DNA of 34,452 nt. Source: a virus. The DNA is taken from IMG/VR virus record IMGVR_UViG_3300002242_000758, positions 29,397 to 63,848 of that record, one strand, 5' to 3'. Positions 1 to 34,452 of this stretch are shown here, piece after piece; the stretch's first letter is position 1, and each line of letters starts with the position of its first letter. The translations under genes and the position numbers were made by a program. The notes below the pieces were generated by a model. The model worked only from the letters and a program-made list of their open reading frames with translations, ran no database searches and was not told the DNA's origin.

Positions 1-450
1 TATTTGCTCTTTCCTTAATCCAGAAGATGAGGTAAAAGTAGGAACAGCACTATCTGGCCATCCTGATAAGTTTATTAATGTATTTGTTAGAATAGGTATG
101 AATGGCATAAATTTATCTACTAATGGAGTATCTATAATTTCCTTACTATAAAAATCACTATTTAGCTCATATGGGCATCTTGGATCTAAAGTAACCCTAA
201 CAAACCTATTTATAGAAAGTTCATTATTATCTAGTAAAGACCCCATATAACTACTATTTCTAATATTTTCAGTATGCAAGTTAAGTTGGGGTCTTGTGAA
301 GAAAACTATACCTTGACTATCTTTATTACTTGTTAGGACAGGTAGATTCTGACTATGACCAAAACCATATAAAGCATTACTCACTGCTTTATCTAATGGT
401 TTATTTTCTGAATAGTCTAAAACTTCGTTAATATTTAATTTATCTGACAT
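1..450 (-). CDS. Probable virion structural protein, N-terminal 150 residues (runs off left edge)
   Basis: An open frame reads leftward from ATG 448-450 to the window edge, so the C-terminus is missing. The start has a good Shine-Dalgarno (AGGAG) and begins MSDKLNINEVLDYSENK. It contains VFFTRPQLNL at about residues 49-58, then RFVRVTLDPRCPYELNS and a Trp/Pro-containing segment, LSGWPDSAVPTF. From memory, an FFTRP-x-LNL signature occurs in conserved virion proteins of large myophages; I could not check this. The gene diverges from the gene starting at 543 and the two share a 92-bp intergenic region. Class B motifs (TTGAAA type) face both ways in that gap, so both genes may be expressed together. 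Coding status is secure; the function is a guess. Confidence 0.75.
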   Translation of the reverse strand, partial: MSDKLNINEVLDYSENKPLDKAVSNALYGFGHSQNLPVLTSNKDSQGIVFFTRPQLNLHTENIRNSSYMGSLLDNNELSINRFVRVTLDPRCPYELNSDFYSKEIIDTPLVDKFMPFIPILTNTLINLSGWPDSAVPTFTSSSGLRKEQI

Positions 451-467
451 ACCTAGCTCCTTTAATT

Positions 468-473
468 TTTCAA
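468..473 (-). promoter_or_regulatory. Class B motif TTGAAA (leftward)
   Basis: Reading leftward, CACTTGAAAAATTAAAGGAG leads into the start at 450. TTGAAA lies about 10 nt before the Shine-Dalgarno, as in the other class B sites. A promoter role is inferred from recurrence only. Confidence 0.4.
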
Positions 474-513
474 GTGAATTCTTTTTTTATTTAATCCTCT
501 ATGATATAATTGA

Positions 514-519
514 TTGAAT
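514..519 (+). promoter_or_regulatory. Class B-like motif TTGAAT before the 543 gene
   Basis: ATTGATTGAATTAATG is followed by an A-rich run and AAGGAG. It is a one-base variant (TTGAAT) of the TTGAAA element and sits at a similar distance from the start. This is the weakest member of the class. Confidence 0.3.
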
Positions 520-542
520 TAATGTAAAAAAAGGAGATATCT

Positions 543-1673
543 ATGACTGGAGAGGTTCTAACTAAAGGTATTTTAAAATTAGGCAACATTATAAAAGCCC
601 TAGTTAATGGAGACAGTATTAAATTAACATCAGACCCAGATGTACTCTTAGAAGGAAAAATGACTAAGATTTTATCAAAATTTATTATAACACCTAACGT
701 AATAATAGATAATGATCTAAGATATTTAGATCCAACAAACCTTAATAAAGCGATCAAGACTGAATTAGATTTGTTTACTGCTGTTTATATTAATACTATT
801 CAAGTTCTTTTATCTATATATGGTGTAAAACCAGATGTAATTATAGATAAAATGGGAAATAATAATGCACTAAAGAACATTAATGCCATTAATGCTAATG
901 AAAGTTTTGATTTCGTCCATGATGCGTTATTTAATAATGACGGAGTTTTACCTATAGCTGGATTAGAATCTAAAAATCACAATAATAAATATAAAGCTGG
1001 ATATGAAAATACTAGTGCTGATATTATTAGAACTAATAAAGAAGGTGAGAAATTTATTAATAATTATACTGTTAGTTGTAAAATACTTATGCAAAATGGT
1101 GATTATAAAATTTTAAGTATACCGGTAATAATATATCCAAATATCATATATACAGACGCTAGAACTTTAATAGGTAGTATGCTAGATTCAGATGTAGATA
1201 AGACTTTTATGGATAGACTAGATCAGTATAGAGCTGGGCTTATATCACTTTCAGATTTAATTTTTGCAACTGACCTAGTTAAAAAATATAGAGAGAAAAA
1301 AATAAAGAATAAAAATGATGTAGCGATTTATCTTAATGCTATAGATAAAACATCTACTATAGGCGACTTATTAAAAGGTAAAAAATCATTTTACAAAAAT
1401 TTTAATATTTATATATTCGATATAAATAAAAAACCGTTAATAGAAAAACAAGTTAAAGGGTCCATACTTAAAAATAAATATAAAGATACTTTCTTAGATA
1501 AATTAGCTGCATTTTCTACTTGTTTTATGGATGAACAAAAAGAAGAACTTATACTCTTTATAGATAGCATACCTGGTTTTAGCGTTATAGGATATAGGAT
1601 GCTAGCTAAAGGTAAATATGACGATCTGAATAATATTATAAAAGATCTATTTAATGGCAGACAGCCATTTTAA
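543..1673 (+). CDS. Unrecognised 376-aa phage protein, possible virion component
   Basis: The ATG follows AAAGGAG and begins MTGEVLTKGILKLGNIIKA. The protein is soluble and mixed alpha/beta, without a signal peptide or a clear membrane segment. A Lys-rich stretch lies at about residues 245-260. The C-terminal part contains DSIPGFSVIGYRMLAKGKY. I recognise no family. It heads a tight rightward run (21 nt to the 1695 gene, then 26 nt to 2645) that leads into the internal-head cluster, so a structural or head-associated role is plausible from position alone. The next gene has a similar Ile-Pro/Val-Ile-Gly segment (GNVPVIGTI), which may be a faint sign of relatedness. Confidence 0.8.
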   Translation: MTGEVLTKGILKLGNIIKALVNGDSIKLTSDPDVLLEGKMTKILSKFIITPNVIIDNDLRYLDPTNLNKAIKTELDLFTAVYINTIQVLLSIYGVKPDVIIDKMGNNNALKNINAINANESFDFVHDALFNNDGVLPIAGLESKNHNNKYKAGYENTSADIIRTNKEGEKFINNYTVSCKILMQNGDYKILSIPVIIYPNIIYTDARTLIGSMLDSDVDKTFMDRLDQYRAGLISLSDLIFATDLVKKYREKKIKNKNDVAIYLNAIDKTSTIGDLLKGKKSFYKNFNIYIFDINKKPLIEKQVKGSILKNKYKDTFLDKLAAFSTCFMDEQKEELILFIDSIPGFSVIGYRMLAKGKYDDLNNIIKDLFNGRQPF

Positions 1674-1694
1674 TCTTATTAAAAAGGTTTAAAA

Positions 1695-2618
1695 ATGAGA
1701 AGAGATATGACTAATATTTTTTTAGATAGGGACTCATTGTTAGAAGTATCTGGAGCAATAGAAGAGAGTATAAACGGTACTCTCATCCCTAATTTAAAAG
1801 ATATTATAAATAGCATTAAGGGTGAGAAGGTTATAAGTCAGAATGTTTTATTTTCAGAACTTAATCTTAAGTCAGACGAGAATTTTTTTAATAGATTACT
1901 GAAAGTTTGTAATAATTATAGTAAGATATTACCTAAATTAAAACAAAAAATAGATGAAGAATTACCAGATAGGTTTAATTCTAATACTAGTAATGTTAAT
2001 ATTAAATTAGCTACTGCGCTAATAGGTGTTGGATCATTTTTAGCTGAAAATTTGAATGATATTTTAATGTTTATCATAGCTAGATTTTATTTAAGATCTA
2101 ATATAGATATTGATAAAATCATTGTTGATAAAATTGGTAAGCAGCTTATCTTTCTTATAAAGAAATTGCCAGAATTAGAAAATGCGAAATTTGAGACTAT
2201 AGTAGATATTATTGGCAATGTTCCTGTTATTGGAACTATAAGAAAAGAAAATACTTCTTTTATACCTACTGATGTAGTTACTAGCTTTATGACTAATACA
2301 TTTAAGATAAAGGATAGATTTACACTAGGTTTTATAAAATCCATCTTTAATTCTAATGGTAATAAAAATGTTAAAAAAATAGGCGCTACTGGATTTATCT
2401 ACAACCCTATATACCATATAAGGCTACTTTTAGTAGACCTAGAAGAATTAAGATTAGAAAAACTAAAAGATAGTAAAAGATTACTAGAACTTAGATTAAT
2501 AGAGCTTAAAAATAGAGCCAAACAAGAAAATGATCCTAAATTAGAACAAGCTATTAAGTATTACGAAGATAAACTAGAAAAAATAAATAGAAAGATAGAG
2601 AGATACCTAGAAGGGTAA
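1695..2618 (+). CDS. Unrecognised 307-aa protein with C-terminal coiled coil
   Basis: It begins MRRDMTNIFLDRDSLLEVSG after AAAAGG. The central part is hydrophobic in patches (about residues 95-130 and 165-180) but I do not call membrane helices. The last 65 residues are a charged heptad-rich helix (LEELRLEKLKDSKRLLELRL and onward), a probable coiled coil for oligomerisation. It lies between the 376-aa gene and the 649-aa internal-head-like gene and shares their strand. The stop codon lies inside a stem-loop (2596-2626). No enzyme motif is seen and no family is recognised. Confidence 0.8.
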   Translation: MRRDMTNIFLDRDSLLEVSGAIEESINGTLIPNLKDIINSIKGEKVISQNVLFSELNLKSDENFFNRLLKVCNNYSKILPKLKQKIDEELPDRFNSNTSNVNIKLATALIGVGSFLAENLNDILMFIIARFYLRSNIDIDKIIVDKIGKQLIFLIKKLPELENAKFETIVDIIGNVPVIGTIRKENTSFIPTDVVTSFMTNTFKIKDRFTLGFIKSIFNSNGNKNVKKIGATGFIYNPIYHIRLLLVDLEELRLEKLKDSKRLLELRLIELKNRAKQENDPKLEQAIKYYEDKLEKINRKIERYLEG

Positions 2619-2626
2619 TCTCTCTA
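2596..2626 (+). other. Stem-loop spanning the stop codon of the 307-aa gene
   Basis: TAGAGAGA pairs with TCTCTCTA and TACC with GGTA around a 6-nt loop, with one bulged A. No T-run follows and the next gene starts 18 nt later. It is more likely an RNA processing or attenuation element than a strong terminator. Confidence 0.45.
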
Positions 2627-2644
2627 AAATTAAGGAGTTATATT

Positions 2645-4594
2645 ATGCTAGTAGTAGAAAACTCTATTCCAGAACCTAAGCTAGATTATATAGACTATAG
2701 TACGGAAAGTACTGATAGTTTAGTAAATAAGTATTTTAGCGATATTAATAGTCTAGATAGTTTGGTTCTAGATTTACAAGTTAAAAATCACGCTCTTAAT
2801 GAATTAGGTGCGTTATATAATAATATAAATGAAAAAGATGATGAGCATTTAAAACTGTATGTAGCTAGTGAGGCTATGGAATATGCTAGATTAGCAGGTG
2901 TTGCTAATGAGATTACTTATGGTAACGAAGGAGTTCTTGATTTTATTTATAAAATTATAACATCTATTTTTAAAGCTATAATGAGTCTTTTAAAAAAGAT
3001 AATAAGTTTTATAAAAAATATTTTTAATTATATCATGGGGTTTTTCGATAAAAGAGTAAGTAGTAGCTCTAGAGTAGAGAAAGAAAAAGAAAAAGTAGAA
3101 AAAGAATTTGATAAGTTAACTGATGATATCGTAGACATTGTAAATAGTAAAAAAGATCCAGGTACACCTTTATCAGATCAGTTTTTACAGGCACAAAAAG
3201 AGAAAATTAAAAAACTAGAAAAAGAGGTAGTAGAAAAAGCTAACAATTTAAAATATCTAAAGGTATTTGATATAGATGCTAAAGATGGTGTTATAGATGC
3301 GTCTAAAGTATTACTAGGATATAGATTTTATGTTAGTGGTGTAAACAGGTTATCTTCATTTATGAATAGAAAATACTCCTTTCTTTTAAATTTTATGCTT
3401 TTTGATTATGTTAAGAAGAATGATAATATTAATAAACCTATTAATATTATTTTAGTAGCTAAAAGATATATGGAGTATATAAAAGAGTATGATAAAGGCA
3501 TGCGGATACTTCTTAAAAATAATGCAACTAATAGAAAAGCGTTAAATGATGAAGATAGAAAAGAGTTTGAAAAAGCTAATAATAAAATGAACGATATCGT
3601 AAATACATTAGATAGCCCATATATAACAAGTTTTAGAACTCTCGTAACTCAGATATATAGAGAAGTATTTAGTATGGTAGAGGAACAATATGATAGAACA
3701 AAAACATATATAGATGTTGAGAATGTATCTGTTAAAGGGCCTAGTGCTATGCGTGGTTTAGGTCATTTAAATAAGTTCCTTAAAGATGCTAATTTTATGC
3801 TTATGGCTAGGGCTATAAGTGCTATCTTTAGAGAAGATATTCTTAAAGATTTACATATTTCTAAAAATGAAAATAGAGCTCTGTTAGGATCTGCTAATAA
3901 TAGAATATTTGCTATAGAAACTTTGGAATCAGATAGAAGAAAACTTAGAAAAATGGATAAAGAGTTAAAAGATGATATAACTAAACTAAAAGATATGATA
4001 GAAAGTAATAAAGTTAATATAGATACGTGTTTAATGGAAGCAGCTAAAATACTTGATAAAATGATTAAAGGCGGTTTACCAAAACTAACTAGTGCATCTA
4101 TAAGTGATTTATCTAGCGTCGATAAAATAGTTTTTAAAAGTGTATCTACAGATGATCTTGATCGGGTAGGTTATGATATAAAAGATGTTAGATCTAGATT
4201 AGCAGAAGTTAAATATAATTTTTTAAAACAATATGTATATCTATTAGAATTTAGTAAGAATACTAATTACGTAAAAGAAGACCTAAAACAAAAACAAAAA
4301 AGATTAGAACAGTATAAAAATGATCTTATTGATATGGAGAAAACCATTAAGAACGATCTAAAGGCTCTAAATGAAAATCATAGAGATATGGCTGGTAAAA
4401 TTATAGGTAAAATTCTATCTGCTGTCAATACAGCTACTACTGTTTACGCTAATAATGTTAAAGAATTGAGTAAAGTAGAAGTTATGTCAGTATTAGCATA
4501 TAGAGAGTCTAAATTTTATGCGTTAATTAAAGATATTTTAAATCTTTATAAAGAAAAATTACTTATAAGAGACATAACAAATTTAGGGCTATAA
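2645..4594 (+). CDS. Large internal-head-like protein (649 aa) with amphipathic segment
   Basis: The start follows AAGGAG (MLVVENSIPEPKLDY). The acidic N-terminal region of about 95 residues ends at a Gly-Asn-Glu (93-95). It is followed by a strongly amphipathic, Phe/Ile/Lys-rich stretch at about 98-136 (SLLKKIISFIKNIFNYIMGF). The remainder is highly charged and helical, with coiled-coil character at 140-200 and 440-600. The layout (acidic N-region, G-x-E, amphipathic helices, long helical body) matches the three downstream paralogs, although I cannot align the C-terminal body. I infer a distant member of the phiKZ-like internal head (inner body/ejection) group, with prohead-protease processing possible at the G-x-E. 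Identity as an internal head protein is inference from architecture and position. Confidence 0.8.
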   Translation: MLVVENSIPEPKLDYIDYSTESTDSLVNKYFSDINSLDSLVLDLQVKNHALNELGALYNNINEKDDEHLKLYVASEAMEYARLAGVANEITYGNEGVLDFIYKIITSIFKAIMSLLKKIISFIKNIFNYIMGFFDKRVSSSSRVEKEKEKVEKEFDKLTDDIVDIVNSKKDPGTPLSDQFLQAQKEKIKKLEKEVVEKANNLKYLKVFDIDAKDGVIDASKVLLGYRFYVSGVNRLSSFMNRKYSFLLNFMLFDYVKKNDNINKPINIILVAKRYMEYIKEYDKGMRILLKNNATNRKALNDEDRKEFEKANNKMNDIVNTLDSPYITSFRTLVTQIYREVFSMVEEQYDRTKTYIDVENVSVKGPSAMRGLGHLNKFLKDANFMLMARAISAIFREDILKDLHISKNENRALLGSANNRIFAIETLESDRRKLRKMDKELKDDITKLKDMIESNKVNIDTCLMEAAKILDKMIKGGLPKLTSASISDLSSVDKIVFKSVSTDDLDRVGYDIKDVRSRLAEVKYNFLKQYVYLLEFSKNTNYVKEDLKQKQKRLEQYKNDLIDMEKTIKNDLKALNENHRDMAGKIIGKILSAVNTATTVYANNVKELSKVEVMSVLAYRESKFYALIKDILNLYKEKLLIRDITNLGL

Positions 4595-4608
4595 TATATT
4601 AATATGAG
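4592..4608 (+). promoter_or_regulatory. Degenerate class A promoter (TNA-TATGAG) for the 4714 gene
   Basis: TAATATAT-TAA-TATGAG, with TATG at 4603-4606. It keeps the 3-nt spacer and TATGAG of class A but not the TATATTAC box. GATAGAT follows, as at 6242. A leader of about 105 nt precedes the gene. Confidence 0.5.
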
Positions 4609-4657
4609 ATAGATTAAAATAGCTAGATAGTTATGTACGATACCATACAGGTTCATC

Positions 4658-4674
4658 GTGTGCTAGAAGCGCAC
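4658..4674 (+). other. Leader hairpin upstream of the first internal-head paralog
   Basis: GTGTGC (4658-4663) pairs with GCGCAC (4669-4674) around loop TAGAA, with one G-U pair. It sits in the 5' leader between the promoter-like element at 4603 and the start at 4714. It may stabilise the transcript or tune translation; this is inference. Confidence 0.4.
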
Positions 4675-4713
4675 ATTAAATTTAAATCTAAAAAACACAT
4701 AAAGGAAGGTAAA

Positions 4714-6159
4714 ATGAGTTTTAAAATAGATTTAGGACTTAAAAAAGATCAGCCAGCTCATGTTGAAAATATCGATATGGGCGTAGCTATTGAGGAAATG
4801 TATCGAGCTGAGTATGCACTAAAAGAGTGTGAAGTAGAAGAAGCTATTTTAACTTCAGCTGTAGAAAACCTACAAAGAGGTATTGAGTTCTCTAAAGCTG
4901 TAGTAGAAAAAACACAAGACGAAAGTTTGGCTATTGTAGTTGGTAAAGAAGCATTAGCTTCATCTCTTAGAATCATAGGACAAGAAGAAGTATTAGAAGG
5001 CGTAACTGCTGGAACAGAGTCTTATGAAGCTGGAATTGAAGCTAACGAAAACATACTTACAACTATGATAAAAACACTTAAAAAATATGTTAAGAAAGCT
5101 TGGGAATTTTTAGTAAATCTAGTAAGTAAAGTTGTTGACTATATTAAAGGCCTTTTTGGACAAAAAGGTTATGCTGCAGCTAAACTACAAAAAATTCTGG
5201 ATAAAGCTAAAGAAGAAGGTAAGACTAAACTATCTAAAGATAAATTTGATGAAGAAGTAGCTGTGAAATTGGCTAGCAATAACATAGGTGTAATTGAAGC
5301 AGCTGGTGGAGCACTTAGCGTAAAATCACTTCAAGGACAAATAAAAGAAATATCTGACTTTTTTGATAAGCGTGGATCTATCTTAGCTAGTTTAAAACTT
5401 CTAGATAAATCTGTATTTGATGCTGCATCAAAACTAGGTAAAGATAGCAATATGGAACAAATTAGAAAAGCTATATCACTTATGCCTGTAGTTTCAGTTG
5501 TTTCAAAAGAGGCTGAAGGTATTTTTCCTGATGGACTTAATAAAAATATAATCGAAGCAGTTAAGAAAGAACTAGGTGGAGATGTTAAAAGAATCCATGC
5601 AAAAGGATATATAGCAAGTGGTAAAGTAATCTTAGTTCCAGTAAAATATTATGATGGAAGCGAAGATGTTGTACAAAAATTGTATGATAATAACCTTAAA
5701 GGCGCCGATGCACTAAAAGCATTTAAAGAAGCAGTAGCTGGTGTAAAATCTAAAATAGTAGTTATTAAACCAGAAACTAAAGATGCTGAAAAATATGCTG
5801 ATAAAATAAAACCATTAAACTTTAATGAAGCTACTTCATTAGTTAAAGAGGTCGATAGTATTACAAGTACTATGGAAAAATATACAAAAGATTTTAAAGC
5901 TGATGTTGAAAATGCTAAAAATAGAATACTTAATAGCATTGACGCTGTAGAAAAAGAAATGGCTAAACAATCAGAAGAAGATGAAATCAAAAGTCTGGTA
6001 GCTAAAACATTAAAAGATTACTTAAAAATCGTAGACAGCGTTGCTAGAGCAGAAGTTAAAGCTACTGTAGAAGCGACTAAAAATATTGTTAAACCTTCAT
6101 GGGGCGATTATGTTATTGAATCTGCTAAACTATACGAAGGTGAGGGTACTAAAAAATAA
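4714..6159 (+). CDS. Internal head protein paralog 1 (phiKZ-like inner body type, 481 aa)
   Basis: I place the start at ATG 4714 (AAGGAAGG, then MSFKIDLGLKK) and not at the in-frame ATG 4633: the two downstream paralogs begin with the same MxxKIDLGL block, and 4633 has no Shine-Dalgarno. Shared N-terminal landmarks are AIEEM (25-29), LQRGIEFSK (53-61), EALASSLRIIGQE (79-91) and SYEAGIEAN (103-111). Next come amphipathic helices (about 118-146, KKAWEFLVNLVSKVVDYIKG), a mixed central domain with a short beta-rich part (about 285-330), and a conserved C-terminus, KPSWGDYVIESAKLYEG. Proteins of this type in phiKZ-like phages fill the proteinaceous inner body of the head and are trimmed by the prohead protease. 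G-I-E at 107-109 is a candidate cleavage site. The gene has its own promoter-like element, long leader and terminator. Confidence 0.88.
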   Translation: MSFKIDLGLKKDQPAHVENIDMGVAIEEMYRAEYALKECEVEEAILTSAVENLQRGIEFSKAVVEKTQDESLAIVVGKEALASSLRIIGQEEVLEGVTAGTESYEAGIEANENILTTMIKTLKKYVKKAWEFLVNLVSKVVDYIKGLFGQKGYAAAKLQKILDKAKEEGKTKLSKDKFDEEVAVKLASNNIGVIEAAGGALSVKSLQGQIKEISDFFDKRGSILASLKLLDKSVFDAASKLGKDSNMEQIRKAISLMPVVSVVSKEAEGIFPDGLNKNIIEAVKKELGGDVKRIHAKGYIASGKVILVPVKYYDGSEDVVQKLYDNNLKGADALKAFKEAVAGVKSKIVVIKPETKDAEKYADKIKPLNFNEATSLVKEVDSITSTMEKYTKDFKADVENAKNRILNSIDAVEKEMAKQSEEDEIKSLVAKTLKDYLKIVDSVARAEVKATVEATKNIVKPSWGDYVIESAKLYEGEGTKK

Positions 6160-6222
6160 AAAAGGAAGAAAAATAATAGTGTAGGCATGGGTCTAACCCA
6201 CGCCTATACCTTCCTTTTTTAT
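6156..6222 (+). terminator. Terminator after internal-head paralog 1
   Basis: The inner stem TAGGCATGGGT/ACCCACGCCTA has loop CTA. It is flanked by an outer pairing of AAAAAAGGAAG with CTTCCTTTTTT, which also supplies the T-run. It lies wholly downstream of or overlapping the stop, and resembles the hairpin at 8020-8045. Confidence 0.75.
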
Positions 6223-6226
6223 TATT

Positions 6227-6243
6227 TAAGATATTTATATGAG
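6227..6243 (+). promoter_or_regulatory. Degenerate class A promoter for the 6362 gene
   Basis: TAAGATAT-TTA-TATGAG, with TATG at 6238-6241, follows directly after the previous terminator. GATAGATAG follows, as in the 4603 copy. The leader of about 120 nt contains a hairpin, GATACT-TT-AGTATC, at 6258-6271. Confidence 0.5.
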
Positions 6244-6361
6244 ATAGATAGGACACCGATACTTTAGTATCAGTTTATTAATTTTAGATGGGCTACTCTT
6301 ATTGTAATAGATGCTAGAACTTTAATGTAATTTTATTATATAAATCAAAAGGGGTAATATA

Positions 6362-7816
6362 ATGGGTATTAAAATCGATCTTGGGTTAAAACAAAAGAGA
6401 CAAGATATGGAAAAAGATCATGGAGATCCTATAGTAGCTCTCGAAGCATTACTTAATGTTAAGAACGAATTAAAGACTTATGAGTTGGAATATGATGCTT
6501 TGAACGCTGCTATAGAAAGTCTTCAAAAGGGTATTGAGTTCTCTAGGGTAGTGGCTGAAAAATCCAATGATAAATCTTTACATATAGCGGCAGGTAAAGA
6601 AGCGTTAGCGTCTTCCCTAAGAATCATTGGACAAGAGAATATAGTAAAAGATGTAACTGCTGGAGCGGAGTCATATGAAGCTGGTCTAGAGGCAAATAAA
6701 AATATTCTAGACAAAATGATAGAAAAAAGTAAAGAGCTCGCTAAAAAAACAAGAGAGAAGACCGCCTTACTACTTAAAAAAACCAGTATTTTTATAAAAG
6801 ATACTATAGGCGGTGGTACTGAAGCTGCTAAAAAGATTAAGTTTTTACTGAGTGAGGCAAAAAAGGAAAAAAGAGTTAATTTAAAGACAGATAGATTTAA
6901 CGATAAAACTGCAGTTAAGCTTATAAATACTATTAAATTATTGGCATATCTTAAAGGAAATAAAGGTGTTGCTGCCAAAGATTTAGAAAAGTTAGTAGAA
7001 GAGCTAAGTAAGAGAATCTTAGAAATGAGTAATATTAAAGAAATAATACAACCAATTAGCACATTTAAAGATAAAGCAGAAAAACTTATTTCGTCTATTA
7101 GTGATGATATAACCATTACTGATATAGTAAAAATTTTAAATTTAAAAGAAAACGTTATGGTCCCTCTTGAAGAAAATAAGGTAGAAATAGTAGATAAGGT
7201 AGATGGGGACTTAGAGAAATATATTAAAAATGTACAACCAACTGATATCAAGAGTGGTAAGTGTAAAATTATATATTATAATGGGGATAGTATTGTTCTT
7301 TATTATATATATGTAAAAAATAGTTATGTGATTAGGGCATTAAAAGATAACGGATTGAAAGGCCTTGAGGCAGTTAAAACTGTTAAAGATTTTTTAAATA
7401 ATCTATATTATTTAACTTATCCTTTTCACCCTAAATTAGAGTTTGTTGAAGCCTATGCTAATAAATTAAAACCTGTACCATATAAAAATGTAGCTGCCAT
7501 AGCTGATAAATTAGAAAAAATTGCTAATAAAGTTCCGACAGCTATAAAAGATATTGAGAAAAAATATAATAGTAGTATGGAAAGCATAGGTGATGCCGTA
7601 ATAGATATACGTGATAGATTGAATAATAAAATAAAGTCTGGAGAAGGATTAAGTGAACTAGAAATTGAAACTTATGAACTTTTAAGACTTTATCACGGGT
7701 TTATTAGTTTTGATATAGCTAGAAGATTAGATGCGGAAATAGATGTATTTAGAGATGCTATAAAACCTAAATGGACCAAAATTATAGAAGAGTCTATAAA
7801 ACTATATGAAAAATAA
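6362..7816 (+). CDS. Internal head protein paralog 2 (484 aa)
   Basis: It starts MGIKIDLGLKQKRQ after AAAGGGG. It aligns over its N-terminal 115 residues with paralog 1: VALEALL (25-31), LQKGIEFSR (54-62), a near-identical GKEALASSLRIIGQE (78-92) and SYEAGLEAN (104-112). The helical segment after this (about 113-150) is more Lys-rich and less hydrophobic than in paralogs 1 and 3 (KKTREKTALLLKKTSIFIKD). The central domain has diverged. The C-terminus KPKWTKIIEESIKLYEK keeps the family signature. It likely packs inside the capsid with its paralogs, with possible protease trimming after G-L-E (108-110). Its N-terminus is closest to paralog 1, so the copies arose by tandem duplication. The role is from family resemblance, not tested. 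Confidence 0.87.
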   Translation: MGIKIDLGLKQKRQDMEKDHGDPIVALEALLNVKNELKTYELEYDALNAAIESLQKGIEFSRVVAEKSNDKSLHIAAGKEALASSLRIIGQENIVKDVTAGAESYEAGLEANKNILDKMIEKSKELAKKTREKTALLLKKTSIFIKDTIGGGTEAAKKIKFLLSEAKKEKRVNLKTDRFNDKTAVKLINTIKLLAYLKGNKGVAAKDLEKLVEELSKRILEMSNIKEIIQPISTFKDKAEKLISSISDDITITDIVKILNLKENVMVPLEENKVEIVDKVDGDLEKYIKNVQPTDIKSGKCKIIYYNGDSIVLYYIYVKNSYVIRALKDNGLKGLEAVKTVKDFLNNLYYLTYPFHPKLEFVEAYANKLKPVPYKNVAAIADKLEKIANKVPTAIKDIEKKYNSSMESIGDAVIDIRDRLNNKIKSGEGLSELEIETYELLRLYHGFISFDIARRLDAEIDVFRDAIKPKWTKIIEESIKLYEK

Positions 7817-7819
7817 AAC

Positions 7820-7860
7820 TATAGGTATGGTTTTAACCATACCTATAACTTTCTTCTCTT
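7820..7860 (+). terminator. Terminator after internal-head paralog 2
   Basis: A perfect 13-bp stem TATAGGTATGGTT/AACCATACCTATA (7820-7847) with a 2-nt loop is followed by a pyrimidine-rich TTTCTTCTCTTT. The stop at 7814-7816 is just outside the stem. Confidence 0.7.
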
Positions 7861-7868
7861 TATTGATT

Positions 7869-7885
7869 TAAGAAATTAATATGAA
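7869..7885 (+). promoter_or_regulatory. Orphan degenerate class A promoter before a gene remnant
   Basis: TAAGAAAT-TAA-TATGAA, with TATG at 7880-7883. The context after the terminator (TTTATT, then ATTTAAGA) matches that of the 6227 promoter. It now abuts a 3' gene fragment with no start codon, as if the body of a paralog had been deleted. Confidence 0.4.
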
Positions 7886-8008
7886 GCGATTTTAATCCCA
7901 GAAGGAGAGCTTAGATTACTTAAAGAAACAGTTAAACCAGCATGGGAGGATTATATAATTGAATCTGTTAAACTTTATGAAAAAGAAGGCGGAGAGAAAA
8001 AAGAATAA
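7880..8008 (+). pseudogene. Remnant of a fourth internal-head paralog (3' end only)
   Basis: The frame from 7880 encodes 42 residues ending at TAA 8006-8008. It has no start codon and is preceded in frame by TAA 7877-7879. The peptide runs GELRLLKETVKPAWEDYIIE and continues SVKLYEKEGG, matching the C-terminal signature of the neighbours (paralog 1: KPSWGDYVIESAKLYEG). Both the coding end and the following hairpin resemble the 3' end of paralog 1 at DNA level. The simplest reading is a deletion that fused the promoter region of a fourth gene to its last 40 codons. It could instead be a duplicated 3' end left by unequal recombination. Confidence 0.8.
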
Positions 8009-8019
8009 CAAAATAATAA

Positions 8020-8060
8020 TAGGCGTGGGTTCATTCCCATGCCTATATTCTTTCTTATTG
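8020..8060 (+). terminator. Terminator retained by the paralog remnant
   Basis: TAGGCGTGGG pairs with CCCATGCCTA (8020-8045, one G-T pair, loop TTCATT) and is followed by TATTCTTTCTTATT. It is homologous to the inner stem at 6183-6207, with changes on both arms. Confidence 0.65.
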
Positions 8061-8087
8061 TTTCATATCTATCTTATCCAACGTATT

Positions 8088-8100
8088 AAATTGAAAAAAA
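8088..8100 (+). promoter_or_regulatory. Class B motif before internal-head paralog 3
   Basis: TTAAATTGAAAAAAACAG, with TTGAAA at 8091-8096, lies after the remnant's terminator and about 15 nt before AAAGGA. Unlike the other head paralogs, this gene lacks the TNA-TATGAG element; a nearby TATATG lacks the spacer and upstream box. Confidence 0.45.
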
Positions 8101-8121
8101 CAGTATATGAAAGGACATGTA

Positions 8122-9600
8122 ATGTTTAAAATTAACCTAGATATAAAACCTAATCTACCAGTATATATGGAGAGTGATGGTGATATAGAAGCATTTGAAG
8201 AAATGTGTAATGCCGAGAACGACTTAAGAAGTCACGAATTAAAACAAGCGTTAGTTACTTCTGCTATAGAGTATTTAAGTCATGGTTTAGAATTTTCTAA
8301 GGATTTAGTAGATAATAGTCGCGATGAAGAGTTAGGATTAGAGATTACTAAAAGTACCTTGAAATCTACATCTAAGTTATTAGGGCAGAATGCAGATATT
8401 GATAAAATAGCCGATAGTATTAAAAATTATGAAGTTGGAGTAGAGGCTAGTGATAATGTTTTAAAAAAATTATTGGCTAAAACAAAAGAATTGATAAAAA
8501 AAGCATGGGATTTTTTAGTAAATTTAGCTAAAAAAGTTGTAGTATTTTTAAAGAATTTTATAGGTACTAAAGATACTGCTACTAAAATTAAGAAAGAATA
8601 TGATGAAGCTAAAGCTAAAGGTTTTAAAAAACCTTCAGAAGTTAAGTTCAGCGTTTTAGAAGCAGAAAATGCCATTCAGCCTCTTTCCCTCTTGATGAGA
8701 TTAAAAGACACTGATGGTATTAATGCTTCTGACATAGAAAAAATAGTAATAGATAGTGCAGAAAGAGTAGCTGAATTTAACGGTGGTGAAGAATTTATAA
8801 AACCATTAAATAACTTTCAAAAGGTAGAAAGTAATTTTTTAAAAAATATTGATGAAAACGCTACTTTAAGAGACATATTTAAACTTTTAGATTATGAAAA
8901 AGAGTTGCTTAAAGTACCACTAAAAAAAGGAATATATTTTTTAGATAAACTTCCGGAAAAACTTAAAGAAATCATTATAGAATCATCACAAGCACATATA
9001 GCTGGTGGATTAGGTAGGATCATTTTTAAAGTAGTTTATAACGATGGAGGTGGAGTGGGATTATTATCCACATCAGATCTTGGAGGTGCCGTTATTACTG
9101 AACAAGATTTAGATAATATAAAGGGAACTAAGGCATTTATATATGCCGAGCATTATTTTAAAAGTTTAGATGTATCTTTTTATTACGGTACTCCTATGTT
9201 CAAATCACTTCAAGAAGACGCAAAATTGATAAGCAAATATGCAAAATACATAAAACCTATACCGTTAGATAAAATTAACTCAATAAGAAAAGATTTAGAA
9301 CAGCTAGTAGAACAGACTAAGAAAAATTCACAAATTTTACAATCTAAAATTGAAAAAGCCGATGAAAAAGTAAAAAATATGCTCGCTATTCTAGATGAGA
9401 AGTCAAAAATATATGAAAAAAATGCTTTTTCCGATGTAAATTTACCTAAGCATATAAATGGATTGAAAATTGAGTACTGTAAATATTTAGAATCTCGAGC
9501 AGGAGCGGGGTTAAAAGCGGAACTTAAGTTTTTAAAAGCTTTAGTTAAACCTCCATATGAAAAATATATCTTAGAATCTTTAAAGCTATATGAAAAATAA
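8122..9600 (+). CDS. Internal head protein paralog 3 (492 aa)
   Basis: I place the start at ATG 8122 (AAAGGA, then MFKINLDIKPN), which matches the paralogs' N-termini, and not at 8107. It shares IEAFEEM (22-28), YLSHGLEFSKDLV (51-63) and NYEVGVEAS (102-110) with the other copies. The amphipathic stretch KKAWDFLVNLAKKVVVFLKN (about 127-146) is very like that of paralog 1. The middle contains a Gly-rich beta segment (AHIAGGLGRIIFKVVYNDGG, about 293-312). The C-terminus is KPPYEKYILESLKLYEK. It is a probable inner-head protein with candidate prohead-protease cleavage after G-V-E (106-108). It is the most diverged of the three and uses a different upstream element (class B). Confidence 0.87.
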   Translation: MFKINLDIKPNLPVYMESDGDIEAFEEMCNAENDLRSHELKQALVTSAIEYLSHGLEFSKDLVDNSRDEELGLEITKSTLKSTSKLLGQNADIDKIADSIKNYEVGVEASDNVLKKLLAKTKELIKKAWDFLVNLAKKVVVFLKNFIGTKDTATKIKKEYDEAKAKGFKKPSEVKFSVLEAENAIQPLSLLMRLKDTDGINASDIEKIVIDSAERVAEFNGGEEFIKPLNNFQKVESNFLKNIDENATLRDIFKLLDYEKELLKVPLKKGIYFLDKLPEKLKEIIIESSQAHIAGGLGRIIFKVVYNDGGGVGLLSTSDLGGAVITEQDLDNIKGTKAFIYAEHYFKSLDVSFYYGTPMFKSLQEDAKLISKYAKYIKPIPLDKINSIRKDLEQLVEQTKKNSQILQSKIEKADEKVKNMLAILDEKSKIYEKNAFSDVNLPKHINGLKIEYCKYLESRAGAGLKAELKFLKALVKPPYEKYILESLKLYEK

Positions 9601-9608
9601 AATATTGG

Positions 9609-9656
9609 TATAAGGTTAGGGATTTGCCTTAACCTTATATATTAATATCTTTTTTA
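9609..9656 (+). terminator. Terminator after internal-head paralog 3
   Basis: TATAAGGTTAGGG pairs with CCTTAACCTTATA (9609-9639, one G-T pair, 5-nt loop), then AT-rich sequence leads to CTTTTTT at 9650-9655. Confidence 0.65.
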
Positions 9657-9668
9657 GTTGAAATTACA
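9655..9668 (+). promoter_or_regulatory. Class B motif before the 9685 gene
   Basis: TAGTTGAAATTACAATAAAA, with TTGAAA at 9658-9663, leads to AAAGGATG and ATG 9685. It sits between a terminator and a new gene block, as expected for a promoter. Confidence 0.45.
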
Positions 9669-9684
9669 ATAAAAGGATGTAACT

Positions 9685-10269
9685 ATGGTAAATATAAGAT
9701 TTATGACTAAAGACGATAACCCTAAGAGAGATATGTCTGTTTTTGATTTTAAGACTTTATTTAAAGGGTATACACAACCACCTAGTATAGTAGAGAGTTT
9801 AGAAATACTAGATAAGTTTAAGAAGGATTTAATAGAAGATGGTATATTAGAATCGGATATGACTATGGGCGATGTTATACATGCTGTAGTAGATAGAGCT
9901 AGACGTTTGAAAGATAGATCATCTAGTTCTATGCTAGATAGCGATATATTTTATGGTTTTAATGCGTTAGCTTTATATATAAATTTCCTAAATACTTATC
10001 CTAGATTTGATATAAGTAGAGACACAATTAATTCTGGTCTATTTGATAATTTAAATAGGTGGACTTATGATTGTAATTTATCAGATGATGTAGATTTAGC
10101 ATATATTGGATATAGTAAGATAGAATTAAATAAAAAACTAAATGAAAATGCGGCTAAGTTAGATTTAACAACAACTATAGCATATATTTATAGCTATCTA
10201 GGATATCCGGTCGCATTATACTTTATTTTTATTCTAACAAATTTAATGAAGGAAGAAGATGATAACTAG
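9685..10269 (+). CDS. Unrecognised 194-aa protein heading the virion gene block
   Basis: It begins MVNIRFMTKDDNPKRDM after AAAGGATG. It is mostly helical; the Tyr/Leu-rich C-terminal segment (about residues 160-188, ending YPVALYFIFILTNLMKEEDD) is hydrophobic and could be a buried or membrane-facing helix. It overlaps the next gene by 11 nt, which suggests translational coupling and a shared complex. It is the first of six genes between terminators at 9609 and 15271 that look like tail or baseplate components. I recognise no family. Confidence 0.78.
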   Translation: MVNIRFMTKDDNPKRDMSVFDFKTLFKGYTQPPSIVESLEILDKFKKDLIEDGILESDMTMGDVIHAVVDRARRLKDRSSSSMLDSDIFYGFNALALYINFLNTYPRFDISRDTINSGLFDNLNRWTYDCNLSDDVDLAYIGYSKIELNKKLNENAAKLDLTTTIAYIYSYLGYPVALYFIFILTNLMKEEDDN

Positions 10270-11629
10270 ACTTATTATGTTGGAGGCTACTGATTATACA
10301 GTAGACCTCCCAATAGTACAAGATATAGTTAAGGATTTTAAAAAAGAGGTCTTTAGGGATAAGGATGATAATTTAGATGTATATATTTACCAAGATGGGG
10401 AGACTTATGATAACGAAACATATACTAATGAGATAGGTAGGCATAAATTACTCGTTAGTTATAGTTGTGAAGAAGGTGAGACTTTATCTTATTATCCTAG
10501 CATATATAAAGCTAAAGATAAAATTATTTTAAAAGACAAACAAACTGGTTTTACTATAAGACCTATAACAACTCCTACAGATATGACAATAAATTTTACA
10601 TATAAAAATAAATCTAAAGTTGTTATGCAAAAAATAGTTAATAGACTCAAAAATCTATATAAGTTTACAGGTTATCGTTTTTCACACAGACTTTCTTATA
10701 AATATCTTTTCCCAAAACCTCTTATTGATCTTATAGAACATATAGCGAAACTTCTAAATAAAGATATATATAAATTCATAGAAGAATCCGCAGTAGTTAA
10801 ATTCGATTATGCTGTTAAAAGAGGTTCTAATTATAAAGTTCCAAGTTTTAGAGGTGTTCAAGGTGGAATTATAGGTAATTTTTTGGAAGAAGGTAATAAG
10901 ATAAAAATAGGCACTGATGACATATATTATACTATAGACTTTTCTTATATTATAACGTTCGATAAACCGACGGCATTAGCAGTTCATTATCCTATTTTAG
11001 TTAATAATAAACCATTAGACAAAAAATGGTTACCAAAACAAGAAATAGCTGCAGGTAGGGATAAAGCTACAGGTAAATTTGACGTAAGTAGGATTATATC
11101 TGATAAATTTAATTTTGGTACTTTATTTACAGATATACTTATAAGAGTACCTACCTATGATCAATTTACACCATTTCATAGTGATAATGGTTCTAAAATA
11201 ATGTTATTGTCTATATTAATAAATTTAGAAGAAGATAAAAAAGATATTCTCTTAAATATAAATGATTTAAAACGTATAGGACTTCCGGATGAAATAGTAG
11301 AATATTTATTAGAAACAAATGAAAAAGATCTATTTACATTTACACAGTCATTATTTTATATAGAGCTTTATGAAAATAACTATATAAAAGATAAGGAAAT
11401 GTATAAAGATACTGAAGGTAATATTAGAACAGAGATACCTTTAGACTTAACAAAGACCTATCATTTACTATTTAATGTGGTAATGAATAAAAAATTATTA
11501 GCATATTGTAAACCGGAAGGAAATAGTAGAATAACTAAAGATGAAAGACTTATGGAATTTATGGGTATTAATTTTAACGATGATAGATTTGCCTTAGTTA
11601 TTAAAGATAAAAATGTAACTGGCTATTAG
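10259..11629 (+). CDS. Probable virion/baseplate protein (456 aa)
   Basis: ATG 10259 overlaps the end of the preceding gene and uses AAGGA within it. A later in-frame ATG (MLEATDYTVDLP) has no Shine-Dalgarno. The N-terminal half is beta-rich with many Tyr/Asp residues. The middle (about 230-265) reads DFSYIITFDKPTALAVHYPI. The C-terminal half has LINLEEDKKDILLNINDLKR, then a beta-rich end. No enzyme motif or membrane helix is visible. Size, composition and position in a block with the hub-like gene at 13623 point to a structural tail or baseplate part, but no specific homolog is recognised. Confidence 0.8.
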   Translation: MITRLIMLEATDYTVDLPIVQDIVKDFKKEVFRDKDDNLDVYIYQDGETYDNETYTNEIGRHKLLVSYSCEEGETLSYYPSIYKAKDKIILKDKQTGFTIRPITTPTDMTINFTYKNKSKVVMQKIVNRLKNLYKFTGYRFSHRLSYKYLFPKPLIDLIEHIAKLLNKDIYKFIEESAVVKFDYAVKRGSNYKVPSFRGVQGGIIGNFLEEGNKIKIGTDDIYYTIDFSYIITFDKPTALAVHYPILVNNKPLDKKWLPKQEIAAGRDKATGKFDVSRIISDKFNFGTLFTDILIRVPTYDQFTPFHSDNGSKIMLLSILINLEEDKKDILLNINDLKRIGLPDEIVEYLLETNEKDLFTFTQSLFYIELYENNYIKDKEMYKDTEGNIRTEIPLDLTKTYHLLFNVVMNKKLLAYCKPEGNSRITKDERLMEFMGINFNDDRFALVIKDKNVTGY

Positions 11630-11657
11630 AAGGTATAGGTCCATACCTATACCTTCT
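11628..11657 (+). terminator. Hairpin at the end of the 456-aa gene
   Basis: AGAAGGTATAGGT pairs with ATACCTATACCTTCT as a 13-bp stem with a 4-nt loop. The stop TAG (11627-11629) lies at its base. There is no strong T-run, so termination may be partial. Confidence 0.55.
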
Positions 11658-11674
11658 GATGTCTTTAGCTAGCT

Positions 11675-11690
11675 TAAATTGAAATATAAT
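11675..11690 (+). promoter_or_regulatory. Class B motif before the 11707 gene
   Basis: TTAAATTGAAATATAATTAC, with TTGAAA at 11679-11684, then ATAAGGATG and ATG 11707. The downstream sequence (AAGGATGTA) matches that before 9685. Confidence 0.45.
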
Positions 11691-11706
11691 TACATAAGGA
11701 TGTATT

Positions 11707-12984
11707 ATGGCTATATATGGCATAAATGAAGAGATAAATAGTAATATAACTAGAAAAGAAAGTGATAGTTTAGTTCCTCATTACGAAACAGATGCCACAG
11801 AGACTAATTTAGTAGCGACAGTAAGCGGACAGAGTTGGAAGGTTACATTTTTCCATAGGATTACTCCTAATAATATGGATATTACTACGTATGACCCTAA
11901 TTTAGATTTAACACTTTACGATTATAATAGGATAGATGATTTTATTATAAAACTTGATAGTCCAGTACCTACTGGTACTCCTGATAATATGGATGGATCT
12001 GGCATAATAGATACATCGTTTCGTCCTAATGTCGCAGATGTTTTCCTAGCAAAAATACCGGATGGTAGGACAGTTATATATGCAATAAGTGCCGTTAAAA
12101 GAATTAATTATAATAATAATTATCTATATAGAATAGAATTTAAAGCACATACAATAATATCTGATCCTAATGATCCTATTTTAAATAAATTAATAAAAGC
12201 TACTACTAATCATTTAGTTTATAACGAAAAGTTTAGATTAACTCACGATAAGCCGTTATATGGGAAGGATGAATATAAAATAAGAGAACAGTATTTATCC
12301 TATATAGATGCTTTATTGAAGTTATGGGCTGATAGATATATTTTAACTGAAAATAAATATTTCATATCTTTTAAATATAAAGATATGAATGAACCAAAAA
12401 TAAGCTATAGAGTTTTTGATCCTTATATAGAAAGATTTGTTAAACATATAATAGGAATCAATAACTTACCAAATGATCTAGAGTTAATGTCTTTAGAAGA
12501 CAATAATGTAACTATTTTAGATGCACTTTTAAATAATAATGTTATCTTTAAAGATATAAAACAATATTACGTGTTAAAGAATTTAGGTCAATTTACAAAT
12601 AACCCTTATCTATTTCCTATACAATATACTGGAATAAATAAATTAATTAGTGTTACAAATATAGATGATGATACTATAGATAGTAAAAATGCAGTGGTAA
12701 ATGATCTATTTCCTAAACTAGATAATAAATTTTATATATTTAGACAATACATATATTTAGTATTAGGCGGCGATAGTATAGAACAATATTCTGATAATTT
12801 AACTCTATTTGAAATTATGGTGTTAAAGATGATGGACAGTAGCCCATTAAACCATGATGACATAATGACTATCTATAAAAATATTATTTTATTAGACGAA
12901 AAAGAGATGTTTTATTTCATACCTATTTTTATTTATATGCTTAGATATTCATTAGAGGTCTTTACGGTAGAGTTTATAAATTAA
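11707..12984 (+). CDS. Probable virion/baseplate protein (425 aa)
   Basis: It starts MAIYGINEEINSNITRKESD after AAGGATG. The N-terminal 170 residues look beta-rich (SGQSWKVTFFHRITPNNMDI; DGRTVIYAISAVKRINY; NYLYRIEFKAHTI). A helical region follows around 180-220, with an Asp/Asn-rich C-terminal half. It contains neither catalytic motifs nor signal or membrane segments. It is followed after 15 nt by the 13000 gene and then the hub-like gene. The beta-rich opening and the neighbours suggest a baseplate wedge or tail-end component; this is inference. Confidence 0.8.
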   Translation: MAIYGINEEINSNITRKESDSLVPHYETDATETNLVATVSGQSWKVTFFHRITPNNMDITTYDPNLDLTLYDYNRIDDFIIKLDSPVPTGTPDNMDGSGIIDTSFRPNVADVFLAKIPDGRTVIYAISAVKRINYNNNYLYRIEFKAHTIISDPNDPILNKLIKATTNHLVYNEKFRLTHDKPLYGKDEYKIREQYLSYIDALLKLWADRYILTENKYFISFKYKDMNEPKISYRVFDPYIERFVKHIIGINNLPNDLELMSLEDNNVTILDALLNNNVIFKDIKQYYVLKNLGQFTNNPYLFPIQYTGINKLISVTNIDDDTIDSKNAVVNDLFPKLDNKFYIFRQYIYLVLGGDSIEQYSDNLTLFEIMVLKMMDSSPLNHDDIMTIYKNIILLDEKEMFYFIPIFIYMLRYSLEVFTVEFIN

Positions 12985-12999
12985 AAAAAAGGAGATTTT

Positions 13000-13614
13000 A
13001 TGCAATATAGGGTTCCTACATTTAATAGAGTAACTATACCAAATATTCTTTCAGATTTACATAATAAAAAGATTACAGTAGTAGTGCCACAGGCAGCTAT
13101 ATATTCAGATGCAGAATTAACTGTTCAAAATGAACCAACATTATTTATGGACAATGCCCCAGTAAAGAATAAACGTAGTATGGGTAATGAAGTTACATAT
13201 ACTGGCATAATTGATAATATAGTAAATGATGAACTAAAAGAGGCTTCTAGACTTAATAAAATAAAAGTAAGATTGCCATTATCTACAGTCATAGATCTTT
13301 TTCATAAACAGTATTCTATCTATGTACCTAAAGCAGATAATGATTTAAAAAAGTTAATAGAATATATGGATGATATTCTTTATAGATTAGAAAATAGTTC
13401 TGATAAAAGAGCACCCGAACTATTTGAGTATATAGATGAGTTCTATAATACCGTTCTTAAGAATCAAAAAGAGGCTATTGTTAGGAAATTTACTACATTT
13501 GATAATGCGCCTAAGGGAGCTAAACCTATAGCCGGTTTTAGTAAAGGCCTTCTAGAAGAACGGGATGTTAATGCTGCTACTTTTATAGATTTAGATAGTG
13601 TTATTGTTAAATAG
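13000..13614 (+). CDS. Unrecognised 204-aa protein in the virion block
   Basis: It begins MQYRVPTFNRVTIPNILSD after AAAGGAG. An N-terminal beta-rich part (about 1-75) is followed by KVRLPLSTVIDLFHKQYSIY, an acidic helical part (about 110-155), and a C-terminal segment with KGAKPIAGFSKGLLEERDVN. The next gene follows after 8 nt with its Shine-Dalgarno partly in this gene's stop (TAGGAG). This tight coupling suggests the product works with the hub-like protein, but no family is recognised. Confidence 0.78.
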   Translation: MQYRVPTFNRVTIPNILSDLHNKKITVVVPQAAIYSDAELTVQNEPTLFMDNAPVKNKRSMGNEVTYTGIIDNIVNDELKEASRLNKIKVRLPLSTVIDLFHKQYSIYVPKADNDLKKLIEYMDDILYRLENSSDKRAPELFEYIDEFYNTVLKNQKEAIVRKFTTFDNAPKGAKPIAGFSKGLLEERDVNAATFIDLDSVIVK

Positions 13615-13622
13615 GAGATAAA

Positions 13623-14936
13623 ATGTCAACACTAACATCACAAGCATTAGGTAAGGAAGTAAAAGAGATAATAGGAAAATCTAAACATTTTATTATGCCT
13701 GATTATGAATTTATTATCCATACAAAAGAAAAAGATATTACAATACCCCATCTATTAAATATAGAGGTCGAACGTAATTATAGTGAGAATGTATCAGATA
13801 TTATTTATGTAGAATTTTTAATAGGTTTAGGCTTTGCTACTAAAACCCTATTTGAAAATAGGGACGCATTAGAAGCTACTATAAAACTTAAATATAGTAA
13901 CAAAAAGATCTTTAAACGGAGATTTAAATTAATATTAATTACTAAATTAGAAGATATTTATGATAGTAAAGTAAGTAAGGCTAGTGAAAATACTTTAGAT
14001 AAACAAGATTTCGCTACGATAAGAGCTCAATGTGTAGATGATATGGTTTTAATTCTTAAGAATAAATATATATCAGGTATATTCCATAACTGTGATCTAA
14101 AAACATTGATAAAAGGAATTATAGCAAAACAGTTTAAAGAACTTAATGTTGATGCTAATGTTAATATTTATGATCTTGATAATAAAACTAAATATGAAAA
14201 TATTATTATAGATCCGTTTACTAAATTTGTAAAATTGCCTTATATCTTACAGAATACTCATTATGGTTTATACAAATATGGAGTTAATATCTATTTTACT
14301 AATCTATCAGAAACTAATAAGATAAAATATGATGTAGATATTTTTCCAGTATTTGACTATACTAGGTATAAAAAAGAGAGTAAACGATCTAAATTACTAC
14401 TTATTAGTCCTGAAGATTCTAACCTTAGTAAAAATGATTTTAACTTTTATTATAAAAATGGTATATATAAAACTTTAGTTAATAATTTAGAGTTTAAGAT
14501 AGAAGGAGAGGATAGACGGTATAAAATAGGTAACGGTATGATAATGGAATATTCCCATAATACTATAAATAGAGATTTAGTAACTGTAACAAATGATAAA
14601 GTTACATTCGATGAAACATCAGCATACGATATAGTTAAAGTAGATAAGACTAGAAGCATTAGTAACTTAATAGAGACTAATGGTGACGATAATATCTATA
14701 AGTATGATAGTGTCTTAAATAGGCTACAGGGAATAATAGGTAGTGTAATGTTACCCAAAGTTAATCCTGAAGTCATATATCCAGGTATGCCTCTTAAGTA
14801 TATATTTATAAATGACGGAAAATTACATTTTACAACTGGTATTGTACAAGGAGTACATTTTACATATGACTTTATTAATCAAACATCAGTAGCTACACTT
14901 GTAGCAATTTTTAAACGAATAACAAAGGAAAAATGA
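13623..14936 (+). CDS. Putative baseplate/tail hub-like protein (437 aa)
   Basis: It begins MSTLTSQALGKEVKEIIGK after TAGGAG. The order of segments resembles hub proteins of contractile tails: an N-terminal beta domain (DYEFIIHTKEKDITIPHLLN, about 27-46), a segment near 196-215 of the type seen where hubs read Leu-Gln-x-Thr-x-Tyr-Gly (YILQNTHYGLYKYGVNIYFT), and a C-terminal barrel-like part with NPEVIYPGMPLKYIFIND, then GIVQGVHFTYDF. In gp27/gpD-type hubs, this protein forms the trimer to which the tail spike attaches. The assignment is from the pattern only. The stop overlaps the next start (ATGA), indicating coupling to the 113-aa gene. Confidence 0.78.
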   Translation: MSTLTSQALGKEVKEIIGKSKHFIMPDYEFIIHTKEKDITIPHLLNIEVERNYSENVSDIIYVEFLIGLGFATKTLFENRDALEATIKLKYSNKKIFKRRFKLILITKLEDIYDSKVSKASENTLDKQDFATIRAQCVDDMVLILKNKYISGIFHNCDLKTLIKGIIAKQFKELNVDANVNIYDLDNKTKYENIIIDPFTKFVKLPYILQNTHYGLYKYGVNIYFTNLSETNKIKYDVDIFPVFDYTRYKKESKRSKLLLISPEDSNLSKNDFNFYYKNGIYKTLVNNLEFKIEGEDRRYKIGNGMIMEYSHNTINRDLVTVTNDKVTFDETSAYDIVKVDKTRSISNLIETNGDDNIYKYDSVLNRLQGIIGSVMLPKVNPEVIYPGMPLKYIFINDGKLHFTTGIVQGVHFTYDFINQTSVATLVAIFKRITKEK

Positions 14937-15274
14937 TGATTAAATTTATAGGTGATAAGTATAAGTTTACTGCAGTTGTTGAAAATGAAGAAAGTCTTTT
15001 AAAAAGTATAGAAGAAAAACTTAAGGTATTATTAGACGAAGCATCGCTAGATAAATATACCGCAGTCTATAAAACTAAGATATTCGATTTAATATTAGAA
15101 AATAGGATATTAGAAGAATTTATAAAGTCGTTCCATAATGTAGAAAAAAATAGACCATATCTAATTAATCTAAGTCTTAAAGATGAAAATTATTCTTATA
15201 TAATAGCTAATGTTAGTATAGATGAGGTAAATCAAGGTTTTATAATAAATAAAACACTACAAACATTATCCTAA
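14933..15274 (+). CDS. Small 113-aa partner of the hub-like protein
   Basis: ATG 14933 overlaps the previous stop by 4 nt and is preceded by AAAGGA. The protein (MMIKFIGDKYKFTAVVENEE) is a compact alpha/beta sequence with a charged helix at about 20-70 and a beta C-terminus. It is translationally coupled to the hub-like gene, so it may be an accessory or chaperone for it. Its stop lies in the 5' arm of the terminator at 15271. I recognise no family. Confidence 0.75.
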   Translation: MMIKFIGDKYKFTAVVENEESLLKSIEEKLKVLLDEASLDKYTAVYKTKIFDLILENRILEEFIKSFHNVEKNRPYLINLSLKDENYSYIIANVSIDEVNQGFIINKTLQTLS

Positions 15275-15300
15275 GTATAGCCAATATGGGCTATACTTAG
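15271..15300. terminator. Bidirectional terminator between convergent operons
   Basis: CTAAGTATAGCC and GGCTATACTTAG form a perfect 12-bp stem with loop AATATG. The stop codons of both convergent genes (15272-15274 on plus; 15297-15299 on minus) lie within the arms. Confidence 0.8.
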
Positions 15301-15893
15301 AATTCTATTTCATCTATAAAATCAGGATCTTTGCTTTCTAATATTTTTGACTGTCCATCTTTAGATTTTAATCTATCTTTATAATAATCGAAAATCTTAT
15401 TAAGTTCGTTCTTAAATTTTATAACCTCATTGTTATCTGGATCTAAACCGTTTAATATAATATTAGTTAAAGATCTTATTTTAAGATCTGCTGCTCTTGG
15501 ATTACTATCTACTAGATCCTTATAAGACATTATAGTACCTCTTAACTTATTCTTTTCTAGTTTTTCGTTATTAACATCTATTATCATAGGTGGTAAACTA
15601 AATAATGTTTCATCATTCTCATCTACTACTGTTAATGTTACTCTATAACCACCGGATAAGTCTTTTAAATTATTAATAAAAATAGTATTGTTGATATCGT
15701 TATGTTCTACTTCTCCTAGAATATATGGTAATAGATATGTTTCAAATTCCTGTTTTGTTATCTTTGTTTCTGCTTTAGTTAGATTTTTTATTTTTTTACT
15801 TAATTCAGTTAGCTCTTTTTTATATTCATTATTTAGATTTTCTTTTATAGTTTCCATTTTTTCATCCTTTTTAAATAATTTATTTTTTTCCAT
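15297..15893 (-). CDS. Unrecognised 198-aa protein with N-terminal coiled coil
   Basis: Leftward start MEKNKLFKKDEKMETIKENL follows TAGGAG, 1 nt after the stop of the upstream gene. A second ATG (METIKENL) also has AAGGATG before it and cannot be excluded. The first 50 residues are Lys/Glu-rich and likely coiled coil. The middle has a beta segment (GGYRVTLTVVDENDETLFSL, about 77-96). The C-terminus is charged. The upstream leftward gene carries a similar beta-hairpin pattern (RVILVINVEVVHDGKTYTLN), so the two may be a matched pair. Function unknown; they lie between the baseplate block and the phosphoesterase. Confidence 0.75.
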   Translation of the reverse strand: MEKNKLFKKDEKMETIKENLNNEYKKELTELSKKIKNLTKAETKITKQEFETYLLPYILGEVEHNDINNTIFINNLKDLSGGYRVTLTVVDENDETLFSLPPMIIDVNNEKLEKNKLRGTIMSYKDLVDSNPRAADLKIRSLTNIILNGLDPDNNEVIKFKNELNKIFDYYKDRLKSKDGQSKILESKDPDFIDEIEF

Positions 15894-15894
15894 T

Positions 15895-16311
15895 TTACGC
15901 TCCTAAAAAGTAGTCTATTTTATTATCTATTTTTTTAACTTCATTATCTTCTATAGAGGCTGATTTGTTTAGTGTGTAAGTTTTACCATCATGTACAACT
16001 TCTACATTTATCACTAATATCACTCTATGCTTATGCTCATTTATTTTCTCTTCCTTTATACCAACATCGACATCTACATTACCCCAATATCTATTATATA
16101 GTTTAAATAGAGTATCCTTGACGCTATCTTCTAGTTTGTTAAAGTCAGGGCCAGCATCTCTTACTAAATATGGTAGACTAGATATCTCTCCATAAAAAAG
16201 TTTTGTTTGGGAATATTCTGATAGAACAAAATATTCAAATAGCTTAGTCATCATAAAATCAGTATTGTCTAAGTATCCATCTAAGGTTAACGTTGGTACT
16301 TTTTTAACCAT
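15895..16311 (-). CDS. Unrecognised 138-aa protein, first gene of a leftward pair
   Basis: I choose ATG 16309-16311 (MVKKVPTLTLDGYLDNTDF), preceded on its strand by AAAGGAG. The longer frame, from 16356, would run into the divergent gene and has no Shine-Dalgarno. The protein has a Leu/Phe-rich helical start (about 15-45), an acidic middle and a beta-rich end. A class B motif (TTTTGAAAATT, leftward) lies 20 nt upstream, in the 39-nt gap to the divergent phosphoesterase. Small size and alpha/beta character are all that can be said; a minor virion role is possible given the neighbouring block. Confidence 0.75.
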   Translation of the reverse strand: MVKKVPTLTLDGYLDNTDFMMTKLFEYFVLSEYSQTKLFYGEISSLPYLVRDAGPDFNKLEDSVKDTLFKLYNRYWGNVDVDVGIKEEKINEHKHRVILVINVEVVHDGKTYTLNKSASIEDNEVKKIDNKIDYFLGA

Positions 16312-16329
16312 TAAGACTCCTTTACAAAT

Positions 16330-16335
16330 TTTCAA
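16330..16335 (-). promoter_or_regulatory. Class B motif TTGAAA (leftward) before the 138-aa gene
   Basis: Reading leftward: TTATTTTGAAAATTTGTAAA, then GGAG and ATG 16311. Spacing to the Shine-Dalgarno matches the other class B sites, and it lies in a 39-nt divergent gap. Confidence 0.4.
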
Positions 16336-16350
16336 AATAAGAGGTATGCC

Positions 16351-17439
16351 ATGCAAAAAATTCTATGTATATCAGACATCCATTTAGGACATGACGTTAA
16401 TAAGACAGAAGATATTATACATAATCTTAGAAGATTCTTTAAAACATATAATAAAGATATTAAACTTCTAAATATGATAGTTATATCTGGAGATATTTTT
16501 GATCAGTTGTTACCGGCAAATGGTGTAGATATGAATATGATCTATTTGTGGTTAGTAGAACTAGTTAAGTTATGTGGGAAATATGATATTTCATTAAGAG
16601 TTTTAGAAGGTACTCCTAGCCATGACTGGAAGCAGTTTAAACTGCTATACAATACTTTAATGAAATTAGAACTTAATGTAGATTTAAAATACTTCGATGA
16701 ACTAGATATAGAATATAACGAAAAATTAAATAAATATATTTTATATATTCCAGATGAATGGAAGCCTACTCCAGATGAAATATACCAAGCTGCTAAATTA
16801 AAAATAGAAGAGTATGGTCTAAAACAAGTAGATATGATAATCATGCATGGGGCTTTTAGTTACCAATTACCTGATTTTTTAGATCATACTTTAGACCCAG
16901 AAAAATTTTTAACATTAACAGATGGGCCTATACTAGTAGGACATATTCATAAACATAGTATATATAAAAGGATTATAGTTCCGGGTAGTTTTGATGCACT
17001 AACGCATGATGATGATTATAGAAAAGAGAAGAAAGGAGGAATTTTAATATATCTAGAAGACGATAATACGTTTAATGTAAAATTTTTACTTAATAGATAT
17101 GCTTTAAAATTTACAACTATTAATGTAAAAGATAAAGATTTAGATACCTTATCTAAACAGTTAGATAAGTTTAGAAAAAAAGATGTAAGGGTAAGATTAG
17201 TCATAGATAACGATAGCCAACTAACTAAAAATTTGAAAGAGTTAATACAGAAATACCCAGAATTACACATAACCATAAAGAAAAATAAAAAAAATAGTAA
17301 TACTGAAACTTTAAATAAGACTATTAAAAAAATAGATATAATTAAATTAGACCATGATACTATAGTAGAGTATATTAATAAAAAAGAAGATAATAAAGAT
17401 ACTGCTAAAAATATGATTGAGATTATGGATAGATTATAA
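16351..17439 (+). CDS. SbcD/Mre11-like metallophosphoesterase (362 aa), putative recombination nuclease
   Basis: The calcineurin-like phosphoesterase motifs are in order: SDIHLGHD (8-15), SGDIFDQ (46-52), GTPSHDW (87-93), MHGAF (165-169) and GHIHKH (197-202), followed by PGSFDALTHDDD (211-222). The third motif replaces the usual GNHD/E with GTPSHD, a form I recall from phage nucleases of this class. Such proteins are metal-dependent exo/endonucleases that usually pair with an SMC-type ATPase (SbcC/Rad50, T4 gp46); no such partner is in this window. The C-terminal 140 residues are Lys-rich and may bind DNA or the partner. Its 5' end is divergent from the leftward pair. Enzyme class is secure; the biological role is inferred. 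Confidence 0.9.
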   Translation: MQKILCISDIHLGHDVNKTEDIIHNLRRFFKTYNKDIKLLNMIVISGDIFDQLLPANGVDMNMIYLWLVELVKLCGKYDISLRVLEGTPSHDWKQFKLLYNTLMKLELNVDLKYFDELDIEYNEKLNKYILYIPDEWKPTPDEIYQAAKLKIEEYGLKQVDMIIMHGAFSYQLPDFLDHTLDPEKFLTLTDGPILVGHIHKHSIYKRIIVPGSFDALTHDDDYRKEKKGGILIYLEDDNTFNVKFLLNRYALKFTTINVKDKDLDTLSKQLDKFRKKDVRVRLVIDNDSQLTKNLKELIQKYPELHITIKKNKKNSNTETLNKTIKKIDIIKLDHDTIVEYINKKEDNKDTAKNMIEIMDRL

Positions 17440-17467
17440 AAAATATTTATAATATATTTTTTACCAA

Positions 17468-17484
17468 GATATGACTTATATGAT
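17468..17484 (+). promoter_or_regulatory. Class A promoter before the SSB-like gene
   Basis: GATATGAC-TTA-TATGAT, with TATG at 17479-17482. It matches TATATTAC at 6 of 8 positions and keeps the 3-nt TNA spacer. The start is 27 nt downstream. Confidence 0.5.
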
Positions 17485-17508
17485 ACTAAAAAATAGAAAG
17501 GATGTAAA

Positions 17509-18144
17509 ATGAATGTAAACATAATGTTGAGTAGAGCAGTACTGTATAGAGAGCTTAATGATGATAAGTTGCATATGCTAAAATTCGGAGTCTATAAGAA
17601 TATGTTAAGACTATATGTTAGTGAGGCTAGTAAAAATAATATAAGGGATAATAAATTATTATTCACTATGCCTATACCCACTATCGATGCTAGAGTAGTT
17701 TTAAACACATTAGAGACTCTTAATGAGCAGAAAGAAGGGTTTAATATAGCATATTCTCTATTTGGTAAAAAGTTTGTAGACAACCAACCGGTTCCTAATG
17801 AAAAAGAATTGATGGGTGTTATAGGTTTAGCTAGAGTAAAAAATAAAGATGACAGTATAGTGAATATCGTCTATATAACTACTCCTCTTGAAACTAAATA
17901 TGTTTTCCCATTATTGCCAACCCCGTATATAGAGATAATCAAAAACGGGGAACTGGTTAAAGATAAAACAGAACTAAGTCGTATATGGTCAAAGGCATAC
18001 GCAGATAATTTTAAAGCTATCCTAGATAATTTCCCAGAGGCTAAAATTACTGAACCAAAAACATATAATAATAATTATAGGCAATCAAAACCGAATGCCA
18101 AACCAAAACCTTTGTCTGCCGATGACATTTTAGATGAGCTATAG
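17509..18144 (+). CDS. SSB-like protein (211 aa) with flexible linker and acidic tip
   Basis: It begins MNVNIMLSRAVLYRELNDDK after AAAGGATG. A compact beta-containing domain spans about 1-180. It is followed by a low-complexity Asn/Pro/Lys/Gln linker (KTYNNNYRQSKPNAKPKPLS) and a short acidic end, ADDILDEL. A folded domain, flexible linker and acidic C-terminal tip is the layout of bacterial SSB and T7 gp2.5-type proteins, in which the tip recruits replication partners. I cannot confirm an OB fold by eye. It lies next to the nuclease gene and has its own class A promoter and strong terminator, as expected for an abundant protein. Alternative: an unrelated protein with a disordered tail. Confidence 0.82.
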   Translation: MNVNIMLSRAVLYRELNDDKLHMLKFGVYKNMLRLYVSEASKNNIRDNKLLFTMPIPTIDARVVLNTLETLNEQKEGFNIAYSLFGKKFVDNQPVPNEKELMGVIGLARVKNKDDSIVNIVYITTPLETKYVFPLLPTPYIEIIKNGELVKDKTELSRIWSKAYADNFKAILDNFPEAKITEPKTYNNNYRQSKPNAKPKPLSADDILDEL

Positions 18145-18174
18145 TAGGGCATCAGCTCTACTATAGGTTTTTTC
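18139..18174 (+). terminator. Terminator after the SSB-like gene
   Basis: CTATAGTAGGGC pairs with GCTCTACTATAG (one G-T pair, loop ATCA) and is followed by GTTTTTTC. The stop TAG (18142-18144) lies in the 5' arm. Confidence 0.8.
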
Positions 18175-18190
18175 ATAATTTTTTCATTTT

Positions 18191-18216
18191 TATATAACTA
18201 ATATGAGCCCAAGGCT
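18191..18216 (+). promoter_or_regulatory. Class A promoter with 5'-end hairpin, zinc-ribbon operon
   Basis: TATATAAC-TAA-TATGAG, with TATG at 18202-18205. Directly after it, AGCC-CAA-GGCT (18206-18216) can fold in the transcript. The start at 18241 follows GGGAGGG. Confidence 0.6.
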
Positions 18217-18240
18217 TAATAAAATATAGGGAGGGAAAAA

Positions 18241-19008
18241 ATGAAGAATGCGTTTAGGATGAAGAAAGTGAGGCTGGTTTCGATAGACAACATACGGGGC
18301 CGTGAAAGATATGTTTTTAAAGGCCATAACCGGCTCACATATTATTTGGACAAAAGTGATGAGTGTAAAATATGTGGTCATCTAACACTGGGTGATGAGT
18401 TAATAGCGTTAGTAGTGAAAGAAACAGATAGAATAGGTTTTCTCAAGACTAACATATGTGGAATTAATATAGGTAAAGTTATCAAAAAGGAGGAAAAAGA
18501 TATAGTAGATGAATATTTAGAAGAGCGAATAGTAGAAAATATTAAAATAGAGCCTTTAGTATATAAAGGTAAAGAAATGGTGGAAGGTCGAGATATCTTA
18601 ATATTTAAAGGTAGAAAAGATAAACTTTATGTATCTATACAGGATTCTAAATGTAAAGTTTACAATAATCTTAAAAAAGAAGATGTTACATTGGGCTTAG
18701 TGCGAAGTGAAAATAAACTATTAGGTATAGTAGATCTATGCGTTAGAAATTTACCTATGATAAATTTCGTAGAAATATTTGCTAATATGGATGTAGATAG
18801 AAATTTTAGCGAATATTCTAAACTAAGAAAAGGGATCAGGCTTAAAGATAGCGTAGAAAATTTACTTAACAAAATAGATTACAATATTGTCTATATTCCG
18901 AGATATAAATTAAGTAAAATGAAAAAGCCTAGATCTTTTCCAGTCTATATGGGCAAACAAGAATACAGAAATCTATTAGGTAATTTTTTAAATACAAATA
19001 ATGAGTAA
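18241..19008 (+). CDS. Unrecognised 255-aa protein with a Cys pair
   Basis: It begins MKNAFRMKKVRLVSIDNIRG after a strong GGGAGGG; a second ATG at codon 7 is possible. The N-terminal part is basic and contains CKICGH (42-47), a zinc-knuckle-like pair. A second clear CxxC is not seen, so metal binding is uncertain. The middle has two similar beta segments (KEMVEGRDILIFKGRKDKLY; KEDVTLGLVRSENKLLGIVD), suggesting a repeated fold. The C-terminus is basic. The first 100 nt are visibly less AT-rich than the surroundings. It heads an operon of four genes with short gaps or overlaps, ending with the zinc-ribbon gene. Function unknown; nucleic-acid binding is possible. Confidence 0.8.
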   Translation: MKNAFRMKKVRLVSIDNIRGRERYVFKGHNRLTYYLDKSDECKICGHLTLGDELIALVVKETDRIGFLKTNICGINIGKVIKKEEKDIVDEYLEERIVENIKIEPLVYKGKEMVEGRDILIFKGRKDKLYVSIQDSKCKVYNNLKKEDVTLGLVRSENKLLGIVDLCVRNLPMINFVEIFANMDVDRNFSEYSKLRKGIRLKDSVENLLNKIDYNIVYIPRYKLSKMKKPRSFPVYMGKQEYRNLLGNFLNTNNE

Positions 19009-19018
19009 GGAGAGTGTA

Positions 19019-19462
19019 ATGAAAAAATATATATCAGATAAAGCAGTAGTAATGGGTAGCGTTATTTTTATGGTTATGAATAATTATCATTCTAAAATAG
19101 AGGATAAAGAGGTAAAGAAGTTAAATGAAGAACTTATGTCAGAGATTAAAAATAAGTTAGCTGAAAGAAGAAGCGGAAATTCTAGCAGTTATAAAGAACT
19201 GTTAGAAAAATCTTTAGAGTATAGTAGAAACGTAAAGGATAACTTATTAATAGGGGATGTAACATTAGAACCTAAGTTATCCCCTGCTGATATGCTGAAG
19301 ATACTACATTTTAAATATGGTGATATTTATGAGGAATTAGAGTTGAATGAAAAGTATGCAACTCCTTATTGTCAAGCTCTAACTCCGTCTGGCATGACAT
19401 TGAACACTCTAGTTTTTGTGAATAGGCTATTGGCAGCTTTTGAAGAAACATGTCATGCTTAA
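19019..19462 (+). CDS. Unrecognised 147-aa helical protein
   Basis: I choose ATG 19019 (MKKYISDKAVVMGSVIFMVM), which has AAGGAG 6 nt before it. An in-frame ATG at 19001 lies inside the preceding gene and upstream of that Shine-Dalgarno. The protein is helical: an apolar N-terminus, a charged helix (about 25-75) and a C-terminal part with SPADMLKILHFKYGDIYEEL. It overlaps the next gene by 8 nt. I do not recognise a family; the coupled neighbour suggests a joint role. Confidence 0.75.
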   Translation: MKKYISDKAVVMGSVIFMVMNNYHSKIEDKEVKKLNEELMSEIKNKLAERRSGNSSSYKELLEKSLEYSRNVKDNLLIGDVTLEPKLSPADMLKILHFKYGDIYEELELNEKYATPYCQALTPSGMTLNTLVFVNRLLAAFEETCHA

Positions 19463-20276
19463 AATAAATCCCGAGGCTATTTCTAGCTTCGGATTTAATA
19501 TAGCTTCTGGAATTATTCTAGAGAAGCTTATAGAAAATAAAGCAAAAAAGCTGCCAATTTTTTTTAATGCCAGAACCCTATTTAGAAACTACGTAGGCTG
19601 TTTGGATGGTAAAGCAGACGACAAAATATCAGCATTAAAAAATAGTCTTCGTATAAGAACTATTTTAAAAAATTTTATAGAAGATACAAAATTATTGATA
19701 CATAGTTTTTTAGAAAATGGTTACGATATAAATTTTTATGAAATAGACTATAAACCATTTTTGAAAAAAGTTATGATTGATAGAGATCAATCTTCTATAA
19801 AAGGACTGAGGGGTGCCATAAAATATAGGGAGAAAAATGCCCTTATCGAGATTTCTAAAAATTTCCCTGGCATCTATATAAAGAGTAAACCTAAATTAGA
19901 GCTAGAGAAAAAATGTTATATTGTAACACATATAGGTATAGAGCTACTTAATTTTATAGGGAATGAAGATGTGCTCTTAGCTGAATCACATACTGGAGAA
20001 ATAAAGGACTATACGAGATGGTATAGTAAGTATGCTAAAATAGGCGCGAGGAGGATGGACATTTTTCCATTTAATGAATTTATCTATAACATTTTAGGAG
20101 ATTATGAATATGTAGAACCCTTAAACATTAAATTAAGAAAGCATATATATAATATAGCTATAGAGGAGGCTTGGACTAGTAGTATGTCGGAAAAGGCTGT
20201 TAAAAAATCATTAAAAAGAAAAGATCTTATTCTATTTAGAGAACTTGATAGTAACTACCATAAATATTTTAAATAA
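19455..20276 (+). CDS. Unrecognised 273-aa basic protein
   Basis: The likely start is ATG 19455 (MLKINPEAISSFGFNIASGI), overlapping the upstream stop by 8 nt. A TTG at 19440 in the same frame would add five residues. The Shine-Dalgarno is weak (GAAG), so translation probably depends on coupling to the upstream gene. The protein is basic and helical, with EKNALIEISKNFPGIYIKSK and a Lys-rich C-terminal helix (KAVKKSLKRKDLILFREL). The Tyr/Arg/Trp cluster DYTRWYSKYAKIGARRMDIF (about 190-209) is distinctive. I recognise no catalytic motif or family. Basic charge and the operon with Cys-pair proteins would fit nucleic-acid binding, but that is only a guess. Confidence 0.75.
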   Translation: MLKINPEAISSFGFNIASGIILEKLIENKAKKLPIFFNARTLFRNYVGCLDGKADDKISALKNSLRIRTILKNFIEDTKLLIHSFLENGYDINFYEIDYKPFLKKVMIDRDQSSIKGLRGAIKYREKNALIEISKNFPGIYIKSKPKLELEKKCYIVTHIGIELLNFIGNEDVLLAESHTGEIKDYTRWYSKYAKIGARRMDIFPFNEFIYNILGDYEYVEPLNIKLRKHIYNIAIEEAWTSSMSEKAVKKSLKRKDLILFRELDSNYHKYFK

Positions 20277-20290
20277 AAAAAGGAGGTAAT

Positions 20291-20854
20291 ATGGGACTAT
20301 TCATATGTAAAACATGCGGATATATAGAAGACGACAGATATTGCGACGAGGGTATTGTTTATGTAGATGATAAAAAAATGGAGAGCGAATATCCATGCCT
20401 AACCTTAGACGAAATGAAAGAGGGCGATAAACCTAAGATGCTTTGTAGCCAATGCAATACTGGAACATGGCATGGGCATTTTGAAAAAAGAAAACCAGTT
20501 CCAGTAGAAGCCCTCGTGGCATTATTTTCAAGATGTGGATATATAACTCCAGAAGATCATATAGTTAAATTAATAGAAGATAAATCTATACCTGCTGGAT
20601 ATAACATAGAGCCTATTTTATATACTATGATAAAGCAGGCTAAAGGTAAAATAGGCCAGCACCCACTATTTCCTATATATGTCAAACATAGAAAGTCATT
20701 CAACCCTAAGGCGGTTGAAATGTTAAATGATGTTAAAGATTTGTTAAACCCTAGTGAAGAAGATGAAGGTAAAATTAGAGCAGCACAACTTACTGCCTAT
20801 GGATCAGATATAGAACTATTAGCTAAAAATCAAAAACAAGGTAAGCTGGATTAA
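20291..20854 (+). CDS. Zinc-ribbon protein (187 aa)
   Basis: It begins MGLFICKTCGYIEDDRYCDE after AAAGGAGG. Two Cys pairs, CKTC (6-9) and CSQC (52-55), are spaced as in a zinc ribbon; H61 and H63 (TWHGHF) lie close by and C18 and C36 between. The C-terminal part is helical (FNPKAVEMLNDVKDLLNPSE), with an acidic stretch. The fold suggests a structural zinc site in a nucleic-acid or protein adaptor; no enzymatic motif is seen. It is the last gene of the operon starting at 18241, and its stop lies in a perfect palindromic terminator. Confidence 0.82.
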   Translation: MGLFICKTCGYIEDDRYCDEGIVYVDDKKMESEYPCLTLDEMKEGDKPKMLCSQCNTGTWHGHFEKRKPVPVEALVALFSRCGYITPEDHIVKLIEDKSIPAGYNIEPILYTMIKQAKGKIGQHPLFPIYVKHRKSFNPKAVEMLNDVKDLLNPSEEDEGKIRAAQLTAYGSDIELLAKNQKQGKLD

Positions 20855-20880
20855 TCCAGCTTACCTGAGATATTTTTTAT
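20839..20880 (+). terminator. Terminator after the zinc-ribbon gene
   Basis: AGGTAAGCTGGATT is followed by its exact reverse complement (20839-20866), then GAGATATTTTTTAT. The stop TAA (20852-20854) is at the centre of the palindrome. Confidence 0.75.
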
Positions 20881-20883
20881 TTA

Positions 20884-20910
20884 TATATTACTCATATGAG
20901 CCCAATGGGT
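20884..20910 (+). promoter_or_regulatory. Class A promoter with 5'-end hairpin before the 536-aa gene
   Basis: TATATTAC-TCA-TATGAG, with TATG at 20895-20898. CCC-AAT-GGG (20901-20909) follows; the stem differs in sequence from that of the sister promoters but keeps the pairing. The ATG inside TATG is in frame with the gene but has no ribosome site. Confidence 0.65.
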
Positions 20911-20934
20911 AAATTACTATATAAGGAGATAAAA

Positions 20935-22545
20935 ATGAAACAGGCATATACTTTTATAGATGAACCATATAGCGATGCTGAGGTAGTAGTTAGTAATACT
21001 ATTGGAAAAGAAGTAGTATTTAATGTAGAAAGTATTTTAAATAGGAGATTAAGAGATTCTGTTAATCCTGACACTATTTTTACTATCTTAAACAGTTATA
21101 TAGAATATAAAGGTCCTAAGTTTAGAGATGAACTTTTTTCTAGGAATGAGAAGGGTAAAAATATTCTAATAGAGTATCTAACAGCCGATACTTATAATAT
21201 CCCATATAAAACAGTTCATAATATTTTGGACATGTTTGATATAAACGATGTCAAAAAATTTATAAAGGATAGAAAACTAGTAACGCCACCAACGACTTTA
21301 CCCGATCAGTATGATACAAATATAGATAAAAATGAAAGAGGTTCTAGAGAGCAAACATATTTAAAAGAGGACTATTATGACTTTATAGCGCTTATAACTA
21401 TATTAAAATCAACATTAGGGATCGTAGGTGAATATGCGTTTATGAAAAGTACTGTTTTAAATAAAAATATTTATAAAGAGTTCATATTGTTAAACTTTTA
21501 TAGATCCCATCCTATATTTCAGACACCACCATTTGTTAAATTACTAGCCTCTATAAGTAAATTAGTAGAAAGGCTTTTCAAGGATAGTAAGAATACTGCC
21601 TTACGTATTATAGAGCAGAATGTTTCTAAAGAAAACTTACCCCTACATGTTTTAGCATTAGTGGTAATACAAAAGTTACTATTTAACGATGAACTATCTG
21701 ATACCGATGTAAAAAATACAATAACTAAAGTGTATAGTTTTGCATCAGATAAACTTAAACTTAAAAATAATATGGGTGGTAAGTTTAAAATAAGAGATAT
21801 GGTAGAACAGGATTCTGATTCTGATTCTGAATCAGTTCTAGAAAAATATAGGAAAAATTCTGATGTAACGCCTGGATATATAGAAGAATATAAAGTGGCT
21901 ACAGAAAATGTTTTTAGATTAGCTCGATATCTAAACCTGCATTTTGATGACGCAGTAATAGAAAAAATATGGAGAAGTCTTAACGTTCTGAATGAAAAAT
22001 TTCCAATCCATGAGTGTATTTTATTAGCAAGTTGGTCTCTTAAAGGTATTGCAGATATGAGGTGTTTAGATTATCTGCGTATAGAGCATATAATAAATAT
22101 TTTAACAGTAGGCGTGCTATGGGCTTTAGAAAATGATCATAAACAGGCAGCTCTTATTATGTCTAGCTACGCGCTTACTGATACTGGGCATAGAGTAAAA
22201 CTATCTTTAAGAAATAAAATTAGGCCAGAGTTAAAAGAAAAATTAAAAGAGCTCTTCCCATATGAAAAGACAGCCGTTATAAACGGTAAAGTCTCTACAA
22301 TAAACTATGTAGAGGAGACTATAAATGATATAAGTAAAAAACTTATGGATGGATCGTTAGTGTCTACCCTACCTGAGGATATTATAGAAGAAATAACCGG
22401 AACATCTTTACGTAGTATAATAGTTCCAGAAAATATCCGTAATATATTAGCCGAATATATTATTGGAATAGAAACTAATTATAAGCTTAGGCTTAAAGAA
22501 CGAGAACAGTTTTTAAAGCAGTATAATTTAGATGGGACTTTATAG
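20935..22545 (+). CDS. 536-aa protein; candidate phage-specific fifth RNAP subunit (phiKZ gp68-like)
   Basis: The start is ATG 20935 (AAGGAG, then MKQAYTFIDEPYSDAEV). The longer frame from 20896 begins within the promoter. The protein is mainly helical. A Ser/Asp linker (SDSDSES, about 294-300), encoded by repeats of GATTCT, separates an N-terminal part of about 290 residues from a C-terminal part of about 235. No enzyme motif is seen. phiKZ non-virion RNAP contains, besides four beta/beta' fragments, a unique subunit (gp68, of similar length as I recall) encoded a few genes upstream of the beta-C/beta'-C pair. Here the length and relative position agree: it lies four same-strand genes ahead of beta-C. 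Sequence similarity to gp68 could not be tested. An alternative is a virion protein. Confidence 0.8.
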   Translation: MKQAYTFIDEPYSDAEVVVSNTIGKEVVFNVESILNRRLRDSVNPDTIFTILNSYIEYKGPKFRDELFSRNEKGKNILIEYLTADTYNIPYKTVHNILDMFDINDVKKFIKDRKLVTPPTTLPDQYDTNIDKNERGSREQTYLKEDYYDFIALITILKSTLGIVGEYAFMKSTVLNKNIYKEFILLNFYRSHPIFQTPPFVKLLASISKLVERLFKDSKNTALRIIEQNVSKENLPLHVLALVVIQKLLFNDELSDTDVKNTITKVYSFASDKLKLKNNMGGKFKIRDMVEQDSDSDSESVLEKYRKNSDVTPGYIEEYKVATENVFRLARYLNLHFDDAVIEKIWRSLNVLNEKFPIHECILLASWSLKGIADMRCLDYLRIEHIINILTVGVLWALENDHKQAALIMSSYALTDTGHRVKLSLRNKIRPELKEKLKELFPYEKTAVINGKVSTINYVEETINDISKKLMDGSLVSTLPEDIIEEITGTSLRSIIVPENIRNILAEYIIGIETNYKLRLKEREQFLKQYNLDGTL

Positions 22546-22553
22546 TCCTATCT
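22530..22553 (+). terminator. Stem-loop over the stop codon of the 536-aa gene
   Basis: AGATGGGACT pairs with AGTCCTATCT (10 bp, one G-T, loop TTAT). The stop TAG (22543-22545) lies in the loop and 3' arm. The next T-run is about 15 nt away, so its strength as a terminator is uncertain. Confidence 0.5.
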
Positions 22554-22579
22554 AGTATAGATCATTTAATTTTTAACAA

Positions 22580-22605
22580 TATATTACTAATATGAGCCTA
22601 AGGCT
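22580..22605 (+). promoter_or_regulatory. Class A promoter with 5'-end hairpin before the 513-aa gene
   Basis: TATATTAC-TAA-TATGAG, with TATG at 22591-22594. AGCC-TAA-GGCT (22595-22605) follows. This is the best match to the class A consensus; the start at 22629 follows AAAGGAG. Confidence 0.65.
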
Positions 22606-22628
22606 TAAATCTTTTAAAAGGAGAAGAC

Positions 22629-24170
22629 ATGAATAGTAGCGAAAATTTCAGTCAAGGATTAGGTGGCTATGACGAGGCTAATTACTTTCAAAACTATGAG
22701 AGGCCAACTATAACTCTTAAGAAGCTTACTCTTATAGAGAGTAGATCATATAGGCCGCAATGGGTACGGCCATATGAAATGGAGGTTGGTTATTATGATT
22801 TAGAAAATATAAAACATACTGTGGAAAGATCAGTTAAGACTAGGTCTATAAACAACTTGGAATTAGAATTACAGAAAAATTCTCCTAATATATTAACTCC
22901 TAGTAGTAGAGTTACAGGAGAAGCAAAGATTGCCAATGGCTGGGGCGAAAAAAGGTTTAAGTTTATCATGGTACTAGAAATGACATATCCTTCTACTAAC
23001 GTAACTCTGATAAACTATGTACAGGGATATAGCGAATTTCTGGGTATGACGCATTCTGGTATAATTGATCCTAATATGAAACTGTTTATAAATTCAGTTT
23101 CAGTTTTAAGAAAAACTTTTGACTCCCAGACAGGAAAATTCACTATTATCCCTCTACATAAATATAATGTAGTCCAGAATGATTTAAGTAATCTGGACTA
23201 TGTAGAGGGTAATTTTATGCCAGATGTTAGAAATTTTAATGATACATTAAAATTATCTAGGCCGGAAGATATTCTAGCCAATATGACTACACTCAGAACA
23301 GTAGAATCTGGGACTACTGTTATTTCTGACGTAGGTAATGTAAATCAGTTAAATATTGTAGAAAGTAAACATCTGATTCCTACCCAGCATGTATCTTCTA
23401 CAGTATCCACAGCAGTAGATACTGTATTAGCCGGGTCTGTTTATGATGATAATGCGGATCTTTTAAGTGCTATGTTAGGTTTTAGTCTAACTATAGGGCC
23501 AGAACAGATTTTAGTATTTAAACTAATATTAGATGCTACTGGAATGCTAAGGTCCTATTTCACTCTAAACGAATTAACTAGAATGCTGGGTGTAGCGGAC
23601 GTTAATTATGATGTGATATTATCTAAAGAGATTGGAAGTATGCATATAAACAATAATGTCCCTACTATCCTTCAAACCGAGAGTACCGAAGATACATATG
23701 GGGCAGAGATTGAGACAAGAAAGTCTATTCTTATTCATGAGGCAATAGTTAATACACTTAATAATTCATTATTGTCTCAGATTGTTTTTGAGATAGATAA
23801 CTTGTCTATTGAGCCTAATTATGCGATCCTATCCGCGGCATCTGAGATAGAGGGACTAGATCTAGTATATCATGCTAATAAATTCATTAGTATGTTTATA
23901 ACAAAAGCTTGGACTAGTATAACTGAGAATAATGCGATACCTATAAAACTACTAGTATCTGCTAATATTATTTCAGATACCACTATCTCCATATCTATAG
24001 GAAGTAACCCTGAGGTAGTCTATAGGTATCCGACGTTCGCTGATAGTAAATATCTGCCACTTATCGTAGATAATAGTGGGTTAACTCAACTCACAGAGGC
24101 ATACGAGGCTGTAGTTGATACTGCGTTAAACACAAGTAGAGCAGTATCGCATAATCTTTCAACACTATAA
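22629..24170 (+). CDS. Probable virion structural protein (513 aa)
   Basis: It begins MNSSENFSQGLGGYDEANYF after AAAGGAG. It is beta-rich and soluble, with Asn/Ser/Thr content typical of structural proteins. Landmarks are SYRPQWVRPYEMEVGYYDLE (about 35-54), an EMTYPS/VQGYSEFLG region (about 119-138) with IDPNMKLFINSV following, and a long C-terminal half without recognisable motifs. From memory, related sequences with Gly-Tyr and Asp-Pro-Asn-Met motifs are annotated as virion proteins in phiKZ-like phages; I cannot verify this. A strong inverted repeat (23150-23209) lies within the gene. It has its own class A promoter and is followed 18 nt later by the proline-rich gene. Position near the RNAP genes leaves a non-virion role open. 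Confidence 0.8.
   Translation: MNSSENFSQGLGGYDEANYFQNYERPTITLKKLTLIESRSYRPQWVRPYEMEVGYYDLENIKHTVERSVKTRSINNLELELQKNSPNILTPSSRVTGEAKIANGWGEKRFKFIMVLEMTYPSTNVTLINYVQGYSEFLGMTHSGIIDPNMKLFINSVSVLRKTFDSQTGKFTIIPLHKYNVVQNDLSNLDYVEGNFMPDVRNFNDTLKLSRPEDILANMTTLRTVESGTTVISDVGNVNQLNIVESKHLIPTQHVSSTVSTAVDTVLAGSVYDDNADLLSAMLGFSLTIGPEQILVFKLILDATGMLRSYFTLNELTRMLGVADVNYDVILSKEIGSMHINNNVPTILQTESTEDTYGAEIETRKSILIHEAIVNTLNNSLLSQIVFEIDNLSIEPNYAILSAASEIEGLDLVYHANKFISMFITKAWTSITENNAIPIKLLVSANIISDTTISISIGSNPEVVYRYPTFADSKYLPLIVDNSGLTQLTEAYEAVVDTALNTSRAVSHNLSTL
23150..23209 (+). repeat. Long intragenic inverted repeat
   Basis: CCCTCTACAT (23150-23159) pairs with ATGTAGAGGG (23200-23209), and AGTCCAGA (23171-23178) with TCTGGACT (23192-23199). 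Together this is 18 bp with a bulge on one side only. Confidence 0.6.
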
Positions 24171-24188
24171 TTTTATAAGGAGTTAAAA

Positions 24189-25643
24189 ATGGATGGCAAA
24201 GTAGTTGAAATAGAAAAATTTTATGATGGGATTATGGGGACCCTCGATATTGAAGTTTCTAGTAATGGAGTACTAATGGTTAATATTAATGGAGTTAGTA
24301 CTCCATTGTTATTAGATGGCCTACCAGTAGTCCTCCCTACAAGAGAGAATATAAAAACTGTTGTAGAGTTGAAAAATGGTAAACCAGAACCGGTTAAATA
24401 TCTGTTCAACCCTTTAGACGAATCTGCTATTAAGGGTGAGAATAAATCTTTCAATCTCCTAAAGACTATAATAGAGAGAAAGTTTTTAGGTAATATTGCT
24501 GGAATAGGTATAATCCTTTTTAGTGTACTATCCAATGCTAAAGCTGAAAATAACAATATGGTCCTAAATAAGTTATTGAGTAAAATTAACAAATATAGGA
24601 CTCCAGCAGTTAAACAGATGATAGATAAGAAGACAGTAGAGGCTTGGATAGAACTTTATGATAAGATAGCGCAAGAGAATAGTCCTTATCCTTATATTAA
24701 ACTGTATATAAAAAGAGGTGGGAAGATAGATAACATTAAGTATAATAGAGTAGGTGTTATTACCTTCCCATTTTTAGAATCTCTAGTGAAGTTTACTACT
24801 AAGGATAAGAAATTTTTAGATATTACTCTTAGGAATAAAGATAAAAATGTATTTTTAAGTCTATTCGAATTTTTGTTTGAAGAGGAAGGAGGTCCTAAAA
24901 ATCTAGACGATCTTATTAAGGGTATCCAATTTGGGAGCCTTAATAAAGTGGCGCCTAGCACTCATCTTCTCTTCCTCATGTATGATTATATTTATAAGCA
25001 TCTAAAAGATGCGGTTGAGGCATGTAATGAAATTTTGGAATCCATGGATGGAATAGAAATTGATGAAGAGGTAAGGAATATGCTTAGTCTAAAACCATTA
25101 CCTTTTGATGTAGCAGTTATTTCAGATATTATAGATTCTCTCAAAGGGGATATAAAACAGATACCTAATATGGATGATACCTCAGCATTACATAAAGGGC
25201 AGCATGGGGTCGCTAATAAAGAGATAGCTAGCCCTATGGCAGGTATAAAAAATAATCAAATGGCCAGTGCCCAACAGCCGGCCAGCGCATATCAGCGCTC
25301 TAATACTGAAGCCGAACCTAGTAACCCATGGGATAGATTGGCTAAAAAAATGGGAATTAATTCACAGCCAACCACTCCCACGGCCCCTATGGTAACTCCT
25401 ACTGTTCCAAATCAGCCATATCCAACTAATATAGCTCCAGGGATAATGCCGCAGCAGCCTTATAGCCCTCCTATGCAGGCACCTGCAGTTCCTTCTATGG
25501 GAGCCCCAACTATGCCTCCTCCCCCACCACCATCTATGAATATGGGAGGTCCTGTTGTGAGGTCAGTTAATCCAGTAGGAGCGTCAATGGGCGCACCAAC
25601 ACCATATCCTAATGTTGGTAATGACCCATGGCGTCGTTACTAA
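24189..25643 (+). CDS. 484-aa protein with proline-rich disordered C-terminal tail
   Basis: It begins MDGKVVEIEKFYDGIMGTLD after AAGGAG. Residues 1 to about 330 look folded: a beta-rich start (VSSNGVLMVNINGVSTPLLL), then helices. From about 335 to the end the chain is low-complexity, rich in Pro, Met, Ala, Gln and Asn, with a run of six prolines near residue 450. Two Pro-Trp motifs frame the tail: NPWDRLAKK (about 379-387) and the extreme C-terminus DPWRRY. Such tails are often binding sites for partner proteins. The gene lies between a probable virion protein and a small gene, upstream of RNAP beta-C. I recognise no family; a scaffold or adaptor role is possible. The proline tail is visibly GC-richer than its surroundings. 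Confidence 0.8.
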   Translation: MDGKVVEIEKFYDGIMGTLDIEVSSNGVLMVNINGVSTPLLLDGLPVVLPTRENIKTVVELKNGKPEPVKYLFNPLDESAIKGENKSFNLLKTIIERKFLGNIAGIGIILFSVLSNAKAENNNMVLNKLLSKINKYRTPAVKQMIDKKTVEAWIELYDKIAQENSPYPYIKLYIKRGGKIDNIKYNRVGVITFPFLESLVKFTTKDKKFLDITLRNKDKNVFLSLFEFLFEEEGGPKNLDDLIKGIQFGSLNKVAPSTHLLFLMYDYIYKHLKDAVEACNEILESMDGIEIDEEVRNMLSLKPLPFDVAVISDIIDSLKGDIKQIPNMDDTSALHKGQHGVANKEIASPMAGIKNNQMASAQQPASAYQRSNTEAEPSNPWDRLAKKMGINSQPTTPTAPMVTPTVPNQPYPTNIAPGIMPQQPYSPPMQAPAVPSMGAPTMPPPPPPSMNMGGPVVRSVNPVGASMGAPTPYPNVGNDPWRRY

Positions 25644-25665
25644 AATAGTAAGAAAAAAATATTGG

Positions 25666-25705
25666 TGGCCCTTTGGGGCCAGCATATATATTTTATTTTT
25701 TATAA
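25666..25705 (+). terminator. Terminator between the proline-rich and 116-aa genes
   Basis: TGGCCC pairs with GGGCCA (25666-25681, loop TTTG), followed by GCATATATATTTTATTTTTT. It is the most GC-rich short hairpin in the window. The 116-aa gene begins soon after, so termination may be partial. Confidence 0.6.
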
Positions 25706-25719
25706 AAAAAGGAAGAAAA

Positions 25720-26070
25720 ATGCCTAGCCTAATAGAATTAATGGATGATGACAGCATGGGGCTTAATAGCAAAACTATTCACGATATAATCACTATGGCG
25801 TCTACAGATATAGTAAAGAATAATTTACAGATAGTTACTATAGATCCTGTAGACGCGATCCGTTATAAAGGTAATATGTTTGGACTTCTTAAAAATGTTT
25901 TAAATATTCCAAATTCGGCACTCTATATTAATATGGTAGTTAATGGCTACCAATCATCATTGGAGTATGATGGAAAATTAAGATTAAAAATTTTAAATGC
26001 AGATACGGCGCAGTATATTGTAAATTTACTTCAAGAATATAAAACCATGGAAAAAGGTATGGGATTATAA
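25720..26070 (+). CDS. Unrecognised 116-aa protein
   Basis: I choose ATG 25720 (AAAGGAAG, then MPSLIELMDDDSMGLNSKTI). The longer frame from 25612 would run through the terminator hairpin. The product is a small alpha/beta protein with an acidic N-terminus, a Met/Ile-rich helix and a C-terminal helix (ADTAQYIVNLLQEYKTMEKG). The stop is at the centre of a perfect palindrome shared with the convergent gene. It is the last rightward gene before RNAP beta-C, which has its own promoter. Function unknown. Confidence 0.75.
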   Translation: MPSLIELMDDDSMGLNSKTIHDIITMASTDIVKNNLQIVTIDPVDAIRYKGNMFGLLKNVLNIPNSALYINMVVNGYQSSLEYDGKLRLKILNADTAQYIVNLLQEYKTMEKGMGL

Positions 26071-26081
26071 TCCCATACCTT
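26054..26081. terminator. Bidirectional palindromic terminator
   Basis: AAGGTATGGGATTA is followed by its exact reverse complement (28 nt, no unpaired centre). The plus-strand stop (26068-26070) is at its middle and the minus-strand stop begins 1 nt beyond. T-rich sequence follows on both strands. Confidence 0.7.
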
Positions 26082-26642
26082 CTATTTATGATAAGTATTT
26101 TCATGTTTGTCTATAGACTTTTCTAACCTTTCTAAGTCTTTCTTTAAATAGTCTATTTCATGTCTATCTATAGCTTCAATCTCTGTTTTTATAGATGTTA
26201 TATTGCTCTCATTGGCATTTATTAAATCTTTTAAAACAGTTATCTTTTCGTTTATGATATCTAATTTTTTTATAACTATCTCGTTTATCTTATCTATTTT
26301 TCCAGTATAATCTTTAACTATTTCTTCTCGTAAGTCGTTCATTAATTTATTAATATTATTAATTTCTTTAAGTAGATCATTTTCTAGTTTATGATGCCCA
26401 TCGACCATTGTTTGCTTTTCGTTAGCTATGTAGTCTATATGTGTGTCTTTTATAGTTTCTATTTCTTCATAAATTTTATCTTTTATTTTTTTAATATCGT
26501 TATCTATCTGTTCTATAAGTTTAGAATTATTTTTAATAAAAATATAATGCGAATTTAAGTTATTCTTAATTTTATAAAATGCTCCTAATACTAATGTTAA
26601 AGTAGATACTAAATTAAATAATGTTTCTATATCTATTTTCAT
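26082..26642 (-). CDS. Membrane-anchored coiled-coil protein (186 aa)
   Basis: I choose the leftward ATG 26642 (AAAGGAG before MKIDIETLFNLVSTLTLVLG). The longer frame to 26705 has no ribosome site upstream. Residues 7-24 form one hydrophobic helix, probably a signal anchor. The remaining 160 residues are a continuous, highly charged heptad pattern (Ile/Leu with Lys/Glu), a long coiled coil, with no Cys and no enzyme motif. This layout fits a spanin-, holin-accessory- or tether-like protein; the sequence does not decide between them. It is an isolated leftward gene, divergent from the RNAP beta-C gene and convergent with the 116-aa gene. Confidence 0.78.
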   Translation of the reverse strand: MKIDIETLFNLVSTLTLVLGAFYKIKNNLNSHYIFIKNNSKLIEQIDNDIKKIKDKIYEEIETIKDTHIDYIANEKQTMVDGHHKLENDLLKEINNINKLMNDLREEIVKDYTGKIDKINEIVIKKLDIINEKITVLKDLINANESNITSIKTEIEAIDRHEIDYLKKDLERLEKSIDKHENTYHK

Positions 26643-26719
26643 AATTTCTCCTTTTTTTCTCACTAAATAAAACTTAAAATAATAGAATAAGAACTTTAGT
26701 AACAATATTTTTTTACATA

Positions 26720-26746
26720 TATATCACTTATATGAGCTTAAGTGCT
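26720..26746 (+). promoter_or_regulatory. Class A promoter before RNAP beta-C
   Basis: TATATCAC-TTA-TATGAG, with TATG at 26731-26734. AGC-(6 nt)-GCT (26735-26746) follows as a weaker hairpin. The start at 26771 follows AAAGGAGG. Confidence 0.65.
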
Positions 26747-26770
26747 TGAATAAAAATTAAAGGAGGCAAA

Positions 26771-29071
26771 ATGTCTAGAAAACAAGAAGACATAACTATA
26801 AACGAACTCATAGCGGGTATAGAAAATCTTAATGAATTCATAGACAACTTCAAAGAAAAAGATCCGGATATAAGGATTAAGAATGAATATTTTTCAGCAG
26901 CATCACTTAACCCTTTTATGGATCATAACTCCAGTCCTAGGGGGATCATGTTCTCTAGTCATATGAGCCAACCAGTTGTTATAGAAGATCCAGACGTGAA
27001 CATGGTTCAGTCTGGATTAGAACTAGAGTTTGGCAAGCATACTATAAGTAAATATGTTAAAAAGCCATCAAAGATATTAGGTATGGCTTATAGATATAAC
27101 ATTATGGGGCGAAAAAATCTTAAGATAGAAACTACTATCATATATCAGGAAGAAGATAGTGGTATAATCGATGCTATAGAGATACCTAAATATCAAAAAT
27201 TGCATCCCTATTATGGATTTAAGTATAAAACAGATATGCTAGATAAGATATCCATAGGGGATGTTATTACAGAAGATGATAAACTAGCAGTGCCACCAAC
27301 AAATATCAGTAAAACAGATTATGGTTTTGGGAAAGATTTAAAAATGGTACAGATGACTCATCCTTTAGTCGATGAGGATGGATTTATCATAAGTGAGTCA
27401 TGCGCAAAAAAGTTTCAATTCAGCGTGTTCGACACAAGAGTCATAGAGGTGGGAGAAAATAGTTATCTACTAAATTTATATGGCGATGAAGATAACTATA
27501 AATCCCTCCCTGATGTTGGAGAAGAGATACACGAATCTGGAGTAATAGCAGCTGCTAGGAAATATGATAGTAATTTATCTCCTATGCTTATGGGTAAAGA
27601 AGATGTGAGAAGGTTTAATCCAATCTTTGATTATTGTGTTTATGGTAGGAGGCCTGGTTCTAAAGTTATAGACATCAAAGTCTATAAGAATTGTAAACTA
27701 AGAAAAAGCCTACCTACCGGCACTGATGAAATATGCGAACTCTATCATAAAAGATTGGTAAATTATTATCAACAAATAATCGACATCTATGAAAACATCA
27801 AAAAGTATCATAATAAGCTTTATGGGGAATTAAAAATTGGTAATACTTTACATATCTTGTTAGTAGAAGCCTATGGCATGGTAGAATCTGCTAAAGAAAG
27901 AACGTTACTAAAGAAAAGGTATAGAAAAGACGATTTGGATCTTTATAGAATAGAAATAACAACTGAAACCAGATTTAGCGCTCTAGAGGTAGGGCATAAA
28001 ATTACTGATTGTCATGGCGGTAAAGGCACTATTGTTGCTATTCTCCCAGATGACCAGATGCCTAGAGATAAAGATGGTAATGTTGCTGATATTATAGCAG
28101 ATCCAAAATCTACTATTTCTAGGCTTAATATAGGTAGGTTGTATGAAATGTATATTAAGGCATCTATGCTAAGAGTAAACAAAATAGTGAAAGAGGAGGT
28201 ATTGAAATATGATAGAGAACTTAATCTAGATAATCTAGATGAAAACCAGATTAGAGAAATATTCTCTATTATATTAAAATTTGTTAAGATACTCGAAAAT
28301 GAATATAGTCGGGCTTTAGATAAAGTTTTCCATGAAAATAGGATCGAGGATATGGTCTCTATAATAGAGGAAACATTAAAAGATGGAATTAGAGTCTATC
28401 TACCTCTAGATAACGAAAAAAGAAAATACGAAATAGTTAATGATATAGTTAGGTCTAGGTTTAGACCTCTTAATGATCAACTATATTCGGATGCGTCTAT
28501 GTCTGAAACTACTGTAGATAAAATTATGATAACGCCTATCTATATGTTTGTTTTAAGTAAAATTCCAGATAATACACTAGCTGCTTCTTCTAGTAAAGTT
28601 AACCATTTTGGTCTACCAGTATCTGTTAACAAGTTCGATAAATATAGATATCCACATAAAAACTCCCCTAGTAAATTTTTAGGAGAGACTGAGACTAGGA
28701 TTCTAACCGCATATACGGACCCTGTCTTTGCAGCAGAAATAAGAAACCGCAATGCTAGTATAGAGGCACATAAAGAAGTCTATCACAATATATTAACAGC
28801 CGATAAACCGACTAATATAGAACAGCTAGTAGATAGAGAAAAGATAGATTATGATAATGATAAAGGTCTGGAAATATTAAAATCTCTATGGAATAGTATG
28901 GGATTTGATATTGTTTATGTAGAAGACAAACATCCATATTATTATCCAAGAGAAGAAGACGAGCCATCAGAAATAATTAGTTTGGATCAAGCTGAAGAAT
29001 TAGATATAGAGGCTGATAATAAAATACAAGAGCATAAAAATACGGATGATAAAAAAAATAGAAGAAGATAG
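26771..29071 (+). CDS. DNA-directed RNA polymerase beta subunit, C-terminal half (766 aa)
   Basis: It matches the C-terminal half of bacterial RpoB. Residues 45-60 (SLNPFMDHNSSPRGIM) correspond to the RpoB block SLxPFLEHxDANRALM. Residues 408-419 (GHKITDCHGGKG) match GDKxxGRHGNKG; K410 and K418 keep the spacing of E. coli K1065 and K1073, which contact the nascent RNA. LPDDQMPRDKDGNVADIIAD and SRLNIGRLYEMY follow. LGETETRILTAYTD and LEILKSLWNSMGFDIVYVED match the RpoB C-terminus. About 35 extra acidic residues follow. The N-terminal half of beta is absent and should be encoded elsewhere. The adjacent beta'-C suggests the phiKZ non-virion polymerase (gp71-73/gp74 layout, from memory) that transcribes later phage genes. 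The 3' end carries an A8 run with a possible frameshift. Confidence 0.93.
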   Translation: MSRKQEDITINELIAGIENLNEFIDNFKEKDPDIRIKNEYFSAASLNPFMDHNSSPRGIMFSSHMSQPVVIEDPDVNMVQSGLELEFGKHTISKYVKKPSKILGMAYRYNIMGRKNLKIETTIIYQEEDSGIIDAIEIPKYQKLHPYYGFKYKTDMLDKISIGDVITEDDKLAVPPTNISKTDYGFGKDLKMVQMTHPLVDEDGFIISESCAKKFQFSVFDTRVIEVGENSYLLNLYGDEDNYKSLPDVGEEIHESGVIAAARKYDSNLSPMLMGKEDVRRFNPIFDYCVYGRRPGSKVIDIKVYKNCKLRKSLPTGTDEICELYHKRLVNYYQQIIDIYENIKKYHNKLYGELKIGNTLHILLVEAYGMVESAKERTLLKKRYRKDDLDLYRIEITTETRFSALEVGHKITDCHGGKGTIVAILPDDQMPRDKDGNVADIIADPKSTISRLNIGRLYEMYIKASMLRVNKIVKEEVLKYDRELNLDNLDENQIREIFSIILKFVKILENEYSRALDKVFHENRIEDMVSIIEETLKDGIRVYLPLDNEKRKYEIVNDIVRSRFRPLNDQLYSDASMSETTVDKIMITPIYMFVLSKIPDNTLAASSSKVNHFGLPVSVNKFDKYRYPHKNSPSKFLGETETRILTAYTDPVFAAEIRNRNASIEAHKEVYHNILTADKPTNIEQLVDREKIDYDNDKGLEILKSLWNSMGFDIVYVEDKHPYYYPREEDEPSEIISLDQAEELDIEADNKIQEHKNTDDKKNRRR

Positions 29072-29114
29072 TTCAGATAATGATAGCTGTGATATAGATA
29101 GCGAAACAGAATAG
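29051..29114 (+). other. A8 run and alternative acidic C-terminal frame of beta-C
   Basis: In the annotated frame, the A8 run (29051-29058) is followed by N-RRR and TAG (29069-29071). Moving forward one base gives IEEDSSDNDSCDIDSETE and TAG (29112-29114), just before the Shine-Dalgarno of the next gene. The acidic extension continues the acidic tail of beta-C. No ribosome site precedes a separate start in that frame. Confidence 0.5.
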
Positions 29115-29124
29115 GAGGGTAAAC

Positions 29125-31176
29125 ATGGTTAGTATACAAAATCTCTTTAAATTAGATTTAGATCGTATAACCGAGCTTAGATCTAATCTTAACCTAAAGT
29201 TCGACGATGGTGTTATAGTATATAATGCTAGCTTTAAAAAGATAATATTATTTAGGTATTTATTAGACTTCGTACCTAAATATAATCTTGCTATAACATC
29301 AGATTTATGGATAGACCATTATCTCAAGAATGGTCTATTTACTAATAAAGTATATCTAAGTATATATAGTAAAATATTTAGAAAAGTTGTAAAGCATGAT
29401 ATAAAAGTAAATAAAAGCAATAAAATTATGCATCAGCTTTTACAGGATATGTATAAAGCTATAACTAAAATAAATTCTAAATTAGTATATAAGATACTTA
29501 GATACGCTATTTCTACTAATATAACTGATATTTTGGCTATACAGTATAATAGAGAGTTATTAGAAGCTTTAGCGATGTCTAATAAAGAAAAGACACCGCA
29601 TGCTGTATCGCATACATATGATATATTAGATAAAATCATTAAAGATAAAAAATATAAAAGTAATCCAATACAACTGTTTTATTCGTCTGGAATTGTTAGT
29701 GTAAGCCAAATAAAACAGTTGCTGGGTAGCAGAGGATTCGTTACTGAGGTTAATAGTAGAGTATTTAGTACCCCTATGACGAATAGTTTCACTCTAGGAT
29801 TTAAAAATATAATAGATGCCACCGTTGAATCTAGAGCTGGAGCTAAAGCTCTACTACTTTCAACAGACGCTATAAGGGCTTCTGAATATATGTCTAGGGA
29901 ACTACAACTAGCTACTATGCCAATTAAGAGTATACATATTGGGGACTGTGGTAAACCTGGCTATAGATCATTCTATGTTAAACCACCAGAATTCGATGAG
30001 GATGGTAAACTCACATATGCTGGAGATCTACCATTCCTTGTTGGCAAAAGATATAAACTATCTAGCCATGATGAAGAAAAAGTTATACAGGGCAATGAAA
30101 AACACTTAATAGGCAAGTTTATCCTTCTAAGATTTTCTCCTTTATGTGGCCTTGCAGATAAGCATAAAATTTGTACTGCTTGTATAGGAGAAATAGGAGA
30201 GACAATATTTCCACATCAAAATTTAGGCAATCTAGCTACGGTAAACTATACCTCTAGACAGACTCAATCATTATTGAGCGCTAAGCATTTATTAAAGTCA
30301 GTAGTCGCTTCTGCTGTAGTATTACCATCAGTAACTAAAAAATATCTTTTAGTTAGAAATAGCGGTGATGGGGATGTTAAAGGAAGCGTGTTCTTTAAAG
30401 CTAATGTTATTAATAAAAAGAAAAAGAAAGCGTATATTAAAATTCTCCAAAGAGAGGCATGGGGGTTAGATATAGTCACTAAGGTTAAAGATGTGTTGTC
30501 TCTTAATATCACTAAGATATCTAGACTATCAAAAATATATCTTCTATATAAAGATGGTAATAAAGTAGAAGAGATAGAACTTCCTTTAAAAGTTGGTAAT
30601 AGGTGGGCTAGATTATCTTTATATATGCTATCCCATATTATGAAATATGGGTATGAGGTTTTTGATGAAGATTATTATATTATAGATCTAAGTAATTTCA
30701 ATCCTAAATCCCCAATACTAAAGTATGATGAAGTGGAATTTGATTATTCTGCCCTAGGGAAGGAATTTAAGAAATTACTTAAGACTAGAAAGTATAAATA
30801 TGTAAGGGTTAATAATACTAAAAAAATAAGATCCGAGTTTACTGTAGATGTTTTAGTGCAAAGAATGTTTGACCTAGTTAATAAAAAGCTAGGTATTAAT
30901 ATAGCACTACTTGAAGTTATGGCGTATGCATTTACGGCTCAAAACTTGAGTGAACTAAATTATGATCTTGGCCGTAATGCTGCAACTCATGATGTTATAG
31001 GTTTTAAAGAAGCCATCAATTTCAGAAGTATAGGTGGATCATATGGTTGGGACGATCTTTTAAGAAAGGTATTAGACCCAATGAGTTATTTAGAAGATAA
31101 TAAACCAGACCATCCTATGGATGTACGGTTTGCACCTCGAGAGGTAGTGGATAAATATCTTAAGAGTCAACAGTAA
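29125..31176 (+). CDS. DNA-directed RNA polymerase beta' subunit, C-terminal half (683 aa)
   Basis: It begins MVSIQNLFKLDLDRITELRS after GGAGGG. Residues 219-276 match the RpoC block running from SNFREGL to DDCGT: TNSFTLGFKNIIDATVESRA, then MSRELQLAT, ending in DCG. Four Cys (C275, C341, C350, C353) correspond to the RpoC zinc site near the secondary channel (E. coli C814, C888, C895, C898). The trigger-loop region aligns as TQSLLSAKH (380-388): TQ and the catalytic-site His are kept, but E. coli R933 becomes Ser. The N-terminal half with the NADFDGD metal site is not in this window, so activity needs other subunits. Together with beta-C it forms half of a split multisubunit phage RNAP. Its stop lies in a terminator. 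Confidence 0.92.
   Translation: MVSIQNLFKLDLDRITELRSNLNLKFDDGVIVYNASFKKIILFRYLLDFVPKYNLAITSDLWIDHYLKNGLFTNKVYLSIYSKIFRKVVKHDIKVNKSNKIMHQLLQDMYKAITKINSKLVYKILRYAISTNITDILAIQYNRELLEALAMSNKEKTPHAVSHTYDILDKIIKDKKYKSNPIQLFYSSGIVSVSQIKQLLGSRGFVTEVNSRVFSTPMTNSFTLGFKNIIDATVESRAGAKALLLSTDAIRASEYMSRELQLATMPIKSIHIGDCGKPGYRSFYVKPPEFDEDGKLTYAGDLPFLVGKRYKLSSHDEEKVIQGNEKHLIGKFILLRFSPLCGLADKHKICTACIGEIGETIFPHQNLGNLATVNYTSRQTQSLLSAKHLLKSVVASAVVLPSVTKKYLLVRNSGDGDVKGSVFFKANVINKKKKKAYIKILQREAWGLDIVTKVKDVLSLNITKISRLSKIYLLYKDGNKVEEIELPLKVGNRWARLSLYMLSHIMKYGYEVFDEDYYIIDLSNFNPKSPILKYDEVEFDYSALGKEFKKLLKTRKYKYVRVNNTKKIRSEFTVDVLVQRMFDLVNKKLGINIALLEVMAYAFTAQNLSELNYDLGRNAATHDVIGFKEAINFRSIGGSYGWDDLLRKVLDPMSYLEDNKPDHPMDVRFAPREVVDKYLKSQQ
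29671..29721 (+). repeat. Intragenic 13-bp inverted repeat in beta'-C
   Basis: CAACTGTTTTATT (29671-29683) and AATAAAACAGTTG (29709-29721) are exact reverse complements separated by 25 nt. It lies upstream of the trigger-loop coding part. Confidence 0.5.
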
Positions 31177-31208
31177 GGATTTCCTTACTGTTACTGTTTC
31201 TTTTTTTC
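31169..31208 (+). terminator. Terminator after RNAP beta'-C
   Basis: AACAGTAAGG pairs with CCTTACTGTT (10 bp, loop ATTT) and is followed by ACTGTTTCTTTTTTTC. The stop TAA (31174-31176) is in the 5' arm. Confidence 0.8.
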
Positions 31209-31210
31209 GT

Positions 31211-31224
31211 TACATTGAAATTAA
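31211..31224 (+). promoter_or_regulatory. Class B motif before the membrane-protein pair
   Basis: TTACATTGAAATTAAAATAG, with TTGAAA at 31215-31220, directly follows the RNAP terminator and precedes ATG 31242. Confidence 0.45.
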
Positions 31225-31241
31225 AATAGTAAAGGCATCCC

Positions 31242-31631
31242 ATGAATAAACCAAGAGATCAAGAAACAGAATTTGAGCGACTTGAAGATAGCATTTTGAA
31301 TTATAGACGGGTCTTATTTATCGCTCTTTCATTTATATTAGGTTCTATGACTACTTTTATTGCAACACTGGTGTGGATTAATTTTTCTTCGTTTAATATT
31401 AGGCATATTTTATTTTTGATGGGAACAGTAGTAACTCTGTTATTGGTTAAAGTGGTGTACTGCATATATCGGCAAGAAAAAATGCTGGCTTATATAAATA
31501 AATATAATACCTCCACGGGTACTGATAAAATAAAATATTTTTTTAAAATATTATTTCAAATAACCTTTTCGTTTCCTAAATATAAAAATACAGTTTTTGA
31601 TCATGAAAAATTTAATAATAAAAAGGATTGA
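31242..31631 (+). CDS. Two-helix membrane protein (129 aa)
   Basis: It begins MNKPRDQETEFERLEDSILN after AAAGG. Two strongly hydrophobic helices lie at about 24-46 and 56-76, joined by a short loop (NFSSFNIRH). A charged N-terminal 20 residues and a basic, Phe/Tyr-rich tail of about 50 residues flank them; the topology probably leaves both ends in the cytoplasm. The next gene has the same layout and a similar loop (Trp, then FSF), so the two may be diverged paralogs acting together. No holin or toxin signature is certain. The stop is 1 nt before the next start. Confidence 0.75.
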   Translation: MNKPRDQETEFERLEDSILNYRRVLFIALSFILGSMTTFIATLVWINFSSFNIRHILFLMGTVVTLLLVKVVYCIYRQEKMLAYINKYNTSTGTDKIKYFFKILFQITFSFPKYKNTVFDHEKFNNKKD

Positions 31632-31632
31632 T

Positions 31633-32106
31633 ATGAGTATATTAGAAAGGACTATTTATAAACATATAGAAAAACATGGAATGCGGGATGCAACATCGTT
31701 ATTTACTTTTATTAAATATGATGTTAAAAAAATTATGATTAAAGCAGTTGTAACACTATTTTTAATATATTCATTACTCCTTATATGGTATACGTTCTTT
31801 AGTTTTCGAGAATATTTTAATATGACTATTATTACGACGGCTTTAATACTATTTGAAACATATTTTATACTGCGTAAACTTTTTTTAGCATATAATGTTT
31901 TTAAATTAACAAATAAATATGAGGAGGAAATACATAAAATATTATCTAATAAATTATTAGCTCCAGAAAATAAAAAAGCCTTGCTTATAAGGCAGATCAA
32001 AAATTTTTGTTATAATCTTTCTAAAAAAATAGAGGTCAGACCTATAGTTGTAATTAACACAATTTTGGCAAAAAATACTCGTGATTTAAATATACTACTC
32101 TCATAA
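31633..32106 (+). CDS. Two-helix membrane protein (157 aa), possible paralog of its neighbour
   Basis: I choose ATG 31633 (AAAGGATTGAT, then MSILERTIYKHIEKHGMRDA). The longer frame from 31597 lies inside the upstream gene. Hydrophobic helices at about 35-56 and 64-84 flank a short loop (FFSFREYFN). The C-terminal 70 residues are charged and helical (KYEEEIHKILSNKLLAPENK). It is coupled to the preceding two-helix gene. Its stop lies in the loop of the terminator hairpin. It may act on the host envelope, for example in lysis or exclusion, but the sequence gives no direct evidence. Confidence 0.75.
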   Translation: MSILERTIYKHIEKHGMRDATSLFTFIKYDVKKIMIKAVVTLFLIYSLLLIWYTFFSFREYFNMTIITTALILFETYFILRKLFLAYNVFKLTNKYEEEIHKILSNKLLAPENKKALLIRQIKNFCYNLSKKIEVRPIVVINTILAKNTRDLNILLS

Positions 32107-32138
32107 TAGAGAGTAGTATAGATTTAGATATTTTTTTA
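32091..32138 (+). terminator. Terminator after the membrane-protein pair
   Basis: TATACTACTCTC pairs exactly with GAGAGTAGTATA (32091-32120, loop ATAATA), followed by GATTTAGATATTTTTTTAG. The stop TAA (32104-32106) is in the loop. Confidence 0.8.
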
Positions 32139-32195
32139 GTTTAGATTATTTTAAAAAGATTTTATATAAGCTTTTTTTCATTAATTTTTTATGCA

Positions 32196-32212
32196 TATAT
32201 TACTTATATGAA
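32196..32212 (+). promoter_or_regulatory. Class A promoter before the helicase
   Basis: TATATTAC-TTA-TATGAA, with TATG at 32207-32210. It has a full TATATTAC box but AAGGCTT downstream cannot form the 3-nt-loop hairpin seen at the sister sites. The start at 32248 follows AAGGGAGG. Confidence 0.6.
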
Positions 32213-32247
32213 GGCTTGATCGTAATTAAAAAGATAAGGGAGGATAT

Positions 32248-33801
32248 ATGATATATATAGATGTATATCGACAATATATAACAGTAACTTCTGTATTATT
32301 TTCAAAATTGTTATTTATGTTGTACGACTTTAATAAGAGTTTAACAACTTTTAAGTTAACTTCTACTAAAGGGCCTAGTAGATTTAGTAAACCTAGGATA
32401 GTTTCTGCAGAAGATAAACAGTTTTATGTAATAGAAACAGAAAATATTGGTAACCCCAACAAGAAGAATTTAATTAGATATGCTATAGGATCATTAGACC
32501 CTCTTATAGAATATCTTAAATCTAAAGGAGTTGAAGAAAAAGATATTAAAATAAGGAAACATGAATATCCAGTATATGATACATATCCTATAGAAATTAA
32601 TCCTAAATTTACCCCTAGGTCATATCAGAAAAAATATATAGAAAAAATTGTTAGTTGGGATGGTAATAGTATTTTAGTAGACTTACAGACTGGTATGGGT
32701 AAAACTTTTATAGCCATGGCGTCTATAAGTCGTATGCAAAAAAGATTTGGCATATTAGTTTTGCCAAGATATATAGATAAATGGATAGGTGATGTCACAA
32801 GTTTGACAAACATAAAGAAAGATGAAATTTTAGTTTTACAAGGTTCTAAATCTATATTAAAAATGTTTATGATGTCTGAGGATGAGATTTTAAAATATAA
32901 AGCAGTTATACTAAGTCTAAAAAGTATATCATTATTTATAAAAGAATATTTATTAGAGGATACTTATTCTGAAGAAGGAATAACACCAGAAAGACTATTT
33001 GAACTCCTTCAATTGGAAGTTATTATAAGTGATGAGGTACACCAGGAATTTCATAATGTTTTTAAAGTTATGTTGTATAGTAATATTAGACTGTTTATAG
33101 GTTTAACCGCTACATTAACTAGTAAAAATTCTAGATTAGAAAAAATGTATCATATATTGTTTCCAGAAACGAATCGTATATCTAATATAGTTCCTTATAA
33201 TAAATATATATCTGTATTTTCAGTCAGATATAGTTTTAAAAATAAAAGGCATATAAGATATAAAACCGCTTTTGGTTATAGCCAGCCAATATTCGAAACA
33301 TCTATTTTAAAACATAGTGTTATAAGGACTAATTATTTTAATATGCTAAGAGTATTTTTAGAAAAAGCATATTTGAAAAGAAGAAAAGAAGGGGATAAGG
33401 TATTAGTATTTATGAGAACTATAGATATGTGCCGAGCCTTTATAGAATTTCTAAAAAGCCTAACGACATTTGATGGTTGTGTTATTAGTAAGTATACTGA
33501 GGAAGATGATTATGATGTTTTATTTAGCAGTGATATAATAGTATCTACATTAGGTAGTGCAGGAACAGCTGTCGATATACCTAATTTAATAGCAGTTTTA
33601 CAGACAGATAATATAGATTCTGTTCAGAGTAACATACAATCATTAGGTAGATTAAGAGAAATAAAAGGTAGAAATGTTTATTTCATATATTTTTGGACCT
33701 CTGATATTCCAGCCCATAAAATATATAATAGAAATAGGCATAAACTGTTTTCATCAAGAGTTAAATCCATTACATCGGTAGACTACCTAAGTTTGATCTA
33801 G
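32248..33801 (+). CDS. Superfamily 2 DNA/RNA helicase (517 aa)
   Basis: SF2 motifs occur in order: a Q-motif-like RSYQKKYI (124-131), Walker A LQTGMGKT (146-153), DEVH (262-265) as motif II, LTATLT (286-291) as motif III, GSAGTAVDIP (436-445) as motif V and QSLGRLRE (464-471) with the arginine finger as motif VI. The first 115 residues are an extra N-terminal domain without a recognised fold. It is an ATP-driven nucleic-acid translocase of the UvsW/RecG/ERCC3-like type found in large phages, with a likely role in replication, recombination or transcription. It follows the RNAP genes and the membrane pair and has its own class A promoter. In phiKZ a helicase gene also follows beta'-C, as I recall. 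Helicase class is secure; substrate and role are not. Confidence 0.92.
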   Translation: MIYIDVYRQYITVTSVLFSKLLFMLYDFNKSLTTFKLTSTKGPSRFSKPRIVSAEDKQFYVIETENIGNPNKKNLIRYAIGSLDPLIEYLKSKGVEEKDIKIRKHEYPVYDTYPIEINPKFTPRSYQKKYIEKIVSWDGNSILVDLQTGMGKTFIAMASISRMQKRFGILVLPRYIDKWIGDVTSLTNIKKDEILVLQGSKSILKMFMMSEDEILKYKAVILSLKSISLFIKEYLLEDTYSEEGITPERLFELLQLEVIISDEVHQEFHNVFKVMLYSNIRLFIGLTATLTSKNSRLEKMYHILFPETNRISNIVPYNKYISVFSVRYSFKNKRHIRYKTAFGYSQPIFETSILKHSVIRTNYFNMLRVFLEKAYLKRRKEGDKVLVFMRTIDMCRAFIEFLKSLTTFDGCVISKYTEEDDYDVLFSSDIIVSTLGSAGTAVDIPNLIAVLQTDNIDSVQSNIQSLGRLREIKGRNVYFIYFWTSDIPAHKIYNRNRHKLFSSRVKSITSVDYLSLI

Positions 33802-33856
33802 TTAGAATATGTTTTATAGAAACAAACCCTATATAATAAAAAAATAAGGAGAAAAA

Positions 33857-34153
33857 ATGAGCAGAGTAATAGATCCAATTTTTTCTAATATAATAGATGA
33901 GATAATAGAAGATGATATTAATGACTATATGGAGGATTTAGTTTTTTACATGACATTTAATAAAAGATTACACAGAATAGAGTTAGAAAAACTGGACACG
34001 AAGATCGGTAATGATAAGATTAAAGTTACTGTTGATGATAAGAATGGAGCTATAAATATAGAATTAAACGGTATAGATAATATATTCGTATTTAGCAATA
34101 CTGCCAAAAATGGATACTATTATCTATTAAAAGTTATAGAAAAAAAGGATTAA
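33857..34153 (+). CDS. Unrecognised small acidic protein (98 aa)
   Basis: It begins MSRVIDPIFSNIIDEIIEDD after AAGGAG. An acidic helical N-terminal half (about 5-40) leads to a beta-rich C-terminal half (KIKVTVDDKNGAINIELNGI), then a Lys-rich end. The 55-nt gap after the helicase shows no convincing terminator or promoter, so it is probably in the helicase operon. It is coupled to the next gene (1-nt gap). No family is recognised; an accessory role is possible. Confidence 0.72.
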   Translation: MSRVIDPIFSNIIDEIIEDDINDYMEDLVFYMTFNKRLHRIELEKLDTKIGNDKIKVTVDDKNGAINIELNGIDNIFVFSNTAKNGYYYLLKVIEKKD

Positions 34154-34154
34154 G

Positions 34155-34452
34155 ATGCATAGTACAGAAGATATAGTTTTTAACATAATGATGGGTGCTG
34201 TTATCAGCATGGCTATATTTTCATTTGTAAATGAATATGAGAATTTATTCATATGCCGACTTAAAGCTTTATTAAAGTTTTATAAAGACGAAGGAATAGG
34301 TTTTAATGATCGTGAGATTTATAAATATAGATGTCAGATAAAGTATTATAATTCCAAGATAGAAAGTTTAAATTTAATACCTTATCTTAATGTCTTATTA
34401 ACCATAGTATTTCTCACTATTATAATATTTTATCTTGCCAAACTTTTACTGT
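34155..34452 (+). CDS. Two-helix membrane protein, 5' part (runs off right edge)
   Basis: ATG 34155 follows AAAAGG and the frame stays open to the window edge (99 complete codons). It begins MHSTEDIVFNIMMGAVISMA, with a moderately hydrophobic helix at about 8-24. A charged loop follows (LKFYKDEGIGFNDREIYKYR), then a strong helix at about 76-97 (LNVLLTIVFLTIIIFYLAKL). Its general layout recalls the membrane proteins at 31242 and 31633, but the loop is longer. The C-terminus is unknown, and function cannot be judged. Confidence 0.7.
   Translation, partial: MHSTEDIVFNIMMGAVISMAIFSFVNEYENLFICRLKALLKFYKDEGIGFNDREIYKYRCQIKYYNSKIESLNLIPYLNVLLTIVFLTIIIFYLAKLLL

Follow-up and report, generated by a model that had tools for sequence, protein, structure and literature searches.

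The internal head protein family of phiKZ, PF12699, includes gp93, gp94, gp95, gp162 and gp163 of phiKZ as well as gp53 and gp54 of SPN3US. Each phage carries 2 to 7 internal-head paralogs (PMC5694885). The copy-number plasticity of the family was known earlier from between-phage counts; gene stubs make the step of loss itself visible. The stub described here, a snapshot of copy-number change in the inner-body family of a jumbo phage, is a minor and ordinary addition to this published plasticity (PMC5694885). It resembles the internal-deletion remnants of tandem gene families, in which the promoter and terminator sides are kept, the body is missing and the frame is untranslated, and nothing in it is categorically different from such remnants. 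The late promoter motif of phiKZ is TATG, with transcription starting at the G, and the motif by itself is insufficient as a promoter (PMC4666361).

The internal-head block of the record

The window, i.e., the whole 34,452-nucleotide stretch of DNA analysed here, comprises bases 29397-63848 of a virus record of 73,283 bases in total, and the G+C content of the record is 29%. The record encodes a phiKZ-type major capsid protein, tail tube and sheath, a divergent DNA polymerase, a DnaB-like helicase and a split RNA polymerase; some of these phiKZ-type genes are located outside the window. The record is that of a phiKZ-like jumbo phage. The genes that concern us are listed below.

2645-4594, plus strand: P0, 649 aa, a distant relative of the internal-head family situated 5' of the tandem array (PF12699 phiKZ_IP at E = 9e-4, which does not reach the curated cut-off; weak family-profile match; a P0-like gene occupies the same place in the relative L014)
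4714-6159, plus strand: P1, intact internal-head-type paralog with the family start MSFKIDLGLK at 4714 (PF12699, E = 4e-6; alignment)
6362-7816, plus strand: P2, intact paralog (alignment and family profile)
8122-9600, plus strand: P3, intact paralog with the family start MFKINLDIK at 8122 (alignment and family profile)
10259-11629, plus strand: phiKZ gp98-like gene (phrog_3289), which bounds the array

The array at 2645-9600 is flanked by gp89/gp90-like genes on one side and by the gp98-like gene on the other, and gene-order comparison places it at the position of phiKZ gp92-97. This head-block position between the homologs of gp88-90 and gp98 is found in the same order in phiKZ, Eowyn, and the relatives L014, L015, L022 and L043. 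Like the PF12699 family, the array lies between the tube/gp89/gp90 side and gp98, and consists of tandem paralogs in variable number. P1 and 6 of 10 homologs also match the family, albeit weakly: P1 reaches 26.7 bits, just under the curated cut-off of 27, and the six homologs have E-values of 0.01 or lower (best 2e-7), while P2 and P3 show no match to PF12699 at 0.001. Comparison of the family profile with phiKZ gp93-95 and SPN3US-type proteins by hhalign gave a probability of 72% and E = 3.5e-5 over 76 columns only. The label “internal head protein” for P1-P3 is therefore drawn from weak profile evidence combined with strong gene order. Jointly with the duplication and deletion account discussed below, the identity of the array as the block of internal-head (inner-body) proteins in a phiKZ-like jumbo phage is probable.

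In contrast to the described PF12699 members, the paralogs of the window are far diverged in sequence and possess their own C-terminal signature, [KR]PxWGDxxxESxxLYE. Among themselves, P1, P2 and P3 are ~30% identical in protein. The signature is present in P1-P3 and, with variation, in the homologs of nine relatives; it is common to all intact members and is retained by both of the stubs discussed in the following sections. It offers a concrete target for asking how inner-body proteins pack into the head.

A startless stub between P2 and P3

The first-pass annotation of this DNA described a 42-codon frame without a start between the second and third paralogs, encoding the C-terminal signature of the family and followed by a homologous terminator. 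Both observations are borne out. The stub and the elements around it and its neighbours are as follows.

4596-4613, plus strand: promoter-like element ATATTAATATGAGATAGA upstream of P1; TATGAGATAGA is also found upstream of P2 and of the single L014 homolog
6182-6206, plus strand: terminator hairpin after P1 (found on the minus strand)
6224-6243, plus strand: promoter-like element upstream of P2, ATTTAAGATATTTATATGAG
7820-7847, plus strand: terminator hairpin after P2 (hairpin search)
7866-7885, plus strand: promoter-like sequence immediately upstream of the stub; TATG occupies 7880-7883 (17/20 against the P2 promoter context)
7880-8008, plus strand: stub, a frame of 42 codons that lacks a start and encodes the C-terminal signature of the family; homology is clear from ~7901
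8019-8046, plus strand: stub terminator hairpin (alignment to the P1 terminator)
8091-8095, plus strand: TTGAA, candidate separate promoter of P3

The frame at 7880-8008 translates to YEAILIPEGELRLLKETVKPAWEDYIIESVKLYEKEGGEKKE followed by a stop codon and contains no ATG, GTG or TTG start. It ends in KPAWEDYIIESVKLYE and a short tail, which is the family signature. A C-terminal HMM trained on 11 intact homologs, with the stub left out, matches it at E = 8e-10 (39.7 bits), and the family profile run over the whole 73-kb record recovers it at E = 1.1e-7. At the DNA level, 7899-8060 can be aligned without interruption to the 3' end of P1 and the terminator behind it, extending from ~7901 through the stop codon into the hairpin, with a score of 113 against 47 for the best of 500 shuffles. 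The same segment aligns more weakly with P2 (score 57, best shuffle 43) and P3 (score 64, best shuffle 48). An extension past LYEK is present in P1 and the stub, with no counterpart in P2, P3 or the single gene of L014; by this feature the stub is nearest to P1, although the eight residues ahead of its core fit P3 without gaps. The start of homology is separated from the P2 terminator by ~50 bases, of which 7880-7900 could be coding sequence of the deleted gene or junction sequence. Homologous to part of an intact paralog, devoid of a usable start and lacking the body of the gene, the stub is a remnant.

Within a core of 17 codons, the stub retains all nine family-conserved columns (9/9), and its bases depart from those of P1 at 9 of 51 positions. 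A stub branch evolving neutrally would keep all nine residues with a probability of 0.09 if it had undergone four changes, of 0.05 with five and of 0.008 with nine; this test on 17 codons is borderline if only half of the changes fell on the stub branch. The retention of the conserved residues while other positions changed suggests that the stub was coding for part of its life. Its translation is now unlikely, owing to the missing start codon. Folding of the stub stretch reveals nothing beyond the terminator hairpin (z = -2.0 for the whole stretch), and no RNA family match was found in the window.

The similarity to the P1 terminator amounts to 64 for P2, 56 for the stub and 47 for another intergenic region of the record; because of the last value, terminator similarity taken alone is weaker evidence than it appears. 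On the upstream side, the first-pass annotation had likened 7869-7885 to the promoter context between the first two paralogs. The resemblance holds, since ATTTAAGAAATTAATATGAA at 7866-7885 agrees with the sequence before P2 in 17 of 20 bases (0.09 matches expected by chance), but the site is only promoter-like: scored with the strong promoter matrix of the record, it gives -0.7 and ranks 439th, against 3.9 for P1 and 4.7 for P2. The TATG at 7880-7883 is a common motif. In view of the poor score against the strong class, promoter activity of this sequence is only likely.

Relatives and stubs in other arrays

Relatives were gathered with an alignment of the tail tube protein, which gave 80 virus contigs; L001-L004, which are fragments of the record that contains the window, were left out. 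With P1, P3 or the gp98-like protein as single queries, viral contigs yielded no relatives, nor did they with the C-terminal DNA pattern; annotated phages yielded none with P3 or with the array DNA, and a scan with the gp98 alignment returned the same contigs and nothing further. Two distant loci were obtained from a scan of genome contigs.

The nearest relative found is L014, with 73% tail-tube identity. It carries one P1-like gene in place of the three genes and stub of the window, followed immediately by a 176-aa gene and then the gp98 homolog; this gene is the only family member in its 155-kb record, and there is no stub at the locus. In the tree, P1-P3 form one group next to L014 (86/96), within which P2 and P3 are sisters (97/96), and grouping of P1 with L014 is rejected (p = 0.023). 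The single L014 gene and the tree uniting P1-P3 point to an expansion followed by formation of the stub, and the expansion is most likely specific to the lineage of the window. Intact family members are present in all close relatives. Among the relatives, none was found with the expanded array or with an intact fourth gene, nor did any have at the stub position a short gene that is intact and keeps a conserved start, which the first-pass annotation had named as the finding that would contradict a remnant.

A second stub occupies a comparable place in L020, which is more distant than L014: it lies between the last full-length paralog and the gene that follows, of 194 aa. Its 5' piece, MTDFAKDVC and a stop codon, represents nine N-terminal codons and matches the start of the neighbouring gene, MVDFARDVLGV. 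Its 3' piece, MGINLEKYINESVKLYKVE and a stop codon, represents 19 C-terminal codons and matches the end of the neighbour, LEKYVNESVKLYKSE; the two pieces are out of frame with each other, and the stub ends with a terminator-like hairpin. The alignment scores are 57 against a shuffled maximum of 33 for the N-terminal piece and 70 against 43 for the C-terminal piece. The L020 stub arose independently of the stub in the window. We also note that the L020 stub, at 17560-17730 in reverse-complement coordinates, holds a possible 19-aa frame with its own ATG after AAGAGG.

Within-locus comparison of 100 array stretches, among them the window, five annotated phages and some near-duplicates, identified only two C-terminal stubs with strong support, those of the window and L020; the arrays of the five annotated phages contain no startless stub. 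The proposal of the first-pass annotation that the array expands and shrinks agrees with the one gene of L014, the three genes and stub here, and the independent stub of L020. Two further candidates were set aside. The N-terminal piece MAKLFALEE in L054 was not counted, as a long antisense frame follows and the locus looks like an interrupted gene; this frame (array 4624-7563) lies inside an apparent internal-head gene, has repeated zinc-ribbon-like motifs and a nuclease-like end, and was read by eye as a homing-endonuclease-like gene. The L102 candidate looks instead like a gene of intact length with frame breaks (array 4420-5790, internal-head-like); the apparent frame shifts near its 3' end are either decay or sequencing error.

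Origin of the stub and promoter classes

The account we consider probable is that, after tandem duplication in this lineage, an internal deletion stripped a fourth copy, X, of its start and most of its body. One ancestral gene would have been duplicated in tandem to yield P1, P2, P3 and X, the last between P2 and P3. A single internal deletion would then have removed the start and most of the body of X, and placed the promoter-like sequence that follows the P2 terminator next to the final ~36 codons of X, with X's own terminator behind them. The resulting stub would not be translated from a standard start and would give at most a short transcript of ~165 nt ending at the hairpin. An internal deletion accounts for the retention of the promoter-like side and of the 3' end with its terminator, and for the parallel in L020, where a stub with both gene ends out of frame is what such a deletion predicts. 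The deletion of a gene body put forward by the first-pass annotation is in line with these observations, while the full-length stage of X is something we infer, as the search for relatives yielded no intact fourth gene.

Alternatively, the stub may have been born truncated, by a tandem duplication with a breakpoint within the 3' end of P1, so that the stub is a novel joint and a full fourth gene never existed. In one variant, duplication of the block from the 3' end of P1 through P2 would produce P1, P2, the stub and a copy of P2 (= P3) in one step, and the closeness of the stub to P1 together with the sister relation of P2 and P3 is the order predicted by such a duplication. However, P3 would then be expected to follow the stub terminator with a P2-type promoter and leader, and a TTGAA element is found instead. 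The C-terminal core matches between P2 and P3 in only 34 of 51 bases, against 42 of 51 between the stub and P1, and a fragment evolving neutrally since P2 and P3 diverged is unlikely to have retained the frame and all conserved residues. Partial duplication also leaves the L020 stub, with both gene ends, unexplained. We regard a truncated birth as unlikely. A collapse of two paralog copies, or a chimera at 7870-7900, is a concern for a metagenome contig at a paralog array, but the stub sequence is distinct from P1, P2 and P3, and assembly confusion is unlikely between paralogs of such low protein identity; we consider an artefact extremely improbable.

It is quite improbable that selection maintains the stub as a functional short gene or RNA, e.g., as a decoy, a transcription spacer or a peptide carrying the C-terminal signature. 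The conservation of the signature residues and the L020 C-terminal piece, which could encode a 19-residue peptide from its own ATG, favour this possibility. Against it are the startless frame in the window, the lack of folding beyond the hairpin, the absence of a stub from L014, the nearest relative, and the occurrence of a C-terminal stub, besides that of the window, in one of ~100 array stretches that are not all independent. The broader idea that inner-body arrays recurrently yield promoter-terminator stubs whose signature or short transcript still acts, e.g., as a packaging-tag peptide, for which L020 offers a 19-residue reading frame, is highly improbable.

Several promoter-like motifs were observed in the course of the analysis. 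TATGAGATAGA occurs at 4596-4613 and 6231-6248 of the window and at 5837-5847 of L014, upstream of P1, P2 and the single L014 homolog with leaders of ~100 bases, and is a candidate conserved promoter or leader of these genes. TTGAA with A/T-rich sequence is found record-wide on the sense strand ~19-40 bases before the starts of 16 of 62 genes, against 3.7 expected (e.g., at 8091 and 9658 of the window). The genes it precedes are often structural, and the motif is a candidate late promoter distinct from the TATG of phiKZ. The strong promoter class TATATNACTWATATGAG is located at 17478, 18201, 20894, 22590, 26730 and 32206 of the window and at 13609 and 63947 of the record, mostly ~30-44 bases before gene starts; these eight sites score 22-29 bits, followed by a sharp drop. 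This class probably marks early genes, including an RNA polymerase gene and a helicase.
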